Assembly: GCA_003574885.1 (NCBI GenBank)
Contig: PJFC01000004.1
Location: 248,001-312,000 of the forward strand
Length of the DNA stretch: 64,000 nucleotides
Direction of reading: 5' to 3'
Source: Geobacter sp.
GTDB lineage: Bacteria > Desulfobacterota > Desulfuromonadia > Geobacterales > Geobacteraceae
Position numbers and translations under genes: made by a program. The notes under the pieces were generated by a model. That model was given only the letters and a program-made list of their open reading frames with translations, made no database searches and was not told the DNA's origin. Positions 1 to 64,000 of this stretch are shown one piece after another (the stretch's first letter is position 1; the number at the start of each line of letters is the position of its first letter).

Positions 1-2
1 GC

Positions 3-194
3 TTTGTGAACCTCCTGTCGGTCCTAGAGCAAAACCGGCAGACCACATGGCAGGAAATTCTAGGAACAGTGGACATCAAGCCGGACATCAATCCCGACCT
101 GGATATACCACAGGAGGAGACCACACCGGTTTCCGTAGCAGCGTCCACCATGCCCGCAGATGAAGAGGAAAGCCTTGCCTCCTTCAAGCTCTGA
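3..194 (+). CDS. C-terminal end of an unrecognised protein (5' truncated by window)
   Basis: The reading frame is already open at the window edge and closes with TGA at 192-194. An internal GTG at 6 could be a start, but no ribosome binding site can be judged there. The visible 60 or so residues are acidic and proline/threonine-rich near the end, which looks like a flexible tail. The stop lies 35 bases inside the next gene (helicase ATG at 160), so the two are translationally coupled and belong to one operon. I do not recognise the family. If the helicase is BREX-like (BrxHI), BrxD would be the expected upstream neighbour, but nothing seen here proves that. Confidence 0.5.
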   Translation, partial: FVNLLSVLEQNRQTTWQEILGTVDIKPDINPDLDIPQEETTPVSVAASTMPADEEESLASFKL

Positions 195-2415
195 CGATTC
201 GCAGGCATTCTATCTTCTCGATGAGAAGGTGCGTCGCTGGGTCTGGGAACAGGGGTGGACAGCGCTTCGAGACGCTCAGGAACGGGCAATACCGCCCATC
301 ATCTCAGGAGATACCGATGTCATCATAGCGGCGGCAACGGCGACCGGTAAGACTGAAGCGGCGTTCCTTCCCATCTGCTCACGACTCATGGCTGAAGAGG
401 GGCAAGATGCTTGTGTCGTCTACCTCAGTCCCCTCAAGGCTCTCATCAATGACCAGTTCTCCAGAATGGAGCAATTGTGCGAGCGGCTGGATATCCCTGT
501 GCATCCATGGCATGGGGATATAGCTGCCAGCAAGAAAAAGAAGTTCCTAAGTAGCCCCAAGGGCATCCTCCTCATAACCCCGGAATCAGTGGAATCCCTC
601 TTCGTCAATCATGGCACCGCAATACCCCATCTATTCGGCAATCTCCTCTATATAGTCGTTGACGAACTGCACTCCTTCATTGGTTCGGAACGGGGCCAGC
701 AACTGCAATCCCTTTTGCATCGAATCGAGTTCGCCATCAAGCGCAGAGTCCCGCGGATCGGCCTAAGCGCCACCATCGGGGATATGCACTTGGCGTCTCA
801 ATTTCTGAGACCCAACGGCGACACTGAAACGGAAATGGTTGTCTCCTCGGCTACCGGCCAGGAACTGCAGCTGCTACTTAGGGGTTATATCGAAAGAGCT
901 CCTGTGCTGACGCCTACCGACGAATCTGGTGGAGAATCGGAAGTCGAAGTCCAGGTTGACGGCAGTCTCTTGGATATCGGAGCCAATCTTTTCAAAACCC
1001 TGCGGGGGAGCAGCAACCTCATCTTTGCCAACAGCCGAAACAGGACTGAGTTCTTTGCTGACCATCTTCGGCGTTTGTGTGAAGAACAACACCTTCCCAA
1101 CGAATTCTGGCCTCACCATGGCAGTCTCTCCAAAGAGCTTCGTGAGGATGCAGAAGCGGCTATCAAGGATAAATCCCGCCCGGTAAGCATTGTCTGCACC
1201 TCTACTTTGGAGATGGGGATCGACATCGGTTCAGTCAAGAGCATTGCCCAATTGGGCGTGCCGCCATCCGTGGCCAGCATGCGGCAACGGCTTGGCCGCT
1301 CAGGCAGGAGAGAGGGCGACCCGGCCATACTGAGGATTTACATACAAGAACAGGAGCTGACTGAAAGGTCGGACCCATCGGATTGCCTCCGGGCCGGGTT
1401 AGTTCAAACGATTGCAATGGTACGGTTGCTACTGACCAAGTGGTACGAGCCACCGCCGACTGGTGGGCTACATCTTTCAACCATGGTGCAGCAGATGTTA
1501 TCGCTCATTGCTCAGTACGGAGGTGTCACAGCTGCCCAGGCGTACAACGTTCTGTGCAAGAACGGCCCATTCCCGCTGGTCTCCCAGAGAATGTTCACGG
1601 ACTTTCTGCGAAATCTTGGCGAGCAACGTCTTATCATGCAGGCCAGCGACGGATTGCTCCTACATGGTCAGTTTGGGGAGAGAATCGTCAACCATTACTC
1701 GTTCTACACCGCCTTTACCACACCAGAAGAATACCGCTTGGTGTCCGGCGACCGCACACTTGGCACTCTTCCCATCGACCGCCCCATTGCCGTGGACTCA
1801 CTGATGATTTTCGGAGGTAGACGCTGGCATGTTATGGATGTAGATGTCGCCAAAAAAGTAATCGTCCTGAAGCCCGCCAAGGGCGGTAAAGCCCCTGTCT
1901 TTGGCGGCGAGGCCGGGTGGATTCATGACCGCATTCGGCAGGAGATGCTAGAAGTCTACAAGGATAAGAACGTGCCGGTCTTCCTGGATGCCCAGGCAAG
2001 GGATTTGCTGGCAGAGGCGCGAGAAAACTTCAACCGTTATTGCTTGGCGAAAAAAACGATGCTGTCTTATGGAAGCGCAACGTACCTCTTCTGCTGGATG
2101 GGGGATAGGGTACAAGATACCCTTGCTGCCATGCTTCGCTCAAGGGGACTCAAGGCGGTAAACGAGGGAGTTGCCGTTGTGGTTGGCAATACCTCGTTGG
2201 ACGAGTTGAAGAACTGCCTGGGGGAGCTACAGAAGAGCGGTGTACCTGATGCTTATGAACTCGCCATCTCTGTGCTGAACAAGGCTTGCGAAAAGTACGA
2301 CCTATTTTTATCAGATGAATTACTGAGTGCCGATTATGCTGCTTCCAAGCTGGATGCTGAGGAGGCATATAATTCTGTGAAAGCACTATTAAACCAAAAG
2401 GAGGAAACGTCATGA
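160..2415 (+). CDS. DEAD/DEAH-box helicase, Lhr/BrxHI-like, probable defence protein
   Basis: Superfamily 2 helicase of 751 residues. Visible motifs are Walker A ATATGKT at about 59-65, the Walker B box DELH at 168-171, SAT at 203-205, and motif VI as QRLGRSGR at about 376-383. The N-terminal segment ahead of motif I resembles a Q-motif region (WTALRDAQERAI). The long C-terminal half has no second catalytic domain that I can name. It should unwind or translocate on nucleic acid using ATP. It overlaps the preceding frame by 35 bases, and its stop overlaps the ATG of the next gene (ATGA at 2412-2415), so the three frames form one operon. Size and style fit the Lhr-like helicases of BREX systems (BrxHI), but the BREX core genes would lie outside the window, so subfamily is uncertain. 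Confidence 0.85.
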   Translation: MKRKALPPSSSDDSQAFYLLDEKVRRWVWEQGWTALRDAQERAIPPIISGDTDVIIAAATATGKTEAAFLPICSRLMAEEGQDACVVYLSPLKALINDQFSRMEQLCERLDIPVHPWHGDIAASKKKKFLSSPKGILLITPESVESLFVNHGTAIPHLFGNLLYIVVDELHSFIGSERGQQLQSLLHRIEFAIKRRVPRIGLSATIGDMHLASQFLRPNGDTETEMVVSSATGQELQLLLRGYIERAPVLTPTDESGGESEVEVQVDGSLLDIGANLFKTLRGSSNLIFANSRNRTEFFADHLRRLCEEQHLPNEFWPHHGSLSKELREDAEAAIKDKSRPVSIVCTSTLEMGIDIGSVKSIAQLGVPPSVASMRQRLGRSGRREGDPAILRIYIQEQELTERSDPSDCLRAGLVQTIAMVRLLLTKWYEPPPTGGLHLSTMVQQMLSLIAQYGGVTAAQAYNVLCKNGPFPLVSQRMFTDFLRNLGEQRLIMQASDGLLLHGQFGERIVNHYSFYTAFTTPEEYRLVSGDRTLGTLPIDRPIAVDSLMIFGGRRWHVMDVDVAKKVIVLKPAKGGKAPVFGGEAGWIHDRIRQEMLEVYKDKNVPVFLDAQARDLLAEARENFNRYCLAKKTMLSYGSATYLFCWMGDRVQDTLAAMLRSRGLKAVNEGVAVVVGNTSLDELKNCLGELQKSGVPDAYELAISVLNKACEKYDLFLSDELLSADYAASKLDAEEAYNSVKALLNQKEETS

Positions 2416-2660
2416 GCAAAAACACCAAACAGTCCTCGCCAGGGATGGCCACAAAGGCAGCAAAGATTCTGGCCGACAAGAATGCTTCCGCTGTTGCCAA
2501 GAGTCTTGCGGCTTCAGTGGTTGCTCAAGCCAACTCCGGCAAGCAAACAGGTGCTGAACTCGAAGACCGTGCTTCCAAGGTTCTTCAGAGTGACAAGTAC
2601 AGTGATAGCACCAAAGAGCTTGCTGCGTCTGTGCTGTCGCAGTCGAACAAAGAACGGTAG
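2412..2660 (+). CDS. Small internally duplicated protein of unknown function
   Basis: An 82-residue protein with a strong ribosome binding site (AAGGAGG at 2399-2405) and an ATGA overlap with the helicase stop, so it is co-translated with it. It is rich in Ala, Ser and Lys, has no signal peptide or membrane segment, and is probably a helical cytosolic protein. Two halves align with each other. Residues of about 11-42 and 48-80 share the pattern A-x-K-x-L, then K-x-LAASV-x-x-Q-x-N. This indicates an internal duplication of a helix-hairpin of about 30 residues. I do not recognise a named family. Position suggests an accessory factor of the helicase, which is inference only. Confidence 0.75.
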   Translation: MSKNTKQSSPGMATKAAKILADKNASAVAKSLAASVVAQANSGKQTGAELEDRASKVLQSDKYSDSTKELAASVLSQSNKER

Positions 2661-2773
2661 GTTTTGTAGAGTCGAACCCATCAGTCTTTCGCAGATTATT
2701 AATCGTTGCTAAATTATACTTTTTGGTATAAATACAAGGAGTTGCCAACGCCCTTCTGCGGTTAAAGGCTCCC

Positions 2774-3865
2774 ATGTCCCTGAAGAAGAAATTCTTTGAA
2801 ACAAAGCCCAGCGGTTCCAGTACTTCCAGCAAGTACGATTACCAGAAGAACTGGTCACTTGCCGAACTACTGGAACGGCATCTGACCGGCAGTGACTACC
2901 TGTTCGTCTTTGATTTCCATGACGACTTGCTGGTGTTCGATGCCGAAGAAGACCCGCAGAAGGTGGCATTTTATCAAGTCAAAACGAAAGATACCGGTAA
3001 GCTCTGGAAACTGAATGACCTGATAAAGAGCAAGACTTCCAAAACGACTGAGCCGGTACTATCTATCTTCGGCAAACTTTACCTCAACAAGCTGAACTTC
3101 CCCGATAACACCCTGTCCCTGAATTTCGTCTCCAACGCAAAATTCGAGATTCCCCTTGCCGATAATACCCAAAGCACGTCAGTGGCAACTATCTGCTGCG
3201 ACTGCCTCGACAACGATGTACTGGCCAAAATCAACGCCAAGCTAGTCGAAGAACACGCCCTCCAGGACGACCCTGAATTCAAGGGGATAACGTTTTTGCG
3301 GGTAAGCGGCTTGAGCAGTGACGACCAGGTTGGCCACACCAAGGGGAAAGTATCAGAATTTCTTGAACAACTATTGCCAGGAAAGAAATACGTGGTCGGA
3401 GCCGTCTACAACACCATGATTGGCGAAATCAGGCGGAAAACCAACTACAGCAAAAACATAGCGTCTTTCGAGGAGATGGTACAGCACAAGGCTATTGGAC
3501 GGACAGAGTTCAAGCGCCTGATAGATGAAATCGGCCTGATGGCAAATTATGATGACCTCTGGGGTTCCATAGAGAACCGGCTGAATGCCGAACAGGCCCC
3601 GTTGGGCATGGTGCGGAAAATCAGGGAATGCTGGGTCACATATGAACTGCAGCGGATGGACAAGACCAACACCACTCTCAACGAGATTTCCAAAATCATC
3701 AGGGAAGCCGTAGCTACCCACAAAGCGACTGTTGATGCCGATAGCCTGCTGGGGGTTATCTCCGACATCGAAGTAGAGTACAGCCTGAAAAAGAAGGCGA
3801 ATTTCAGCATCTACACTGACTACTACATAAAAGCAATCATTCTGGCTGCCTACTATGAAAATTGA
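2774..3865 (+). CDS. DUF4297/Cap4-type dsDNA nuclease, LmuA-like effector
   Basis: A 363-residue protein whose N-terminal 80 residues match the DUF4297 (CD-NTase-associated Cap4) nuclease pattern. Acidic residues D50-D51 are followed by the strand ending QVKTK at 68-72, the lysine motif of a PD-(D/E)xK fold. The remaining 280 residues are helical, with no motif I can name. In Lamassu/ABC-three-component systems such a nuclease is the effector held inactive by a zinc-hook ATPase. The next gene encodes exactly such an ATPase, 41 bases downstream. The upstream gap of 113 bases contains no terminator. The system is predicted to degrade DNA upon phage or plasmid sensing. Family assignment is from memory of motifs and order, not from a search. 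Confidence 0.75.
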   Translation: MSLKKKFFETKPSGSSTSSKYDYQKNWSLAELLERHLTGSDYLFVFDFHDDLLVFDAEEDPQKVAFYQVKTKDTGKLWKLNDLIKSKTSKTTEPVLSIFGKLYLNKLNFPDNTLSLNFVSNAKFEIPLADNTQSTSVATICCDCLDNDVLAKINAKLVEEHALQDDPEFKGITFLRVSGLSSDDQVGHTKGKVSEFLEQLLPGKKYVVGAVYNTMIGEIRRKTNYSKNIASFEEMVQHKAIGRTEFKRLIDEIGLMANYDDLWGSIENRLNAEQAPLGMVRKIRECWVTYELQRMDKTNTTLNEISKIIREAVATHKATVDADSLLGVISDIEVEYSLKKKANFSIYTDYYIKAIILAAYYEN

Positions 3866-4013
3866 TAACTACAAAAGACTTATCCGGAATCTGAGGAAGA
3901 AAACCCATGAACGAATTAGTCTTGAACGAGATACTACTTATCTCGCAAAAAGAGAAGAGGGCCAAGAAAGTCTCGTTCGACCCGAATCTGACCGTAATCC
4001 TCGGGAAGAATAG
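3855..4013 (+). CDS. Possible 52-residue overlapping ORF between nuclease and ATPase
   Basis: An ATG at 3855 lies inside the last codons of the nuclease gene, and the frame runs to TAG at 4011-4013, overlapping the first 107 bases of the ATPase gene in another frame. The product is very basic and charged, beginning MKIDNYKRLIRN. Lamassu-type systems normally encode a third component (LmuC or middle component) at this position, usually much longer. This ORF could be a vestigial or minimal version, or simply chance. There is no clear ribosome binding site. Confidence 0.2.
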   Translation: MKIDNYKRLIRNLRKKTHERISLERDTTYLAKREEGQESLVRPESDRNPREE

Positions 4014-5631
4014 AACGGGAAAATCCTCTCTTCTCAAGAGTATCCCGCGAGCGTTCAGCGCGATTCCGGAAAAGATTGGCAACTCATGGCTAGAAGCCAG
4101 AGTAACCAATGTCCTAAAATTCACCATCTGTGGTGCCCAGTACAGCATCCTACAATATGGTGACTTCTACGCTATCTTCGACGAAGCCAAGAATCTTCTC
4201 CTTGCCACAGACAACGTAACCCGCCAGCTTGGACCGTATCTGGCTAATCTGTTCGAATTTGAACTCAAGTTCAGGATGCGTGAATCGAGCGAGCTGATAT
4301 CCCCACCCCCGGCTTACTACCTCCTGCCGTTTTATATCGACCAGGATGTCGGCTGGATGAAGAACTGGGCATCGTTCAAGTACCTTACACAGTTCGACAG
4401 CGAGTGGAAGAAAAACCTGATGGAGTACCATGCGGGGATACGGCCCAACGAGTACTACAAGATTCTAGGGAGTATCAGTGGCCTGAAGGTAGAGGTCGTC
4501 GCACAGGAGAAAGACAAGAGAATCCTTACCAACCTGCTTGAACAGGCCACCAGCAAGTTCAAGAACGTGAATTTCAACATCGACCAAGATGCCTTCAAGA
4601 AGGAAATTGAAGAGCTGTTGCAGCACTGCCAGCAACTGAAAATCATAGAAGAATCGCTCAAGGGGAAACTTGTTGAGCTGTACTCGAAAAAATCATCCAT
4701 CGAAAATCAGATAAAGGTTGCCGAAAGCGCCCTTAACGAGGCCCGTGCCGACCTGAGATATGCGACCATTACTGTGTATGAAGACCATGTGGAATGTCCC
4801 ACATGCGGAGCAACCTACGAGAATTCACTTCCAGAACGTTTTGCCATTGCCAAGGACGAGGACAGGTGTACGCACGTGCTGTTCAAGCTCAACTACGCGC
4901 TGATGGAAATCAAAAATCAGATTGAGGACGAAAAAACTAAATATTCCCAGAACTCGGGAACCCTTGCGAAAATCAAGAAAACCCTGGAATCCAAACAGGA
5001 GCAGGTTGTGCTCCGGGATTTGATTGAAAATGAGGGGAAAAAAGAGCTACAGAATGTGTTTGCCGTGAATATCGAGGCGGTAAACAAGGTACTCGTGGAG
5101 CAAAATCATGCAATCGATAAACTGAAGGTCCGGTTGAAAATCTTTGACGATAAGGAACGCAAGGCCGCAATCGAGAAGACATTCAGCGGCAACATGCGGG
5201 CATTCCTTTTCGACCTCGATGTCCATGGAGGAGACCAGAACTATTCACGGATTGACGCCAAGGTGTCCGAAACGGGTAGTTGTCTACCGCGAGCCTTACT
5301 GGCCTATTATTTCAGCTTCCTGCATGTTATGCGGGAGTACTCTTCTGCCGCATTCTGCCCGATTATCCTTGATTCGCCTAACCAGCAGGCTCAGGATATG
5401 ACAAACCTGCCCAAGATGATGAAATTCATCAGGGACCAGCGACCGGCGAATACCCAGTTGATTTTAGGAACCGAGGATTTGTGCGGCGTTGATTTCGGTG
5501 GGAAAATTGTCGAACTACACGAGAAGCAAAGCCTTTTGCAGAAGTCCGATTATGACGAGGTTTACGCTGAGGTCATACCACTGATGGAGAAGGCGATGAA
5601 GGGGAGTGCGGACACTTCAAGTGGTTCGTAA
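3907..5631 (+). CDS. Zinc-hook ABC/SMC-like ATPase, LmuB-like
   Basis: A 574-residue Rad50/SMC-type ATPase. Walker A is GKNRTGKS at 33-40. Two long helical arms flank a CPTC zinc hook at 297-300. A signature-like segment (LPRALLAYYF) follows, and the Walker B strand is LIL/IILDSP with D489. It is much shorter than a true SMC, as is usual for Lamassu and ABC-three-component ATPases. Known members sense foreign or aberrant DNA ends and control a partner nuclease. Here the partner would be the DUF4297 protein just upstream (41-base gap). The gene is followed by a terminator at 5729-5776 and then by the transposon end repeats, so it is the last cargo gene. Confidence 0.8.
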   Translation: MNELVLNEILLISQKEKRAKKVSFDPNLTVILGKNRTGKSSLLKSIPRAFSAIPEKIGNSWLEARVTNVLKFTICGAQYSILQYGDFYAIFDEAKNLLLATDNVTRQLGPYLANLFEFELKFRMRESSELISPPPAYYLLPFYIDQDVGWMKNWASFKYLTQFDSEWKKNLMEYHAGIRPNEYYKILGSISGLKVEVVAQEKDKRILTNLLEQATSKFKNVNFNIDQDAFKKEIEELLQHCQQLKIIEESLKGKLVELYSKKSSIENQIKVAESALNEARADLRYATITVYEDHVECPTCGATYENSLPERFAIAKDEDRCTHVLFKLNYALMEIKNQIEDEKTKYSQNSGTLAKIKKTLESKQEQVVLRDLIENEGKKELQNVFAVNIEAVNKVLVEQNHAIDKLKVRLKIFDDKERKAAIEKTFSGNMRAFLFDLDVHGGDQNYSRIDAKVSETGSCLPRALLAYYFSFLHVMREYSSAAFCPIILDSPNQQAQDMTNLPKMMKFIRDQRPANTQLILGTEDLCGVDFGGKIVELHEKQSLLQKSDYDEVYAEVIPLMEKAMKGSADTSSGS

Positions 5632-5728
5632 CATCGAAGCCCGCATTAGGAGGGCGCTTCGATGACTGCCTTACGTTTCCCGTAAATTTTGAGAAAAAAA
5701 AGCTACCAGGCAAGGTAGAATGGTGTAA

Positions 5729-5776
5729 AAAAGCCCCCCTAATCCGTTCATTATGATTAGGAGGGCTTTTCTTTTT
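5729..5776 (+). terminator. Rho-independent terminator after the defence genes
   Basis: The arms AAGCCCCCCTAATC and GATTAGGAGGGCTT are separated by about ten bases and followed by a T-rich run, giving a strong hairpin. Confidence 0.9.
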
Positions 5777-5885
5777 GTAAGAACTTTATTGTTTGCGACT
5801 CAATTAATTTTGAGTATTTTGTAAGAACTTTATTGTCTAAGTAAAAACTTTATTGTCTTTGTAAGAACTTTATTGTCTGCAGACA
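5777..5885. repeat. Four transposase-binding-like repeats at a Tn7-like end
   Basis: The unit GTAAGAACTTTATTGT occurs at 5777-5792, 5821-5836 and 5861-5876, with a one-base variant (GTAAAAACTTTATTGT) at 5841-5856. The last three are spaced exactly 20 bases apart, and the first is 44 bases away. The reverse complement ACAATAAAGTTCTTAC resembles the TnsB site of Tn7 (ACAATAAAGTCTTAAAC). Tightly tandem sites are typical of a Tn7 right end, the end that lies next to the attachment gene. The terminal palindrome TGTCTGCAGACA at 5874-5885 ends the element. Confidence 0.75.
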
Positions 5886-5896
5886 GAGGGTCCTCT

Positions 5897-7258
5897 CTAC
5901 CGATCCATTCCCAGCCGTCGCATTTTCTCCACCAGTGTTGTCCGGTTCAGGTTCAGCATGGCGGCCGCTTTTGCCTTGACCCCGTTGGTGAGGCTCAGCG
6001 CCTCAAGAATCATCATCTTTTCGATCTCAGTCACGGTCTTGACCAGGTCCACCCCCCGTTCCGAGACCTTGGTCAGCGCCATCTCGGATATCTTGTGGGG
6101 AAGATCGGAGAGGGTGATAGTGTTCTCCTCCGTCAACGCAACGGTGCGCTCCACGAAGTTTTCCAGTTCTCTCACGTTGCCGGGCCAGCTGTAGAGTTCC
6201 AGCGCCTCCATGGCATTTTTCGCGATGCTCATGAGGGGGCGCTTCATCTCCCGGCAGTCTTTTTCCAGAAAATACCTGACCAGCGGCAGAATATCCTCGA
6301 CCCGTTCCCGCAGGGGGGGGATGTGGAGGGGGATGACGTTCAGCCGGTAGAAGAGGTCTTCCCGGAACGTCCCTTTCTGCACCTCCTCTTCCAAGTTCTG
6401 GTTGGTCGCCGAGATCACCCGCACGTCGATCTTGATCGGCCGGGTTGAGCCGACACGCTCCACTTCCTGCTCCTGAAGGACACGGAGCAGCTTGGTCTGG
6501 AGATGCATCGGCATGGTGCCGATCTCATCCAGCAGGATGGTGCCGTGATTGGCCGCCTCGAACTTGCCGATCTTGTCCTTGTTGGCCCCGGTGAAGGCCC
6601 CCCGGACGTAGCCGAACAATTCGCTTTCCAGAAGGTTTTCCGGGATCGCCCCGCAATGGACGGCGATGAACGGTTTATCCTTCCGGCTGCCGTTGAAATG
6701 GATAGCCTTGGCGACGACCTCCTTGCCGGTCCCCGATTCGCCGAAGATGAGGACCGTGGAGTCGGTCTTGATGATCCGTTTCATCAGGTTGAAGACTTTC
6801 TGCATGGCGGGGGAATTGCCGACAATGTTGGTGAATTCGTACTTGTCGCGGAGCTGTTTCTTAAGATAGACGTTCTCGGTGAGGAGTTGGTGTTTTTCAA
6901 CTGTCTTGGCGAGGATGATGCGAAGCTCGTCGATATTGAGCGGCTTGGTGATATAGTCGCAGGCCCCTTCCTTCATGGCCTGCACCGCGGTTTCCGCCGA
7001 CGCGTAGCCGGTGATGAGGATGACCTCTGTCAAGGGGGAATCTTCCTTGACCCTTTTCAGGATGTCGATGCCGCTTACGTCCGGCAGGAGCAGGTCGGTG
7101 ATGACGATGTCGAACCGTTCCCGCTGGAGGTGCTGGAATGCCTCCTGCCCCGAGCCGCAGCCAGTCAGGTGGTAGTCGTTACTCTTCAACAGCAGGACAA
7201 GGGCCTCGCGGCTGGCCGCTTCGTCATCGACGAGGAGGATTTTGCAGTGCTCTTTCAT
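5897..7258 (-). CDS. NtrC-family sigma-54-dependent response regulator
   Basis: A 453-residue regulator. The N-terminal receiver domain has acidic pocket D11-D12 and phosphoacceptor D55. The central AAA+ domain shows GESGTGKE (Walker A), GAFTGA (sigma-54 contact) and LLDEIG (Walker B). A C-terminal Fis-type helix-turn-helix follows (residues of about 415-450). I chose the ATG at 7258 because AGGAG lies ten bases upstream; the GTG at 7267 sits only one base after it. No sensor kinase is adjacent. The stop codon at 5897-5899 is 11 bases from the transposon end, so the coding sequence is intact but its native downstream region has been displaced. It may have served as the attachment gene for the element. 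Its own target is not evident. Confidence 0.93.
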   Translation of the reverse strand: MKEHCKILLVDDEAASREALVLLLKSNDYHLTGCGSGQEAFQHLQRERFDIVITDLLLPDVSGIDILKRVKEDSPLTEVILITGYASAETAVQAMKEGACDYITKPLNIDELRIILAKTVEKHQLLTENVYLKKQLRDKYEFTNIVGNSPAMQKVFNLMKRIIKTDSTVLIFGESGTGKEVVAKAIHFNGSRKDKPFIAVHCGAIPENLLESELFGYVRGAFTGANKDKIGKFEAANHGTILLDEIGTMPMHLQTKLLRVLQEQEVERVGSTRPIKIDVRVISATNQNLEEEVQKGTFREDLFYRLNVIPLHIPPLRERVEDILPLVRYFLEKDCREMKRPLMSIAKNAMEALELYSWPGNVRELENFVERTVALTEENTITLSDLPHKISEMALTKVSERGVDLVKTVTEIEKMMILEALSLTNGVKAKAAAMLNLNRTTLVEKMRRLGMDR

Positions 7259-7374
7259 GGCATCCACTCTCCTGAGGATTTATAGATAACATTATTACGA
7301 TGGAATGACAAGACCCCCTTTGACCGGGAAGCGGAAGGGGGTATACTTTCAGCTGGATTGTTTATGGGGGTTCC

Positions 7375-8667
7375 ATGGGGCGCACCGTTTTTTTCATCTT
7401 CTGCCTGTTGATTTCAGCCGTCGGAGTCAATGCCGAACAGGGAAGGATACGGGTTGTCGATATCCGAGACCCGATAACACCCGTGACGGCCAGCTTTCTA
7501 CATCGCAACCTTCAGGAAGCGGCCCGTGAGGGGGATCGGATGCTCTTGATCGAGCTTGATACCCCCGGCGGGCTCGATACCGCCATGCGTGCGATGGTGC
7601 AGGATATCTTTGCCAGTTCGGTGCCGGTGGCGGTGTTTGTGGCCCCTGCTGGTGCCCGTGCCGCCTCGGCCGGCGCGATCATTGCCCTGTCTGCCGACGT
7701 TTGTGCCATGTCTCCCGGCACCAACATCGGTGCCGCCCATCCGGTGAGCATCGGCGAAAAACCCGATAAGGTAATGGAGGCGAAGATCGTCAATGATGCG
7801 GAAGCCTACGTGGAGGGAATTGCCCGCAAGCGGGGGAGGGATGAGACCCTGGCGCGGCAGATGGTTCGCGACAGCATCTCCCTCAGCGCGGAGAAGGCGC
7901 TGGCAGGCCGGGTCATCGATCTCATCGCGTCTGACCGTACCGACCTGCTCAGGCAGCTGGAGGGGCGCCGCATCAACCGGGACGGCAAAGAACTGATCCT
8001 GAAGCTGGCTGGCTCAACGGTGGTACCGGCGGAAATGGGGATGCGCGAACGCATACTCAACACCATCAGCAACCCCAATGTGGCCTATGTGCTTCTGATG
8101 ATCGGCATGCTCGGCCTCTTCTTCGAGCTTTCCAATCCGGGGGTCATCCTTCCCGGAGCGATAGGCGGGATATCTCTGATCCTGGCCTTTTTCGCCTTCC
8201 AGACCCTGCCGGTCAACTATGCCGGTGTTCTGCTGATCCTCCTGGCGCTGATACTGTTCATCGCCGAGATCAAGATCGTTTCCCACGGAATGCTGACAAT
8301 TGGAGGGGTGATTGCCATGGTGCTCGGGTCGCTTCTGCTGTTTGAACCTTCGGAACCCTACCTGCGGGTCTCCTGGAGTGTGATCCTGGCGACGGTCGCC
8401 GCCACGGTCCTCTTTTTTGTCGTTGCCGTCAGAAAGGTCCTCCAGGCCCATCACCGCCAGCCTGCTACCGGCCGGGAAGGGCTGGTAGGCGAGGTGGGGG
8501 TCGCTGACGGAGAGCTGACTCCCTCGGGGGGGAAGGTCTTTGTCCGGGGTGAATACTGGGACGCCTGGAGCGATGCACCCATTTCGGCCGGTGAACAGGT
8601 GGTGGTGGAAGCGGTGGAAGGGATGCGGCTCAGGGTAAGAAAGGCCGGGACCGGGGACAGGGACTAG
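7375..8667 (+). CDS. NfeD-family membrane serine protease (ClpP-type plus OB domain)
   Basis: A long-form NfeD of 430 residues. A signal peptide (about 1-20) is followed by a ClpP/crotonase-type protease domain with the ELDTPGG oxyanion region and the serine-containing AASAGAII motif. Next are four to five hydrophobic segments (about 235-345) and a C-terminal OB-fold domain. Known relatives cleave the C-terminus of a partner stomatin/slipin and act in membrane-domain organisation. That partner is encoded immediately downstream (8781). The last codons (GDRD) are written in heptamer repeat DNA at 8647-8674, so the C-terminus has been extended or replaced by repeat sequence. Confidence 0.9.
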   Translation: MGRTVFFIFCLLISAVGVNAEQGRIRVVDIRDPITPVTASFLHRNLQEAAREGDRMLLIELDTPGGLDTAMRAMVQDIFASSVPVAVFVAPAGARAASAGAIIALSADVCAMSPGTNIGAAHPVSIGEKPDKVMEAKIVNDAEAYVEGIARKRGRDETLARQMVRDSISLSAEKALAGRVIDLIASDRTDLLRQLEGRRINRDGKELILKLAGSTVVPAEMGMRERILNTISNPNVAYVLLMIGMLGLFFELSNPGVILPGAIGGISLILAFFAFQTLPVNYAGVLLILLALILFIAEIKIVSHGMLTIGGVIAMVLGSLLLFEPSEPYLRVSWSVILATVAATVLFFVVAVRKVLQAHHRQPATGREGLVGEVGVADGELTPSGGKVFVRGEYWDAWSDAPISAGEQVVVEAVEGMRLRVRKAGTGDRD

Positions 8668-8759
8668 GGGGCAGTAAAGCTTTTACGACTAACACCATCT
8701 GAGCTTCGGCTATAATAACGTACGGTAACGACCGGTCCCCGATCCCCGGTCCCTAGTCA
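8647..8759. repeat. Paired heptamer-periodic repeats in the nfeD-slipin gap
   Basis: A G-rich tract at 8647-8674 reads GGGACCG, GGGACAG, GGACTAG, GGGGCAG. A complementary C-rich tract at 8732-8759 reads CCGGTCC, CCGATCC, CCGGTCC, CTAGTCA. Together they can form an imperfect stem around about 57 bases, which include a TATAAT at 8711-8716 that could be a promoter -10 for the slipin gene. Similar tracts occur elsewhere in the window. Confidence 0.7.
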
Positions 8760-8780
8760 CTGAATTCAAGGAGGTTGTTC

Positions 8781-9542
8781 ATGTTCGATGTATTCAATTA
8801 CGTGCCGGTGATTTTTGTTGTCATCCTCTTCATCATGTTTGCAGCAAGCGCGATACGGGTCCTTCCCGAGTACGAGCGGGGGGTGCTATTCAGGCTTGGT
8901 CGGCTGGCCGGGGTGCGGGGGCCGGGACTCTTTTTCATCATTCCCGGCATCGACCGGCTGGTGCGGGTTACGCTTCGTACCGTGGTCATGGACGTCCCGC
9001 CCCAGGACGTCATAACCCACGATAACGTGACGGTGAAGGTCTCGGCGGTCATCTATTTCCGGGTCATGGAGCCCCAGAAGGCGATCGTGGATGTGGAAAA
9101 CTATCTCTACGCCACCAGCCAGTTGTCACAGACAACGCTCCGGAGCGTCCTTGGCCAGGTGGACCTGGATGAACTTCTGGCCAACCGGGAGAAGATCAAC
9201 AAGGAGCTACAGGAGATCCTCGATCGCCACACCGGGCCGTGGGGGGTGAAGGTCGCCAACGTGGAGGTAAAGAACATCGACCTTCCCCAGGAGATGCAGC
9301 GGGCCATTGCCAAACAGGCCGAGGCGGAGCGGGAGCGGCGCGCCAAGGTGATCCATGCCGAAGGGGAACTGCAGGCGTCGGAAAAACTGGCCCAAGCCGC
9401 GACAATGCTTGCGACCGAGCCGATGTCCCTGCAACTCCGCTACCTCCAGACCCTGACGGAGATCGCCGCCGAAAAGAATTCCACCACCATCTTCCCGGTT
9501 CCCATCGACCTGATCAAAATGTTTCTGGAGAAAAAGCCGTGA
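8781..9542 (+). CDS. Slipin/stomatin-type SPFH (band 7) membrane protein
   Basis: A 253-residue protein. One N-terminal membrane segment (about 5-25) precedes a canonical SPFH domain ([16 protein letters not shown], then the DVPPQ-type strand) and a C-terminal coiled coil rich in Ala/Glu ([20 protein letters not shown]). The length and motifs are typical of bacterial slipins, the partners of long NfeD proteases. An AAGGAGG at 8768-8774 sits six bases before ATG 8781, which decides the start over an upstream TTG. It forms oligomeric membrane scaffolds and is probably cleaved or organised with the upstream NfeD protein. Confidence 0.93.
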
Positions 9543-9543
9543 C

Positions 9544-9570
9544 CGGGTTCCGGGTCCCGGGTCCCGCCCC
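9544..9570. repeat. Heptamer repeat tract between slipin and PHP-kinase genes
   Basis: The tract reads CGGGTTC, CGGGTCC, CGGGTCC, CGCCCC and fills the entire gap between the two genes. Confidence 0.6.
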
Positions 9571-11082
9571 ATGCTGATGGAGATGCATGCCCATACGTCC
9601 GAGCATTCTTCCTGTAGCAGTGTTTCCGCTGTGGAGCTTGTGCGGAGGGTCTTTGCCAAGGGATTGCAGGGGATTGTCCTGACCGACCACCATTACCTGT
9701 GGGGTGCGGATGAATTGAAGGGGGTGCGGCGGGCAGCTGAGGTTCCCGACCATTTCCTGCTTCTTGCCGGCCAGGAGGTCAGTTCCGCCGAACTGGGGGA
9801 CGTGCTTGTCTACGGCGCCACCGAATCCCTCCCGCTCGGCACGTCGCTCCTGGAGATTCGTCGCCGTTTTACCGACGTTGCCTTGGTCTGGGCCCATCCC
9901 TACCGGGGAAGCCGCATCCCGTCCGACGAGGACCTGTGTGACCCTAATCTGGATGGTGTGGAGATATTCAATTCCAACCAGTCGGTACGGGGTAACAGCC
10001 GGGGGCTCCAGGACTGGCACCGTCTGCACTTCACCGCCATTGCCGGTACCGATACCCATGGCGCCAGTTATGCCGGGACCTACCCGACCCAGTTCGACCA
10101 TCCGCTTCGCACCATGTCCGACCTGGTGGAGGAGCTCCGCCGGGGACACTGCCGTCCCTTCTTCAAGGAGATTCCCCGTGCAGGCGCCAACACCCGGGTG
10201 ACTGAAGTGACCATCGGGACCAAGGGGGCGGACGAATTCCGGGAACGGATCATTATAAAGAACATCGAAAACCGCCAGAAATGGAAAAATGCCGAGCGAG
10301 CCTACCACATCATGACAACCCTTGCAGAGCACGGTTTCGGTGGCGGTCTGTTCCGGGTGCCGCGCCCCATCGACGAGGACCCTGCCTCCATGACCATCAT
10401 CGAGGAAGGGCTACGGGGGAAATCCCTGTTCGACAAGCTTTTGACCTCCTCCCACGCCGATAGCCGCGAGTACCTCCAACTGGCGGCCCGCTGGCTCGCC
10501 CGTCTCCACGACTGCCGGCTGGTGATCACCCCACCCGACGACTTCCTCCCCCGGGAAGAGTTCCGGCTGGCCAGGTACCTGGAGCGTTTCACCGCCATCA
10601 ATCACCGGCATACCCGCAAGGCACGCGAGATTATGGAGTTCGTTCAGGCTGAGGAGACGCGTCTGGTGCAGGACGACCCGCGTCTGCTCGTCCAGGGGCA
10701 TGGTGATTTTCACCCGAAAAACGTCTTCATCGGCCAGGACAACCAGGAAAACCGGGAGACACTGTTCATAGCGGCCATCGATTTCGAGAGCTCCCTCGTT
10801 CTGCCGCGAGCATTCGATGTGGGTTGTTTCCTTGCCCAGTTCCGTAATCAGTTCTTTGCCCATCCTGCCATGCTGCAGGAGTTTCCTGAGTCCCTGTTTC
10901 TCGATGCGTACCTGCGGGAGACCGGAATTGAAGATGACGAGTTCCGGCGCCAGGTCGAGCTGTTCCGTGCCCGTACCAACCTGAGTATCGCCGCCTATCT
11001 CATCAAGCTCGGCCTGGGAGAGAGCGAGGACCTGTGGCGAGTGCTGGTGGAAGCGGAGCAAGCGGTCAGTTGTCTTGGCTGA
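9571..11082 (+). CDS. PHP-domain phosphoesterase fused to an APH-type kinase
   Basis: A 503-residue fusion. Residues of about 1-195 form a PHP domain: MHAHTSEHS metal-binding histidines, the TDHHYLWG motif, an AHPYRG histidine and a terminal GTDTHG. Residues of about 220-500 form an aminoglycoside/choline-kinase-like fold. There the catalytic loop is HGDFHPKNV and the metal motif is AIDFESS. PHP proteins hydrolyse phosphoesters and APH-fold proteins phosphorylate small molecules, so the pair could act on opposite sides of one metabolite; substrate unknown. The start ATG at 9571 directly follows the heptamer tract; ATG 9577 is an alternative. No obvious pathway partner is adjacent. Confidence 0.85.
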   Translation: MLMEMHAHTSEHSSCSSVSAVELVRRVFAKGLQGIVLTDHHYLWGADELKGVRRAAEVPDHFLLLAGQEVSSAELGDVLVYGATESLPLGTSLLEIRRRFTDVALVWAHPYRGSRIPSDEDLCDPNLDGVEIFNSNQSVRGNSRGLQDWHRLHFTAIAGTDTHGASYAGTYPTQFDHPLRTMSDLVEELRRGHCRPFFKEIPRAGANTRVTEVTIGTKGADEFRERIIIKNIENRQKWKNAERAYHIMTTLAEHGFGGGLFRVPRPIDEDPASMTIIEEGLRGKSLFDKLLTSSHADSREYLQLAARWLARLHDCRLVITPPDDFLPREEFRLARYLERFTAINHRHTRKAREIMEFVQAEETRLVQDDPRLLVQGHGDFHPKNVFIGQDNQENRETLFIAAIDFESSLVLPRAFDVGCFLAQFRNQFFAHPAMLQEFPESLFLDAYLRETGIEDDEFRRQVELFRARTNLSIAAYLIKLGLGESEDLWRVLVEAEQAVSCLG

Positions 11083-11123
11083 GGGAGCGATGTTTTGCTC
11101 CTGGCGCTGTCCTGATTTCGGGC

Positions 11124-11129
11124 TATAAT
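11124..11129 (+). promoter_or_regulatory. Candidate -10 element (TATAAT) for ferritin
   Basis: The TATAAT lies about 38 bases before the ferritin ATG in a TTCGGGC-TATAAT context. The same TTCGGC-TATAAT wording occurs before the slipin gene (8711). The -35 region is not convincing. Confidence 0.4.
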
Positions 11130-11167
11130 TAAAACGACCACCATTTTACCGAGGAGGAACCATCCAC

Positions 11168-11683
11168 ATGCTGAGCAAAAAAATGTACACCGCCCTGAAC
11201 AAGCACCTGAATACCGAACTGTTTTCGGCCAATCTCTACCTGAACATGTCCTCCTGTGCCAATGCCATGGGGCTCAAGGGGACTGCCAACTGGTTCATGG
11301 TGCAGTACCAGGAGGAGATGGTCCACTTCATGAAATTCTACACCTACCTTAACAGCCAGGGTGAGCCGGCGCTCGTCGAGGCCATGGTGGCACCGGCCAG
11401 CACGTTCAAATCTTTCCTCGACATGTTCGAGCAGACCCTCAAGCACGAACAGTACATTACCTCGTGCATCAATAACCTGGCCGACCTGGCGATCAAGGAA
11501 AAGGACCACGCCAGCGGCATATTCCTCCAGTGGTTTATCACCGAGCAGATCGAGGAAGAGGAGAACGACCGGGAGATCATCGGCAAGCTGAAGCTGATCG
11601 GCGACAACGGCCAGGGTCTGCTCATGCTTGACACTGAACTGTCGATACGGGTATTTACCCCGCCACCGGCCACAGCGGCATAA
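11168..11683 (+). CDS. ftnA: Ferritin, bacterial non-haem type
   Basis: A 171-residue four-helix ferritin, the usual length. Ferroxidase-site residues are visible as the helix A glutamate (NTELFSANLYL), the EE(M)VHF helix B motif, and EQIEEEE in helix D. It oxidises ferrous iron and stores ferric mineral in a 24-mer shell in the cytoplasm, protecting against iron-driven oxidative damage. GAGGAGG lies at 11151-11157 upstream of the ATG. The downstream small gene begins 11 bases after the stop, so they are probably co-transcribed and share the terminator at 12009. Confidence 0.93.
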   Translation: MLSKKMYTALNKHLNTELFSANLYLNMSSCANAMGLKGTANWFMVQYQEEMVHFMKFYTYLNSQGEPALVEAMVAPASTFKSFLDMFEQTLKHEQYITSCINNLADLAIKEKDHASGIFLQWFITEQIEEEENDREIIGKLKLIGDNGQGLLMLDTELSIRVFTPPPATAA

Positions 11684-11693
11684 TGGTGAAAAC

Positions 11694-11978
11694 GTGAAAG
11701 TCCGCTTATGCGAAAACAACACGGGAAAATCCAGAGTCTACCGGCGCTTGCAGGAGGAATTTCCCGACCTGGATGCAAAGATCAAGAAATGTCTCGGACA
11801 GTGCGGCAGTTGCGCGGAACAGCCCATCGCCATGGTCGGAGGAAAGAAGGTGAAGGGGAAGGACGTGGATGATCTCTACCGGAACATTGTGACTGCCCTC
11901 CGGGAAGGCGCCGGTACGGGGGAGAAGAAGAATGGCAGGGAGAAAAAGAAAGGAAAGAAAAGTGTCTTAGATAAATGA
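11694..11978 (+). CDS. DUF1450-like small cysteine protein (YuzB-type)
   Basis: A 94-residue protein. A GTG start at 11694, just after the ferritin stop, is preferred because the conserved part begins there (KVRLCENN) and the upstream in-frame codons overlap the ferritin gene. The cysteine pattern C-x(n)-C-LGQC-GSC resembles DUF1450/thioredoxin-like ferredoxin folds that may hold a metal or Fe-S centre. The C-terminal 25 residues are almost all Lys/Glu/Gly, a disordered basic tail. Function is unknown; linkage to ferritin suggests a role in iron or redox handling. The family call is moderate. Confidence 0.65.
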   Translation: MKVRLCENNTGKSRVYRRLQEEFPDLDAKIKKCLGQCGSCAEQPIAMVGGKKVKGKDVDDLYRNIVTALREGAGTGEKKNGREKKKGKKSVLDK

Positions 11979-12008
11979 ACGATGGGACTGATTCGATGAA
12001 TTTAATAG

Positions 12009-12034
12009 AAAAAGCCCGCAGAAGCGGGCTTTTT
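12009..12034. terminator. Rho-independent terminator, probably bidirectional
   Basis: AAAAAGCCCGC and GCGGGCTTTTT flank a four-base loop, between the ferritin operon and the convergent parvulin gene. Confidence 0.9.
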
Positions 12035-12054
12035 CGTCCTTGGTGGATGTGTAA

Positions 12055-13083
12055 CTAGATTTTTTCGATTTTCGCCTTGCCCCGGAGGTCCTTCAGCAGC
12101 GACTCGATATCTTTCTGTATTTTCTGGTTTTTCAAATATTCAGAAATTTTATCCTTCACATCCTCGTATTTGAGGGTCTCGGCTGCTTTCTTTTCGGTCA
12201 GTTTGATGATGTGGTAGCCGAACTGGGTCTCCACGACGCCGCTCACTTCACCCGGTTTGAGAGCAAAGGCGGCATCCTCGAAGGGTTTGACCATCTGGCC
12301 GTGGCCGAAGAAACCGAGATCGCCACCCTGTTTACTGCTCGGGCAGGTGGAGTCGGACTTGGCAAGGGACGCAAAATCTTCGCCAGCCTTGATCTTTTTC
12401 AGGAGGGCTTCCGCTTTCTCGCGAGCCTTCTGTTTTGCTTCCGGACCCGCTTTGTCGTCTACGCCACACAGAATGTGGCTGGCGCGAACCGATTCGCTCT
12501 GCTTGAACTTGTCCTGGTTGTCGTCGTAGAATTTCTTCGTGTCTGCATCCGTGATGGTGACTTTGGTTGCTATCTCTTTTTCGATGTAGTTGTTGATCAC
12601 CAGGTCCTTGAGGGTCAGCGTTCGTAACTCTGCCTCGTCCAGGTCGGCGGACTTGAGCGCGGCGGCAAACTCTTCCGGTTTGGCGAATTTGGCCCGACTC
12701 TGAGCGATCTTCTCCTCGACCTGTTTGTCAATCCCCTTGTCCTCTACCTTCTTCCCTGCCTGGTAGAGGAGTTCCGCCGAAATAAGCTGCTCGACAGTAG
12801 CATCCTCAGCCTGGGTCCTGACCTCGGGGGGAAGCTGGTCGATGGACATCTGGCGCTGGGAGAGAAGGACCTTCATGGCCCGGTCAACTTCGCCGCGAGT
12901 GATTGCTTCACCATTGACTTTTACGACGATATCGTTAGGCGATTTCCGTGCTGTTGATTCCTGTTTTGCGGGAGCAGATTGTGTCTCTTTTGCCTCGGCG
13001 CCGAAGGCGGAACCACCCTGCAGCATTGTAGCTGCAAGCATGGTGCAGAGTGCGCTGGTTGCAAGACTGGTGGGGAATTTCAT
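12055..13083 (-). CDS. Periplasmic parvulin-type peptidyl-prolyl isomerase (PpiC/SurA-like)
   Basis: A 342-residue exported foldase. An N-terminal signal peptide (cut near ...AFGAEA, about residue 29) is followed by a SurA_N-like helical chaperone region (about 50-190). The rotamase domain (about 200-300) has the motifs ASHILC, GGDLGFFG and FGYHIIKL. A helical C-terminal tail ends in KIEKI. It catalyses proline isomerisation and assists outer-membrane or periplasmic protein folding. It is monocistronic, transcribed towards the ferritin operon, and shares an AT-rich divergent region with pyc. A cysteine in the ASHILC motif and another at STCPSSKQ are common in this family. Confidence 0.92.
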   Translation of the reverse strand: MKFPTSLATSALCTMLAATMLQGGSAFGAEAKETQSAPAKQESTARKSPNDIVVKVNGEAITRGEVDRAMKVLLSQRQMSIDQLPPEVRTQAEDATVEQLISAELLYQAGKKVEDKGIDKQVEEKIAQSRAKFAKPEEFAAALKSADLDEAELRTLTLKDLVINNYIEKEIATKVTITDADTKKFYDDNQDKFKQSESVRASHILCGVDDKAGPEAKQKAREKAEALLKKIKAGEDFASLAKSDSTCPSSKQGGDLGFFGHGQMVKPFEDAAFALKPGEVSGVVETQFGYHIIKLTEKKAAETLKYEDVKDKISEYLKNQKIQKDIESLLKDLRGKAKIEKI

Positions 13084-13210
13084 CGAACGTTCTCCTTGTT
13101 GAAAGGTGTGTGACAGTTAGCCATTTATATCATCTTTAGCCACTATTGGAAAGTGGAAAGGAATCACACCTGTATATGATTGTTATAATTTGTATAACAG
13201 TATTATAGTA

Positions 13211-13240
13211 TTGACTTATTAATTTGAATCTGGTTTTATA
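13211..13240 (+). promoter_or_regulatory. Weak sigma-70-like promoter candidate upstream of pyc
   Basis: TTGACT at 13211-13216 and TTTATA at 13235-13240 with an 18-base spacer lie in an AT-rich stretch. This would give a leader of about 115 bases before the pyc ATG. Confidence 0.35.
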
Positions 13241-13362
13241 TGCGGTGCAGTAGAGTGGTTGTAACTATTCAAAACAACTAAATAAATTTAGTATTACTAA
13301 AGTTTTTATTTATATTGTAACTGTTTTGTTTTCCATAAATCGTACGATGTCTGGAGGTTTAA

Positions 13363-16300
13363 ATGAATAAAAAGGTATTCCGTAAAGTCATGGCCGCGAA
13401 CCGCGGTGAAATTGCTATCCGCATCTTCCGCGCCTGCACTGAGCTGGGCATCGGCACGGTGGCGCTCTATTCCGAGGAGGATAAGCTTTCCCTCCACCGT
13501 TACAAGGCGGACGAAGCCTATCTTATCGGCAAGGGGAAGAGTCCCATTGACGCCTATCTCGGAATCGACGAGATCATCGCCCTGGCGCTGAAGGCGGACG
13601 TGGACGCCATTCATCCCGGCTACGGTTTCCTGGCTGAAAATGCCGAATTCGCCGAGAAGTGCGAGGCAAACGGAATTACCTTTATCGGCCCTACGGCTGA
13701 GATGCAGCGTGCACTGGGAGACAAGGTCGCGGCACGCAAAGTGGCCATGGCCGCTGGCGTGCCGACTGTTCCCGGTACGGAAGATCCGATAGAGAAGGAA
13801 GAGGAGGCGCTCAGGTTCGCCAAGGAGAATGGCTACCCGATCATCATCAAGGCCGCAGCCGGTGGTGGCGGACGCGGCATGCGCGTGGCAAACAACAAGA
13901 AAGAGCTGCTGGAAGGCCTGGTGGCGGCCGGAAGCGAGGCCAAGGCTGCTTTCGGCAATGCGGCTGTTTTCCTGGAGCGCTACCTGGAGAACCCCAAACA
14001 TATCGAAGTCCAGGTGATGGGGGACAACTACGGCAACCTTGTTCACTTCTACGAGCGCGACTGCTCGATCCAGCGTCGTCACCAGAAGGTGGTTGAATTT
14101 GCTCCGTCCCTTTCCCTGACCCAGAAGACCCGCGAGGAGCTCTGCACCGCGGCGCTCAAGATTGCCGGGGAGGTCAAATACCGTAACGCCGGGACGGTCG
14201 AATTCCTGCTGGACAAGGAGGGGAACTGGTATTTCATCGAGATGAACCCCCGCATCCAGGTGGAGCACACGGTGACCGAGATGATTACGGGGCGCAACCT
14301 GGTGCAGGACCAGATCCTGATAGCCTGCGGTCACAAGCTCTCCGACCCGGAGGTCAACATACCATCGCAATCCGCCATCGACATGCGCGGCTACGCCATA
14401 CAGTGCCGTATCACCACCGAGGATCCGGCGAACAACTTTGCCCCGGATTTCGGGACCTTGACAACCTACCGCTCCGCGGCCGGCTGCGGCATCCGTCTCG
14501 ATGCGGGCAATGCCTTTACCGGCGCCCAGATAACGCCGCACTACGATTCGCTGCTGGTCAAGGTCAGCTCCTGGGGGCTTACCTTCGAGGCAGCGGCCAA
14601 CATCATGAACCGTGCCCTGCAGGAGTTCCGTGTACGGGGGGTGAAGACCAACATCGGCTTCCTGGAGAACGTCGTAACCCATTCGGTCTTCCTCAAGGGG
14701 AAATGCGATACCTCATTTATCGAGAAGCATCCCGAACTCCTGGTCATCCGCGAGAAGAAGGACCGCGCCAGCAAGGTCCTGGCCTTTCTTGGGGATGTCA
14801 TCGTCAATGGCTCCCCCGGAGTAACCAGGCCGCTCAAGTCGGCCGACCTGATTGAGGCCCGCGTACCGGAGGTAGATTACACCACGCCACGGCCATCCGG
14901 CAGTCGTGACCTGCTCATGACCCTGGGTGCCGAGGGACTCAGCAAGTGGATCCTGGAACAGAAAAAGCTGCTCCTGACCGACACCACCATGCGCGACGCC
15001 CATCAGTCCAACCTGGCTACCCGCGTGCGCACCCACGACCTGCTCAAGATCGCTGAACCTACTTCCTATCTGGCGTCGGATATCTTCTCCCTGGAGATGT
15101 GGGGTGGTGCCACCTTCGACGTTTCCATGCGCTTTCTGAAAGAGGATCCCTGGCAGCGCCTGCACAAGCTTTCCGAGGCGGTTCCCAACATCCTGTTCCA
15201 GATGCTGTTGCGTGGCTCCAATGCCGTGGGCTATACCAACTATCCGGATAACGTGGTGGAAAAGTTTGTCAAGGAGGCCGCCAATTCAGGTATCGACATC
15301 TTCCGGGTGTTCGACTCCCTCAACTGGACGACCGGCATGAAGGTTGCCATGGAAGCGGTACGTAAATCGGGCAAGGTCTGCGAAGCTGCAATCTGCTATA
15401 CCGGTGATATTACTGATCCCAGGAGGGACAAGTACCCGCTGGAATACTATGTCAACATGGCCAAAGAGCTGGAAAAGATGGGTGCCCATATCCTGGCTAT
15501 CAAGGATATGGCCGGCCTGCTCAAACCGCTGGCAGCCTACAAGCTGGTCAAGGCGCTCAAGGAGAATATCGGAATCCCTGTCCACCTTCATACCCACGAT
15601 ACCTCCAGCAACGGCAGCGCCACACTGCTCAAGGCAAGCGAAGCCGGTGTGGATATCGTCGATGCGGCTCTGTCCTCACTTTCAGGCCTGACCGCACAGC
15701 CCAACCTGAACGCGCTGGTGGCCGCACTGGAGGGGAGCGAGCGCGACCCGCAGGTCAATGCTCCTGGTTTGCAGAAGCTGGCCAACTACTGGGAAACGGT
15801 GCGCGATTACTACGCACCTTTCGAGTCAGGTCTGAAGAGTGGCACGGCAGAGGTGTATCACCACGAGATCCCCGGCGGCCAGTACTCCAACTACAAGCCG
15901 CAGGTGGCGGGCCTGGGTCTGATCGAGCGCTGGGACGAATGCAAGGAGATGTACCACAAGGTCAACCTGCTGTTCGGAGATATCGTCAAGGTAACCCCTT
16001 CGTCCAAGGTGGTGGGGGACATGGCCATGTTCCTCGTCAAGAACAACATGGAGCCGGAAGATATCTTCACCAGCAAGGAGGAACTTGCCTTCCCCGAATC
16101 GGTAGTCGGCATGTTCAAGGGAATGCTGGGGCAGCCCTACCAGGGTTGGCCTGAGGAGCTACAGAAGATCGTCCTCAAGGGAGAGCAGCCCATCACCTGT
16201 CGCCCCGGTGAACTGCTGGAGCCGGTGGATTTCGACGAGGAGCGCCTCATTCTGGAAGAAAGGCTTGGCCACAAGGTGGATGACAGGGCGCTCCTCTCCC

Positions 16301-16809
16301 ATATCCTCTATCCCAACGTCTACCCGGAATTCGACCGCCATCGGCAGGAGTTTTCCGACACGTCGGTCATTCCGACCCCGATCTTCTTTTACGGTCTGGA
16401 GCCGGGTCAGGAGACCTCGCTGGATATCGAACCGGGCAAGACCCTGATCATCAAGCTCAACACCATCGGCAAGGTTCAGAAGGACGGCACCCGTGCCGTG
16501 TACTTCGAGCTCAACGGCAACAACCGGTCGGTGGTAATTCGCGACCAGTCTGTCCAGACCGATGTGAAGGTGAACGAGAAGGCTGACAAAGGAAACTCGA
16601 ACCACATCGGAGCACCCATGCCCGGCAAGGTGCTTAAGGTCAACGTCAAGCCGGGGGACGAGGTCAAGGCGGGGGACGTCCTGATGGTGACCGAGGCGAT
16701 GAAGATGGAGACCAACATCAAGGCCAAAGCTGACGGGAAGGTTGTGGAGGTGAAGTTCAAGGAAGGGGAGAAGGTGGAGAAAGAGGATCTTGCCTTCGTA
16801 CTGGCGTGA
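13363..16809 (+). CDS. pyc: Pyruvate carboxylase (single-chain)
   Basis: A 1148-residue biotin enzyme that carboxylates pyruvate to oxaloacetate. The biotin carboxylase domain spans about 1-450 (ANRGEIAIRIFRA, the glycine-rich ATP loop AAAGGGGRGM, EMNPRIQVEHT). The carboxyltransferase domain spans about 530-1000 (TDTTMRDAHQS, metal-binding HLHTHDT). The C-terminal biotinyl domain carries EAMKMET with biotinylated K1114. Full length and all key residues are present. An ATG preceded by TGGAGG fixes the start. It is monocistronic with a strong terminator at 16837. In acetate-oxidising Geobacter-type organisms it supplies anaplerotic oxaloacetate and supports gluconeogenesis. Confidence 0.98.
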   Translation: MNKKVFRKVMAANRGEIAIRIFRACTELGIGTVALYSEEDKLSLHRYKADEAYLIGKGKSPIDAYLGIDEIIALALKADVDAIHPGYGFLAENAEFAEKCEANGITFIGPTAEMQRALGDKVAARKVAMAAGVPTVPGTEDPIEKEEEALRFAKENGYPIIIKAAAGGGGRGMRVANNKKELLEGLVAAGSEAKAAFGNAAVFLERYLENPKHIEVQVMGDNYGNLVHFYERDCSIQRRHQKVVEFAPSLSLTQKTREELCTAALKIAGEVKYRNAGTVEFLLDKEGNWYFIEMNPRIQVEHTVTEMITGRNLVQDQILIACGHKLSDPEVNIPSQSAIDMRGYAIQCRITTEDPANNFAPDFGTLTTYRSAAGCGIRLDAGNAFTGAQITPHYDSLLVKVSSWGLTFEAAANIMNRALQEFRVRGVKTNIGFLENVVTHSVFLKGKCDTSFIEKHPELLVIREKKDRASKVLAFLGDVIVNGSPGVTRPLKSADLIEARVPEVDYTTPRPSGSRDLLMTLGAEGLSKWILEQKKLLLTDTTMRDAHQSNLATRVRTHDLLKIAEPTSYLASDIFSLEMWGGATFDVSMRFLKEDPWQRLHKLSEAVPNILFQMLLRGSNAVGYTNYPDNVVEKFVKEAANSGIDIFRVFDSLNWTTGMKVAMEAVRKSGKVCEAAICYTGDITDPRRDKYPLEYYVNMAKELEKMGAHILAIKDMAGLLKPLAAYKLVKALKENIGIPVHLHTHDTSSNGSATLLKASEAGVDIVDAALSSLSGLTAQPNLNALVAALEGSERDPQVNAPGLQKLANYWETVRDYYAPFESGLKSGTAEVYHHEIPGGQYSNYKPQVAGLGLIERWDECKEMYHKVNLLFGDIVKVTPSSKVVGDMAMFLVKNNMEPEDIFTSKEELAFPESVVGMFKGMLGQPYQGWPEELQKIVLKGEQPITCRPGELLEPVDFDEERLILEERLGHKVDDRALLSHILYPNVYPEFDRHRQEFSDTSVIPTPIFFYGLEPGQETSLDIEPGKTLIIKLNTIGKVQKDGTRAVYFELNGNNRSVVIRDQSVQTDVKVNEKADKGNSNHIGAPMPGKVLKVNVKPGDEVKAGDVLMVTEAMKMETNIKAKADGKVVEVKFKEGEKVEKEDLAFVLA

Positions 16810-16836
16810 ACCTTTCGACGAATCCCGGTCGTGCGT

Positions 16837-16873
16837 AAACAAAAGGTCCGCCCCTAAGCGGGCCTTTTGTTTT
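16837..16873 (+). terminator. Rho-independent terminator of pyc
   Basis: AACAAAAGG-CCGC pairs with GCGG-CCTTTTGTT, followed by Ts. Confidence 0.9.
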
Positions 16874-16893
16874 AAACGGAATCCACTCAGGAG

Positions 16894-17679
16894 ATGTCCA
16901 TGTCATTTCGAGATTTCAAGCTCTTCGACACCCATCTGCACATCATCGACAGCCGTTTTCCTCTGGTTCCAAACAACGGGTATCTGCCCGGCCAGTTTAC
17001 CTGTGAAGATTATCTCGACCGGATGAAAGGGTATGAGCTGGTCGGAGGAGCCGTCGTGTCCGGCTCGTTTCAGGTATTCGACCAGACCTACCTGGTGGAT
17101 GCCCTCAAAAGGCTCGGTCCCGGGTTCGTGGGGGTAACTCAGTTGCCGGCAACTGTTACGGATGATGAGCTGATCGGGTTGAACGGTGCGGGTGTCCGTG
17201 CTGTTCGATTCAATCTCAAACGAGGGGGGTCAGAGGATGTCCGCCACCTTGACAGGATGGCTCGGCGGGTTCACGAACTGGTGGGGTGGCATGCGGAACT
17301 GTACGTGGACTCCCGTGAGCTGGCCGGGCTGTACGATACCCTGGTGGCCCTCCCTGCCGTCAGCATCGATCATCTTGGCCTTTCCCGTGAAGGGTTCGGT
17401 ACGCTTCTCAGGCTTGTTGCACGCGGCGTCCGGGTGAAGGCGACCGGTTTCGGCCGGGTCGATTTCGAGGTGCGGGCTGCTCTCCAGGAGCTCTACACTG
17501 CCAATCCGGACGCACTGATGTTCGGTACGGACCTCCCTTCCACACGCGCCCCCCGCCCCTACGAAGATGGCGATTTTGAGCTCGTGATCGAGTCCCTGGG
17601 GGATGAAATGGCGCGCAAGGTTTTTCATGAAAATGCGCTGGCGTTCTATACGCCTTCCTCTCTCCTCAAACCTGCGTAA
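16894..17679 (+). CDS. Amidohydrolase-2-type TIM-barrel hydrolase
   Basis: A 261-residue metal-dependent hydrolase of the 2-pyrone-4,6-dicarboxylate lactonase/amidohydrolase-2 type. The first strand carries the THLHI metal motif at about residues 11-15. A histidine follows at SIDHLGLS (about 155), and the terminal aspartate is in MFGTDLPSTRAP (about 212). The barrel lacks an inserted lysine-bridge motif, so a mononuclear site is expected. It probably hydrolyses a lactone or amide; the substrate cannot be inferred. It is followed after 140 bases by a ParM-like gene in the same direction, with no terminator recognised between them. Confidence 0.8.
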   Translation: MSMSFRDFKLFDTHLHIIDSRFPLVPNNGYLPGQFTCEDYLDRMKGYELVGGAVVSGSFQVFDQTYLVDALKRLGPGFVGVTQLPATVTDDELIGLNGAGVRAVRFNLKRGGSEDVRHLDRMARRVHELVGWHAELYVDSRELAGLYDTLVALPAVSIDHLGLSREGFGTLLRLVARGVRVKATGFGRVDFEVRAALQELYTANPDALMFGTDLPSTRAPRPYEDGDFELVIESLGDEMARKVFHENALAFYTPSSLLKPA

Positions 17680-17819
17680 TGTATTCTCTATCCTGCGGAA
17701 ATAAGGCGGGAAATCATGTTGACATCGGTTGAAGCGGGGTGGTATTCTTCCCGCCGGTGCAGTGCGGAACCTGTCTTGGTACCCTGCCGTCTATTTTGAT
17801 CAGCCAGAAGGAGTCAGAC

Positions 17820-18863
17820 ATGGAGATTGTTGCAATCGATATCGGGTTCGGATTCACCAAGGCGACAAACGGGACACGCACCATCGTCTTTAAATCGATC
17901 CTCGGTGAAGCGACCGATATCCAGTTCAAGGGTGGTATCCTTGGAGAGACTTCCCCCGATGAGAACATCCAGATAGAGGTGGATGGTCGCTCCTATTTCG
18001 TCGGCGAGATGGCCGAACGGCAGAGCAACGTTCGCTCCTTTACCCTGGACCAGGCACAGTTCTTCAGCTCTTTTGCCAAACAGCTGGCCCTGGCGGCGGC
18101 ATCGCGCCTGGTCGGCACCTTCATGCCCATTGGCCTTGTGACCGGTCTCCCTATCGGTTATTTCAAAGAATACAAGGACGAACTGGCGAAGCTCCTCAAG
18201 GGGGACCACAAGGTGGTCCTGATCAACAACGATGGCAAGCGGGAAGAAAAGGTCATCAAGATCAACGAAGTGAGAGTGATCCCCCAGCCCTTCGGCTCGC
18301 TCTTCAACCTGATGCTTAATGACGTGGGGGAACTGGGGGAAAAGCGCTATGTGCGGGAAAAGGTCGGCATCATCGACATCGGTTTCAAGACTGCTGATTT
18401 CACCGTAGCCGACAAAATGCGCTATTCGGAGCGGGGGAGCAGGACCACCGATACGGGCATCTCCCGTGCCTTCGGCATGATCGCCGGCAAGCTGCGGGAG
18501 AAGACGAGCGTCAATGTTGAACTCTATCGCCTCTATGAAGCTGTGGAACGGGGAAACATCAAGATCCGCGGCAAGGAGTTCGATCTCAAGGGGCCAACCG
18601 AGCAGATCTATGGCCAGTTGGCTACGGCCATTGCCAATGAAGTGGACCGGCTCTGGACCGACGACTGGGACATCGAGACCATCGTGCTGACCGGCGGTGG
18701 CGGCGCGGCGCTCTCCAAGTATCTTCAGCCGCTCCTTAATGGCCAGGTCATCGTTGCCGACGGTACCAAGGATGCCCGCCTCTGCAACGTTCAGGGGTAC
18801 TGGAAGTTCGGGAAGCATATCTGGGCGAGGGGCATCATTACGCCTCCTCCACCATCCGCCTAG
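17820..18863 (+). CDS. ParM/StbA-like actin ATPase
   Basis: A 347-residue protein of the actin/Hsp70 superfamily, ParM/Ta0583-like. Phosphate loop 1 is AIDIGFGFTKA at about 5-15, phosphate loop 2 IIDIGFKTADF at about 181-191, and the adenosine motif VLTGGGGAA at about 286-294. The start at 17820 is set by AGAAGGAG just upstream; longer in-frame starts cross that site. ParM proteins polymerise to move plasmids or other cargo, but no ParR-like partner or parC repeats are visible. A chromosomal role in positioning or cytoskeleton is possible, and this could equally be domesticated plasmid DNA. Confidence 0.85.
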   Translation: MEIVAIDIGFGFTKATNGTRTIVFKSILGEATDIQFKGGILGETSPDENIQIEVDGRSYFVGEMAERQSNVRSFTLDQAQFFSSFAKQLALAAASRLVGTFMPIGLVTGLPIGYFKEYKDELAKLLKGDHKVVLINNDGKREEKVIKINEVRVIPQPFGSLFNLMLNDVGELGEKRYVREKVGIIDIGFKTADFTVADKMRYSERGSRTTDTGISRAFGMIAGKLREKTSVNVELYRLYEAVERGNIKIRGKEFDLKGPTEQIYGQLATAIANEVDRLWTDDWDIETIVLTGGGGAALSKYLQPLLNGQVIVADGTKDARLCNVQGYWKFGKHIWARGIITPPPPSA

Positions 18864-18892
18864 ATTTCACCATCCCTAGAGAACAACCTATT

Positions 18893-18925
18893 CAATGGCC
18901 TGCGAAAGCGGGCCATTGTCGTTTT
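18893..18925 (+). terminator. Rho-independent terminator after the ParM-like gene
   Basis: CAATGGCCTGC and GCGGGCCATTG flank GAAA, followed by a T-rich tail. Confidence 0.85.
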
Positions 18926-18953
18926 CACGCCCTTACATCTTTTCCCCACGCCA

Positions 18954-19196
18954 CTATTCCCAGACAAGAGAGCGCTCGTCGTCATATCCCTGTACTATAT
19001 CAGTCACGAGTTCCAGGGGGGGGGATGTGGCCAGGTCCGTGGCCAGTCGACCGGTCAGGATCATGCCGAGCAGAAACGGCATGGCACGGTAGCAGAGATA
19101 GAGGTTACAGGCGGGACAGTAAGGGGACTCGTGGTCTGAGAGCGGTTCGCCACAGTAATGGCAATGGAGGTAATAGAGTCGGGACATGGTGTCCAC
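18954..19196 (-). CDS. Small zinc-ribbon-like protein
   Basis: An 80-residue protein with two cysteine knuckles near the N-terminus (CHYCG and CPACNLYLC), spaced as in a short zinc ribbon. A hydrophobic stretch (AMPFLLGMILTG) and an acidic C-terminus follow. A GGAGG lies about eight bases before the GTG at 19196, favouring that start over ATG 19187. It is transcribed opposite to both neighbours as a single gene. Function is unknown; it might be a metal-binding adaptor. The cysteines make it likely to be a real gene. Confidence 0.6.
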   Translation of the reverse strand: MDTMSRLYYLHCHYCGEPLSDHESPYCPACNLYLCYRAMPFLLGMILTGRLATDLATSPPLELVTDIVQGYDDERSLVWE

Positions 19197-19485
19197 CCTT
19201 TCTCCCTCCGTCGGTGCATGGCATGACAGCAGAACCGGCTAGTGGTGTGCTTACTGCTTTTACTATACTCTTTTCCTGTCAGGAAATGTGGATGTTATTT
19301 TTAGATACACGAATTTCCCTGCCTGTCGGAGTCCCACACTGAGCATTCTTTGACATTTCCAGGGAATGGTATTATAACTTAAAAATATTGTGGAAATGTC
19401 TGTCGGTCCCTCTGGTATATTCCTGGGAGACCGGCATACTTCAGAATAGCACTGGTAGCGCATCCCCTGATTTCACGGTGGTCGA

Positions 19486-21531
19486 GTGTTCAAGCGTTTC
19501 ATGAAAAGTGTCGCGAGTATTTGGTTCTGGCAGAGTCCGGTGCAGCGTTTCGCACTCCTCATGCTTCTTCTGCTCCTGTGCGCCAACATCGTTCTTTCTG
19601 ACTGGTTTTTGTCACGGACTCGGGAGACTTCCGTCGATGGGATCGTCCAGAAGGCCTATGTCGTTTCCCGCATGATCAGTGATGCCGCTACCCGTTCCCT
19701 TGCCAGTGGCGAGATGTCCAGTCTTGACAGTGCCACCGACGAAGCACTCAAGGACCGGGACCTTATTACCATCACCGTCCGTGACAAGAAGGGGAAGCTT
19801 ATCCTGGAAAAGGCCAAGGATAAACCACCAGCGCGATTTAACACGTTTCAGACTCCGGTTCGTCGTGACGGTCGCGACATAGGGATGGTGATAACCCACT
19901 TTTCCCTGCCGGGAGAAGACGAACTATTGACCTCCCGTCTGCGTCATGCGACTACAGTCCAGTGGGGGCTGTTTGCCTTTATTGCCGCGGTTCTCCTTTT
20001 TGTCTGGCTGTGGGAAATCCGAAGCCGTGGAGTGGTATCAGCAAGAGAAGCAGGGATTCCCCTCCCTGGCGCAGCAGACGTCGAAGTGAAGGCTGCCCGT
20101 TTGCCCGTGATCAAGCTTCCTCTCCTTACGAGATATTCTGCCGTTCTGGCCTGTGCCGATGCCAAGCCCGCAGATGCAGTTCCTTTACATTATCCTGGCC
20201 CTCAGGAACCTGCTCCCTCCCCCGGAGACAATTGCCCGAATGTTACTCCTTCTCTTGCACGTGATCTGTGCGATGTCAGCCATGCCCTGCAGGAAGTCCT
20301 GTCAGTCCTGTCCGCCGATGAAGGCATGCGACGGCAGGGGACGGAGCACGCCCGACTTTTCAGTGAACGGGTTGGCCGGTTGCAGCGACAGGCGGCGGAT
20401 GTGTCGGGCCGAGCTGACAAACTGATTGCAACAGCTGGTGGAATCGTGGAATCGGTAACGGGGCAGTGCGAAACAGTTGCGGCGTCGGGGGATATTCGAT
20501 CCGACGAAGCACAATCCTTGGCGCAGAGGGTTTCAGACTCCCGTTCCTCAGTCCTGAAGGCCCTTGATATCGTTCAACGTGTCGGCACGGAGATGGACCA
20601 GCTGGCTGTCTCCGAAGCTGTTCCCCGCGGATTACATGATTCTTTGACGGCCGCGATTGGCATGGCGGAGGAGTGTTCCGCTGTGATGCGTGAACGTGTC
20701 CTTCCTGCCCTTACCGCGGCGAGGGAAGACGAAAATGCGGTTGCGTCGCGGGTTGCGTCCCTTGTACTGCTTCTCGAGGATTTGGACGGCCATGCCCATG
20801 CTATCGCCCGGGGCAGCGAGGTGATGAACGACCTGGCCACTATGGCACGGTCCCTTGGATCTGCTGGCGGCCATGCCCCTGCCGGAAGGGAATACAATCT
20901 CCTCGCTGAAAGGATGCAAGAGTTTGCGGGGAGTATGGCGGGGGATATTCATGCCCTCCGTGCACTGGCCGGCAAGGCTGTTGCCGTGGGTGGCAGTGTG
21001 GATGAAGCGGCCGGGATGGCGCGGTCGATGGTCGGATGGGCCGGTACTGCCGTCGAGGATTCTGCTGCCGCATCCATCATGGAGGGAGAGCTGCTTCGCC
21101 GCTCCCTCTCCCTGTCGGCTGAGGGGGACGCCTGTAACGACCGTATCATCAGGGGGATTGCCGGCCTGGCAGAGGGCCTCCGGGAGGCGCAATGTCCTCT
21201 TGACGACCATCTGAAGCTGGTTGTGGAACTTGTTGGCCATATATCGGTACTGACGGGCGCAGTGGAACAGCAGCAGCTTCAAACCCGGGAATACACGGAG
21301 TCGCTGGCCGTTGCCGGAGGTACCCTCCGACTGGCCGGCACGTTCCTGGCGGAACTGGTTGCCGAAGCTGCACAGCTCGCAGAAATATCGCGGGAAGCGG
21401 CGTATCTTGCCGGTGGAACGCAACGTGGGGAGGAGGGCAATCTGGAGGAACTCGTCCGCCAGGCCCATGAACATGTCACCCACCTTCTCGTCAATTCAGG
21501 CGAACCGGAAAAGAATGTTCCGAAAAGTTAA
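19486..21531 (+). CDS. Membrane-bound chemoreceptor-like coiled-coil protein without a signalling tip
   Basis: A 681-residue protein. Membrane segment 1 (about 20-40) and segment 2 (about 165-185) bracket a periplasmic domain of about 120 residues, a small sCache-sized sensor. The cytoplasmic part starts with a proline-rich linker (220-255), then 400 residues of Ala/Val/Ser-rich heptads typical of methyl-accepting proteins. However, I see no HAMP motif and no conserved hairpin tip for CheA/CheW contact, and the order of charged residues is irregular. It may be a degenerate chemoreceptor or a relative repurposed as a membrane tether. The GTG start at 19486 is one option; ATG 19501 is another. 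The last codons run into a heptamer AAAAGTT repeat (21523-21543). Confidence 0.65.
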   Translation: MFKRFMKSVASIWFWQSPVQRFALLMLLLLLCANIVLSDWFLSRTRETSVDGIVQKAYVVSRMISDAATRSLASGEMSSLDSATDEALKDRDLITITVRDKKGKLILEKAKDKPPARFNTFQTPVRRDGRDIGMVITHFSLPGEDELLTSRLRHATTVQWGLFAFIAAVLLFVWLWEIRSRGVVSAREAGIPLPGAADVEVKAARLPVIKLPLLTRYSAVLACADAKPADAVPLHYPGPQEPAPSPGDNCPNVTPSLARDLCDVSHALQEVLSVLSADEGMRRQGTEHARLFSERVGRLQRQAADVSGRADKLIATAGGIVESVTGQCETVAASGDIRSDEAQSLAQRVSDSRSSVLKALDIVQRVGTEMDQLAVSEAVPRGLHDSLTAAIGMAEECSAVMRERVLPALTAAREDENAVASRVASLVLLLEDLDGHAHAIARGSEVMNDLATMARSLGSAGGHAPAGREYNLLAERMQEFAGSMAGDIHALRALAGKAVAVGGSVDEAAGMARSMVGWAGTAVEDSAAASIMEGELLRRSLSLSAEGDACNDRIIRGIAGLAEGLREAQCPLDDHLKLVVELVGHISVLTGAVEQQQLQTREYTESLAVAGGTLRLAGTFLAELVAEAAQLAEISREAAYLAGGTQRGEEGNLEELVRQAHEHVTHLLVNSGEPEKNVPKS

Positions 21532-21543
21532 AAGTTAAAAGCC
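21523..21543. repeat. AAAAGTT heptamer repeat across a gene end
   Basis: AAAAGTT, AAAAGTT, AAAAGCC. The stop codon TAA of the chemoreceptor-like gene is inside the repeat. Confidence 0.6.
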
Positions 21544-21559
21544 TGTCAGGGGAGAAATG

Positions 21560-21592
21560 AAAAAGGGTCTGCAAAAGCAGGCCCTTTTTTTA
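21560..21592. terminator. Rho-independent terminator, bidirectional
   Basis: AAAAAGGG-CTGC and GCAG-CCCTTTTTTT flank AAAA, between two convergent genes. Confidence 0.9.
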
Positions 21593-21611
21593 TGCATGAA
21601 AAAGGTCGTTC

Positions 21612-22409
21612 TTACCTCAGGTGGTTGAGAGCCTCTTCGACATTGGTGACAAGATTCAGGAGGCGCGGGCCTATGTCGTCTACCAGCATGTTTTTGCGGA
21701 GCTGGAATGAGGCGCCGACGCAACTGAAGACGAGGATGCGGGAGCCATCGGCCGGAATAAGGGGGGTTGCGACGGCATGGACGTCCTTTTTCCAGTCGCC
21801 GAGGGAGAGGCAGAAACCGTACTGTTCGTAGTCCTTGACTGCCTGCTCTAACCCCGCACTGATGCGGGGCCATTCTGCCTCGCTACTGATTCTGATCTGC
21901 TCCAGGAGACTCCTCCTGTCCGGTTCCGGGAGGGCGCACAGGAACGCACGTCCCATGGAGGTGGCGGCGATGGGTATCTGTGAGCCGGCGCCGAGGTTCA
22001 GCGTTACCATGGAACTGCTCCGGCATGATTCGACGTAGAGCATGTTGAGCCGCTCCTGGACACCGACTGCAACCGATGCCTGGGCGTACTCGGCCAATTT
22101 CTCCATGTAGGGGCGGGCGACACGGCGGACATCAAGATTGGCGAGAAAAGAGTAGCCAAGGGCAAGTACGGCCGAGTCCAGGTGGTATTTGCTGAACTTT
22201 TCCGAATAACCCAGATAGCCGAGTCTGGTCAGGGTGTGGGTGAGGCGGGAAATCGTCGGCTTGGGCAGTCCTGTGCGCGCTGCGAGTTCCTGGTTTCCCA
22301 GGTACCGGTCATCCGGCCTGAAGCAGCGCAGCACATCAAGTCCCCGTTCCAGGGACCGGATCGACTGGCGATCGGGTTCTTCAGCGGGGCAATTCGTGTC
22401 TTTCCCCAT
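21612..22409 (-). CDS. IclR-family transcriptional regulator
   Basis: A 265-residue regulator. The N-terminal winged helix-turn-helix (about 15-80) has the recognition pattern AARTGLPKPTISRLTHTL. The C-terminal IclR effector domain (about 95-260) has PYMEKLAEYAQASVAVGV and the typical AATSMGRAFLCAL signature, as in PcaU/PobR-like aromatic or carboxylate sensors. AGGGGGAGG lies upstream of the ATG. The gene is divergent from the YdbH-like gene with a 308-base gap, and no catabolic operon is beside it, so its target is not obvious. The direct repeats at 22503 and 22643 in the gap are candidates for an operator. Confidence 0.92.
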   Translation of the reverse strand: MGKDTNCPAEEPDRQSIRSLERGLDVLRCFRPDDRYLGNQELAARTGLPKPTISRLTHTLTRLGYLGYSEKFSKYHLDSAVLALGYSFLANLDVRRVARPYMEKLAEYAQASVAVGVQERLNMLYVESCRSSSMVTLNLGAGSQIPIAATSMGRAFLCALPEPDRRSLLEQIRISSEAEWPRISAGLEQAVKDYEQYGFCLSLGDWKKDVHAVATPLIPADGSRILVFSCVGASFQLRKNMLVDDIGPRLLNLVTNVEEALNHLR

Positions 22410-22502
22410 AATCCCTCCCCCTTTGCTTCAGAATGCGAAATAAGATAAAGATGAGGCCCTTGCAAAATCTTTGTCATCCCCGAATGCATGTATCGGAGGT
22501 AT

Positions 22503-22660
22503 GGTTTTCCCCTTTATCCAAACCAGATTCCGCCCAGAAACAGTGCGGGGATGCCATGTGGGGGACTTCTGCAAGAGAATCAGATTTACATAGCTTAAAT
22601 GTGAAGTCAAATGCTATTTTGCAGAGTGAAACTGCCAGGTTGGGTTTTCCCCTTTAGCCA
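22503..22660. repeat. Direct repeat pair in the IclR / YdbH-like divergent region
   Basis: GGTTTTCCCCTTTATCCA at 22503-22520 and GGTTTTCCCCTTTAGCCA at 22643-22660 differ by one base and lie exactly 140 bases apart. They may be operator sites or a duplicated promoter segment. Nothing else is recognised in the gap 22410-22717. Confidence 0.5.
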
Positions 22661-22717
22661 TACTGTCTTGTCAAACGACATATTCCCGGTTAAAGTCTCC
22701 TTGCGGGGGGAGGCTCG

Positions 22718-25700
22718 ATGGGGACGGGTAGTGAGACCAGGAATAACAGAGGAACGGTGGTCCGGAAGGCCCTTGTTGGTGGCCTGCTCTCCGGTGTGAT
22801 CCTCTGTGGCGTGGCAACTGTCTCCCTGAAGATCTACCTGGCCACCCCTGATGCCGCAAGTCGACTTTCCCGCCTGGCGACCTCCCGCCTGCATCAGTCC
22901 GTAAGAGTTGCTGGTCTTCGCCTGGCGGGGGGCACTCTCTATATCAGCGGTTTGGCCGTTGCCAATCCGGAAGGGTTTGCCGGCAACCTGGCCGTCGTCG
23001 GTTCCCTGGCCTTTGCTCCCCGGTGGACGGACTTCCTGCGGGGGGAGATAAACTTTCGCCGTATTGCCCTGACAGATGTCAGTCTCGACCTCCGCACCAA
23101 CAGTGCCGGTATCTGGAATTTCTCGGCGCTCCGGCAGCGTTTCACGGGAGCGAAGTCATCCGGCAAAGGGATGACGATCGGAACCTTCACTGTCAAGGAT
23201 GGCGCGATCCTGGTGAACGGTCGGGGAATGGAGGGGATTTCTCTACGCCTCTCCGACATGTCGACACGCGGGGGAGGGGATGCCCCGGTTTCCCTGGATT
23301 TTGCGGACCAGGCGGGAAACAGCTACCGGGTCGCGGGGAAAGTACGTGCAGGTAGCGATCCCGCTTTTGACCTGGCGTTGACCGCACCGTACCTTTCCCT
23401 GGCACCGTTTGCCGGAAAGGTACAGGGGGGGGACCTCCTCCGGGGAGGGCGTGGCAGCCTTCACGTGACGGCAGTTCTCCGGGAGGGGGCGCTTCGGGCA
23501 ACAGGGCGCGCCGGTTTTGACTCTTTGAGTCTGATCATCGGCAAAGAGAGCTTCCCCTTGAAGGGAAGCCTTGATTTCAGTGCAGGATACGACATCAAAC
23601 GGGACGAGGGAAGGCTGGAGAAACTTGTTATTAACGTCAATGATCTGCTCAACGTCCGCGCCACCGGGACGGCAGGCGATCTCAGGGGGGCAAGACGGTT
23701 CGCTCTCGACCTGGGGCTTGAGGAGCTAGATCTTGAACGATTGAGACCTTTCGTTCCTTTGCTTGCCAAAAAGGGGATAACACTTGGAGGGAAGCTCGCC
23801 ATCCCGGGGATCCGTCTTGCCGGCGATCGGGTCCGTGGCGTGACAACCGCTGCGGGAACCATGTTCCTGCGTGACGGCAAAGTAGCTCAGGGCGAACTGC
23901 TCCTGACGAAGGGGTTGACAGGGACCGTTATCCTTGCCGGGGAGGGGGAAAGCTTTCTCGTCAAGGGGCGTCTGTCTCAGCCCGATGCCGGCGGTACGGC
24001 ACTGCTGGAGACTCTCGACGCTCCCTTCTCGGTCACCCTTTCCCTACGGCTCAAGCCCCTCCTTGCCGAGATACCCTCGCTTTCGGCGCGGATCATGGGG
24101 CTCCCGCTCACGGGGCGGGCCGCATTTGCCCCGGCTGCCTCCGCGCCTCTTACCGTTGACCTCCAACTTCCCCCGACCAAGATATCATCCGTCAAGCCGC
24201 TTCTGGACCGGCTTGGCCTGGAGAGCGCCGCCGGTACCGCTTCGCTTTCCGTGACGGCGGCTGGGCGCGGACTCCGGGATTTCAGCGGCAAGGCCCAGGC
24301 CCGGCTGAACTCGCTCAAGGGGAGTCGCGGCAAAACAGCCTTCGCGGTCGGTAGCGGTACCGCCGATACTCTCTTTGAGCGGAGATCAGGGCGCTTCACC
24401 CTGTCCGGCACGACCCGGCTCGCGGGAGTGGAGGCGGGGGGGGAGAAAGGCGAGGGGAGTTTCGGCTTCCGGTTTGCCGACAACGTGGTTGCCGTGGAAC
24501 AGGGGACGTTCCGGTGGGATGGGGCCACTGTTGCCGTGGAGCGGATAACTACCCGGCTCCCGGTCGGAGAGCCCGGACTGTCTGCCGGCCGTCGCCCCCT
24601 CGCGGTAGAATTGACCGGCGCTGTGGTCAGCCGGGGGGAGATCGCGGTGACCGGCATAGCCGGCTCTCTGCGCGGTCTGTATGCTGCCGATTCCCGGGGC
24701 AAGTGGCTTGACGGAACCGCCGCCGTCGCGGCCGACAAGGTCTTTTTTCGCGGCAAGGAGGTGGCATCCCCCACCGTCCGCCTTTTGATGGAACGTTCGG
24801 GATGGCGGGGGGACCTGGGAGGCACCCTGCTGGGAGGGAGACTGAACGGCAGCGTTACCTTCAACCCCTTTGCACCGAAGGATGGATACCGCTTCCAGGC
24901 GGGGGTGGAGGGGGGCAAACTGGCCAAAGTGGTGACACTTCTCCCCGCGCGGGAAGATATCACCCTGGCGGGAGGGGAGTTGTCCGCATCCGGTAACGGC
25001 ACCTATTCGGCCCGCGGGGGACTTGACTGCCGGTTCGAGGCGATGGGGAAAGGGATATCCCTGACCGGCCGGGGAGGGAAAAGCCTGCTGGCCGGCGGAG
25101 GGGTCCATCTGGCGGGAGGGGTGAAGGGGCGTAACCTGACCCTGAACGACGGGGTCATTACCGCCGGCGAAGGGATAATTCTCAATGTGAAGGGGGAGCT
25201 GGCGAATTTCCCGTCTCCCGAGCGGGAGGGGAGTTTCACCTATGCACTGGCCAGAGCCCCCCTGAACAGTCTCATCGATCCGTTCGTCAATATCCTCCCC
25301 CGGCCCCTCCAGGAAGCGACGGTCGATGGGGATGTGGCTGCGGAGGGGAAGATTCAGTTCCATTCCGGTAAAAAACTCGTGGACGGGATGCTGCTCCTGA
25401 ATGGTGTTCGTCTGGAGATGGCAACCCAGAAATTTACCGTGGCTGATATCAACGGCAGATTCCCGTTCTCCGTTGATTTCTCCAGGGGGGCACTTAGCCG
25501 GCCCCGTGATTCCATCAGCTTCAGCCGGGAGAATTATACTCTCCTTCTCGGAAGGCTCGGGGAGGACAACGGCAAGCCGGACGTAACCATCGGCTCGATT
25601 CAATTCGGCCCCCTTGCAGTGGGAACAACCACTCTGGTGATAAGGGCGGCGAACGGTATTACTGACATTGTTTCTTTCCGGTCGTCACTCTATGAGGGGC

Positions 25701-26254
25701 AGTTGTTCGGCAGGGGGTTCCTTGCGATGAAGGGAAATGCAGTTTATGGCGTTGACCTCCTGCTCAATGGGTTGAGCCTGCGGGAGTTCTGCGACGCCAT
25801 CCCCAAGATCAAGGGTTACATTCTCGGGAGGGTGGACGGTATCTTCAGCCTGTATGGTGAAGGAAAGGGTATAGGAGGGCTTGCCGGTTTCGTTGATCTC
25901 TGGGCGCGGGAAGGGAAGGGGGAGAAGATGCTCGTGAGCAAAGAGTTTCTCCAGAAGCTGGCCGGAAAGAAGTTGCGGGGATTTTTCTTCAGCAACGACC
26001 GCCCCTATGACCAGGCGGAGATCAGTGCCACCCTGGATGGCGGTTACCTGACGTTTGAAACTCTCGACGTCTATCACACCAACTTCCTCGGCATCCGCGA
26101 TCTGTCCGTATCGGTTGCCCCGGTCCAGAACCGCATAGCCATCGACCACCTGTTCGAGGCGGTGAAGCAGGCGGCGGCCCGTGGCAAGGCGGCAACAGGA
26201 GAACAGCCTCCCGCGGAGTCTCCGGTCAGCCCTGAATTCAAATGGGAGGAATGA
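22718..26254 (+). CDS. AsmA/YdbH-type large periplasmic lipid-transport-like protein
   Basis: A 1178-residue protein anchored by one N-terminal membrane segment (about 17-37) and otherwise periplasmic. It has an AsmA-type N-terminus (ASRLSRLATSRLHQSVRVAGLRL) and long runs of beta-strand repeats rich in Gly/Leu. Its C-terminal region resembles YdbH (DUF3971-like; FDPF-type ending, GRVDGIFSLYGEGKGIGGL). AsmA-like proteins form a grooved bridge that shuttles phospholipids between inner and outer membranes. The next gene encodes a lipoprotein with a YdbL-type domain, matching the E. coli ydbH-ynbE-ydbL order and supporting the assignment. The start is set by GGGGGGAGG before ATG 22718. Confidence 0.8.
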   Translation: MGTGSETRNNRGTVVRKALVGGLLSGVILCGVATVSLKIYLATPDAASRLSRLATSRLHQSVRVAGLRLAGGTLYISGLAVANPEGFAGNLAVVGSLAFAPRWTDFLRGEINFRRIALTDVSLDLRTNSAGIWNFSALRQRFTGAKSSGKGMTIGTFTVKDGAILVNGRGMEGISLRLSDMSTRGGGDAPVSLDFADQAGNSYRVAGKVRAGSDPAFDLALTAPYLSLAPFAGKVQGGDLLRGGRGSLHVTAVLREGALRATGRAGFDSLSLIIGKESFPLKGSLDFSAGYDIKRDEGRLEKLVINVNDLLNVRATGTAGDLRGARRFALDLGLEELDLERLRPFVPLLAKKGITLGGKLAIPGIRLAGDRVRGVTTAAGTMFLRDGKVAQGELLLTKGLTGTVILAGEGESFLVKGRLSQPDAGGTALLETLDAPFSVTLSLRLKPLLAEIPSLSARIMGLPLTGRAAFAPAASAPLTVDLQLPPTKISSVKPLLDRLGLESAAGTASLSVTAAGRGLRDFSGKAQARLNSLKGSRGKTAFAVGSGTADTLFERRSGRFTLSGTTRLAGVEAGGEKGEGSFGFRFADNVVAVEQGTFRWDGATVAVERITTRLPVGEPGLSAGRRPLAVELTGAVVSRGEIAVTGIAGSLRGLYAADSRGKWLDGTAAVAADKVFFRGKEVASPTVRLLMERSGWRGDLGGTLLGGRLNGSVTFNPFAPKDGYRFQAGVEGGKLAKVVTLLPAREDITLAGGELSASGNGTYSARGGLDCRFEAMGKGISLTGRGGKSLLAGGGVHLAGGVKGRNLTLNDGVITAGEGIILNVKGELANFPSPEREGSFTYALARAPLNSLIDPFVNILPRPLQEATVDGDVAAEGKIQFHSGKKLVDGMLLLNGVRLEMATQKFTVADINGRFPFSVDFSRGALSRPRDSISFSRENYTLLLGRLGEDNGKPDVTIGSIQFGPLAVGTTTLVIRAANGITDIVSFRSSLYEGQLFGRGFLAMKGNAVYGVDLLLNGLSLREFCDAIPKIKGYILGRVDGIFSLYGEGKGIGGLAGFVDLWAREGKGEKMLVSKEFLQKLAGKKLRGFFFSNDRPYDQAEISATLDGGYLTFETLDVYHTNFLGIRDLSVSVAPVQNRIAIDHLFEAVKQAAARGKAATGEQPPAESPVSPEFKWEE

Positions 26255-26365
26255 TGCCGGTGAGGGTACGTGGTTCTCATGTCAAGCTAATATGGTATAG
26301 TTTAACCGTTTGAGAGTTATGGGTGAAACAGGAAGATGTGTATATTAACCGTTCCGGAGGTGGGT

Positions 26366-27049
26366 ATGAAAACAAGATTCTTCAAGTGGCTGCTGGCGTC
26401 TGGTTGTGGGCTTCTGACCGCCTGCGCCATCATAACGGTCAACGTCTACTTTCCCGAGAAGGCGGTCAAGGAAGCCTACAAGTCCCTTGACGATATGCTC
26501 CTGAAGAAGGGCGCGGAAAAGGGGGCTGAAGAGAAACAATCGCCGACTGGCCAGCAGCCTCCGGCCGAAGAGCAGAAGTCGCCGGAGATTAAGCCCCAAA
26601 GCCACCTGCTCGATGAGCTGCCGTCACTCTCACTGGTTTCCGTTGCCCATGCCGAGGACAACTATGCCGACAATCTGGCGATCGAGCTCTCCGGTAATGA
26701 TGAAGTGCTGAAGGCCTACGATGAGATGCGCCAGCGGCTGCCGAAACTGATGTCTCTCTTTGAAATGGGGGCTGTCGGTCTTACCGGTCAGGGGTTGGTG
26801 TCGGTGCGGGACAAGACGAAAATCACCCCTCAGGACGAGGCGCTGGTGAAGGCGGAAAACGCAAGTCGCAAGACAGTTGTGAACAACATGGCAAAGGCGA
26901 TCCTGAAACTTAACAAGCAGCAGGAATCAAAGGCTGCGCTTGACCAGGTGCGGGGAAAGGCTGCAGCTACCTACGCAGAAACCAAACGGGAGGAAGCGAA
27001 GCCGGGATGGTGGATACAGCTCCCTAACGGACGCTGGGTCCAGAAGTAA
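26366..27049 (+). CDS. Lipoprotein combining a YnbE-like N-terminus with a YdbL (DUF1318) domain
   Basis: A 227-residue lipoprotein. The signal peptide ends in lipobox LTAC (C about 21) and is followed by ITVNVYFP, a short beta-strand like that at the mature N-terminus of YnbE. A charged linker (about 45-85) and a second hydrophobic stretch SLVSVAHAEDN (about 88-98) follow. The DUF1318 domain then ends in GWWIQLPNGRWVQK, like YdbL. GGAGG four bases before ATG 26366 decides the start. In E. coli, YnbE and YdbL are separate partners of YdbH; here they appear fused in one chain next to a YdbH-like gene. The internal signal-like segment may be a relic of the separate YdbL export signal. Confidence 0.75.
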   Translation: MKTRFFKWLLASGCGLLTACAIITVNVYFPEKAVKEAYKSLDDMLLKKGAEKGAEEKQSPTGQQPPAEEQKSPEIKPQSHLLDELPSLSLVSVAHAEDNYADNLAIELSGNDEVLKAYDEMRQRLPKLMSLFEMGAVGLTGQGLVSVRDKTKITPQDEALVKAENASRKTVVNNMAKAILKLNKQQESKAALDQVRGKAAATYAETKREEAKPGWWIQLPNGRWVQK

Positions 27050-27091
27050 CGACCGCCGGTTAATCGATTACACAAGTTATTCACAATGGCT

Positions 27092-27131
27092 GAGGCGCCA
27101 CTATTCTACGGAATTGGTGGCGCCTTTTTTT
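27092..27131 (+). terminator. Rho-independent terminator
   Basis: AGGCGCCAC and GTGGCGCCT arms around a loop of about 14 bases, followed by a run of Ts. Confidence 0.9.
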
Positions 27132-27206
27132 ATCTATGGCCGGTTTTCGTGAACTGTCGGCGTACGGGATTGCCGGAATTTTCACTTTTGCAAATCCCTG
27201 GTGGTC

Positions 27207-27224
27207 TTTTGCATTTTTGCAAAA
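27207..27224. promoter_or_regulatory. Upstream activator palindrome TTTTGCA-N4-TGCAAAA
   Basis: A perfect 7+4+7 inverted repeat about 200 bases before the sigma-54 promoter at 27424. The same palindrome occurs at 61095-61112. It is a likely binding site for an NtrC-family regulator. Confidence 0.7.
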
Positions 27225-27310
27225 ACCGGACTGATGCCGTATCTATTCCTTCAATGTGCTGAAATTATGTTGGAATTCAATTGATAGTTGGATTTCACAC
27301 CTCGAAATCT

Positions 27311-27328
27311 TTTTGCATTTCTACAAAA
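27311..27328. promoter_or_regulatory. Second upstream activator site (one mismatch)
   Basis: TTTTGCA-TTTC-TACAAAA lies about 96 bases before the sigma-54 -24 element. A further half-site TTTTGCA is at 27186-27192. Confidence 0.6.
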
Positions 27329-27423
27329 CAGGATCTTCGTGATAGATTCTGCTGATGAAATTTCAAGCTTGTAACATATTGATACTATTGCCTAAAAATT
27401 TGTTTACAAAAAATATAGAACGT

Positions 27424-27439
27424 TGGTATGCAAGTTGCT
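27424..27439 (+). promoter_or_regulatory. Sigma-54 promoter of the OFA-type transporter
   Basis: TGGTATGCAAGTTGCT has GG and GC at the correct -24/-12 spacing. It is nearly identical to the promoter at 61211 (TGGTATACAGGTTGCT), including the following CTT. Confidence 0.85.
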
Positions 27440-27487
27440 CTTCCAATAGACAGGTTCGAGTACATTAACCACGGAGGTGAGACTATC

Positions 27488-28786
27488 ATGTCAGAAACAT
27501 CAACTAACAAGGGTTGGCAGGTGACCATGGCCGGGCTTGGCATCAACCTGGCGCTCGGGGTGCTGTATGCATGGAGTATCTTCAAGGGAGCGATAAAGGC
27601 GTCCATCGAAAAGGGTGGCCCCGATGCGTTCCAGTGGGACCTCACCTCCATCAATGATCCCTATGCTGTATGCTGTCTCGCGTTTGCGTTTTCCATGATT
27701 CTTGCCGGCAAGTGCCAGGACAAGATCGGCCCCGCACGCACCGCCCTTATCGGCGGCCTGCTGGTCGGGTGCGGTTTCACCATGATGTCTTTTTCTAACA
27801 GCTACCTTGCGTGGATAATGGGCTTTGGCATCCTTGCCGGGTCGGGGTTCGGTTTCGGCTATGCAGCGGCTACCCCCCCCGCCCTCAAATGGTTCTCTTC
27901 AACCAAGACAGGGGTGATCGCCGGGACGGTTGTTGCCGGTTTCGGACTCGCTCCGGTCTACATTGCTCCCCTTTCCAGCTACCTTCTGGGCATCTACGGG
28001 ATACAGAAATCCATGCTTTTCCTGGGATGCGGTTTTACGGCCCTGGTGTGCGGCCTCTCCTTCCTTCTGGTTAATCCCCCCCAGGGGTACGTACCTGCCG
28101 AACCGGCCAGGAAGGCCGGCGACAAGCCCGCTGCCAAACCGGCATACAACGCCAACGTCAGCGAGATGATGCGCTCTCCCAAGTTCTACCTTCTTTGGAC
28201 GAATTTCTTCATCGGTGCCGGCGCAGGTCTCATGGTTATCGGCAGTGTCGCCGTCCTCGCAAAGAAAAGCATGGGGCCGATGGCGTTTGTCGCAGTTGCG
28301 ATCATGGCAATTGGTAACGCCGGTGGCCGGGTTGTTGCCGGAATTCTTTCCGACAAGATCGGCCGCAGGGCAACTCTCACCATCATGCTTGCCTTCCAGG
28401 CGATCCTGATGTTTGCCGCCATTCCGATCGTCGGTTCTGGCAGCGCAGTACTTCTGGTCATTATGGCGACCTTCATCGGATTCAACTACGGCTCCAACCT
28501 CTGCCTCTTCCCCTCTTTCGCTAAAGATTACTGGGGCTTCAAGAACTACGGCCTGAACTATGGCGTCCTTTTCACCGCATGGGGTGTGGGCGGGTTCGTC
28601 ATGGGGCGCGTATCCGAGATGCTCAATGCGGTTCCGGGTGGCCTGAACAAGTCCTTCATCCTGGCCGGTACACTGTGTGCCACCGGTACGGTCCTTACCG
28701 TCTTCCTGCGCGAGAAGAAAAAGGTTGAGGTCGAAGTACCGGTTACCGTCGGCGAACCGGTTGCCGTCCTGGAAAAATCCGTGTAG
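27488..28786 (+). CDS. MFS transporter, oxalate/formate antiporter (OFA) type
   Basis: A 432-residue major facilitator with about 12 membrane segments. Its N-terminus GWQVTMAGLGINLALGVLYAWSIFKGA is the OFA-family signature. A cytoplasmic loop with a KAGDKPAAKPAY linker separates the halves, and the second half has the DKIGRRATL motif. OFA members exchange small carboxylates such as oxalate/formate or transport acetate/lactate; the substrate is not resolved here. GGAGGTGAG at 27475-27483 sets the ATG at 27488; longer in-frame starts run into the sigma-54 promoter. Transcription is predicted to need an NtrC-type activator bound at the palindromes at 27207 and 27311. A terminator follows. Confidence 0.9.
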   Translation: MSETSTNKGWQVTMAGLGINLALGVLYAWSIFKGAIKASIEKGGPDAFQWDLTSINDPYAVCCLAFAFSMILAGKCQDKIGPARTALIGGLLVGCGFTMMSFSNSYLAWIMGFGILAGSGFGFGYAAATPPALKWFSSTKTGVIAGTVVAGFGLAPVYIAPLSSYLLGIYGIQKSMLFLGCGFTALVCGLSFLLVNPPQGYVPAEPARKAGDKPAAKPAYNANVSEMMRSPKFYLLWTNFFIGAGAGLMVIGSVAVLAKKSMGPMAFVAVAIMAIGNAGGRVVAGILSDKIGRRATLTIMLAFQAILMFAAIPIVGSGSAVLLVIMATFIGFNYGSNLCLFPSFAKDYWGFKNYGLNYGVLFTAWGVGGFVMGRVSEMLNAVPGGLNKSFILAGTLCATGTVLTVFLREKKKVEVEVPVTVGEPVAVLEKSV

Positions 28787-28812
28787 TTTGTCATGAATAG
28801 CATCTGCTGAAC

Positions 28813-28851
28813 AATTAAGGGTCATGCCTAACTGCATGGCCCTTAATTTGT
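28813..28851 (+). terminator. Rho-independent terminator
   Basis: AATTAAGGG-CATGC pairs with GCATG-CCCTTAATT, followed by TTG TTT. Confidence 0.88.
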
Positions 28852-28872
28852 TTCAATACGAAAAAATCCGGG

Positions 28873-28878
28873 TATAAT
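28873..28878 (+). promoter_or_regulatory. Candidate -10 element for the TadG-like gene
   Basis: TATAAT preceded by CCGGG lies 34 bases before the ATG. No good -35 is seen. Confidence 0.4.
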
Positions 28879-28911
28879 CTGCAGCTATTCGATTGTAGTG
28901 AAGGAGCAGGA

Positions 28912-30105
28912 ATGGTGGACGACAGGGAAAGACCAGAAGCGGACGATGACGAAGAAACCGGCATGGATACCACCTACGTGGGGATCATGACGGTCGTCTT
29001 CCTTGTTGTGGCGGCTCTGGCCGTCGATATCGGGTATATGTATGTCAGCGAGGAAGACCTGAAGGGCACTGCGGAGACATCTGCCCTTGCCGGCGCACAG
29101 GCGATCAAGCAGCGGATCCAGACCCAGATCCAGACAGATATCACAAAGTTGAACGATGTGGTCAGTGATGTAGAGCAATCGTCCGCGAGAAATGTCGCGG
29201 TTGAGTCTGTCAGGGGGAAGCATACAGCGATCGCACTGATCGATACGCTCAACAGCAACAGCAACAAATTGACGGCAGATAACGACGTGACGGTCGGATT
29301 CTGGAATATGAGCACCCAAACCTACACTCCCGGCGGAACACCGGTCAATGCCATGCAGGTCAGGACAAGGCGTACGGCGGAAAGTGAAACTATCGGGATG
29401 GGGACACTGGGGAACTTCATCGCCAAAATTTCGGGCGACCAGAATTTCAATTATACTCCCGATGCAATAGCCGCTTTTCCGGCGCGGGCGAGTGCGAACA
29501 TTGCGGTCTGCGTCGATGCCTGCGACCGTGGCTGCACCTATCCGGACATTTGCTCCATCCCGGAACGAAAGATGACCCGTGACCCCCGGAATGGTGGTTC
29601 GGCGGCAAACCGCTACACATACACATCGCTGAGATACCAGCCGACCGCTTCGACAACCTTTTCCGACCTGATCTGCATGGACATGCCCCCTCAGGAGGTC
29701 TGCGGAAAGCAGATTTTTACTATCCAGAGTCTGAGCAACGACACCCTGCGTGATATCGAATCAATGATGTACAATCCGAATGCCGACAAGACGAACAAGG
29801 AATATGACAAGGCGACGGGTAGGTTGCTGGGATGGTGGGTCATTGCTCCCGTTATCAGGTGTACGTCTGCTCAGCAGGAGAATGTTTCCGAACGGCAGAC
29901 GGTGACCGGTTATGCCCTGATCAGGATCAGCAGGATATGCGTGGAGGGGACAACGGGATGCAGTCAGAATAACACGGCTTTCGATGCGCCGGTATCGCAA
30001 TGCGGCAACGATAACGGTCTCTATATAGACCGTATCTCGTGTCTCGATTGCGGAAGCCAGGACATGCTACGCTTTCCAGGGCTTCACCCGGTTCTTGTCA
30101 AGTAG
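28912..30105 (+). CDS. TadG/TadE-like pseudopilin-associated membrane protein
   Basis: A 397-residue protein. An acidic N-terminal cytoplasmic stretch (about 1-20) precedes one membrane segment (about 24-42). Then comes the TadG-like pattern AALAVDIGYMYVSEEDLKGTAETSALAGAQA, typical of the Flp-pilus assembly protein TadG N-terminal domain. The large extracytoplasmic part contains about a dozen cysteines (VCVDACDRGCTYPDIC, ICMDM, CLDCGS), suggesting disulfides. GAAGGAG precedes ATG 28912. No tadABC or flp genes are nearby, so it is an orphan. Its last 8 bases overlap the convergent tag gene. Confidence 0.65.
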   Translation: MVDDRERPEADDDEETGMDTTYVGIMTVVFLVVAALAVDIGYMYVSEEDLKGTAETSALAGAQAIKQRIQTQIQTDITKLNDVVSDVEQSSARNVAVESVRGKHTAIALIDTLNSNSNKLTADNDVTVGFWNMSTQTYTPGGTPVNAMQVRTRRTAESETIGMGTLGNFIAKISGDQNFNYTPDAIAAFPARASANIAVCVDACDRGCTYPDICSIPERKMTRDPRNGGSAANRYTYTSLRYQPTASTTFSDLICMDMPPQEVCGKQIFTIQSLSNDTLRDIESMMYNPNADKTNKEYDKATGRLLGWWVIAPVIRCTSAQQENVSERQTVTGYALIRISRICVEGTTGCSQNNTAFDAPVSQCGNDNGLYIDRISCLDCGSQDMLRFPGLHPVLVK

Positions 30106-30709
30106 CTTCCTTTTGTCGTGAAAAGCAGGGGGTTCGCCGGCCCAGCTCCCTGACTTCTTCGTTGCGATAGCAGGTAACCGTGTGGTCATTCACCATGCCG
30201 ACGGCCTGCATGAACGCATAGCAGATCGTTGAGCCGACGAAGTTGAACCCCCGTTTTTTCAGTGCCTTGCTCATCAGGTCGGATTGTTCCGTCCGGGGGG
30301 GGATCTCCGCGAGGGATTTCCATTCGTTCTGTCGGGGGAGATTGTCGGCGAATCGCCAGACAAAGGCATCGAAGGAACCGTATTCCCGCTGGATCTCCAG
30401 GACACCCCGGGCATTTTTTATGGCTGATGCTATCTTCAGGCGATTGCGCACGATGCCGGCATCGGCGAGCAACCGCTGCACGTCGTTGTCGGAATAGGCG
30501 GCCACCTTTCCAATGTCGAAGTTGTCGAATGCGCGCCGGTACTGTTCACGCTTTCTCAGGATCGTAAGCCAGCTAAGCCCTGCCTGTGCCCCTTCCAGGA
30601 CGAGCATCTCGAACAGGTGCCGGTCGTCGTGCGCCGGGACTCCCCACTCGTTATCGTGGTACGAAACGTACAGGGGGTCGCTGCCGCACCAAGCGCATCG
30701 GTTTTTCAT
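30098..30709 (-). CDS. tag: DNA-3-methyladenine glycosylase I
   Basis: A 203-residue base-excision repair glycosylase. The N-terminus RCAWCGSDPLYVSYHDNEWGVP and the motifs FEMLVLEGAQAGLSWLTILRKR and KKRGFNFVGSTICYAFMQA(V)GMVNDH are diagnostic of Tag, with the zinc-binding Cys/His residues present. It removes 3-methyladenine from alkylated DNA. The start at 30709 is chosen because GGAGAAACC precedes that ATG and the conserved region begins there; an upstream in-frame start at 30742 lacks support. It overlaps convergently with the TadG-like gene by 8 bases. Confidence 0.95.
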   Translation of the reverse strand: MKNRCAWCGSDPLYVSYHDNEWGVPAHDDRHLFEMLVLEGAQAGLSWLTILRKREQYRRAFDNFDIGKVAAYSDNDVQRLLADAGIVRNRLKIASAIKNARGVLEIQREYGSFDAFVWRFADNLPRQNEWKSLAEIPPRTEQSDLMSKALKKRGFNFVGSTICYAFMQAVGMVNDHTVTCYRNEEVRELGRRTPCFSRQKEAT

Positions 30710-31040
30710 GGTTTCTCCGGAGTTGATTGGTTCAGCTGTCAACTCGACATGTTTTATTCTCCCAAGCCCCCGTGTTATATCATAATTAGCATTACTGCAC
30801 CAGAATCTGACGGAGTGGGCACGACCCCGCTCTGTGCCCTGAAAATGAGCATAGAAGTGTAAAATAAGGCAGCAGTCAACCCTGTAATGCGCTTTCTCTT
30901 AAACCGTAACTGGCCTATTGGCGGGGGGTGAGCTCCTCGTAACGTTCTGGCACGAATAATGATAGGGATGTTGACATCAACAAACGAATCAGACAGGAGA
31001 TGTACAAATCTCGATTGCATCGGGGTGAATCTGGTTCTGT
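30710..31040. other. Gene-free stretch before the small RNA candidate
   Basis: Apart from a short hairpin GGGCAC...GTGCCC at about 30817-30839 I see no supported gene here. A minus-strand open frame at 30775-31224 is low in protein-like character. Confidence 0.4.
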
Positions 31041-31046
31041 TATAAT
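31015..31046 (+). promoter_or_regulatory. Extended -10 promoter of the small RNA candidate
   Basis: TG-T-TATAAT is at 31038-31046 and a TTGCAT is at 31015-31020, with a 20-base gap, so the extended -10 carries most of the weight. Confidence 0.5.
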
Positions 31047-31052
31047 CCCGCC

Positions 31053-31150
31053 ATCTATCAGTGGGAATTCGCACTGATTCGTGGTTGACTGCTTTTTCAG
31101 GTTCGATATTCAGCAAAGGCGCTGACCATAAAGGTTGAGCGCCTTTTTTA
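31053..31150 (+). ncRNA. Candidate terminated small RNA of about 98 nt
   Basis: The transcript would run from the promoter above to a strong terminator (AAAGGCGCT ... AGCGCCTTTTTT at 31115-31149). It contains a stem CAGTG...CACTG at about 31060-31077. A small hairpin CAGC-AAAGGC-GCTG at 31111-31124 overlaps the terminator's left arm. The hexaloop AAAGGC is the same as in the two glnK/amtB leaders at 42671 and 49269. It is either a free-standing small RNA or a leader for etfB 395 bases downstream. No open frame fits. Confidence 0.45.
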
Positions 31151-31544
31151 GTTGCGGTGCCATCCCCCATCGGGAAGGGCTGCATAATGCGGCGGACAAA
31201 GAACACCCATTTGCGGAGTCCCATGCGTTGAAATGATGCCGATATTTGGTACTGTTAGATGTTAGTTCATCTCGGTATCTCCTTTGATTACAGGCAAAAA
31301 GTTTCTTATTCCCGTTGATTATAGTCAGAGTAAAAAAAAATTGACTATAAATTAAGCACGGAAGTGATTGCCAAGCCCGGTAAATTTGATTATTATTCTC
31401 TGCGGATTAAAAAATAGACACTGTGGGCCTTTCTGCACCAGGCAAATGGTCCGTATTGACCCAGGTCAAGGATTTCCCCTTCTGTTCATGCAAGTCTCAA
31501 TTCACCATAGTTCGCTGTAAATCAATCAGTTGCGAGGTTTTACC
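31151..31544. other. Gap before etfB with two operator-like inverted repeats
   Basis: TTATAGTCA...TGACTATAA spans 31319-31350, and TTGAC-CCAG-GTCAA lies at 31456-31469, about 75 bases before the etfB ATG. Both could bind dimeric regulators. No gene is seen. Confidence 0.4.
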
Positions 31545-32357
31545 ATGCAAATAGTCGCCTGCATCAAGCAGGTTCCCGATACGACCCAGGTTCAGATCGA
31601 TCCGGTGACGAACACTCTGGTGCGGGAAGGGATACCTTTCATCGTCAACCCCTACGACACCCATGCCCTTGAAGAGTCCCTGCGACTCAAGGACCGGTTC
31701 GGCTGCCGGGTGGCAGCCATCTCGATGGGGCCCCCCAACGCCGAGGCAACGCTCAGGAAGGCGCTGGCCCTGGGGGTAGACGAGGCGATTCTCCTCTCCG
31801 ACCGGGTCTTCGGTGGAGCCGATACCCTGGCTACCAGTAACGTCCTGGCGGCGGCAATCCGCAAACTCCATGAGCAGGAGGAGGTGGGGATCGTCCTCTG
31901 CGGCAAGCAGACGATTGACGGCGACACCGCCCAAGTAGGTCCTGGCATTGCCACCCGCCTTGGTTACACCCAGCTTACCCTCGTGGACCGGATAGAGCAT
32001 ATCGATCTGGAGAAACGGGTCATCCGGGTGCGCCGCAAACTTGAGGGGCGGCACGAAATCGTCGAGGCTCCCCTGCCGGTCCTGCTGACCGTGGTGCGGG
32101 AACTGAACCGCCCCCGCTACCCAACCGTCCCCCGGCGCCTGGAATCGGCCGATGCCGAGGTAAAGACCTGGAGCAACCAGATCATGCAGCTTCCCGAGCC
32201 GACCATCGGCCTGAAAGGCTCTCCTACCTGGGTGAGCCGGATATTCTCTCCCGAGCGGGACAAGGGGGAGATCATCGGCGACGGGGTGCACGACCCGGAT
32301 GGAACGGCGCAACTTCTCATCGACAAGCTGCTCAGCAAAGATTTGCTGGCGTTGTAA
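31545..32357 (+). CDS. etfB: Electron transfer flavoprotein beta subunit
   Basis: A 270-residue EtfB, normal length. The N-terminus is IVACIKQVPDTTQVQIDP, and the nucleotide-binding region VGIVLCGKQTIDGDTAQVGPGIAT and the recognition-loop area VIRVRRKLEGRHEIVEAPLPVLLTV are as expected. With EtfA it carries electrons from acyl-CoA or related dehydrogenases. The ATG at 31545 begins the conserved sequence; an in-frame upstream GTG or ATG is not needed. Downstream are EtfA (fused to a ferredoxin) and a membrane Fe-S oxidoreductase, which together make a route from flavin dehydrogenases to quinone. No acyl-CoA dehydrogenase gene is in the window. Confidence 0.95.
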   Translation: MQIVACIKQVPDTTQVQIDPVTNTLVREGIPFIVNPYDTHALEESLRLKDRFGCRVAAISMGPPNAEATLRKALALGVDEAILLSDRVFGGADTLATSNVLAAAIRKLHEQEEVGIVLCGKQTIDGDTAQVGPGIATRLGYTQLTLVDRIEHIDLEKRVIRVRRKLEGRHEIVEAPLPVLLTVVRELNRPRYPTVPRRLESADAEVKTWSNQIMQLPEPTIGLKGSPTWVSRIFSPERDKGEIIGDGVHDPDGTAQLLIDKLLSKDLLAL

Positions 32358-32364
32358 AGAAAAC

Positions 32365-32420
32365 GTGAAAAGTAAAAGGTGAAAGGTAAATAGCACAGAG
32401 TAGTCTTTTCACTTTTCACC
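32365..32420. repeat. Paired heptamer repeats in the etfB-etfA gap
   Basis: Purine tract GTGAAAA, GTAAAAG, GTGAAAG, GTAAATA (32365-32392) is followed by CTTTTCA, CTTTTCA (32405-32418). The tracts are complementary and can form a stem in the mRNA. Confidence 0.7.
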
Positions 32421-32444
32421 AAGATTTTTCCAAGGAAACCATCC

Positions 32445-33770
32445 ATGACCGAACCGAAGAAACCGCTGAAGAAACCCCGGGGCAAGGCGTGCCTGCTGGA
32501 GGGTAAATGCATCGCCTGCGGTGCCCGCTGCCAGAGCTCCTGTCCGGTGGATGCCATCGAGATGAACGAAGCGGGCGAGCCGATCATCAATGTTGAGAAA
32601 TGCATCGGCTGCGTCAAGTGCGTCAAGATCTGCCCGGCCCAGGCCATCGAGATGTTCTTCACCCCCGAGGAACAGAAGATCCTTGACGAAATCATGAAGC
32701 AGGGGGAGGCTCAAGCCCCTGAGGTGGACGAGGAAGACGCTGCCCTGGCGGAGAAGCTCTCCGCCTACAAGGGGGTCTGGGTCTTTGTCGAGCAGACGGA
32801 AGGGGAGCCGGCCAAGGTCTCCTGGGAGCTGTTAGGGAAGGGGAAGGAACTGGCGCGAGCGTTGGGATCGGAACTTGCCGCCATCGTCGTCGGCGAAAAC
32901 GTGGAACATCTCTGCCGCGAGGCATTCGCCCACGGGGCTGAAAAAGCCTACCTCATAGACGCTCCCGTCTTCAGATACTACCGTACCCAGGCCTATCTCA
33001 AGGCGATCACCCATCTGGTGGACACCTACAAACCCGAAGTCATCCTCATGGGGGCTACCGGCCTTGGCCGCGACCTGGCCGGTGCCGTCGCCACCGTGGT
33101 GGGGACCGGTCTCACCGCCGATTGCACCGGGCTCGCCATCGACGACAAGCACAACCTCATGCAGACCCGCCCCGCCTTCGGCGGCAACATCATGGCCACC
33201 ATCATGTGTGACAAGTTCCGTCCCCAGATGGCCACCGTCCGTCCCCACGTCATGCCCATGCCCGAGCGGCAGGAGGGGGCAGGCGGCGAAATCGTCCGGG
33301 AGAGCTGTCCGGTGAACGAGGAGGACATCCTCGTCAAGGTGTTGGAAATTATCAGCGACCGGAACAAGGACCAGGTGGACGTGGCAGGGGCCGATTTCAT
33401 CGTCTCCGGCGGGCGGGGCATGATGGGGAAAGAAAACTTCGCCATGCTCCAGGAACTGGCGGACGAGCTGGGAGGGGTTGTGGGTGCATCACGTTCCGCC
33501 GTCGACGCCGGCTGGATGCCCCAGGAGCGGCAGGTGGGACAGACCGGCAAGACGGTCCGCCCCAAGATCTACATCGCCTGCGGGATCAGTGGCGCCATCC
33601 AGCACCTGGTCGGTATGCAGGATTCGGACGTGGTCATTGCCATCAACCGGGACAAAGACGCCCCCATCTTCGAAGTGGCCACCTACGGTATCGTCGGTGA
33701 CCTGTTCAAAATAATTCCCGCCATCACCAAGCGGCTGCGGGAACTGAAACAGCAGAAAAACAGGGACTAG
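32445..33770 (+). CDS. etfA: Electron transfer flavoprotein alpha subunit with N-terminal 2[4Fe-4S] ferredoxin domain
   Basis: A 441-residue protein. A ferredoxin module occupies about 1-75. Cluster 1 has C22, C25, C29, C33 and cluster 2 has C53, C56, C59, C63. The EtfA N-domain follows (about 90-290). The FAD-binding domain at about 320-440 has SGGRGM, SRSAVDAGWMP, KIYIACGISGAIQH and INRDKDAPIFEVA(T)YGIVGD. Ferredoxin-fused EtfA proteins are typical of anaerobes and may link the flavin to an extra Fe-S electron path. Gene order etfB-etfA-CCG oxidoreductase suggests one operon, with heptamer-repeat-filled gaps on both sides. Confidence 0.95.
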   Translation: MTEPKKPLKKPRGKACLLEGKCIACGARCQSSCPVDAIEMNEAGEPIINVEKCIGCVKCVKICPAQAIEMFFTPEEQKILDEIMKQGEAQAPEVDEEDAALAEKLSAYKGVWVFVEQTEGEPAKVSWELLGKGKELARALGSELAAIVVGENVEHLCREAFAHGAEKAYLIDAPVFRYYRTQAYLKAITHLVDTYKPEVILMGATGLGRDLAGAVATVVGTGLTADCTGLAIDDKHNLMQTRPAFGGNIMATIMCDKFRPQMATVRPHVMPMPERQEGAGGEIVRESCPVNEEDILVKVLEIISDRNKDQVDVAGADFIVSGGRGMMGKENFAMLQELADELGGVVGASRSAVDAGWMPQERQVGQTGKTVRPKIYIACGISGAIQHLVGMQDSDVVIAINRDKDAPIFEVATYGIVGDLFKIIPAITKRLRELKQQKNRD

Positions 33771-33835
33771 GGGCTAGGGATTGGGGACTGGTAAAAAGCG
33801 GCAAGAGCCTTTGCCAGCCCCCAGCCTCCAGCCCC
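33763..33835. repeat. Paired heptamer repeats in the etfA-oxidoreductase gap
   Basis: GGGACTA, GGGGCTA, GGGATTG, GGGACTG (33763-33790) face CAGCCCC, CAGCCTC, CAGCCCC (33815-33835). Strict 7-base periodicity and opposite orientation are visible. Confidence 0.75.
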
Positions 33836-33859
33836 TTCCTAACTTTACGAGGAACAACC

Positions 33860-35848
33860 ATGACCACCAATCCAGCCATCTTCACCCCCCTGCTCATCGC
33901 CGCCGGCATCTTCTTCGTCTGGAGCTGCTACCGGCGTTTCAGCCTCGTTACCCTCGGCCGGCCGGAGGATCGTTTCGACCGCCTCGACCGCAGGATCGGG
34001 GACATGTTCCTCTATGCCTTCGGCCAGAAGCGGGTGGTGGCGAAACCATTCGGCATCAATCATTTCATCATCTTCTGGTCCTTCATGGTCCTGCTCCTCG
34101 CCAACGGCGAGTTCCTCGTGAAGGGGGTCATCCCGGCGCTCTCCCTGGCACTTCTTTCCGCACCCCTCTACCATGGTCTGCTGCTTGCCTTTGATCTGGT
34201 CTCCCTGCTGACACTCGCCGCCATCCTCCTTGCCTTTGCCCGCCGAATATTCTTCCCGCCGGCATACATGAGCACGGCCTACGTCAAGGCGCGCAGCGCG
34301 GATGGTTTTGTCATTCTCGTCTTCATCGCCCTTCTCATGCTTGCCTACTTCGGCCTGCACGGGGCGGAGATTGCCATGGGGAACGAGCCGGCAGCCGCGT
34401 TCATGCCGATATCATCCCAAATCGCCGGGGTTCTGGCTTCTTACCCCTCACTCCTCACCCCTCTCGCCTCGCTTTTCTGGTGGATACATGCCCTTGTCCT
34501 GCTTGCCTTCATCTGCTTTCTCCCCCACAGCAAGCACATGCACATACTGACCGCCATCCCAAACTGCTTCTTCGCCTCCCTGGAAAAACCGAACACCCAG
34601 CCACGGGAGGAATTTGTCAAGGGGGGAGAATTCGGCGTTGACAAGGTGGACAGCTTCACCTGGAAGGACCTGTTCGACAGTTTCTCCTGCACCGAATGCG
34701 GCCGCTGCCAGAGTGCCTGCCCGGCGGCCGCCACCGGCAAGTCCCTCAATCCCCGCCAGGTGATCCATGCCATCAAGACCAACCTGCTGGCCAACGGTCC
34801 GCTTCTGCAGCGGGGGGGAGCCCACGTCATTCCTCTTATCGGCGAGGAAGGGGAGGGGAGCAACACGGAGGAGACCATCTGGTCCTGCACCACCTGTGGC
34901 GCCTGCATGGAAGCCTGCCCGGTCCTCATTGAGCACATGCCGAAGATCATCAAGATGCGGCGGCATCTGGTAGAGATGGAGAGCCGGTTCCCCGAGGAGT
35001 TGCTCAATCTTTTCGAGAACATGGAACAGCGCTCCAACCCGTGGGGGATTGCTCCCTCCGAGAGGACCAAATGGTGCGCCACCATGGACATCAAGCCGTT
35101 CGAAAAAGGAGTGACGGAGTATCTCTTCTACATCGGCTGCGCTGGTACCTTCGACTCGCGAAGCAAGCAGGTGACTGTGGCGCTGGCCACTATCCTTGAT
35201 GCTGCCGGCGTTTCCTGGGGGATTCTGGGCAAGGAAGAGAAATGCTGCGGCGACAGCGTCCGGCGGCTAGGGAACGAGTTCGTCTTCGACAGGATGGCCA
35301 AGGAGAACGTTCAGCTCTTCCAGGAGAAGGGGGTCACCAAGGTCATCGTCCAGTGTCCCCACTGCTTCTCGACACTTAAAAACGACTACCGGCAGTACGG
35401 GCTGGAGCTTGAAGTGATCCATCACGGCGAGCTGATCGACCAACTCCTGGCGTCGGGGCGGCTGAAGCTGAACCGGCAGGTACAGGACCTGGGGAGTGTG
35501 CTTTTCCATGATTCCTGTTACCTGGGGCGGCACAATGACGTCTACGAGGCACCCCGCGATGTGCTACGTTCCGCCACCGGCCAGGCACCGCTGGAGATGG
35601 AGCGCAGCCGCAACAACTCCTTCTGCTGCGGAGCGGGCGGGGGGAGGATGTGGATGGAAGAGTTCAGCGGTGAGCGTATCAACCTGAACCGGGTCGATGA
35701 GGCGCTCCGGCAGAACGCGGACACCATCTGTACCGCCTGCCCCTACTGCATGACCATGTTCGAGGATGGGCTCAAGGACCGCCAGGCGGGCCAGACCAAG
35801 GTGCGGGACATCGCCGAAGTCGTGGCTGAAGGGCTCAGACCGGTGTGA
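33860..35848 (+). CDS. Membrane Fe-S oxidoreductase, EtfAB:(mena)quinone oxidoreductase-like (CCG domains)
   Basis: A 662-residue protein. An N-terminal membrane domain with about five or six hydrophobic segments (10-230) resembles a nitrate-reductase-gamma/haem-b type domain. Two [4Fe-4S] motifs follow: C277, C280, C283, C287 and C343, C346, C349, C353. Two CCG (HdrB-like DUF224) domains come last, with KCCGDSVRR, HDSCYLGRHND and FCCGAGGGRMW. The family next to etfBA is the EMO type, which passes electrons from EtfAB to menaquinone, as shown biochemically in fatty-acid-degrading anaerobes (established knowledge). The ATG follows GAGGAAC. It is the last gene of the etf cluster. Confidence 0.88.
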   Translation: MTTNPAIFTPLLIAAGIFFVWSCYRRFSLVTLGRPEDRFDRLDRRIGDMFLYAFGQKRVVAKPFGINHFIIFWSFMVLLLANGEFLVKGVIPALSLALLSAPLYHGLLLAFDLVSLLTLAAILLAFARRIFFPPAYMSTAYVKARSADGFVILVFIALLMLAYFGLHGAEIAMGNEPAAAFMPISSQIAGVLASYPSLLTPLASLFWWIHALVLLAFICFLPHSKHMHILTAIPNCFFASLEKPNTQPREEFVKGGEFGVDKVDSFTWKDLFDSFSCTECGRCQSACPAAATGKSLNPRQVIHAIKTNLLANGPLLQRGGAHVIPLIGEEGEGSNTEETIWSCTTCGACMEACPVLIEHMPKIIKMRRHLVEMESRFPEELLNLFENMEQRSNPWGIAPSERTKWCATMDIKPFEKGVTEYLFYIGCAGTFDSRSKQVTVALATILDAAGVSWGILGKEEKCCGDSVRRLGNEFVFDRMAKENVQLFQEKGVTKVIVQCPHCFSTLKNDYRQYGLELEVIHHGELIDQLLASGRLKLNRQVQDLGSVLFHDSCYLGRHNDVYEAPRDVLRSATGQAPLEMERSRNNSFCCGAGGGRMWMEEFSGERINLNRVDEALRQNADTICTACPYCMTMFEDGLKDRQAGQTKVRDIAEVVAEGLRPV

Positions 35849-35861
35849 GGTCTTGTTAAAC

Positions 35862-35889
35862 GTCAAAGGTGAAAAGCGAAAAGTTACAG
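35862..35889. repeat. Heptamer repeat tract after the oxidoreductase gene
   Basis: GTCAAAG, GTGAAAA, GCGAAAA, GTTACAG in phase. Confidence 0.6.
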
Positions 35890-35905
35890 TCTGAATGTGG
35901 AAAAG

Positions 35906-35937
35906 AAAAAGGGCGGACCACCAGGTTCGCCCTTTTC
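35906..35937 (+). terminator. Rho-independent terminator of the etf cluster
   Basis: AAAAGGGCG and CGCCCTTTT around a 12-base loop. Confidence 0.88.
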
Positions 35938-35969
35938 GTTGGCAGTGTCGTATACCAGAGGAGATACCC

Positions 35970-36680
35970 GTGCTGATTGTCGTCCAGAACGACCCGGAAG
36001 TTCCCTTCGGCACCTACGCCGGATACTTGGAGGAGTCGGCGGTGCCGTACCGCACCGTTCATCCCTACCGTGGGGAGACGTTGCCGGAGGCCTGTGGTGT
36101 TGCCGCTGCCATCGTCCTCGGCGGTGCCATGGGGGTGCATGACACCGACCGTCACCCCTTTCTCTACGACGTTAAACGCTTCATCGCGGGGATGGTGGCA
36201 CGGGAGGTGCCGTTCCTCGGTATCTGCCTGGGGGGGCAGCTCCTGGCAGACGTGCTCGGTTCCACGGTCACCTGCAACTCCCCCCACCGCGAAAAAGGGA
36301 CGCTGCCGGTCACCCTAACGGAACAGGGTATGGAGGACCGCCTGTTTGATGGGATGGCGCGGGAGTTCGTGAGCTTCCAGTGGCACGATGACAGTTTCCT
36401 CGTCCCCGAAGGGGGAATTCATCTCGCGTCGTCACCGGCCTGTCCCGGCCAGGCGTTTCGTTACGGTCCCGTGGCCTATGGCACCCAGTTCCACCCGGAG
36501 GTGAACCGGCAGATCATCGCCGACTGGAGCAGCTGGCGCCCCGCAACGGCGGCACGCGCCGAACGATTCCTGTCCGACTTCGCTGCCCGGCGGACGAAGT
36601 ACGACGCAGCCTCCCGTATGATACTGTTCAACTTTCTCCGCATTGCCCGCCTTGTTGAATCTCGTTCTCTTCGATCCTGA
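35970..36680 (+). CDS. Class I glutamine amidotransferase (GMP-synthase-like)
   Basis: A 236-residue free-standing class I GATase. The nucleophile elbow is FLGICLGGQLLA with C86. The catalytic His-Glu pair is in TQFHPEV (about residues 173-179), and an upstream oxyanion Gly motif is in VLGGAMGVHD. Length and motifs match proteins annotated as GMP synthase-like GATases, some acting as gamma-glutamyl hydrolases. Partner and substrate are unclear. The GTG at 35970 is chosen because CAGAGGAGA sits just upstream and the preceding in-frame residues would be read from the terminator region. Confidence 0.88.
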   Translation: MLIVVQNDPEVPFGTYAGYLEESAVPYRTVHPYRGETLPEACGVAAAIVLGGAMGVHDTDRHPFLYDVKRFIAGMVAREVPFLGICLGGQLLADVLGSTVTCNSPHREKGTLPVTLTEQGMEDRLFDGMAREFVSFQWHDDSFLVPEGGIHLASSPACPGQAFRYGPVAYGTQFHPEVNRQIIADWSSWRPATAARAERFLSDFAARRTKYDAASRMILFNFLRIARLVESRSLRS

Positions 36681-36754
36681 AAAATGCCGTTTTGGGTTGA
36701 TTGTTTTCCCCGTTTTCTCTGGTACTCTTGGGTACCATGAAAGGGAGGTGTTCC

Positions 36755-37240
36755 ATGCGCAAATCCGTCGTCAAGGGACTCTTTACCTCGGCGCTTGTGG
36801 CCTTGGAGAGCATTGGTACCCACGCCTTGGAAGTGGGGCGAAAGGCGCCGATCTTTGAGGCCGTGTCCACAAGAGGCTCCATCCGGCTGGCCGATTTCCA
36901 GGGTAAAAAGAATGTGGTACTTATGTTCTACTTCGCCGATTTCACTCCGGTCTGAACAGGGGAAATGCAGGCTTTTCAAAGGGATCTCGACAAATTTGAA
37001 AAGCTCAACGCCCAGGTCCTGGGCGTCAGTCCCGACAGCATTGCAACCCACGAGGAATTCAGCACGAAGAACGGCCTCCAGTACCCTCTGGTCGCCGATG
37101 AGTCGGGGGAGGTTCGGAAGCAGTATGCTCCCGGCCGGGTTACGTACATCATCGACAAGGAAGGGGTGATCCGGTTCATCCAGCCGGGTGTGCCGGACAA
37201 CGGAGTGCTGTTGACGGAACTGGAGAAGCTGGAAGAGTGA
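36755..37240 (+). CDS. AhpC/TSA-type peroxiredoxin, probable selenoprotein (in-frame UGA as Sec67)
   Basis: Reading through TGA at 36953-36955 gives one 161-residue peroxiredoxin. Residues around the codon read FADFTPV-U-TGEMQAFQRD, and typical peroxiredoxins have a cysteine at this exact place (F-x-PVCT-x-E). The peroxidatic residue would thus be selenocysteine. Both sides are in the same frame and both are conserved-looking: LADFQGKKNVVLMFYF upstream, LGVSPDS, YPLVADESGEVRKQY and YIIDKEGVIRFI downstream. GGGAGG precedes ATG 36755. It should reduce peroxides using thiol donors. A premature stop is the alternative. Selenocysteine machinery (selA, selB, selC, selD) is not in the window. The hairpin needed after UGA was not modelled. 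Confidence 0.85.
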
Positions 37241-37272
37241 AAAGCTATGGCTTTATTGAACGAATCAGGGAG

Positions 37273-37303
37273 AGGCCGGCGGATAGATATTCGCCGGCCT
37301 TTT
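37273..37303. terminator. Rho-independent terminator, bidirectional
   Basis: AGGCCGGCG and CGCCGGCCTTTT around ten bases, between convergent genes. Confidence 0.88.
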
Positions 37304-37323
37304 CTTATATTGCTGGAGGATGG

Positions 37324-39309
37324 TCAGATTCTCACCCGGATGGGGAGGATGACCGTGGTGATACCGTCCCACTGGAGGCGGCGCTGGATGGCGAAGGCAG
37401 TCTCGTTATGGAGCATCTTGTGGTAGAACTTCTCCAGCCGGAAGGTGAGCTGACCGGTGAAGACGGTGGAACGGGAGAATTCCTCCCGAATCGTCTTGCA
37501 CTGGGTTACGGCGCTTTCCACCACATCAGTTCCCACATCCAACCGGTAGTCGGCGGCGAAGCCGAGGCGGCGGGCCAGCTCTACGTACTTTTCGAGCCCC
37601 TTCCTGACCGAATCCTCCAGCGCTTCTACCTCCTGCGCCCCCTTGAAGGAACCGGAGTCGATTACCGCTACCGAGACAAAGATAATGTTCTTGTAGGTCT
37701 TGGGGAAGGTGGTGACGATGGAGAGGAGCGTATGAACGCCAAAGCCGCTGTAGCCGGAGACGAGCTGGATGGCGGTGCTTTCGTTCGGCTTTACCGGGTC
37801 GGTGTTGACCGGGCCTGAGGTGGGAAAGTCGAGGAGGGTCTCGTCGAGCTGGGCGACCCCCTTGCGCACCGTGACGTAATGGCTATTGATGAGATAGCAG
37901 AGATAGATCACCACCGACGTAATGACAATGGTCATCCATCCCCCTTCGGCAAATTTTTCCACCGTCGTGATAACGAGAATGGTGACGCAGAGGGTCAGAC
38001 CCACCAGGTGTACGGCGAGGTGCTGCATCCATTTCGGGTCTTTGTGGCGCCGTTTGAGGAAGAAGCGGGACATCCCCAACTGGGAGAGGGAGAAGGTTAT
38101 GAAGACGTTGATGGAGTACATGACTACCAGGGCAGAAACCGATCCGCCGGTATAGAACAGTAGAGCAATAGCGGATATCCCCATCAGTAGAATGCCGTTA
38201 CGCATGGTGAGCCGCTCGGAGAGGGCGGCGAAGCGGTGGGGGAACCAGGAGTCAATCGCCATGTTTGCCATGACCCGCGGGCCGTCGACGAAGCCGGCTT
38301 GGGCGGCGACCAGGAGGAGTGCCCCCTCGGAGAAGATGGTTACGAAGGCGATCAGATTCCCCATTGGCCAGCCGGAAAAGAGGGTGTCGGCTACGACTGC
38401 GTTGAGGGTCTTTCCTTCCACCGGCTTCACGGCTAGGAGCAGGTAGCAGAGCAGGATGAGTGAAGCAGTAAAGGCGAGCGATGTAGCCATGTAGACCATG
38501 GTCCGCTTACCGGTCTGCACCCGCGGTTCGCGCATAATCTGCAGGCCGTTGGATATCGCCTCGATCCCGGTGTAGGTGCCCCCCCCAAGAGAGTAGGCGC
38601 GCAGGAAGAGGAGGATCATGCCGATTACACCAATGGACGAAACATCGTGGTGGATGCCGGCACTGAAGTTGTTCACGACAGGGGCGAATTGGTCGGTATG
38701 GGTGAACACCCCATAGAAGAGCATGACGACGTGGGTTGCCACGAAGACAATGAAGATTGGTGCCAGCACCGTGACCGATTCCTTTACCCCGCGGACGTTG
38801 AGGACGATCAGTACAATGGTGAGGATGCAGGCGACCGGGACCTTGTAATGGTGGAAGTAGACCGGCAGGTAGCTGAAAATAGCGTCGCAGCAGGAGGCGA
38901 TGGAGATAGTGATGGTCATTACGTAGTCCACCAGCAGTGCGCTTCCCGACACCAGCCCCGATTTTTCTCCGAGCAGGTGGGTGGCGACGATGTATCCACC
39001 CCCGCCATTGGGGAAGTGCTCTATGATTCGGGAGTAGGCGTAGGAGATGATAAAGACTGTTATGGCCATGACCACGGCGAGCAGCAGTGCCAGGTAGGTG
39101 TGTTCACTGAGAGCTTTGAACGCCTCCTCTGGACCGTACGCCGAGGAGGAGAGGCCGTCGGCGCCGAGCCCGATCCAGGCGAGCACCGGGATCAGGGACA
39201 TCTTGTGGAACAGGTGGGGGTCCTTGATTTGTTTGGGAGCGCCGATGATGGCGCGCCAGATACGGACGAAGATACCGGGTTTTTCTTCTTCTGCGATATT
39301 ACCGTTCAT
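37324..39309 (-). CDS. APC-superfamily permease, KimA-like K+ transporter
   Basis: A 661-residue permease with about 12 membrane segments and a soluble C-terminal domain (about 500-661). The N-terminus has GLGADGLSSSAYGPEEAF, like KimA (YdaO) high-affinity potassium importers of the APC superfamily. Start ATG 39309 follows AGGGAG; an upstream start at 39357 is less likely. The leader carries a c-di-AMP riboswitch (39430-39600) with its own terminator, as known for kimA/ydaO in Bacillus. Together these suggest a potassium or osmolyte transporter shut off when c-di-AMP is high. An amino acid permease role cannot be excluded. Confidence 0.82.
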   Translation of the reverse strand: MNGNIAEEEKPGIFVRIWRAIIGAPKQIKDPHLFHKMSLIPVLAWIGLGADGLSSSAYGPEEAFKALSEHTYLALLLAVVMAITVFIISYAYSRIIEHFPNGGGGYIVATHLLGEKSGLVSGSALLVDYVMTITISIASCCDAIFSYLPVYFHHYKVPVACILTIVLIVLNVRGVKESVTVLAPIFIVFVATHVVMLFYGVFTHTDQFAPVVNNFSAGIHHDVSSIGVIGMILLFLRAYSLGGGTYTGIEAISNGLQIMREPRVQTGKRTMVYMATSLAFTASLILLCYLLLAVKPVEGKTLNAVVADTLFSGWPMGNLIAFVTIFSEGALLLVAAQAGFVDGPRVMANMAIDSWFPHRFAALSERLTMRNGILLMGISAIALLFYTGGSVSALVVMYSINVFITFSLSQLGMSRFFLKRRHKDPKWMQHLAVHLVGLTLCVTILVITTVEKFAEGGWMTIVITSVVIYLCYLINSHYVTVRKGVAQLDETLLDFPTSGPVNTDPVKPNESTAIQLVSGYSGFGVHTLLSIVTTFPKTYKNIIFVSVAVIDSGSFKGAQEVEALEDSVRKGLEKYVELARRLGFAADYRLDVGTDVVESAVTQCKTIREEFSRSTVFTGQLTFRLEKFYHKMLHNETAFAIQRRLQWDGITTVILPIRVRI

Positions 39310-39397
39310 GATTTCTCCCTGCTGTGACAAGTTTACGGTGGGAATCTCCCTTTGCAAACCGGGGCGGCAGGAGCGCGGCTTCTATGACATATGACGA

Positions 39398-39427
39398 AAA
39401 AAGCCGCCGGCACAAAGACCGGCGGCT
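39398..39427 (-). terminator. Terminator of the c-di-AMP riboswitch
   Basis: GCCGCCGG and CCGGCGGC around a short loop, followed on the minus strand by TTTTTT, about 90 bases before the permease ATG. Confidence 0.85.
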
Positions 39428-39429
39428 CG

Positions 39430-39600
39430 AAGTCGCTGTCACTTGCCCTTCCACACGCCTACGAGGTTAGCTGACGGGCTCGGACTTGAAAGTATCCTAT
39501 CCAGGTATCTCGCTTCGTTGAGAGATCTGGAATTCGCCCCAAAAACTCGGGTCCCCCGCACCCACGGTCGGCCGTGGGTCTCGGCTACAAATTATCTTCG
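39430..39600 (-). promoter_or_regulatory. c-di-AMP (ydaO-yuaA) riboswitch
   Basis: Read on the minus strand, conserved ydaO blocks appear in order. GCGGGGGACCCGAG lies at 39559-39546, TTGGGGCGAATTC at 39542-39530, and GCCCGTCAGCTAACCTCG at about 39479-39462. These match the class consensus I know (GGGGGACCC, TTGGGGTGAATC, GTCAGCTAACCTCG). The terminator immediately downstream and a K+-type permease as the controlled gene agree with the known biology. Ligand binding would favour termination. Confidence 0.88.
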
Positions 39601-39605
39601 CGGAT

Positions 39606-39921
39606 ATTTCGCTTTTCCATTTTTTTTGTCAAGAAGATTTTCTTCAAGGTTGCTTAGACGGCATCCGGGCAAAGTTGCCTAAAAACAGGGCTAATTGGTG
39701 TGTGACGGGCATGGTTCCGGCGGACGGTTTTGTACACAACTCCCCTGCCGGCGGTCATTCCGGTTGCTGGCACGGCATGTGCTTCATGGAAGACAAATCG
39801 TGCGAGGTAGCATGAGTGTCAGTAAGCTGTTGGATCCGGGTTACTGAAGATCGAGTACAGCATTATCTCCGTTTGCGTAACGTTAGATGAGTATTAGCAT
39901 AGTGCAGAAAGGGGGTTGAGC
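39606..39921. other. Gap between the riboswitch and modA
   Basis: No gene is recognised. A TAACGTTA palindrome at 39878-39885, 37 bases before the modA ATG, is a possible molybdate-regulator site. The leader promoter for the permease must also lie here. Confidence 0.4.
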
Positions 39922-40677
39922 ATGGGAATCAAACTTCAGGTCGGTATTATCACGCTGTTTGTCAGTATGTCGCTCGTGGCCACTGCGCTGGCGGGTGACC
40001 TTAACGTGTCTGCTGCGGCAAGTCTGAAGGAAGTGCTTAACGAACTGGGGGAGGGTTACACCAGGACCCACGCCGGCGTGAATATACTCAGGAACTTCGG
40101 AGGGTCCGGGGCGTTGGCCAAGCAGATCGAAAACGGTGCGCCGGCGGATATTTTCATCTCTGCAGGACAGGACTGGCTGGATTACCTGGCTGATAAAAAG
40201 CTGATTGACAAGGCCAGCATTGGCATACTTGCCCGGAATGTGCTGTTATTCGTCAGTGATGGTCATGTGAACGTGAACGGGATGCAGGACCTGCCGAAAC
40301 TGAAGAAAATCGCCATAGGCAGCCCGAAGAGCGTGCCGGCCGGCGAATACGCCATGAAAGCCATGGAACACGCTTTTCTGACTCCAGAGATTAACAGAAA
40401 ACTGGTCATGGGCAAGGATGTGCGGGCATGCCTCATGTACGCCGAACGTGGTGAAGTTGACGGTGCCTTTGTCTACAAAACCGACGCACTCATGGCAAAG
40501 CGTGCCCGCATCATGTTCACCGTCCCCCAGGGGCTCTATCCCCCCATTAGCTATCCCCTGGGACTGACCCCAGCCGGTGCGCAGAAGAAGGATGCGGTGG
40601 CTTTTTACCGGTATCTCCAGTCCGCTTCGGCACGGAAGGTACTTGCCCGCTACGGTTTTATCCTGGGACAGGAATAA
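39922..40677 (+). CDS. modA: Molybdate ABC transporter substrate-binding protein
   Basis: A 251-residue periplasmic binding protein. A signal peptide (about 1-22, ending LAGDL) precedes a ModA fold. Its anion-binding segments are SAAASLKEVLNEL, NFGGSGALAKQIENGAPADIFISA and GSPKSVPAGEYA(M)KA. It captures molybdate or tungstate for the ModBC transporter encoded directly downstream. AAAGGGGG precedes ATG 39922, which is chosen over the TTG at 39916. The modB start follows the modA stop by 3 bases, so they form one operon. Confidence 0.95.
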   Translation: MGIKLQVGIITLFVSMSLVATALAGDLNVSAAASLKEVLNELGEGYTRTHAGVNILRNFGGSGALAKQIENGAPADIFISAGQDWLDYLADKKLIDKASIGILARNVLLFVSDGHVNVNGMQDLPKLKKIAIGSPKSVPAGEYAMKAMEHAFLTPEINRKLVMGKDVRACLMYAERGEVDGAFVYKTDALMAKRARIMFTVPQGLYPPISYPLGLTPAGAQKKDAVAFYRYLQSASARKVLARYGFILGQE

Positions 40678-40680
40678 CAC

Positions 40681-41364
40681 GTGTTCATATTTTCCCCCAC
40701 AGATCTTGATGCCATAGGGTTATCGGCCAAGGTTGCCCTGGTTGCGACCCTGGTGTCGCTTCCCTTCGGCTTCGTCATGGCCTATGTCATGACGTTTCGG
40801 CGGTTCCGGGGTAAGGTGCTGCTGGAGGTGGTTGTGAACCTTCCCCTCACCCTGCCGCCGGTGGTGATCGGTTATCTGCTCCTGCTCCTCCTGGGCAGGA
40901 ACGGCTGGCTTGGCCATCTGCTGGACCAGGCGGGAATCAGGCTCATCTTCACCTGGCAGGCGGCGGTGGTGGCTTCCGCCGTGGTCGGCTTTCCGCTCCT
41001 GGTCAGGTCGATCCGGATCGGGATGGAGTCCATCGACCGGCGGCTCATCCATGCCTCCCGGACCCTGGGGGCCCGCTGGTACGACACCCTTTTCACCGTC
41101 ATCGTCCCCCTCTCCCTCCAGGGGATACTGGCCGGCTCTTCCCTCATGTTCGCCCGCAGCCTGGGGGAGTTCGGCGCCACCATCATCGTGGCGGGGAACA
41201 TCCCCGGCGTCACCCAGACCATTCCCCTCGCCATTTTCGACTATGTCAGTTCGCCTGGCGGGGAACGTGCGGCCTTGGCCCTCTGCGTGACATCCATCGT
41301 CTTTTCCCTGCTGGTGCTCTTCCTGCATGAATATTTCGGCAGGAAGCTGTCAAGGAGGGACTGA
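40681..41364 (+). CDS. modB: Molybdate ABC transporter permease
   Basis: A 227-residue permease with about five membrane helices. The EAA loop RLIHASRTLGARWYDTLFTVIVPLSLQGI couples to the ATPase. It starts with GTG at 40681, preceded by CAGGAA inside the end of modA, and ends two bases before the ATG of modC. It moves molybdate across the inner membrane. Confidence 0.95.
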   Translation: MFIFSPTDLDAIGLSAKVALVATLVSLPFGFVMAYVMTFRRFRGKVLLEVVVNLPLTLPPVVIGYLLLLLLGRNGWLGHLLDQAGIRLIFTWQAAVVASAVVGFPLLVRSIRIGMESIDRRLIHASRTLGARWYDTLFTVIVPLSLQGILAGSSLMFARSLGEFGATIIVAGNIPGVTQTIPLAIFDYVSSPGGERAALALCVTSIVFSLLVLFLHEYFGRKLSRRD

Positions 41365-41365
41365 C

Positions 41366-42421
41366 ATGGAACTGCGGATGACGGTGGACAAGAGCTACGG
41401 ACCGTTTCATTTGGGCGCCGATTTCTGCGTGACCGGTGACCGGATCGGCATCTTCGGCGAGTCGGGGAGCGGCAAATCGACGCTGATAGGGATGCTTGCC
41501 GGCCTGGTGGAACCGGATGACGGTACCATAAATCTGGACGGGGAGACCCTTTACAGCCGGTCAGGGGGGATGCATATCCCCCCCGAGCGGCGCCGGATCG
41601 CCATGGTATTCCAGCAGCCGAGCCTGTTTCCCCATCTCTCCGTGAGAAATAACCTCCTTTACGGCTACCGGCGCTGTGCCCCGCAGTACCGACGGGTTGA
41701 CTTCGAGCCGCTGGTGGAGGTGTTGAAGCTGGAGGGGCTCCTCGATCGCGGCGTGAACAACCTGTCCGGCGGGGAACAGCAGCGGGTGGCGATCGGTCGG
41801 GCGGTATTGGCAAGCCCCCGGCTCCTTATCATGGATGAGCCTCTGTCTGCCCTGGACGACGACCTGAAGTTCCAGATAATCCCCTACCTTACCGGGGTCT
41901 GTGGCCAGTTCGGTATCCCCTTTATCTTTATCTCCCATTCCCTGCTGGAGATGCGGCTCATGGCCGACAGGGTCCTCATGTTCGACAAGGGGATGCTGGT
42001 GGAACAGGGGAGTCCGGACGAGCTGGCCCGCCGGCGGATGGGGCTCGGACAGGTGGGGTATATCAACCTCCTCCGCCTCGGCCGACCGGTGCGGGTTAAC
42101 GGCCTGCATACCTTTGCCTGGGGGGACAGGCAACTGCTCATTTCCGCTGCGCCGAAAGGGGAAACCGGTCTGTATGAGCTGTCGTCCCGTGACATCATCC
42201 TCTTCAAGCAGCACCCCGAAGCGATCAGTGCCCGCAACCTCATCAAGGGGAGGGTCATCACCACCTTCGAGAGCGGCGGCAAGACTGGGGTGGAGCTGGC
42301 GTGCGGGAGGGACCGGCTTATTGCCGAGGTGGTGCACGAGGCGGCCGTTGAACTTGATGTCCGGGCCGGTGTAGAGCTTTTTGCGGCCGTGAAGGCTTCG
42401 GCTTTTCGTCCCCTCTGCTGA
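41366..42421 (+). CDS. modC: Molybdate ABC transporter ATP-binding protein
   Basis: A 351-residue ABC ATPase. Walker A is GESGSGKST, the signature LSGGEQQR, and Walker B LLIMDEPLSAL. The C-terminal MOP/TOBE domain (about 285-350) has SARNLIKGRV and can bind molybdate for feedback inhibition. The conserved sequence begins at the ATG at 41366, which follows AGGGACTG. It is the last gene of modABC, with a terminator at 42499. Confidence 0.95.
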   Translation: MELRMTVDKSYGPFHLGADFCVTGDRIGIFGESGSGKSTLIGMLAGLVEPDDGTINLDGETLYSRSGGMHIPPERRRIAMVFQQPSLFPHLSVRNNLLYGYRRCAPQYRRVDFEPLVEVLKLEGLLDRGVNNLSGGEQQRVAIGRAVLASPRLLIMDEPLSALDDDLKFQIIPYLTGVCGQFGIPFIFISHSLLEMRLMADRVLMFDKGMLVEQGSPDELARRRMGLGQVGYINLLRLGRPVRVNGLHTFAWGDRQLLISAAPKGETGLYELSSRDIILFKQHPEAISARNLIKGRVITTFESGGKTGVELACGRDRLIAEVVHEAAVELDVRAGVELFAAVKASAFRPLC

Positions 42422-42498
42422 CCGGCGAAAAGAAGAACGCGGCACACATTGCCATCTGGTGATGACGTAACCAGCTGCACAATAAATAGTCAGATTGA

Positions 42499-42530
42499 GG
42501 GGGTGGACAGAACCGTCACCCCCTTTTTCT
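42499..42530 (+). terminator. Rho-independent terminator of modABC
   Basis: GGGGGTG and CACCCCC around an 11-base loop, followed by TTTTTC. Confidence 0.88.
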
Positions 42531-42602
42531 TTATCCCCTGTCGGACGTTGCTTTGGTGCTAACTTTCCGGGATCACACCGGATATGATTTTTTTTAATCA
42601 GG

Positions 42603-42618
42603 TGGCACGGCTTGTGCT
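42603..42618 (+). promoter_or_regulatory. Sigma-54 promoter of the porin-amtB-glnK operon
   Basis: TGGCACGGCTTGTGCT has perfect -24 and -12 spacing. It shares its wording with the promoters at 49202 and 51691. Confidence 0.9.
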
Positions 42619-42638
42619 AAAAGGTGTGCAGTAGACAC

Positions 42639-42718
42639 GCACAATGAAGTGCACGCAACTCAGAATTATCAAGGCAAAGGCGCCTTTCACCCCTCACGGG
42701 GGTGGAGGCGCCTTTTTT
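42639..42718 (+). promoter_or_regulatory. ANTAR-type antitermination leader
   Basis: Hairpin P1 is GCAC-AATGAA-GTGC (42639-42652). Hairpin P2 is AAGGC-AAAGGC-GCCTT (42671-42686). Both have six-base loops with A first and G fourth, the hallmark of ANTAR-protein targets. P2 uses the left arm of the terminator AGGCGCC...GGCGCCT plus T-run (42678-42717), so P1/P2 stabilisation would prevent termination. The leader sits between the sigma-54 promoter and the porin gene. Confidence 0.8.
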
Positions 42719-42766
42719 TGTTTTGTAGGTTCATAGCAGGAAAAATACATTACAAAGGAGTAAAAA

Positions 42767-43525
42767 ATGACGAAGATGACAAGAATCGCAGGCATGGCAA
42801 TGGCGCTGTTCGTGGCAACTACCGGTGTCGCTCTCGCGACCCCCTCCACCCAGGTATGGATTCCGTCGACGGATGTACAGGCGTTTGGCACGGCCCATCT
42901 GAATCTCGATACCTATATCAGGACATCGAAAAACGGCCCCGTTAACAACAATTACATCGTCGTCGGGCCGACCGTAGGTGTCCTCCCCTTCGAGAAGATC
43001 CAGGCGGAAGTCGGTTTTGACTACTTGGACGGCGGTACCAGCTCGGGAACCGACCAGAGTCCCATCTATTTCCACGGCAAGCTCGGCACCCCTGAAGACT
43101 CCCTCTTCAAGTACTCCCCGGCAATCGCGGTAGGTATCTACAATGTGGGGACGAAGACAAGCGGCACCGCCATGACCAAGCAGAACATTGCGTACGGCCT
43201 CCTTGCAAAAACACTCCCGGTGGTGGGCCGGATCTCCGCCGGTGGTTATCACGGAAGCTCCACGGTCCTTGTTGATGAAACCGGCAAATCAGCCAACGAT
43301 GGTGTCATGCTCTCCTGGGACCGGACGATGAGCGAGATTTCCGATAAGCTGTGGGTAGCCGTCGACTACATGAGTGGGAAAAACGCAAACGGTGCCTTGA
43401 ACTTCGGTGTTTCCTGGGCCTTCGCCAAAAACGTTTCGGTGATTTTAGGGTACGACATTTATAACAACGCAATGACCGGCGGTAAGAACACCATCACTAC
43501 CCAGGTAGACATCAATTTCCCGTAA
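42767..43525 (+). CDS. Outer-membrane beta-barrel-like protein linked to amtB
   Basis: A 252-residue exported protein. A signal peptide (about 1-26, ending VALATPS) is followed by alternating strands rich in aromatic residues and Gly/Asn, consistent with a small outer-membrane beta-barrel. It ends in VDINFP; a final aromatic-Pro pair deviates slightly from the usual terminal Phe. CAAAGGAG precedes the ATG. It is the first gene after the nitrogen-controlled leader and is followed by amtB, so it may ease ammonium or other nitrogen solute entry across the outer membrane (inference). An intervening terminator at 43542 would lower downstream expression. Confidence 0.65.
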   Translation: MTKMTRIAGMAMALFVATTGVALATPSTQVWIPSTDVQAFGTAHLNLDTYIRTSKNGPVNNNYIVVGPTVGVLPFEKIQAEVGFDYLDGGTSSGTDQSPIYFHGKLGTPEDSLFKYSPAIAVGIYNVGTKTSGTAMTKQNIAYGLLAKTLPVVGRISAGGYHGSSTVLVDETGKSANDGVMLSWDRTMSEISDKLWVAVDYMSGKNANGALNFGVSWAFAKNVSVILGYDIYNNAMTGGKNTITTQVDINFP

Positions 43526-43541
43526 CACCCTTCGTTGCTGT

Positions 43542-43566
43542 GGGGGAGTCCGCTCCCCCCTTTTTT
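43542..43566 (+). terminator. Terminator between the porin-like gene and amtB
   Basis: GGGGGAG-TCCG-CTCCCCC followed by TTTTTT. Probably partial read-through control within the operon. Confidence 0.8.
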
Positions 43567-43633
43567 GGAGTAAACCGAATTTAAGGAAGGGTCAAGGGAG
43601 CCCCTTTCCGAGCCTAATTGAAAGGAGTACAAC

Positions 43634-45376
43634 GTGAAAAGCTTTGTGAAGAAGTACGCAATTGTGATGTGCGCCGCAGGTTTGGCGCTTGGCGTTGCCA
43701 CTGTGGCAATGTCTGAAGATAAACCGGCACCTACTCCTGCCCAGGCTCCGGCTGTGGCCCCTGTCGCTGCCGCGCCCGAGAAAAATGAAGTGCCTGCTAC
43801 GGCAGCTCCAACAGCTGCACCGGCTGCAGCAGCAGCCCCTGCCCCTGTGAATGATCCCTCCGGCGCCAATATCGGTGTAGCCGGCGATGTTGTGGGTGGT
43901 TCGGCCAATGCCCCGACCCAGGAGGACCTGGACAAGCTTGGCAAGAGTGAACCGTTGGCAGCCAAAGTGGCTGACGTAGTCGGCCACAACCGGATATCCA
44001 TCAACATGGTCTGGACCCTGATCTGTGGCTTTCTGGTCATGTTCATGCAAGCCGGCTTTGCCATGGCGGAGACCGGCTTCACCCGGGCCAAGAACGCCGG
44101 CCACACTATGGCCATGAACTTCATGGTCTACGCCCTTGGCCTCCTCGGCTACTGGATTTGCGGCTTTGCTATCCAGATGGGTGGGGTCGGTGGTGTGACT
44201 GCCCTTGGAGGTGCCAAGGCGCTCAACAGCGAGTTCGTTGTTCATCTGCTCGGTAAGGATTTCGGTCTCTTCGGCATGAAGGGATTCTTCCTCTCGGGCG
44301 ATGTCTATGATGCTTCCATATTCGCCCTGTTCCTGTTCCAGATGGTCTTCATGGATACCACCGCCACCATCCCCACCGGCTCCATGGCTGAGCGGTGGAA
44401 TATGAAATCGTTCTTTATTTACGGTTTCTTTGTCTCCGGTATCATCTACCCGCTCTATGCAAACTGGGTCTGGGGTGGCGGCTGGCTTGCCACTCTCGGC
44501 AGCAACTTCGGCCTTGGCCATGGACACGTCGACTTCGCCGGCTCTTCGGTCGTCCATTTGACCGGTGGCGTCTGCGCACTGGCAGGGGCCATGGTGCTCG
44601 GTCCGCGTATCGGCAAGTTCAACAAGGATGGCTCTCCCAACCCAATCCCAGGGCACCATATTCCGATGGCGGTGGTCGGCTGCTTCATCCTCGCCTTCGG
44701 GTGGTTCGGTTTTAACGCCGGTTCCACTTTGGCCGGCACCGACCTGCGAATCGCAGTGGTTGCTACAAACACCATGCTGGCGGGTGCCGCAGGGGCCTTC
44801 TTCTCATGGATTTTCATGTGGGTTCGCTACGGCAAACCGGACATCTCCATGAGCGCCAACGGTCTCTTGGCTGGTCTCGTTGCAATCACAGCGCCCTGTG
44901 CTTTCGTAACCGCACCTGTTGCGGTCCTCATCGGCGCAATCGCCGGCGTGCTCTGCACGCTCAGCGTCTTTTTCGTCGAGCGGGTCCTGAAAGTGGATGA
45001 CCCGGTCGGTGCTATCTCGGTTCACGGTGCCAATGGTGCTTGGGGGGTTCTTGCCCTGGGGCTTTTTGCCGACGGCAAATATGGGGACGGCTTTAACGGT
45101 GTGAAGGGGACAGTTACCGGGCTTTTCTATGGCGATTCCGGCCAGTTCATTGCCCAGTGCATCGGCACCGTAACAAACATAGTTTATGTGTTCATTATCT
45201 CCTGGGTCTTCTTTAAGGTGGTTGATAAGGTCATAGGCCTGCGCGTACCCAAAGATCTTGAACTGGAAGGGCTCGACCAGGCAGAAGTAGCGGTCAGTGC
45301 CTATCCTGACTTCAACCTGCGGCACCTCCCGTTGGGGGGCGGTCATTACCCGCATAAACCTGAAGGGGAGAACTAG
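43634..45376 (+). CDS. amtB: Ammonium transporter, Amt family, with Ala/Pro-rich N-terminal extension
   Basis: A 580-residue ammonium channel. A signal peptide (about 1-26) is followed by an unusual Ala/Pro-rich periplasmic extension of about 90 residues (27-118). Eleven membrane segments follow. The twin pore histidines are in DFAGSSVVHLTGG and SVHGANGAWG. The C-terminal tail (GLRVPKDLELEGLDQAEVAVSAYP) has the usual GlnK-contact form. It belongs to a different Amt branch from the second copy at 49979. GTG start with AAAGGAG. glnK follows in the same operon. Expression is predicted to need sigma-54, an antiterminator, and low nitrogen. Confidence 0.95.
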   Translation: MKSFVKKYAIVMCAAGLALGVATVAMSEDKPAPTPAQAPAVAPVAAAPEKNEVPATAAPTAAPAAAAAPAPVNDPSGANIGVAGDVVGGSANAPTQEDLDKLGKSEPLAAKVADVVGHNRISINMVWTLICGFLVMFMQAGFAMAETGFTRAKNAGHTMAMNFMVYALGLLGYWICGFAIQMGGVGGVTALGGAKALNSEFVVHLLGKDFGLFGMKGFFLSGDVYDASIFALFLFQMVFMDTTATIPTGSMAERWNMKSFFIYGFFVSGIIYPLYANWVWGGGWLATLGSNFGLGHGHVDFAGSSVVHLTGGVCALAGAMVLGPRIGKFNKDGSPNPIPGHHIPMAVVGCFILAFGWFGFNAGSTLAGTDLRIAVVATNTMLAGAAGAFFSWIFMWVRYGKPDISMSANGLLAGLVAITAPCAFVTAPVAVLIGAIAGVLCTLSVFFVERVLKVDDPVGAISVHGANGAWGVLALGLFADGKYGDGFNGVKGTVTGLFYGDSGQFIAQCIGTVTNIVYVFIISWVFFKVVDKVIGLRVPKDLELEGLDQAEVAVSAYPDFNLRHLPLGGGHYPHKPEGEN

Positions 45377-45459
45377 GCCGGGATTACACCGCCGGCGCTG
45401 TAGGCGGTGTACCTCGTATGCCCGTGGCGGTTATCTCTCCTCAGGCGTAATGCCGATAA

Positions 45460-45840
<381 letters not shown>

Positions 45841-45880
45841 AAGGCCGGTGTCATGTTTCATATAAATCTATGATGTCCGA

Positions 45881-45911
45881 AACTGCCCCGCTGTTTTCAG
45901 CGGGGCAGTTT
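45881..45911 (+). terminator. Rho-independent terminator after glnK copy 1
   Basis: AACTGCCCCGCTG and CAGCGGGGCAGTT around TTTT. Confidence 0.85.
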
Positions 45912-45942
45912 ACGTTGTTACCTTTTGCACGCAGGAGTTCTT

Positions 45943-47229
45943 ATGCTTACCGCGCTCTCCGTTATTTTTGTCTTCGCCTATCTGGCCATCGCGCTCGAAC
46001 ATCCGATCAAGGTCAACAAGTCAGCGTCGGCGCTCATCGGAGCAGGCCTTCTGTGGATCGTGTATGCGGTGTTGAGCGGCAACCACGTCCTGGTCGGTGA
46101 CCAGCTGTCCCAATCTCTTGCCGCGATCGCACAAATAGTGTTCTTCCTGATCGGAGCCATGACCATCGTTGAGGTGGTCGATGCACACAATGGCTTCGAA
46201 GTCATCACCTCGCGAATCAGGACCACGAGGCTCTCCTCACTTATGTGGCTGGTCGGTTTTGTTACCTTTTTCCTGAGCTCGGTGCTCGACAACCTTACCA
46301 CTACCATTGTCATGATCTCGCTGATAAAGAAACTCCTAGATCGCCAGGATGACCGTCTCTTCTTTTCCGGTATCATCGTCATCGCTGCCAACGCCGGCGG
46401 TGCGTGGACTCCTATTGGCGACGTGACCACCACCATGCTCTGGATCGGCGGCCAGATCACGACCCTGGCCATCATGAAGGGGACATTCTTCCCGTCACTT
46501 GTCAACCTGATTGTCCCACTGGCAGTTACCTGCTATTTCCTGCGGGGAAAAGAAGTCATTGCGCCAGTGAAGGAGAAAAACGGAGGTGGTAATGATACTA
46601 CTCCCTTCGAGCGAACCCTGATGTTTACCCTGGGAATCGGTATCTTGGTAACGGTTCCTCTATTCAAGGCGTTAACCCATCTTCCCCCTTTCATGGGGAT
46701 CCTTTTTGGTCTCGGTATTCTCTGGCTTGTGGGGGAGTTGATCCACCGTGAAAAAGACGATGAAGAGAAACAGCATCTCACCCTGGCACACGCCATTACC
46801 CATATCGATATGAGTGCGATCGTGTTCTTTGTCGGCATTCTTCTCTCCGTGGCCGTTCTCGAACATGCTCACATTCTGGCGGCCCTTGCCAGTTGGCTTA
46901 AGCAGACGGTCGGTCGTCAGGACATCATCGTTACCATCATTGGGCTGGCGAGCGCGATTGTGGATAATGTCCCGCTCGTGGCTGCGTCCATGGGGATGTA
47001 TGGCCTTGCCAGCCATCCTGCCGACAGTTTTCTGTGGGAATTCATGGCCTACTGCGCCGGTACCGGTGGCTCTATACTCATAATCGGCTCTGCTTCCGGT
47101 GTTGCGGCCATGGGACTGGAGAATATCCGTTTTTTCTGGTACGCGAGGAGAGTCGGCGGACTGGCTCTGATCGGCTATTTTGCCGGTGCTGTTGTCTACG
47201 CTGTCCAATATGGGGCTTTTCACCATTGA
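45943..47229 (+). CDS. nhaD: NhaD-type Na+/H+ antiporter
   Basis: A 428-residue ion-transporter-superfamily antiporter with about 12 membrane segments. The segments SSVLDNLTTTIVMISL, NAGGAWTPIGDVTTTMLWIGGQ and ASAIVDNVPLVAASMGMY are typical of NhaD. The ATG at 45943 is set by AGGAG eight bases upstream; the TTG at 45925 is less likely. It exports sodium in exchange for protons. Its position between the two nitrogen loci and directly before kup suggests ion homeostasis rather than nitrogen control. No terminator is seen before kup (84-base gap), so they could be co-transcribed. Confidence 0.93.
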   Translation: MLTALSVIFVFAYLAIALEHPIKVNKSASALIGAGLLWIVYAVLSGNHVLVGDQLSQSLAAIAQIVFFLIGAMTIVEVVDAHNGFEVITSRIRTTRLSSLMWLVGFVTFFLSSVLDNLTTTIVMISLIKKLLDRQDDRLFFSGIIVIAANAGGAWTPIGDVTTTMLWIGGQITTLAIMKGTFFPSLVNLIVPLAVTCYFLRGKEVIAPVKEKNGGGNDTTPFERTLMFTLGIGILVTVPLFKALTHLPPFMGILFGLGILWLVGELIHREKDDEEKQHLTLAHAITHIDMSAIVFFVGILLSVAVLEHAHILAALASWLKQTVGRQDIIVTIIGLASAIVDNVPLVAASMGMYGLASHPADSFLWEFMAYCAGTGGSILIIGSASGVAAMGLENIRFFWYARRVGGLALIGYFAGAVVYAVQYGAFHH

Positions 47230-47313
47230 GTCAGTTGCAGATGGTGCGATGGCGAACCCTCCCGCAACTGACATGACAGGAAACCTTGATTAGCTTTCAG
47301 GGAAGGTATTCCC

Positions 47314-49134
47314 ATGAAACATGGCGGCACGGATTCATTCTGGGGCGGCATCGTGAAATCGATGGGACTGGTTTTCGGCGACATCGGGACCAGCCCCATT
47401 TATACCTTGACGGTCATCTTTGCACTGACCAAACCGACCGAGGCAAATGTCTTCGGCATCCTGTCGCTCGTCGTCTGGACCCTGATCATCATTGTTACCG
47501 TCGAGTATTCCTGGCTTGCCATGAGCCTTGGGCGCAAAGGAGAGGGAGGGACCATAGTCCTTAAGGAGATTCTTATCAGGCTTCTGAAGCCGGGTCGTCA
47601 GATCGCCCTCGTCGGAGCGCTTTCCATCCTTGGAGTGTCGCTTCTCCTCGGCGACGGGGTAATCACCCCTGCCATCAGTATCCTTTCCGCGGTAGAAGGT
47701 TTGGTGCTGATTCCAGGGCTGGAAAGCCTGCAGCAAGGGACCTTGATATTGATTGCTGCCGTTATTGCCGTTGTGCTGTTCATTTTCCAGTTCAAGGGGA
47801 CGGACAAGGTTGCCAAGGCATTCGGGCCGCTCATGGTCCTCTGGTTTGCCGCCCTCACCGTTTCCGGTCTCGTTTCCATCGTCTCCCTGCCCGACATCGT
47901 GAAGGCGGTCAGCCCTCATTATGCGATCAGGTTCTTCATGGATAACGGGCTCTCCGCCTTTTTCGTTCTTTCGGAGGTCATACTCTGCGCCACCGGAGGA
48001 GAAGCGCTCTATGCCGACATGGGCCACCTGGGGCGGCGCCCCATCATAAGGGCATGGTACGTGGTTTTTGCGGCGCTCGTGATCAGCTACCTCGGCCAGG
48101 GGGCCTACGTGCTGGGGCACGGCGCGGGGAAAAACCTGTTGTTCGGCATGGTGCTGGGGGAGGCGCCGATGCTCTATATCCCCTTCCTCCTATTAACCGT
48201 TGTGGCGACCATTATTGCCTCCCAGGCCCTCATCAGCGGCGTATTTTCCATTGTCTATCAGGGGATAACCACCCGGATCATGCCCCTGATGAAGATCGAT
48301 TATACGTCGAGCCACATGAAGTCGCAGATCTATATCGGTTCCGTCAACTGGTTCCTGATGTGCCTGGTAATCTTCATCATGCTCATCTTCCGCAAGTCGG
48401 AAAATCTGGCGGCGGCCTATGGTCTGGCGGTTACTGGCACCATGACCATTACCGGCATCATGATGACCATGATCTTTGCCCGCACCACAAAAAAGTGGAA
48501 GGTTCCCATCGCCCTGATTGTTACGTTGGTCGATTTTGTCTTTCTCGTTTCCAACCTCAACAAGCTCCCCCATGGCGGCTACTGGTCGCTCATCCTCGCC
48601 TCCGTTCCCCTTGTCACTATTATGATCTGGACGCGCGGGCAGCGTGCCCTCTATCGAGCCCTGAAGCCGCTCGACATCGATACGTTCTCCCTTTCCTATC
48701 AACAGATTTATGGGAAGGGGAAGAATATCCCCGGCACGGGCCTGTTTTTTACCCGTGAATGGCAGGTCATTCCCCCCTATGTCGTTCACTGCGTTATAAG
48801 AAGCAACATCATCTACGAACGCAATGTCCTCATCTCCATCGTCAGGACCGACGAACCGTTCGGCCTCAAGTCGCACCTCATCACCGAAATAGGCCCCGGG
48901 CTCGATGCCTTCGAGATCCGGGCCGGGTATAAGGAGATCTTCGACATAGAAAAAATCCTGAAACATAACGGGATCCAGATAAAGGTCATATTCTATGGGA
49001 TCGAGGATATCTCAACCGCTAATCCCGCCTGGAAGGTCTTTTCCACCATAAAAAAGCTGACTCCCAACTTCGTCCAGTTCAACAAGCTGCCACCAAGCAA
49101 ACTGCAGGGAGTGGTAACGCGCGTCGAGATGTAG
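47314..49134 (+). CDS. kup: Low-affinity potassium transporter Kup
   Basis: A 606-residue KUP/HAK transporter. About 12 membrane segments follow the family start FGDIGTSPIYTLTVIF. Conserved are GEGGTIVLKE, LLLGDGVITPAISILSAVEGL and GGEALYADMGHLGRRPI. The soluble C-terminal part (about 460-606) is of normal length. AAGGT precedes the ATG. It takes up potassium with protons. The neighbouring NhaD and the c-di-AMP-controlled KimA-like permease at 37324 indicate a strong investment in cation balance. Confidence 0.95.
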   Translation: MKHGGTDSFWGGIVKSMGLVFGDIGTSPIYTLTVIFALTKPTEANVFGILSLVVWTLIIIVTVEYSWLAMSLGRKGEGGTIVLKEILIRLLKPGRQIALVGALSILGVSLLLGDGVITPAISILSAVEGLVLIPGLESLQQGTLILIAAVIAVVLFIFQFKGTDKVAKAFGPLMVLWFAALTVSGLVSIVSLPDIVKAVSPHYAIRFFMDNGLSAFFVLSEVILCATGGEALYADMGHLGRRPIIRAWYVVFAALVISYLGQGAYVLGHGAGKNLLFGMVLGEAPMLYIPFLLLTVVATIIASQALISGVFSIVYQGITTRIMPLMKIDYTSSHMKSQIYIGSVNWFLMCLVIFIMLIFRKSENLAAAYGLAVTGTMTITGIMMTMIFARTTKKWKVPIALIVTLVDFVFLVSNLNKLPHGGYWSLILASVPLVTIMIWTRGQRALYRALKPLDIDTFSLSYQQIYGKGKNIPGTGLFFTREWQVIPPYVVHCVIRSNIIYERNVLISIVRTDEPFGLKSHLITEIGPGLDAFEIRAGYKEIFDIEKILKHNGIQIKVIFYGIEDISTANPAWKVFSTIKKLTPNFVQFNKLPPSKLQGVVTRVEM

Positions 49135-49201
49135 GTAGAGAAATCGGCGGTTTCGTGGTTCTGATAGATCACGTGCCGTGAGTTGACGGTAAATCCCTCG
49201 T

Positions 49202-49217
49202 TGGCATGGATTGTGCT
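49202..49217 (+). promoter_or_regulatory. Sigma-54 promoter of glnK-amtB (copy 2)
   Basis: TGGCATGGATTGTGCT has exact spacing and the same style as 42603. Confidence 0.88.
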
Positions 49218-49237
49218 TTAAAGTTCGACAAGCAGTA

Positions 49238-49311
49238 CTGCACAGTGTCGTGCAGATCATAGCAATACAAGGCAAAGGCGCCTTTCACCCTGTGGTGAAT
49301 AGCGCCTTTTT
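49238..49311 (+). promoter_or_regulatory. ANTAR-type antitermination leader (copy 2)
   Basis: P1 is CTGCAC-AGTGTC-GTGCAG (49238-49255), a six-pair stem. P2 is AAGGC-AAAGGC-GCCTT (49269-49284). Both hexaloops have A1 and G4. The terminator is AGGCGC...TTCACC-CTGT-GGTGAA...GCGCCT with a T-run (49276-49311), and its left arm overlaps P2. Confidence 0.85.
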
Positions 49312-49940
<629 letters not shown>

Positions 49941-49978
49941 ACCAGCAGACAGTCATTACACATGCGGAGGTAGTTACC

Positions 49979-51526
49979 ATGGTACAGAGAAGTATCAAAC
50001 TTAAGGCAATGGGTGCCTCGGCCCCATCCATCCCCAACAATCGAATGCCGGCAGCAGCAGGCATCAAGCAGCTCCTTGTCATGCTTGCCTTCTCCATGAT
50101 TACGGTCATGGTCCCCCTTGCTGTCCTGGCCGAAGAGGCCAAACCTGTCGAAACCCCTTCTGCCGCTTCCGCCGCCACTGCAGCAGTCACTCCCGCTCCG
50201 GCCGTTGCCACGGCTGTCGCTGCTCCTGCCGAGGCCCCCAAGCCGAAAAACGTCGATCCGGTGCTCAACACCGGCGATACTGCCTGGATGCTGGTCTCCT
50301 CGGCGCTCGTTCTGTTCATGATCCCTGGCCTGGCCTTCTTCTATGGCGGCATGGTTCGCGGCAAAAACGTCCTTTCCACCATGATGCACTCCTTCGTTGC
50401 CATGGGGATCGTCGGCGTGCAGTGGGCGGTGATCGGCTACTCGCTTTCCTTCGGCCCCGATGCGGTTGGTGGCCTGATCGGAAACTTTTCCAAGATGATG
50501 CTCAACGGCCTCATCACCTTCGGTAAGGACGGCAGCCCGGTCTATGCCCTGTTCCAGAACGTGACAACCGAGCCCGGTTCCGTGCCCGAGCTGGTGTTCG
50601 CCATGTACCAGGCGATGTTCGCCATGATCACCGTCGCCCTCATTTCCGGCGCCCTGGCCGAGCGGGTAAAGTTTTCCGCTTACTGTGTCTTCGTTCTCCT
50701 CTGGACCACCCTGGTCTATGACCCTCTGGCCCACTGGGTCTGGATGACCGATGGCTGGCTCTTCAAGAAAGGTGCCCTCGACTTCGCCGGCGGCACGGTC
50801 GTCCACCTCTCCTCCGGTATCTCGGCACTCGCCTTTCTCGTGTTCCTCGGCAAGCGGCATGGGTTTCCCCATGAGCGTATGGCCCCCCACAGCCTTCCCC
50901 TGACCATGCTCGGCGTCGGGATGCTCTGGTTCGGCTGGTTCGGCTTCAATGCGGGTTCCGCCATTGTCGGTGTCAATTGCTCCGATGCGGCGGGAGGTCT
51001 TGCCGGTCTCGCCTTCGCAACCACCACCATAGCTCCAGCCGCTGCCGGCCTTTCCTGGATGATCGCCGAATGGATGCATTCCGGCAAGCCATCCGCTCTC
51101 GGTTTCGGCTCCGGCGTCGTGGCGGGGCTGGTCGTGATCACACCGGCAGCCGGTTTCGTGCAGCCCGGTGCCGCCCTCATCATGGGGGTCGCCGCCGGTC
51201 TCGTCTGCTACGGCGGGATCATGCTCAAAGCCAAGCTGAGGTATGACGACTCCCTCGATGCTTTCGGGGTCCACGGTGTTGGCGGTACGTTTGGTGCCCT
51301 CGCCACCGGCGTTTTTGCCACGGTTGGAGCCAAGGGGCTTCTGGCGGGCGACGCGAAGCAGTTCATGACCCAGGTGATCGCCGTTGTTGCGGCAGCCGCC
51401 TATGCCTTCATCGTCACCCTCGTCATCTCCTTCGTCCTCGACAAGACTATTGGCCTGAGGGTGGAAAAGGAAGACGAGATCATGGGGCTCGACCAGACCC
51501 AGCATTCCGAGAGCGCCTACAACTGA
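49979..51526 (+). CDS. amtB: Ammonium transporter, AmtB type (copy 2)
   Basis: A 515-residue transporter. It begins with a basic leader and a hydrophobic segment (about 22-46), then an Ala/Pro-rich stretch (about 48-90), then the classical Amt core. DTAWMLVSSALVLFMIPGLAFFYGG starts the core; the pore histidines are in DFAGGTVVHLSSG and AFGVHGVGG. The C-terminal tail GLRVEKEDEIMGLDQTQHSESAY binds GlnK. GGAGG precedes the ATG. The glnK gene is 38 bases upstream. A terminator at 51547 ends the unit. Confidence 0.96.
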   Translation: MVQRSIKLKAMGASAPSIPNNRMPAAAGIKQLLVMLAFSMITVMVPLAVLAEEAKPVETPSAASAATAAVTPAPAVATAVAAPAEAPKPKNVDPVLNTGDTAWMLVSSALVLFMIPGLAFFYGGMVRGKNVLSTMMHSFVAMGIVGVQWAVIGYSLSFGPDAVGGLIGNFSKMMLNGLITFGKDGSPVYALFQNVTTEPGSVPELVFAMYQAMFAMITVALISGALAERVKFSAYCVFVLLWTTLVYDPLAHWVWMTDGWLFKKGALDFAGGTVVHLSSGISALAFLVFLGKRHGFPHERMAPHSLPLTMLGVGMLWFGWFGFNAGSAIVGVNCSDAAGGLAGLAFATTTIAPAAAGLSWMIAEWMHSGKPSALGFGSGVVAGLVVITPAAGFVQPGAALIMGVAAGLVCYGGIMLKAKLRYDDSLDAFGVHGVGGTFGALATGVFATVGAKGLLAGDAKQFMTQVIAVVAAAAYAFIVTLVISFVLDKTIGLRVEKEDEIMGLDQTQHSESAYN

Positions 51527-51546
51527 TAATTGGTTGACAACAAAGA

Positions 51547-51580
51547 CAGGAAAAGCCGTCCTCAGGGGCGGCTTTTCCTG
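51547..51580 (+). terminator. Rho-independent terminator after amtB copy 2
   Basis: CAGGAAAAGCCG and CGGCTTTTCCTG around ten bases. Confidence 0.88.
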
Positions 51581-51690
51581 TTGGTGAAATGCCGCAAATA
51601 TGGACATGTCTTGCCCGTTTAATGGGCAATATTTTCCTGGGGAGCTTATTAATTTGATTGAAGCGTAATGAATTCAGTAAGATATCTTTG

Positions 51691-51706
51691 TGGCATGGCT
51701 TGTGCC
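51691..51706 (+). promoter_or_regulatory. Sigma-54 promoter of a histidine kinase gene
   Basis: TGGCATGGCTTGTGCC has correct spacing. It is nearly the same as the promoters at 42603 and 49202. Confidence 0.82.
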
Positions 51707-51778
51707 TGTAAGTATTCGGAAGAGAAGATTTGACGCCGTTTATCCCGGCAAACACGGCAAACAGGACAGGAAAAGCAG

Positions 51779-52522
51779 ATGAGCCATCCCCTTGCCAAAT
51801 ACATGAATGACGAAGGACGCATCCCGGAGGAGCTGCTGGAGCAGCTCGCCTTCAGTGAAAAGATGGCGGAGATCGGCCAGCTTGCCACGGGGATGGTCCA
51901 CGAAATCAACACCCCCCTTTCAGTGATCGTTTCCGCGGCCCAGATGATCATGCGTGAAGAGGAGCTGCCTGACTTCGTCCGGGAGATGGTTGAACGGATC
52001 AACAAGGAGGCCCAGCGGCTTTCCCAGTTCACCAAGGGTCTCCTTACCTTCGCCCGTCGGAACGATTGCAGCGGAAGGGATGCCGACATCAATCAGGTGC
52101 TTCGTGAGGTGATGACCTTCATGAAATACGAGGCGCAGAAACGCTCCATTACTGTGATAGAGGAGCTGGATTTCCATCTTCCTTCGGTGGCTGCCGATGA
52201 AAACCGACTTAAACAGATTTTTATCAACCTGGTGATGAATGCCCTGCAGGCGATGGAGCAGGGGGGGGCGCTGATGGTGAGGACAGCCATCGCTCCTGAC
52301 GGCTCGGTGGAGGCTCAGATCGCCGATACAGGGCCGGGCATTACCCCGGAGGTGCTTCCCCGCATCTTCGAACCTTTCTACTCCACTAAGGGAGACGGCG
52401 AAGGGACTGGCCTCGGTCTCTTCATCACCCGGACCATCGTCGAACTGATGGGGGGCCGGATCACGGTGCAGAGTGTCGTCGGTGAAGGGACAACTTTTAC
52501 CACCGTCATCCCTGCTGCCTGA
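51779..52522 (+). CDS. Soluble NtrB-like histidine kinase, nitrogen-regulated
   Basis: A 247-residue kinase without membrane segments or a PAS sensor. Its short N-terminus leads directly to the H-box GMVHEINTPL with H41. The catalytic domain has NLVMNALQAM (N-box), DTGPGI (G1) and GTGLGLFITR (G2). It is transcribed from a sigma-54 promoter of the same form as the glnK/amtB ones, just downstream of amtB copy 2. In Geobacter a kinase/ANTAR-regulator pair (GnfK/GnfR) controls nitrogen genes by antitermination. This kinase is a plausible counterpart, but no ANTAR regulator gene is in the window. No response regulator is adjacent. Confidence 0.88.
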   Translation: MSHPLAKYMNDEGRIPEELLEQLAFSEKMAEIGQLATGMVHEINTPLSVIVSAAQMIMREEELPDFVREMVERINKEAQRLSQFTKGLLTFARRNDCSGRDADINQVLREVMTFMKYEAQKRSITVIEELDFHLPSVAADENRLKQIFINLVMNALQAMEQGGALMVRTAIAPDGSVEAQIADTGPGITPEVLPRIFEPFYSTKGDGEGTGLGLFITRTIVELMGGRITVQSVVGEGTTFTTVIPAA

Positions 52523-52543
52523 ATTGAATCTGCAAGGAGTAAA

Positions 52544-52670
52544 TGTTCCGTTCCGCTCAGAGTCCCCTCGCACTGCCGATATATGACTCATTTCGCGCCG
52601 GCCGTTCGGCCGGCCTCGCTCAATTTCGCCAACACGGCTGGTACTCGGGCACATCCGCTTCACGGAACAC
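52544..52670. repeat. Intergenic repeat element, copy 1 (127 bp)
   Basis: TGTTCCGTTCCGCTCAGAGT at the left and CACTCGGGCACA-like and CGGAACA blocks at the right match copy 2 at 59327-59455 closely. Terminal TGTTCCG/CGGAACA are inverted, and a CGCCGGCC...GGCCGGC palindrome lies in the middle. Open frames crossing it are not considered genes. Confidence 0.75.
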
Positions 52671-52847
52671 TCCCCCTTGCCAAGACAAATCAGTCACTTC
52701 TTTTTTATCCCCTCCACTTACAAAGGATTTGCTCCTTGATTTTTAGGGTGCAAACCGTTTAGCATAGCCTGTCCGAATAACGAAGCAGGTTTTGGGTTTT
52801 ACTCCACCTCCATCTCTACCTTTACCTGTATTTCAAGAGGTGTTTAC

Positions 52848-54266
52848 GTGAAGGTCCTGTTTGTTCACCCCCATGGCAGGAACTGGATGGGGTCCATGAA
52901 GGATATCAGCACCATTTTTAACCTGATGCCACCGCTCGGGATGATGAGCATCGCTGCGTATTTGGAACAGCAGGGGATCGAAGTTGATCTCCTTGACTGT
53001 TACGCCCACCCGGCACCCCTGGCGGAACTGGTGGCGTCCATCGTCCGTCGGGCACCCGATGTGGTCGGTTTTTCCACCACTACCTCGTCGTTCCTGGAAG
53101 GGTACCAGATCGCCGAACGCTTGAAGGATGAGGCGCCGCAGATAAGAATTGTTTTCGGCGGCGCCCACGCCTGCTCCGTGGGGGTATCGCTCCTGGACAG
53201 CTTCCCGGCCATTGACTACCTGGTCATCGGCGAGGGGGAGCAGACCTTTTTCGAGTTGGTAAATGCCGATTTCAAAGGGGTGGACTCCATCCCCGGCGTC
53301 GGTTTTCGCCGGGACGGCAAGGGGGTGCTGTCGGCGGTTCGCGAGAACATCGCTGACCTGGATATCCTCCCTTTCCCCGCCTACCATCGGCTCCCCGACT
53401 TCCCCCGGCGTTACAATCTTCCCCTTTTCAGCTACCCCAAGGCCCCCAACACGAGCATCATCTCCAGCCGGGGATGCCCCTACAACTGCAGCTACTGCGA
53501 CCGGTCGGTATTCAACCGGGGGTTCCGCTTCAATTCCCCCGGTTATATCCATGAGCACATGTCCTATCTGCACCGGGACTTCGGCATCCGGCATGTCTTC
53601 TTCTACGACGACCTCTTCACCTTCGACCGGGGGAGGGTGGAGGAACTCTGCCGGCTCCTGTCCGACAGTCGGCTACCGGTGACGTACAACTGCATCGCCC
53701 GCCTGGAGCATGTGGACCCGGAACTGGTGGCGCTCCTCAAGAAATCGGGGTGCTGGCAGGTGAACTTCGGCATCGAGTCGGGAGATCCGGAAGTCCTCAA
53801 GAAACACCGCAAGTTCATGGAACTGGACGACGTGCACCGCAAGCTCTCCATGGTGAAGGAGTCGGGAATGCGGGTGAAAGGTCTCTTCATGGTGGGTCTG
53901 CCGGGAGAGGACGAGGCGGCCATCCGCCGGACCATTGACTACGCCCTGACCCTCCCCCTTGACGAGATCAACGTCACCAAGTTCACCCCTTTCCCCGGCG
54001 CTCCAATTTACAAAACCATCCGCGAGCAGGGTGAGTTCACCGAGGACTGGCCCTCCATGAACTGCGTCAACTTCGTCTTCGTTCCCCACGGCATGACCAA
54101 AGAAAGGCTGGAGGAACTCTACGACGAGTTCATACGCCGTTTCTTCCATCGTACCCGTATCCACATGGGGTATGCGAAAATGATATGGAAGTCACCCCAC
54201 AGCATTTTCACTTTCCTGAGGAACCTGCCGGAGATACTGAAGTTCGAGATGAAGCAGAAGTGGTAG
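52848..54266 (+). CDS. B12-binding radical SAM protein
   Basis: A 472-residue protein. An N-terminal cobalamin-binding-like Rossmann domain (about 1-140) has VVGFSTTTSSFLEG and VFGGAHACSV. The radical SAM core has the cluster motif C210-x3-C214-x2-C217 (GCPYNCSYCD). The C-terminal helical part (about 400-472) is rich in Arg/Phe. Such proteins perform methylations or other radical reactions on lipids, cofactors or antibiotics; hopanoid or methyltransferase roles are possible, but the substrate is unknown. GTG start preceded by AAGAGG. It is single, between a repeat and the suhB gene. Confidence 0.88.
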   Translation: MKVLFVHPHGRNWMGSMKDISTIFNLMPPLGMMSIAAYLEQQGIEVDLLDCYAHPAPLAELVASIVRRAPDVVGFSTTTSSFLEGYQIAERLKDEAPQIRIVFGGAHACSVGVSLLDSFPAIDYLVIGEGEQTFFELVNADFKGVDSIPGVGFRRDGKGVLSAVRENIADLDILPFPAYHRLPDFPRRYNLPLFSYPKAPNTSIISSRGCPYNCSYCDRSVFNRGFRFNSPGYIHEHMSYLHRDFGIRHVFFYDDLFTFDRGRVEELCRLLSDSRLPVTYNCIARLEHVDPELVALLKKSGCWQVNFGIESGDPEVLKKHRKFMELDDVHRKLSMVKESGMRVKGLFMVGLPGEDEAAIRRTIDYALTLPLDEINVTKFTPFPGAPIYKTIREQGEFTEDWPSMNCVNFVFVPHGMTKERLEELYDEFIRRFFHRTRIHMGYAKMIWKSPHSIFTFLRNLPEILKFEMKQKW

Positions 54267-54288
54267 AAGCGTTTTTACAAACCATTTT

Positions 54289-54411
54289 GGACGCGGAAAA
54301 AACGAAAAAATCAGGATAACAGCGGATTGAGGCCCAAACCTTGAGGGTGAAACCTGAAATCCGGTGTTAATCCGCCTTGATCAAAGATTTTATCCGCTTT
54401 TTCCGCGTTCC
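54289..54411. repeat. Large imperfect inverted repeat between two genes
   Basis: GGACGCGGAAAAAACG at 54289-54304 faces CGCTTTTTCCGCGTTCC at about 54395-54411. Inner segments GCGGATTGAGG and TTAATCCGC(C)TT also pair. The whole gap can fold into one long hairpin. No T-run terminator is present. Confidence 0.5.
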
Positions 54412-54443
54412 ATTGCCGTTCGGGTTTCAGGAGGTTACTCGCC

Positions 54444-55250
54444 ATGCAACATTACCTCGACATCGCCGTGCAGGCGGCGCGGGTGGCCGGCAGGCTCCAG
54501 CGGGAGCGGCTCTGGGGTGATTTCGCCATTGACTTCAAGGGGGAAACCGACCTGGTCACCGAGGTGGACCGGGCCTGCGAGGAACTCATCGTCGGCACTA
54601 TCCGGCAGGCGTTTCCCGACCACGACATCCTGGCGGAGGAGAACGACTACGCCTCCCTCCGCTCTGCCTGCAAGTGGATCATCGACCCCCTGGACGGCAC
54701 CACCAACTACGCCCACGGCTTCCCCTGGTTCGGAGTCTCCATTGCCCTGGAGATAGAGGGAGAAGTGCGGCTCGGCGTGATCTGCCATCCCATGATGGAT
54801 GAGCTGTTCACGGCGGTCAGGGGGGAGGGGGCATTCCTCAACGGCAGACGGCTTGGGGTTTCCCGCCGCGCCCCCCTGAGGCAGTGCCTGCTGGCCACCG
54901 GCTTCCCCTACGACCGGACCTGGGATAACGAGAACAATTTCGACAACTTCATGAATTTTCAGATGGCGGCGCGGGCGGTGCGCCGGGCCGGCGCAGCGGC
55001 ACTCGACCTTGCCTATGTAGCTGCCGGGCGGTTGGACGGTTACTGGGAGTGCAAGTTGAAACCGTGGGATGTTGCAGCGGGACAGCTGCTGGTGACAGAA
55101 GCGGGGGGTAAGGTGACCAATTACGGGGGGGATGCCTACTCGTGCTACGACCACCGGATACTGGCCTCAAACGGCCTGATTCACGACGAAATGGCAGCAT
55201 TGCTGGCGGGAGGAGTTCCCGTCCCTCCTTTGTCACACTCCGCGTGCTGA
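54444..55250 (+). CDS. suhB: Inositol-1-monophosphatase family protein
   Basis: A 268-residue phosphatase of the FIG/IMPase superfamily. Metal-binding motifs are EENDYA (about 69-74), DPLDGTTNYAHGFPWFGVS (about 85-103) and WDVAAGQLLVTEAGG (about 209-223). It hydrolyses sugar or inositol phosphates; in enterobacteria SuhB also assists rRNA antitermination (established). CAGGAGG precedes ATG 54444. It is a single gene between the radical SAM and kinase genes. Confidence 0.93.
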   Translation: MQHYLDIAVQAARVAGRLQRERLWGDFAIDFKGETDLVTEVDRACEELIVGTIRQAFPDHDILAEENDYASLRSACKWIIDPLDGTTNYAHGFPWFGVSIALEIEGEVRLGVICHPMMDELFTAVRGEGAFLNGRRLGVSRRAPLRQCLLATGFPYDRTWDNENNFDNFMNFQMAARAVRRAGAAALDLAYVAAGRLDGYWECKLKPWDVAAGQLLVTEAGGKVTNYGGDAYSCYDHRILASNGLIHDEMAALLAGGVPVPPLSHSAC

Positions 55251-55335
55251 TGGTGCAAGAAGGGAAAGGCCATACTCCTTGACTTTATAACAGTGTTTAC
55301 ATAATATTCATAGATTCCGCGCATAAAGGCCTTCA

Positions 55336-57303
55336 ATGCACAGGTATCTGTTTCGGTTCATCGATAACCTGAAGCTCCGCTGGAAACTTCTGGTGGTGGT
55401 TCTTCCGCTGGTCATCATCCCCATTTTCGTGGTGGGGGGGGTGATCGGCTATATTTCGACCCGGCAGGCCTACCTGGGTATCACCCACACCTCCAAAGAC
55501 GATCTGTCACATATGGCAGACTTCACCATCGATCTCCTCAATTCCCACTACCAGCAGTTCCAGGTCTACAAACAGGACAAGCAGCGCAGTTTCAACCTTG
55601 AACTGGCAACCCTCACCAAGCTTGCCTATAATGTCGTGGAGGCGGAGAACCGTCAATACCGGAGCGGTCGGATCGACCTGCGCAGGGCCAAGATGGAAGC
55701 CAACAAGGCCCTTAAGAAGGTAAACGTGGGGGAGACCGGCTATATCTACGCCATGACCAGCAAGGGAGAGCTGACGGTCCATGTGGCCCGTGAAGGAGAA
55801 AACGTCTTTAACGAGAAGGATGAGAACGGCCGCTACTTCATCCGCGTAATATGTGAAAATGCCTTGAAGTCCAAGCCGGGAGAGGTCAACTACATCATCT
55901 ATCCCTGGCGCAACGCGATCCTCGGCGACAAGAGGCCGCGCAACAAGGTGGTGGCCTACCGCTATTTCAAGGAGTGGGACTGGATCGTTGCAGCAGGCGG
56001 TTACCTGGAGGAAACCTACGAAGACGAGGCCTTTGAACGGCGCTCCTTCGAAGAGTTGAAGGAGAAGATCAAGGCCAAGAAGGTTGGGCAAACCGGCTAT
56101 ATCTTCTGCATGGACAGCAAGGGCAACTTTACCATCCATCCTGGCGGGGAAGGGGAGAACTTTTACACCGCCAAGGATTTCAATGGTTCTCCTTTCATCA
56201 AGGAGATGTGTGAAAACAAGAACGGCTGGATCCGCTATCCCTGGAAGAACGTGGGTGACTCCAGACCCCGGATGAAGATCGTACGCTATGAGTACTTCAA
56301 GCCGTGGGACTGGATCGTGGCAGTCGGTTCCTATGAGGACGAGTTCTATAAAGAGGCGAACGAGATCAAGGGGCGGATCTCCGAGAGTATGATTGTTCTC
56401 ACCATCTTCGTCGGTATCATCTCTGTTGCGCTGGTCTACCTCGCCTCCAAGATTATTACCGATCCGATCAATCACATGATGGATGTGATCCGAAAGGTCA
56501 AGAAAGGTCGTCTGGACGAGCGGATAAAAGTTGATTCAAACGATGAACTGGGGGAACTGGGTGCCGCCTTCAACCGTATGACCCAGATGATCCAGCGGAA
56601 CAAGGAGATGGAAGCGAACCTGGCCCAGCAGGGGAAGATGGCCTCTCTCGGCGTCCTCTCCTCCGGTGTAGCCCACGAGATCAATAACCCCCTCGGTGTG
56701 ATCCTGGGGTACGCCAGCTACATTGAGGGGCGGATTGACGAGAGCGATCCCAACTACCACTACATACATGAGATCAAGCGGGAGAGCAAGCGGTGCAAGA
56801 AGATCGTTCAGGACCTCCTCTCCTATGCCCGTACCCCCAAGCCGACCATGGAGGATACGGATATCAATGCCCTCCTGGATCAGATCGTCGATTTTGCGGC
56901 CAATCACACCGATATGTACCACGTGACCGTGGTGAAAGAGTTTGCCCAGAACCTTCCCCATATCCAGGTTGACGGCGACCAGATGCGGCAGGTGGCGATC
57001 AACCTGATCCTCAATGCCGGCTCCGCCATTGAGAAGGGGGGCAAGCTGGTGGTGAGCAGCTCCCTCGACAGCGAGGGGTACGTCGTGATCCGCTTTGCCG
57101 ACAACGGTGCCGGTATCGCGCCGGAGAACCTGGAAAAGATCTTCGAGCCGTTCTTTACCACCAAGGTAAAGGGGACCGGCCTCGGCCTCGCCATAACCAA
57201 ACAGATCGTCGAACAGCACCAGGGAAAAATCTCCATTGCCAGCGTGGTGGGGGAGGGGACGACGGTGACGGTGCGGTTGCCGGTTGAGCGGGAGGAGTTG
57301 TAG
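55336..57303 (+). CDS. Cache-domain sensor histidine kinase, probable partner of the 59513 regulator
   Basis: A 655-residue membrane kinase. Membrane segment 1 spans about 18-40. A periplasmic sensor holds two tandem Cache repeats (KVNVGETGYIYAMTSKGELTVH at about 131 and KVGQTGYIFCMDSKGNFTIH at about 250). Segment 2 spans about 350-372, then HAMP (to about 425). The H-box GVAHEINNPLG has H447, and a HATPase domain with NLILNAGSAI and DNGAGI follows. Tandem Cache domains often sense small carboxylates. It heads a cluster with an SPFH-GYF gene, a zinc-ribbon gene and an NtrC-type regulator, the latter being a likely phospho-partner (inference from position). Confidence 0.9.
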   Translation: MHRYLFRFIDNLKLRWKLLVVVLPLVIIPIFVVGGVIGYISTRQAYLGITHTSKDDLSHMADFTIDLLNSHYQQFQVYKQDKQRSFNLELATLTKLAYNVVEAENRQYRSGRIDLRRAKMEANKALKKVNVGETGYIYAMTSKGELTVHVAREGENVFNEKDENGRYFIRVICENALKSKPGEVNYIIYPWRNAILGDKRPRNKVVAYRYFKEWDWIVAAGGYLEETYEDEAFERRSFEELKEKIKAKKVGQTGYIFCMDSKGNFTIHPGGEGENFYTAKDFNGSPFIKEMCENKNGWIRYPWKNVGDSRPRMKIVRYEYFKPWDWIVAVGSYEDEFYKEANEIKGRISESMIVLTIFVGIISVALVYLASKIITDPINHMMDVIRKVKKGRLDERIKVDSNDELGELGAAFNRMTQMIQRNKEMEANLAQQGKMASLGVLSSGVAHEINNPLGVILGYASYIEGRIDESDPNYHYIHEIKRESKRCKKIVQDLLSYARTPKPTMEDTDINALLDQIVDFAANHTDMYHVTVVKEFAQNLPHIQVDGDQMRQVAINLILNAGSAIEKGGKLVVSSSLDSEGYVVIRFADNGAGIAPENLEKIFEPFFTTKVKGTGLGLAITKQIVEQHQGKISIASVVGEGTTVTVRLPVEREEL

Positions 57304-57409
57304 GAATACCCCTTGCGGTTGACCGGTTCAATGTATTATTTTGAATGACGGAAGCATGGTCAGAGATTCATCGATCGGATACGACATACATCTCAGGAGG
57401 AATGAAGCC

Positions 57410-58516
57410 ATGGCATTGTGGGAAAAGGCTACAGCGGAACTTATCGACATCATCGAATGGACCGACGATTCCAGTGACACCATGGTCTGGAGGTTCCCGC
57501 GGTTCGAGAACGAGATCAAGCATGGTGCGCAGCTGATCGTGCGGCAATCCCAGGTCGCCGTTTTCGTAAATCAGGGCCAGATTGCCGATGTGTTCCCGTC
57601 GGGCCAGCACCAGCTGACGACCCGGAACCTCCCGGTTCTTACCACCCTCATGGGGTGGAAATACGGATTTCAGAGCCCCTTCAAGGCCGAAGTCTATTTC
57701 GTCAATACCAGAAATTTCACGAATCTCAAGTGGGGGACCAGCAATCCTGTCATGCTTCGGGACCCGGAATTCGGACCGGTGCGACTGAGATCTTTCGGGA
57801 CCTATGTGGTGCGGGTGAGTGAGCCGGCTAAATTCATCAAAGAAATTGTCGGCACGGGAGGACATTTCACCCTCGCGGATGTCGCTGACCAGCTGAGAAA
57901 CCTTGTTGTAACACGGTTCTCGGATATGCTCGGGGAGAGCAAAATTCCGCTTCTCGACCTGTCCTCAAGGTATGACGAGCTTTCTGCCTACCTTACCCAG
58001 AAAATAGCCCCCGAATTTCTGGAGTACGGTCTGGAAGTAACCAAGTTGCTGGTGGAGAATATTTCTCTGCCGGAGGAGGTCGAGGCGGCGCTGGACAAAA
58101 AGAGCAGCATGGGGATCGTGGGGAATCTTGACAATTATGTAAAATTCCAGAGTGCGAACGCCATGGAAGCAGCGGCAAAGAATCCGGGCGGTGACGCTTC
58201 GGCGGGTGTGGGGATGGGGATGGGGTTCGCCATGGCGAACCAGTTGGGAAAAGCACTGGTAACTCCCCAGGAGCCGGCGCAGGTTAACACGCAACCGCCC
58301 CCCCTTCCTCGGGATGAAGCCTATTACGTGGGGAAAAACGGCAAGCAGGCCGGTCCTTTCGATAAAGCCACGGTCATAGGGTACATAAACAAGGGGTCCA
58401 TCACGAAGGAAACCCTCATGTGGAAAGAAGGAATGGCGGAGTGGAAGGTTGCGGCACTGTTCGGTGAGTTCGCATCACTGTTCAGGACGACAACACCTCC
58501 ACCGCTGCCGAAATGA
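57410..58516 (+). CDS. SPFH-domain protein with C-terminal GYF-like domain (YdjI/virion-core type)
   Basis: A 368-residue soluble protein. Residues of about 30-230 are an SPFH domain of the virion-core/YdjI type (VRQSQVAVFVNQGQIADVFPSGQHQLTTRNLPVLTTL-like pattern). A Gly/Met-rich hinge (about 260-285) and a proline run lead to a GYF_2 module (about 308-360, YYVGKNGKQAGPFDKATVIGYI ... LMWKEGMAEWKVA), a protein-protein interaction fold. AGGAGG precedes ATG 57410 by nine bases. Relatives are linked to membrane-stress or phage-shock modules with zinc-ribbon partners. A zinc-ribbon gene follows here, 88 bases downstream. A regulatory role between kinase and regulator is speculative. Confidence 0.85.
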   Translation: MALWEKATAELIDIIEWTDDSSDTMVWRFPRFENEIKHGAQLIVRQSQVAVFVNQGQIADVFPSGQHQLTTRNLPVLTTLMGWKYGFQSPFKAEVYFVNTRNFTNLKWGTSNPVMLRDPEFGPVRLRSFGTYVVRVSEPAKFIKEIVGTGGHFTLADVADQLRNLVVTRFSDMLGESKIPLLDLSSRYDELSAYLTQKIAPEFLEYGLEVTKLLVENISLPEEVEAALDKKSSMGIVGNLDNYVKFQSANAMEAAAKNPGGDASAGVGMGMGFAMANQLGKALVTPQEPAQVNTQPPPLPRDEAYYVGKNGKQAGPFDKATVIGYINKGSITKETLMWKEGMAEWKVAALFGEFASLFRTTTPPPLPK

Positions 58517-58530
58517 TTCGAACCCTGCTG

Positions 58531-58582
58531 TAGGGGCACCTCTTGCGGGTGCCCATGGGGCGGACGCAAGGCCCGTCCCCGC
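58531..58582. repeat. Two adjacent hairpins of a GGGGCACC-type intergenic repeat
   Basis: GGGGCACC...GGTGCCC (58533-58554) followed by GGGGCGGAC...GTCCCC (58557-58580). Not followed by Ts, so probably a repeat rather than a terminator. Confidence 0.5.
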
Positions 58583-58603
58583 GATTACCATCTCGGAGGT
58601 CCC

Positions 58604-59302
58604 GTGGCAAACTGCTCAAACTGTTCGGCACCCCTGCCGCAAAATTCGATCCGCTGTGATTTCTGTGGAAGCCGGAATGACGTCGACCTGAAAGGTGTCC
58701 ATTACTACACGACCCATGAGGCCGACTCCGTGCGTACCTGCCCACGGTGCAACATTCCGTTGAAAACCATCGACCTGAAACTGGATGGCAAGTTCCTGAT
58801 CGAACGTTGTGACGAATGTCTTGGGCTCTTCTTCGATCCGGGGGAGCTGGAGGCGCTCCTGGAGGCAACAGTCACCAATGTGTTCGTCATCGACCGGAGC
58901 CGGCTGGGGAATGCCAATATCGCCATGCGGCCCAATGATTACGGTGTCTCCTACATCAAGTGCCCCGTCTGCTCAAAAATCATGAACCGCGTCAATTTCG
59001 GGACAAAGAGCGGTGTCATTGTCGACCGTTGCAAGGAACACGGGGTCTGGCTCGATGGCGGCGAGCTGCGCAATCTGATGGAATGGATGAAAGCCGGCGG
59101 GAAGCTGCTGGACCAGGAACGGCAGGAAGAGCGCAAGAAGGCCGAGGCAGAACAGGAGCGGGAGCGGCGCGACAAAATCACCCAGATGCCGGGGGGAAAC
59201 TACCCGGACGATTCTTTCGATGACTACGGCAGCATCCTGCGGATGAAGGATCCCGACCTTTTCCACATCATAAAGAAAGCGGTCGATTTCTTTATCAGAT
59301 AA
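58604..59302 (+). CDS. Zinc-ribbon (zf-TFIIB type) protein
   Basis: A 232-residue protein. Knuckle 1 is CSNCSAPLPQNSIRCDFC (about 4-21). Then come two zf-TFIIB units: CPRCNIPLK...RCDECLGLFFDPGELEALL (about 46-86) and CPVCSKIMNRV...RCKEHGVWLDGGELRNL (about 125-163). A charged coiled-coil stretch (QERQEERKKAEAEQERERR) and an acidic tail follow. GTG start with GGAGG upstream. Such proteins accompany SPFH/YdjI genes. They may bind metal or scaffold protein complexes. Sits between the SPFH-GYF gene and the regulator gene. Confidence 0.82.
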   Translation: MANCSNCSAPLPQNSIRCDFCGSRNDVDLKGVHYYTTHEADSVRTCPRCNIPLKTIDLKLDGKFLIERCDECLGLFFDPGELEALLEATVTNVFVIDRSRLGNANIAMRPNDYGVSYIKCPVCSKIMNRVNFGTKSGVIVDRCKEHGVWLDGGELRNLMEWMKAGGKLLDQERQEERKKAEAEQERERRDKITQMPGGNYPDDSFDDYGSILRMKDPDLFHIIKKAVDFFIR

Positions 59303-59326
59303 TTAGAGCGGGGCTATGAGGGGTAA

Positions 59327-59455
59327 GTGTCCCGTTCCGCTCAGAGTCCCCTCGCGCGACCGCTGTAAAGCTCATTTCGCGCCGGCCAGCCGGCCGGCTC
59401 CGCTTCATGTCGCTCACAGCGGCCGGCACTCGGGCACATTCGCTTTACGGAACAC
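59327..59455. repeat. Intergenic repeat element, copy 2 (129 bp)
   Basis: Matches the element at 52544-52670: GTTCCGCTCAGAGTCCCCTCGC at the left (positions 59334-59355) and GGCACTCGGGCACATTCGCTTTACGGAACA at the right. The central CGCCGGCCAGCCGGCCGGC palindrome is conserved in form. Confidence 0.75.
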
Positions 59456-59512
59456 TCACCCCTCACCGGTTCAGGAACAGTTTTACCATTCATCATTTCC
59501 GAGGTTCACACC

Positions 59513-60895
59513 GTGTCCGAAAAAAAACGCATCATGATTATTGATAACGAGGAGGCCCTCTGTCGGATGATGGAGGCGGTGCTCCTGGATAACGGTTATG
59601 CGGCAAAGGCATTCACCCGCTCCTTCGAGGCGGTGGAAGCGTTTCGTCCCGGCGATTGGGATCTTGTGGTTTCCGACATCAAGATGCCGGGGATGGATGG
59701 TCTGGAGGTGCTGCAAAAACTGAAGCAGAAGGATCCCGGCATCCCGGTCATCATGATCACCGCCTACGCCACGGTGGATATGTCGATCCAGGCCCTGCGC
59801 CGAGGGGCTTACGACATGCTTACCAAGCCGTTCGAGCCGGAGGAGCTGCTCTACCGGATCAAGAATGCCCTCAAGCATACCCAGCTCCTGGAGGAGAACC
59901 GGGAGCTGCGGGAGGAACTGGTGGGAAAGTTCCGCTTCGACAACATCATCGGCGCGTCGGAAGGACTCAAGGAGATACTGAGTAAGGTCGAAAAGATCGC
60001 CATCCGTGACACGTCGGTGCTTATTACCGGAGAATCGGGAACCGGCAAGGAGTTGATCGCCCAGGCGATGCACTACAATTCGCTCCGCAAGGAGAAAAAG
60101 TTCATTGCCATAAACTGCGGCGCGCTTCCCGAATCGCTTCTGGAATCGGAGCTGTTCGGTTACAAGAAGGGGGCCTTTACCGGCGCCAAGGAAAACCGCC
60201 AGGGCCTTCTTGAGGCGGCCGACGGCGGTACACTCTTCCTGGACGAGGTGGGGAATCTCCCCATGAACGTGCAGAAGACACTGCTTCGCTTTCTCCAGGA
60301 GCAGGAGTTCCACCGGTTGGGCGACACAACTCCTACCCGGGTGGATGTGCGGATACTCTCCGCCACCAACACTGAGCTGAAAAACGCGGTGAAAAGCGGT
60401 GCCTTCCGGGAGGACCTGTACTACCGGCTCAACGTGGTTAACATCCATCTGCCGCCGCTCAGGGAACGGCGGGCGGACATACCTCTCCTGGCAGCCCACT
60501 TTATCACCTTGCAGAACAAGAAGTTCGGCACCCATGTGCTCGGTCTTGCCCCGGATGCCCTGGAGGCATTTACCCTGTTCGACTGGCCCGGCAATATCCG
60601 TCAGATGAAGAATGTGGTCGAGGCTTCAATGGCGCTGGAAAGCGGCGATTACCTCAGCCAGTCGGTCATCGCCCAGTTCATCGACCTTCCCGTTGTCGAG
60701 GCAGCCGGAGAAGCGGCCGGGGAAGAGGGAGACTATGTCCTCGCCCTGGCTAAATTTGAAACCGACTACCTGAAGGGGCTCCTGCGGAAGCACCAGGGAA
60801 ACATCGAGTCGGCGGCCCGCGACGCGGGGACGAATATGGCGACCATCTACCGCAAGATCAAGAAGTATAACATCCGGAAAGAGGATTGCTCCTGA
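59513..60895 (+). CDS. NtrC-family sigma-54-dependent response regulator (AtoC-like)
   Basis: A 460-residue regulator. The receiver domain has phosphoacceptor D55 (VVSDIKMPGMDG). The AAA+ domain has GESGTGKE, GAFTGA and LFLDEVG, and a C-terminal Fis-type helix-turn-helix ends near IRKEDCS. GTG start at 59513. It lies downstream of the Cache kinase with two intervening genes. Immediately downstream are three TTTGCA-N4-TGCAAA palindromes and a sigma-54 promoter for the 61331-63093 operon, so it is the best candidate for binding those sites and the equivalent sites before the OFA transporter at 27488. Confidence 0.94.
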   Translation: MSEKKRIMIIDNEEALCRMMEAVLLDNGYAAKAFTRSFEAVEAFRPGDWDLVVSDIKMPGMDGLEVLQKLKQKDPGIPVIMITAYATVDMSIQALRRGAYDMLTKPFEPEELLYRIKNALKHTQLLEENRELREELVGKFRFDNIIGASEGLKEILSKVEKIAIRDTSVLITGESGTGKELIAQAMHYNSLRKEKKFIAINCGALPESLLESELFGYKKGAFTGAKENRQGLLEAADGGTLFLDEVGNLPMNVQKTLLRFLQEQEFHRLGDTTPTRVDVRILSATNTELKNAVKSGAFREDLYYRLNVVNIHLPPLRERRADIPLLAAHFITLQNKKFGTHVLGLAPDALEAFTLFDWPGNIRQMKNVVEASMALESGDYLSQSVIAQFIDLPVVEAAGEAAGEEGDYVLALAKFETDYLKGLLRKHQGNIESAARDAGTNMATIYRKIKKYNIRKEDCS

Positions 60896-60929
60896 CACGG
60901 CGCCGCTGAAGGCGCCGCCACTCCCTTCG

Positions 60930-60945
60930 TTTGCACATCTGCAAA
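60930..60945. promoter_or_regulatory. Activator palindrome 1
   Basis: TTTGCA-CATC-TGCAAA. Confidence 0.65.
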
Positions 60946-60960
60946 TTCGTACCAATTCCC

Positions 60961-60976
60961 TTTGCAGTGCTGCAAA
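60961..60976. promoter_or_regulatory. Activator palindrome 2
   Basis: TTTGCA-GTGC-TGCAAA, centred 31 bases (three helical turns) from site 1. Confidence 0.65.
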
Positions 60977-61094
60977 TTTTACCCCCTCAAGATATTGCTT
61001 GCCTTGTAACCTGCCGTAATAACAGTTGAAAAACAATTGGCTCCGATGTCAGTCGTACTCCGGTGAATTCTCCCTGCCCAAGGGATCATGCCCA

Positions 61095-61112
61095 TTTTGC
61101 ATCTCTGCAAAA
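61095..61112. promoter_or_regulatory. Activator palindrome 3
   Basis: TTTTGCA-TCTC-TGCAAAA, the same 7+4+7 form as 27207-27224, about 100 bases before the sigma-54 promoter. Confidence 0.7.
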
Positions 61113-61210
61113 ACACGCTTGTCCCGTACCGTTACCGATGATGCGTTGATTGTATGGCAACATACCTGAATCATTGGATAATAAAAATTATTCGTGTTGT
61201 TGCCTCATGT

Positions 61211-61226
61211 TGGTATACAGGTTGCT
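61211..61226 (+). promoter_or_regulatory. Sigma-54 promoter of the small-protein operon
   Basis: TGGTATACAGGTTGCT with correct spacing. It is 14/16 identical to the OFA transporter promoter at 27424. Confidence 0.87.
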
Positions 61227-61262
61227 CTTACTATAAACAGTTACTCCTTCGTAAATGGGGGC

Positions 61263-61292
61263 AGCCGGAACCGTTGGGAGGCGGTTCCGGCT
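61263..61292 (+). promoter_or_regulatory. Strong hairpin in the 5' leader
   Basis: AGCCGGAACCG and CGGTTCCGGCT around TTGGGAGG. Without a T-run it is not a terminator and may stabilise the mRNA 5' end. Confidence 0.55.
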
Positions 61293-61330
61293 AAACCCGG
61301 CGATCTTTAACCGACAGCTATGAGGTAGGT

Positions 61331-61522
61331 ATGAAGGCAGAAATAGTATGCCCCTTCTATGGCAAGAGCGATGATTACTGTGATGTCGGTTGTGGTTATA
61401 TATCCCCCTATGATGTGAACATGATTATCAGGTATTGCAGTTGCCGTTACAAAGAGTGTCTCAAATTCCAGGAACTGGCAGACCGGTTCCCCTCAGAGGA
61501 TTTGGATCTGGTCAAGTGTTAA
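61331..61522 (+). CDS. Small cysteine-rich protein of unknown function
   Basis: A 63-residue soluble protein with nine cysteines: CPFYG, YCDVGCGY, YCSCRYKEC and a terminal C. The spacing suggests a metal or Fe-S centre. GAGGTAGGT precedes the ATG. It is the first gene of the sigma-54 operon that continues with two tiny membrane proteins and a larger one. I do not recognise a family. Confidence 0.7.
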   Translation: MKAEIVCPFYGKSDDYCDVGCGYISPYDVNMIIRYCSCRYKECLKFQELADRFPSEDLDLVKC

Positions 61523-61535
61523 CAGGGAGGCTTAT

Positions 61536-61658
61536 ATGATATACAACCTTTGTCTGCATCTTAACGGGGTTTTCGTTACCTTCGCCTTAACGGCAGCAAT
61601 GGCTTTCGTACTTATTTCCATCGTAAAGGAGAAGAGAGATGAGCGAAAAAGAGCTTGA
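61536..61658 (+). CDS. Tiny single-span membrane protein (40 residues)
   Basis: ATG at 61536 with AGGGAGG nine bases upstream. The frame ends TGA at 61656-61658 and overlaps the next gene (ATG 61639) by 20 bases. The product has one hydrophobic helix (about 9-30: LNGVFVTFALTAAMAFVLIS) followed by a basic tail KEKRDERKRA, giving an N-out/C-in topology. Its good ribosome binding site, operon position and translational overlap support it as a real gene despite its length. No family is recognised. Confidence 0.65.
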   Translation: MIYNLCLHLNGVFVTFALTAAMAFVLISIVKEKRDERKRA

Positions 61659-61890
61659 ACTGCTTGAACGGATAGAGGAACTGGAGCGGCACACCTGGCG
61701 TAACAGTGCCATCCTGCGCGCCGTTGCGATGGTGGCCTTCACCGCAATGATCGGCATCGTCGTCGCTTCCGGTGTCGTTGGCGGCGGCCGCGGCAGTCAC
61801 TGGTCGGGCCCAGCCTGGAATACCATGTGGCTCTACGGGCTGTTTGCGGCGAATGCGGTGTCGATGTTCTGGACCACCCACAAGGAATGA
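61639..61890 (+). CDS. Small membrane protein with N-terminal helix and two spans
   Basis: An 83-residue protein. A charged amphipathic or coiled segment (MSEKELELLERIEELERHTW) precedes two hydrophobic segments (about 26-48 and 61-78). AAAGGAG lies 11 bases before ATG 61639. It overlaps the 40-residue protein gene and is followed by a palindromic repeat and then the large membrane protein gene. Together they look like a multi-subunit membrane complex. Function is unknown. Confidence 0.7.
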   Translation: MSEKELELLERIEELERHTWRNSAILRAVAMVAFTAMIGIVVASGVVGGGRGSHWSGPAWNTMWLYGLFAANAVSMFWTTHKE

Positions 61891-61899
61891 TGGTAACGC

Positions 61900-61994
61900 C
61901 GCTTTTCCGCCCTGGCTGCGTTGCCCTTCGTGAATCCCTTGTGCGGCGTACCTCCAGTACGCCTCCGCAGGATTCCTCGGGCGCCTTGCCAGGA
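61900..61994. repeat. Palindromic intergenic repeat inside the small-protein operon
   Basis: Outer arms CGCTTTTCCGCCCTGGC and GCCAGGACGAAAAATCG, inner arms GTGCGGCGTAC and GTACGCCTCCGC, with further pairing between them. The whole 95 bases can fold into one long interrupted hairpin. It appears to be a dispersed element. Confidence 0.7.
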
Positions 61995-62043
61995 CGAAAA
62001 ATCGACATTCCCGCTGGATGCATAACTAACGGAGGGTATTCCC

Positions 62044-63093
62044 ATGCCGATGAAAATTTCTAACGCGATCCTGCTGCTGGTGGTGGTGACGCTCTGTACC
62101 ACCTTCTCCATGCGGATATTCCAAGGTCTGGACGAGATGATGGGTGACCAGTACTGGGTTGTGGACACCACCCAGGGTGATCACGGCTGGTATGCCATGG
62201 GGATCCTCCCCCACGTCAAGAAAATGCCGAAGGATGTGGTCAAGGCCGCCAACCTGGACCCGGCCAGCAAGGAGAAATACGTTATCTATGCCCAGTCGGG
62301 TGATTTCGCCGGTGACTCTGTGTACGGCATCACCTTTGGCATACCGCTTATCATGTACCTGATCTGGTTTGCTTTCATCCTCGGTTTCCCCGACCGGGTC
62401 GATCCCTATCTTCTTCCCCGGCGCATCTTTACCGTAGCGGTCATCCTTACATGCTCAATTATTGTCAACCTCTTCCTGATGCGGATCGCCGCTGACTTCG
62501 CCCGTGACCCGATGGCCCGTATCGCCAACGTGGCCGGTAATCACGCATCACTCCTCTTCCACAACGCCGGTATCTGGTTCGCCATCCTCTTCTCGGCACT
62601 GGGTACCCATTCCCACTCGGCACAGGAGAGCGCTGCGCCTGACAGCCGCAAATGGCAGACCCAGGCCAACGAGAAGTTTTCCTGGATGTTCACCCTGCTC
62701 GGTGCCGTGACCGTCCTGGAGCTGATGCTCGTGAAGAGCAAGCTTGCCCTTCCCGACGCTGCCGTCGATTACTCGGTCTGGATTATCTGGGTCGTCATTT
62801 TCATGCGGATGTTCGGATTTTCTCCAAAATACTGGGTCAAACGGGGCCGCGGCATTGCCATCATGGTGGTCGGGACGCTGCTGACCCTGCCGATATTCTA
62901 CCTCCTGGAACGGGCAACAGGCACCCTCGGCGCTGGCTTTGCCTCCCCGATCCTGGCCAAGGCGCTCGGTCCCGAGAACCAGAATATCGGCCTATCGCTC
63001 ATGATTTCCATCTATCTTATTTTCTGGATGGAATTTTCAGCCGCGATACGGATGAACGGTCCTTCCAAGGCAGTGGCTGACGAAAAGCACTGA
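62044..63093 (+). CDS. Multi-span membrane protein of unknown function
   Basis: A 349-residue protein with about seven hydrophobic segments (about 8-25, 100-120, 130-150, 173-190, 215-233, 240-258, 275-295 and possibly 315-335). A periplasmic-type loop of about 70 residues follows the first segment (QGLDEMMGDQYWVVDTTQGDHGW). Histidines in SALGTHSHSAQ and ANVAGNHASLLFHNAG are notable and might bind metal or haem. GGAGG precedes the ATG. It is the last gene of the sigma-54 operon (terminator 63137). I do not recognise the family. Confidence 0.75.
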   Translation: MPMKISNAILLLVVVTLCTTFSMRIFQGLDEMMGDQYWVVDTTQGDHGWYAMGILPHVKKMPKDVVKAANLDPASKEKYVIYAQSGDFAGDSVYGITFGIPLIMYLIWFAFILGFPDRVDPYLLPRRIFTVAVILTCSIIVNLFLMRIAADFARDPMARIANVAGNHASLLFHNAGIWFAILFSALGTHSHSAQESAAPDSRKWQTQANEKFSWMFTLLGAVTVLELMLVKSKLALPDAAVDYSVWIIWVVIFMRMFGFSPKYWVKRGRGIAIMVVGTLLTLPIFYLLERATGTLGAGFASPILAKALGPENQNIGLSLMISIYLIFWMEFSAAIRMNGPSKAVADEKH

Positions 63094-63136
63094 ACGCAGC
63101 ATAGAGAGTAATATGCCTGCGTAAGAAGTCGCAGGG

Positions 63137-63167
63137 AAAGGGGAACGGGATGCCGTTCCCCTTTTTT
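63137..63167 (+). terminator. Rho-independent terminator
   Basis: AAAGGGGAACGG and CCGTTCCCCTTTTTT around GATG. Confidence 0.9.
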
Positions 63168-63269
63168 GTACGTGGCCTGTAGCCGCTGTTATCCCTGCCT
63201 TGATTTTTTCCCTCTATATCCTAGACTTTACCTTACTGAACCACTACACTTCTGACCAGGAGCACTTCA

Positions 63270-63851
63270 ATGGGGCGGATATGCGTATTTTGCGGTTCCA
63301 GCAGGGGCGCCTCTCCCGAGTATGCCCGTGCTGCACGGGAAATGGGGGGCCTTCTGGTTGCCATGGGTCTGGGGCTGGTCTATGGCGGGGCAAGCGGCGG
63401 ATTGATGGGAGTCGTTGCGGACGCAGTCCTTGCGGAGGGAGGGGAGGTCATCGGAGTGTTACCCAAGGTGCTGGAGTCCAAGGAGACTCCCCACCCTGGT
63501 GTGACCACCCTTCACCGCGTCGGTTCCATGCATGAACGCAAGGCGCTGATGGCGGATCTGGCCGACGGTTTTATCGCCCTCCCCGGTGGGCTCGGCACTC
63601 TTGAGGAGTTCTTCGAGGTTCTCACCTGGGGTCAGCTGGGCATGCATGCCAAACCGTGCGGTCTGCTCAACGTCGGCGGCTATTACAACCGGCTCATGGC
63701 GTTTCTCGACCACGCCCAGGCGGAGCAATTCGTCAGGGAGGGACATCGGTCCCTGCTGCTCGTGGCGGATACTCCGACTGCGTTGCTGGGCAAGTTTGCC
63801 GGGTTTGCCGCACCCGAAGTGGAAAGGGTGCTGGATGTCAGGAGTATCTGA
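63270..63851 (+). CDS. LOG-family (TIGR00730) phosphoribohydrolase-like protein
   Basis: A 193-residue Rossmann-fold protein of the LOG/YvdD type. N-terminal RICVFCGSSRGASPEYARAA, the GGASGGLMG loop and the family signature PGGLGTLEEFFE (about 104-115) are present. Members release adenine or cytokinin bases from nucleoside 5'-monophosphates; many were once called lysine decarboxylases. AGGAG precedes the ATG. An aldo/keto reductase gene begins 64 bases downstream in the same direction. Confidence 0.94.
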   Translation: MGRICVFCGSSRGASPEYARAAREMGGLLVAMGLGLVYGGASGGLMGVVADAVLAEGGEVIGVLPKVLESKETPHPGVTTLHRVGSMHERKALMADLADGFIALPGGLGTLEEFFEVLTWGQLGMHAKPCGLLNVGGYYNRLMAFLDHAQAEQFVREGHRSLLLVADTPTALLGKFAGFAAPEVERVLDVRSI

Positions 63852-63915
63852 GCATAACGGGGTGTTCACCCTCACAGATTCAGGTATTCAATGAAAAATA
63901 GACGAGGAGATGGTA

Positions 63916-64000
63916 ATGGATAAGGTAGCACTTGGCTCCACAGGAATAATGATCAACCCGCTGGTCTATGGTACCCTCCCCCTTGGTCCGCTTCAGGCAG
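63916..64000 (+). CDS. Aldo/keto reductase, 5' part (runs off the window)
   Basis: ATG at 63916 after GACGAGGAG. The visible 28 residues (LGSTGIMINPLVYGTLPLGP) match the N-terminal strand of aldo/keto reductases. The gene continues past 64000, so its class cannot be judged. Confidence 0.7.
   Translation, partial: MDKVALGSTGIMINPLVYGTLPLGPLQA

Follow-up and report, generated by a model that had tools for sequence, protein, structure and literature searches.

A cysteine-free peroxiredoxin of Geobacter with an in-frame UGA, most probably read as selenocysteine, at the peroxidatic position

Peroxiredoxins with selenocysteine (Sec) in a TxxU motif have been described several times. The accessible part of a 2006 bacterial survey (PMC1794560), with 12 such sequences in the survey, names a peroxiredoxin among the selenoproteins of Geobacter metallireducens, and that of a Sargasso Sea survey (PMC1088965) gives 43 selenoprotein peroxiredoxin sequences. 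The TxxU selenoprotein peroxiredoxin is listed again in the available sections of a 2022 paper (PMC9312934) and of a 2026 review (PMC13188914); the latter also cites a Sec-peroxiredoxin from Eubacterium acidaminophilum and calls PxxxTxxU highly conserved. In a 2007 figure legend, Gmet rows appear for a TXXU and a UXXC family. Sec-peroxiredoxin (TxxU) is an already known family, to which the gene reported here adds a member. It lies in the window, by which we mean the whole stretch of 64,000 nucleotides analysed. Its product resembles the known TxxU peroxiredoxins in the AhpC/TSA domain, in predicted Sec at the peroxidatic position and in a predicted bacterial SECIS directly past the UGA; in contrast to the PxxxTxxU motif as it appears in the accessible part of the 2026 review, the proline is missing in the window's clade. 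The likeness to the G. metallireducens peroxiredoxin is drawn from the listing in the 2006 survey, as far as that text was available.

Among known proteins, the 1-Cys peroxiredoxin AhpE of Mycobacterium tuberculosis (5id2, 1xvw) is like the window protein in fold and, probably, in a single-chalcogen mechanism, but has Cys in place of Sec and 31% identity. Bcp1 of Sulfolobus solfataricus (3drn) is no selenoprotein, and in the chain that was crystallised the aligned residue is Ser. The peroxiredoxin domain is also common to the window protein and PrxU, the thioredoxin-dependent peroxiredoxin (NF040737) that we take to be the Sec protein of Eubacterium acidaminophilum; the window protein scores 59.5 bits against NF040737, below the curated cut-off of 270.

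The gene and its start are laid out as follows.

36743..36749, + strand: probable ribosome-binding site GGGAGGT, 5 nt ahead of the ATG, read directly in the sequence
36755..37240, + strand: gene read as a selenoprotein peroxiredoxin (161 aa, Sec67), stop codon included, from the read-through frame, homology, conservation and selection
36953..36955, + strand: UGA codon at the peroxidatic position, read as selenocysteine, codon and residue 67, placed by alignment

The frame opens with the ATG at 36755 and closes with a TGA at 37238-37240. A second in-frame ATG, at 36737, lies 5' of GGGAGGT, and one relative (L067) is without Met in the corresponding upstream stretch. Conceptual translation under table 11 halts at codon 67; reading through it places Sec67 in the context FYFADFTPV-U-TGEMQAF, in a protein whose Cys count is 0. 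A sequence-only reading of this DNA had put the UGA exactly on the peroxidatic cysteine (TPV-U-T). Indeed, when 88 peroxiredoxins are aligned, the catalytic column is U in 45 rows (the window and 44 others with UGA) and C in 43, and the comparison of homologues which that reading had proposed thus returns Cys or Sec at the position in 88/88. Left out of these counts and of the tree were L091 (TAG inside) and L033-L044, 12 weaker, mostly thioredoxin-like loci, 9 with Cys and 3 with Val in the aligned column.

Homology also spans the UGA with the frame unchanged, as had been claimed: the Pfam AhpC-TSA match (PF00578) of the read-through protein covers residues 27-141 (E 6.2e-33; 113.8 bits, over the curated cut-off of 26), and Redoxin matches at E 1.2e-16. 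With NCBIfam peroxiredoxin models the whole protein reaches 2e-21, and its separate halves merely 7.6e-6 and 1.7e-7; none of these models exceeds its curated cut-off with the whole read-through protein. The in-frame UGA at the peroxidatic position is a real observation and is confirmed. The best sequence match among solved structures was Bcp1 (3drn; 3.8e-22), also the top Foldseek match among solved structures; the next two structure matches listed, 5enu and 2ywn, both have Cys at the aligned position. AlphaFold2, run on the window protein together with 20 relatives, gave a model of mean pLDDT 87.8 (residues 1-22 below 50) that superimposes on 5id2 with Z 23.6 (1.4 Å over 140 residues) and on 3drn with Z 23.3 (1.2 Å over 137 residues). 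Its predicted fold runs continuously through the UGA site. This bears on the view that translation stops at the UGA and resumes from ATG 36965, which does open a 91-codon ORF, to yield two short proteins. The catalytic residue would be in neither product, the model's fold crosses the site, and the codon is UGA in 23/23 rows of the window's clade, which makes a restart very unlikely.

We then compared the locus across genomes. In 147 genomes, the window's own included, the 21 best places all have a TGA inside, and all 21 loci, once extracted and aligned, have the UGA in the same column, with no cysteine in the frame read. The 20 closest loci, from the 146 other genomes, have 36-89% identity with the window protein. 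A wider search, of 395 genomes in the phylum, likewise has a TGA inside each of the 28 top-scoring places (at least 127 bits); below 127 bits, places with and without stops are mixed. These 28 comprise 22 loci new to the set, every one with U in the column, 3 repeats and 3 places given no locus. Duplicates were dropped before counting (L001-L003 and L066-L068 are identical contigs; L095, L096 and L100 repeat L068, L065 and L082). For nine pairs, dN/dS was 0.076-0.164 upstream of the UGA and 0.066-0.220 downstream; purifying selection acts on both sides of it. The halt of table 11 translation at codon 67 is what a pseudogene or a sequencing error, a premature stop in an ordinary peroxiredoxin gene, would produce. 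However, a random stop or sequencing error is not expected to recur in the same column of the 20 closest loci of other genomes, with low dN/dS past it, and the stem-loop described below is constrained within the family. We regard this explanation as highly improbable.

The host genome (3.47 Mb, given as 100% complete) holds the genes for selenocysteine that the sequence-only reading had proposed to look for. There is one copy of selA over the curated cut-off (616.7 bits against 267.9), a selB of 640 aa over its cut-off, a selD over its cut-off with one in-frame UGA of its own (context KAAGUAAKL), and a tRNA-Sec above the gathering score with anticodon UCA. The UGA of selD falls at what is presumably the usual Sec/Cys site of SelD. 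Together with the Cys/Sec homologues, these genes support the selenoprotein reading. The locus is a clean case, in which a gene is broken by table 11 at an internal UGA and every genomic requirement for selenocysteine is present. One could also imagine that a suppressor or a changed code has the UGA read as Cys or Trp, and Cys does stand at this position in 43/43 of the non-Sec rows. The same gene, however, terminates with TGA, and a complete Sec system, tRNA-Sec included, is encoded in the genome; insertion of another amino acid is extremely improbable.

Since the machinery is widespread within the group (selA in 125/147 of the genomes searched), the presence of selA is necessary and not telling: it was found in 20/21 genomes with a UGA peroxiredoxin versus 105/126 others (p 0.14). 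Because TGA also occurs in lower-scoring places of both genome searches, some of those 126 may carry other UGA peroxiredoxins. The one genome of the 21 in which selA is absent, in a search with E up to 0.001, is G013; tRNA-Sec was not found at E 1e-9 in G013 and G016 among the same 21. Both hold a UGA peroxiredoxin of the sister subfamily. The one in G013 (L084, G013:C23:11760-12203) sits in a genome given as 100% complete, in 170 contigs; an assembly gap, a foreign contig or a recent loss of the Sec system are the alternatives for its occurrence there alongside neither selA nor tRNA-Sec.

Directly past the UGA lies a candidate decoding signal.

36970..37005, + strand: predicted bacterial SECIS stem-loop, arms 36970-36980 and 36995-37005, loop 36981-36994 with GGG first

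The element has an 11-bp stem, a 14-nt loop, 25 nt from UGA to loop and a folding energy of -11.1 kcal/mol. A hairpin had been expected within about 40 bases of the UGA; it is present, and spans nucleotides +15 to +50, slightly beyond that limit. A 43-nt fold gave no hairpin (z +1.74) and had cut away the 3' arm, and longer stretches were folded for that reason. Across 17 ungapped orthologues, 16 of them distinct, the stem keeps the same register with 89.3% of 224 cells paired, and six slid controls all score below the true register. Both-side changes occur in four pairs and 7 cells, versus 2.3 in shuffles (0/500 as high); 4 of the 7 cells belong to one apical pair, further pair types are not above shuffles (98/500), and the consensus that RNAalifold itself proposes contains 10 pairs, of which one shows a both-side, compensatory change. 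The covariation of the stem is modest. Codon choice in the stem is also constrained: among same-residue pairs, an identical synonym is used in 0.84 at the 7 scored stem codons versus 0.56 elsewhere (one-sided p 0.002), and the codon for Phe +7 is TTT in 17/17, yet GC3 is at least 0.73 in 15/17 genes. The window's hairpin is not more stable than shuffles (z -0.18, 87/200 equally good) or synonymous shuffles (z -0.62, 129/500 equally good). The energy z against synonymous shuffles is negative in 21/21 loci (mean -1.70), a tally of related rows to which no probability attaches.

The SECIS model set out in the accessible part of the 2026 review (PMC13188914) has a spacing of 16-37 nt, G at loop positions 1-2, an MFE of -7.5 kcal/mol or lower, an upper stem of 4-16 bp and an apical loop of 3-9 nt; that text adds that some putative SECIS elements lie outside the model. 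The window agrees with it in spacing, GG, energy and stem length, and departs from it solely in the apical loop (14 nt versus 3-9 nt). The full model fits 10/21 loci, and 17/21 if loops of up to 14 nt are allowed. Synonymous shuffles satisfy it in 0 to 73 of 200 cases depending on the locus (0-36%), among them 29/200 for the window, which itself does not. Scanning 36500-37400 against Rfam, at E values of up to 10, gave no match.

Taken together, we conclude that the gene almost certainly encodes a selenocysteine-containing, cysteine-free peroxiredoxin of thioredoxin fold, with the UGA decoded as Sec67 via SelB and the stem-loop. Decoding by SelB is inferred from the gene set and the conserved stem-loop, both of them features of sequence. 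SelB-GTP with Sec-tRNA(UCA) would bind the stem-loop, whose loop starts 25 nt past the UGA, and the ribosome would put Sec at codon 67 with no termination. Judging from the chemistry of the family, Thr64 and Arg128 would hold the Sec67 selenolate, which would attack H2O2 or an organic peroxide and become a selenenic acid. The resolving cysteine of 2-Cys peroxiredoxins is absent, the window protein having no Cys. Because the protein contains no second Cys or Sec, an outside reductant would be needed to restore the selenenic acid, in a one-Sec mechanism.

Two further positions of the active site are of interest.

36932..36934, + strand: codon for Phe60, which replaces the motif proline (PxxxTxxC/U), from the 88-row alignment
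37136..37138, + strand: codon for the conserved active-site Arg128, from the alignment

Of the peroxiredoxin active-site residues, Thr64 (three before Sec67) and Arg128 are present. Seven residues before Sec, the window's clade has Phe, Tyr or Ile in 23/23 rows, versus proline in 22/22 of the other Sec rows and 43/43 of the Cys rows (65/65). In a tree of the 88 rows (135 columns) the 23 Sec rows that include the window form one clade (support 100/98), 20 other Sec rows form a second (support 100/100), and neither contains a Cys row. The tree has 3 Cys/Sec changes, with the long Cys rows L124 and L022 joining between the Sec clades, perhaps misplaced; Cys may have changed to Sec once or several times. 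The second clade is a Sec-only subfamily (L082-L085, L102 and L105-L119) with a motif like FFPAAFTPVUTGEMEGHQRNL, in which the proline is kept; 19/20 of its rows have a strongly hydrophobic N-terminal segment (2.15 or more) at the start chosen by the script, and L102 has it upstream of the start. Two more distant loci, L120 (TGGU) and L121 (TPVU), have the UGA at the catalytic position and fall outside both Sec clades, possibly as separate Cys-to-Sec changes.

The clade-wide loss of the proline is what may surprise a specialist. In the accessible part of a structural paper on Plasmodium Prx6 (PMC3337327), the conserved proline is described as a barrier to solvent. We found no mention of its loss in the available portions of PMC1794560, PMC1242214, PMC1914089, PMC1088965, PMC9312934, PMC13188914 and PMC3337327. 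The swap is seen here solely on a Sec background, so selenocysteine may relax or alter the demands that fix the proline in cysteine peroxiredoxins. Extra C or U is found in 2/23 rows of the clade, as a Cys within the signal-peptide-like segment of L099 and as a UGA 5' of the likely start of L078. As a tentative and rather doubtful reading, the window protein would belong to a selenium-only clade with an active site rebuilt around Sec (proline to Phe, Tyr or Ile, other domain cysteines lost, no cysteine version known); it might act outside the cytoplasm, and its reductant might not be cytoplasmic thioredoxin.

Work outside the cytoplasm is thinkable because more distant members start with signal-peptide-like segments, at the place of an extension in the window protein.

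36755..36826, + strand: N-terminal extension, about 24 aa, where more distant relatives carry a signal peptide; weakly hydrophobic in the window protein

By best 11-residue Kyte-Doolittle mean this extension scores 1.06-1.82 across the window protein and the 16 orthologues nearest to it, and five rows of its clade (L097, L098, L099, L101 and L103) have signal-peptide-like N-termini with 2.45-3.20. Judging from these profiles, the window protein could be exported.

A further element lies 3' of the gene.

37267..37306, + strand: very stable hairpin, U-rich on its 3' side and probably an intrinsic terminator (-29.9 kcal/mol, z -7.39, in a fold of 37265-37310)

A pattern scan of 36500-37450 listed no terminator and one promoter-like site, 3' of the gene. 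The next gene, an amino-acid permease homologue, is on the opposite strand. With this hairpin 3' of it and the next gene on the other strand, the peroxiredoxin gene probably closes its transcript or stands in it alone. The hairpin sits between two convergent genes and could thus be a two-way terminator. Neighbourhoods were compared for 6/20 relatives: flanking genes are common to the window and the same-genus L128 only, L130 and L131 have two genes in common with each other, and no partner gene recurs beside the window's gene, so the neighbourhood names no electron donor. Elsewhere in the window, 31530-35848 holds a gene for an electron transfer flavoprotein beta-like protein and one for an alpha protein that has a 4Fe-4S domain at its N-terminus, and after them a CCG/4Fe-4S protein that, by eye, has a membrane-bound look.
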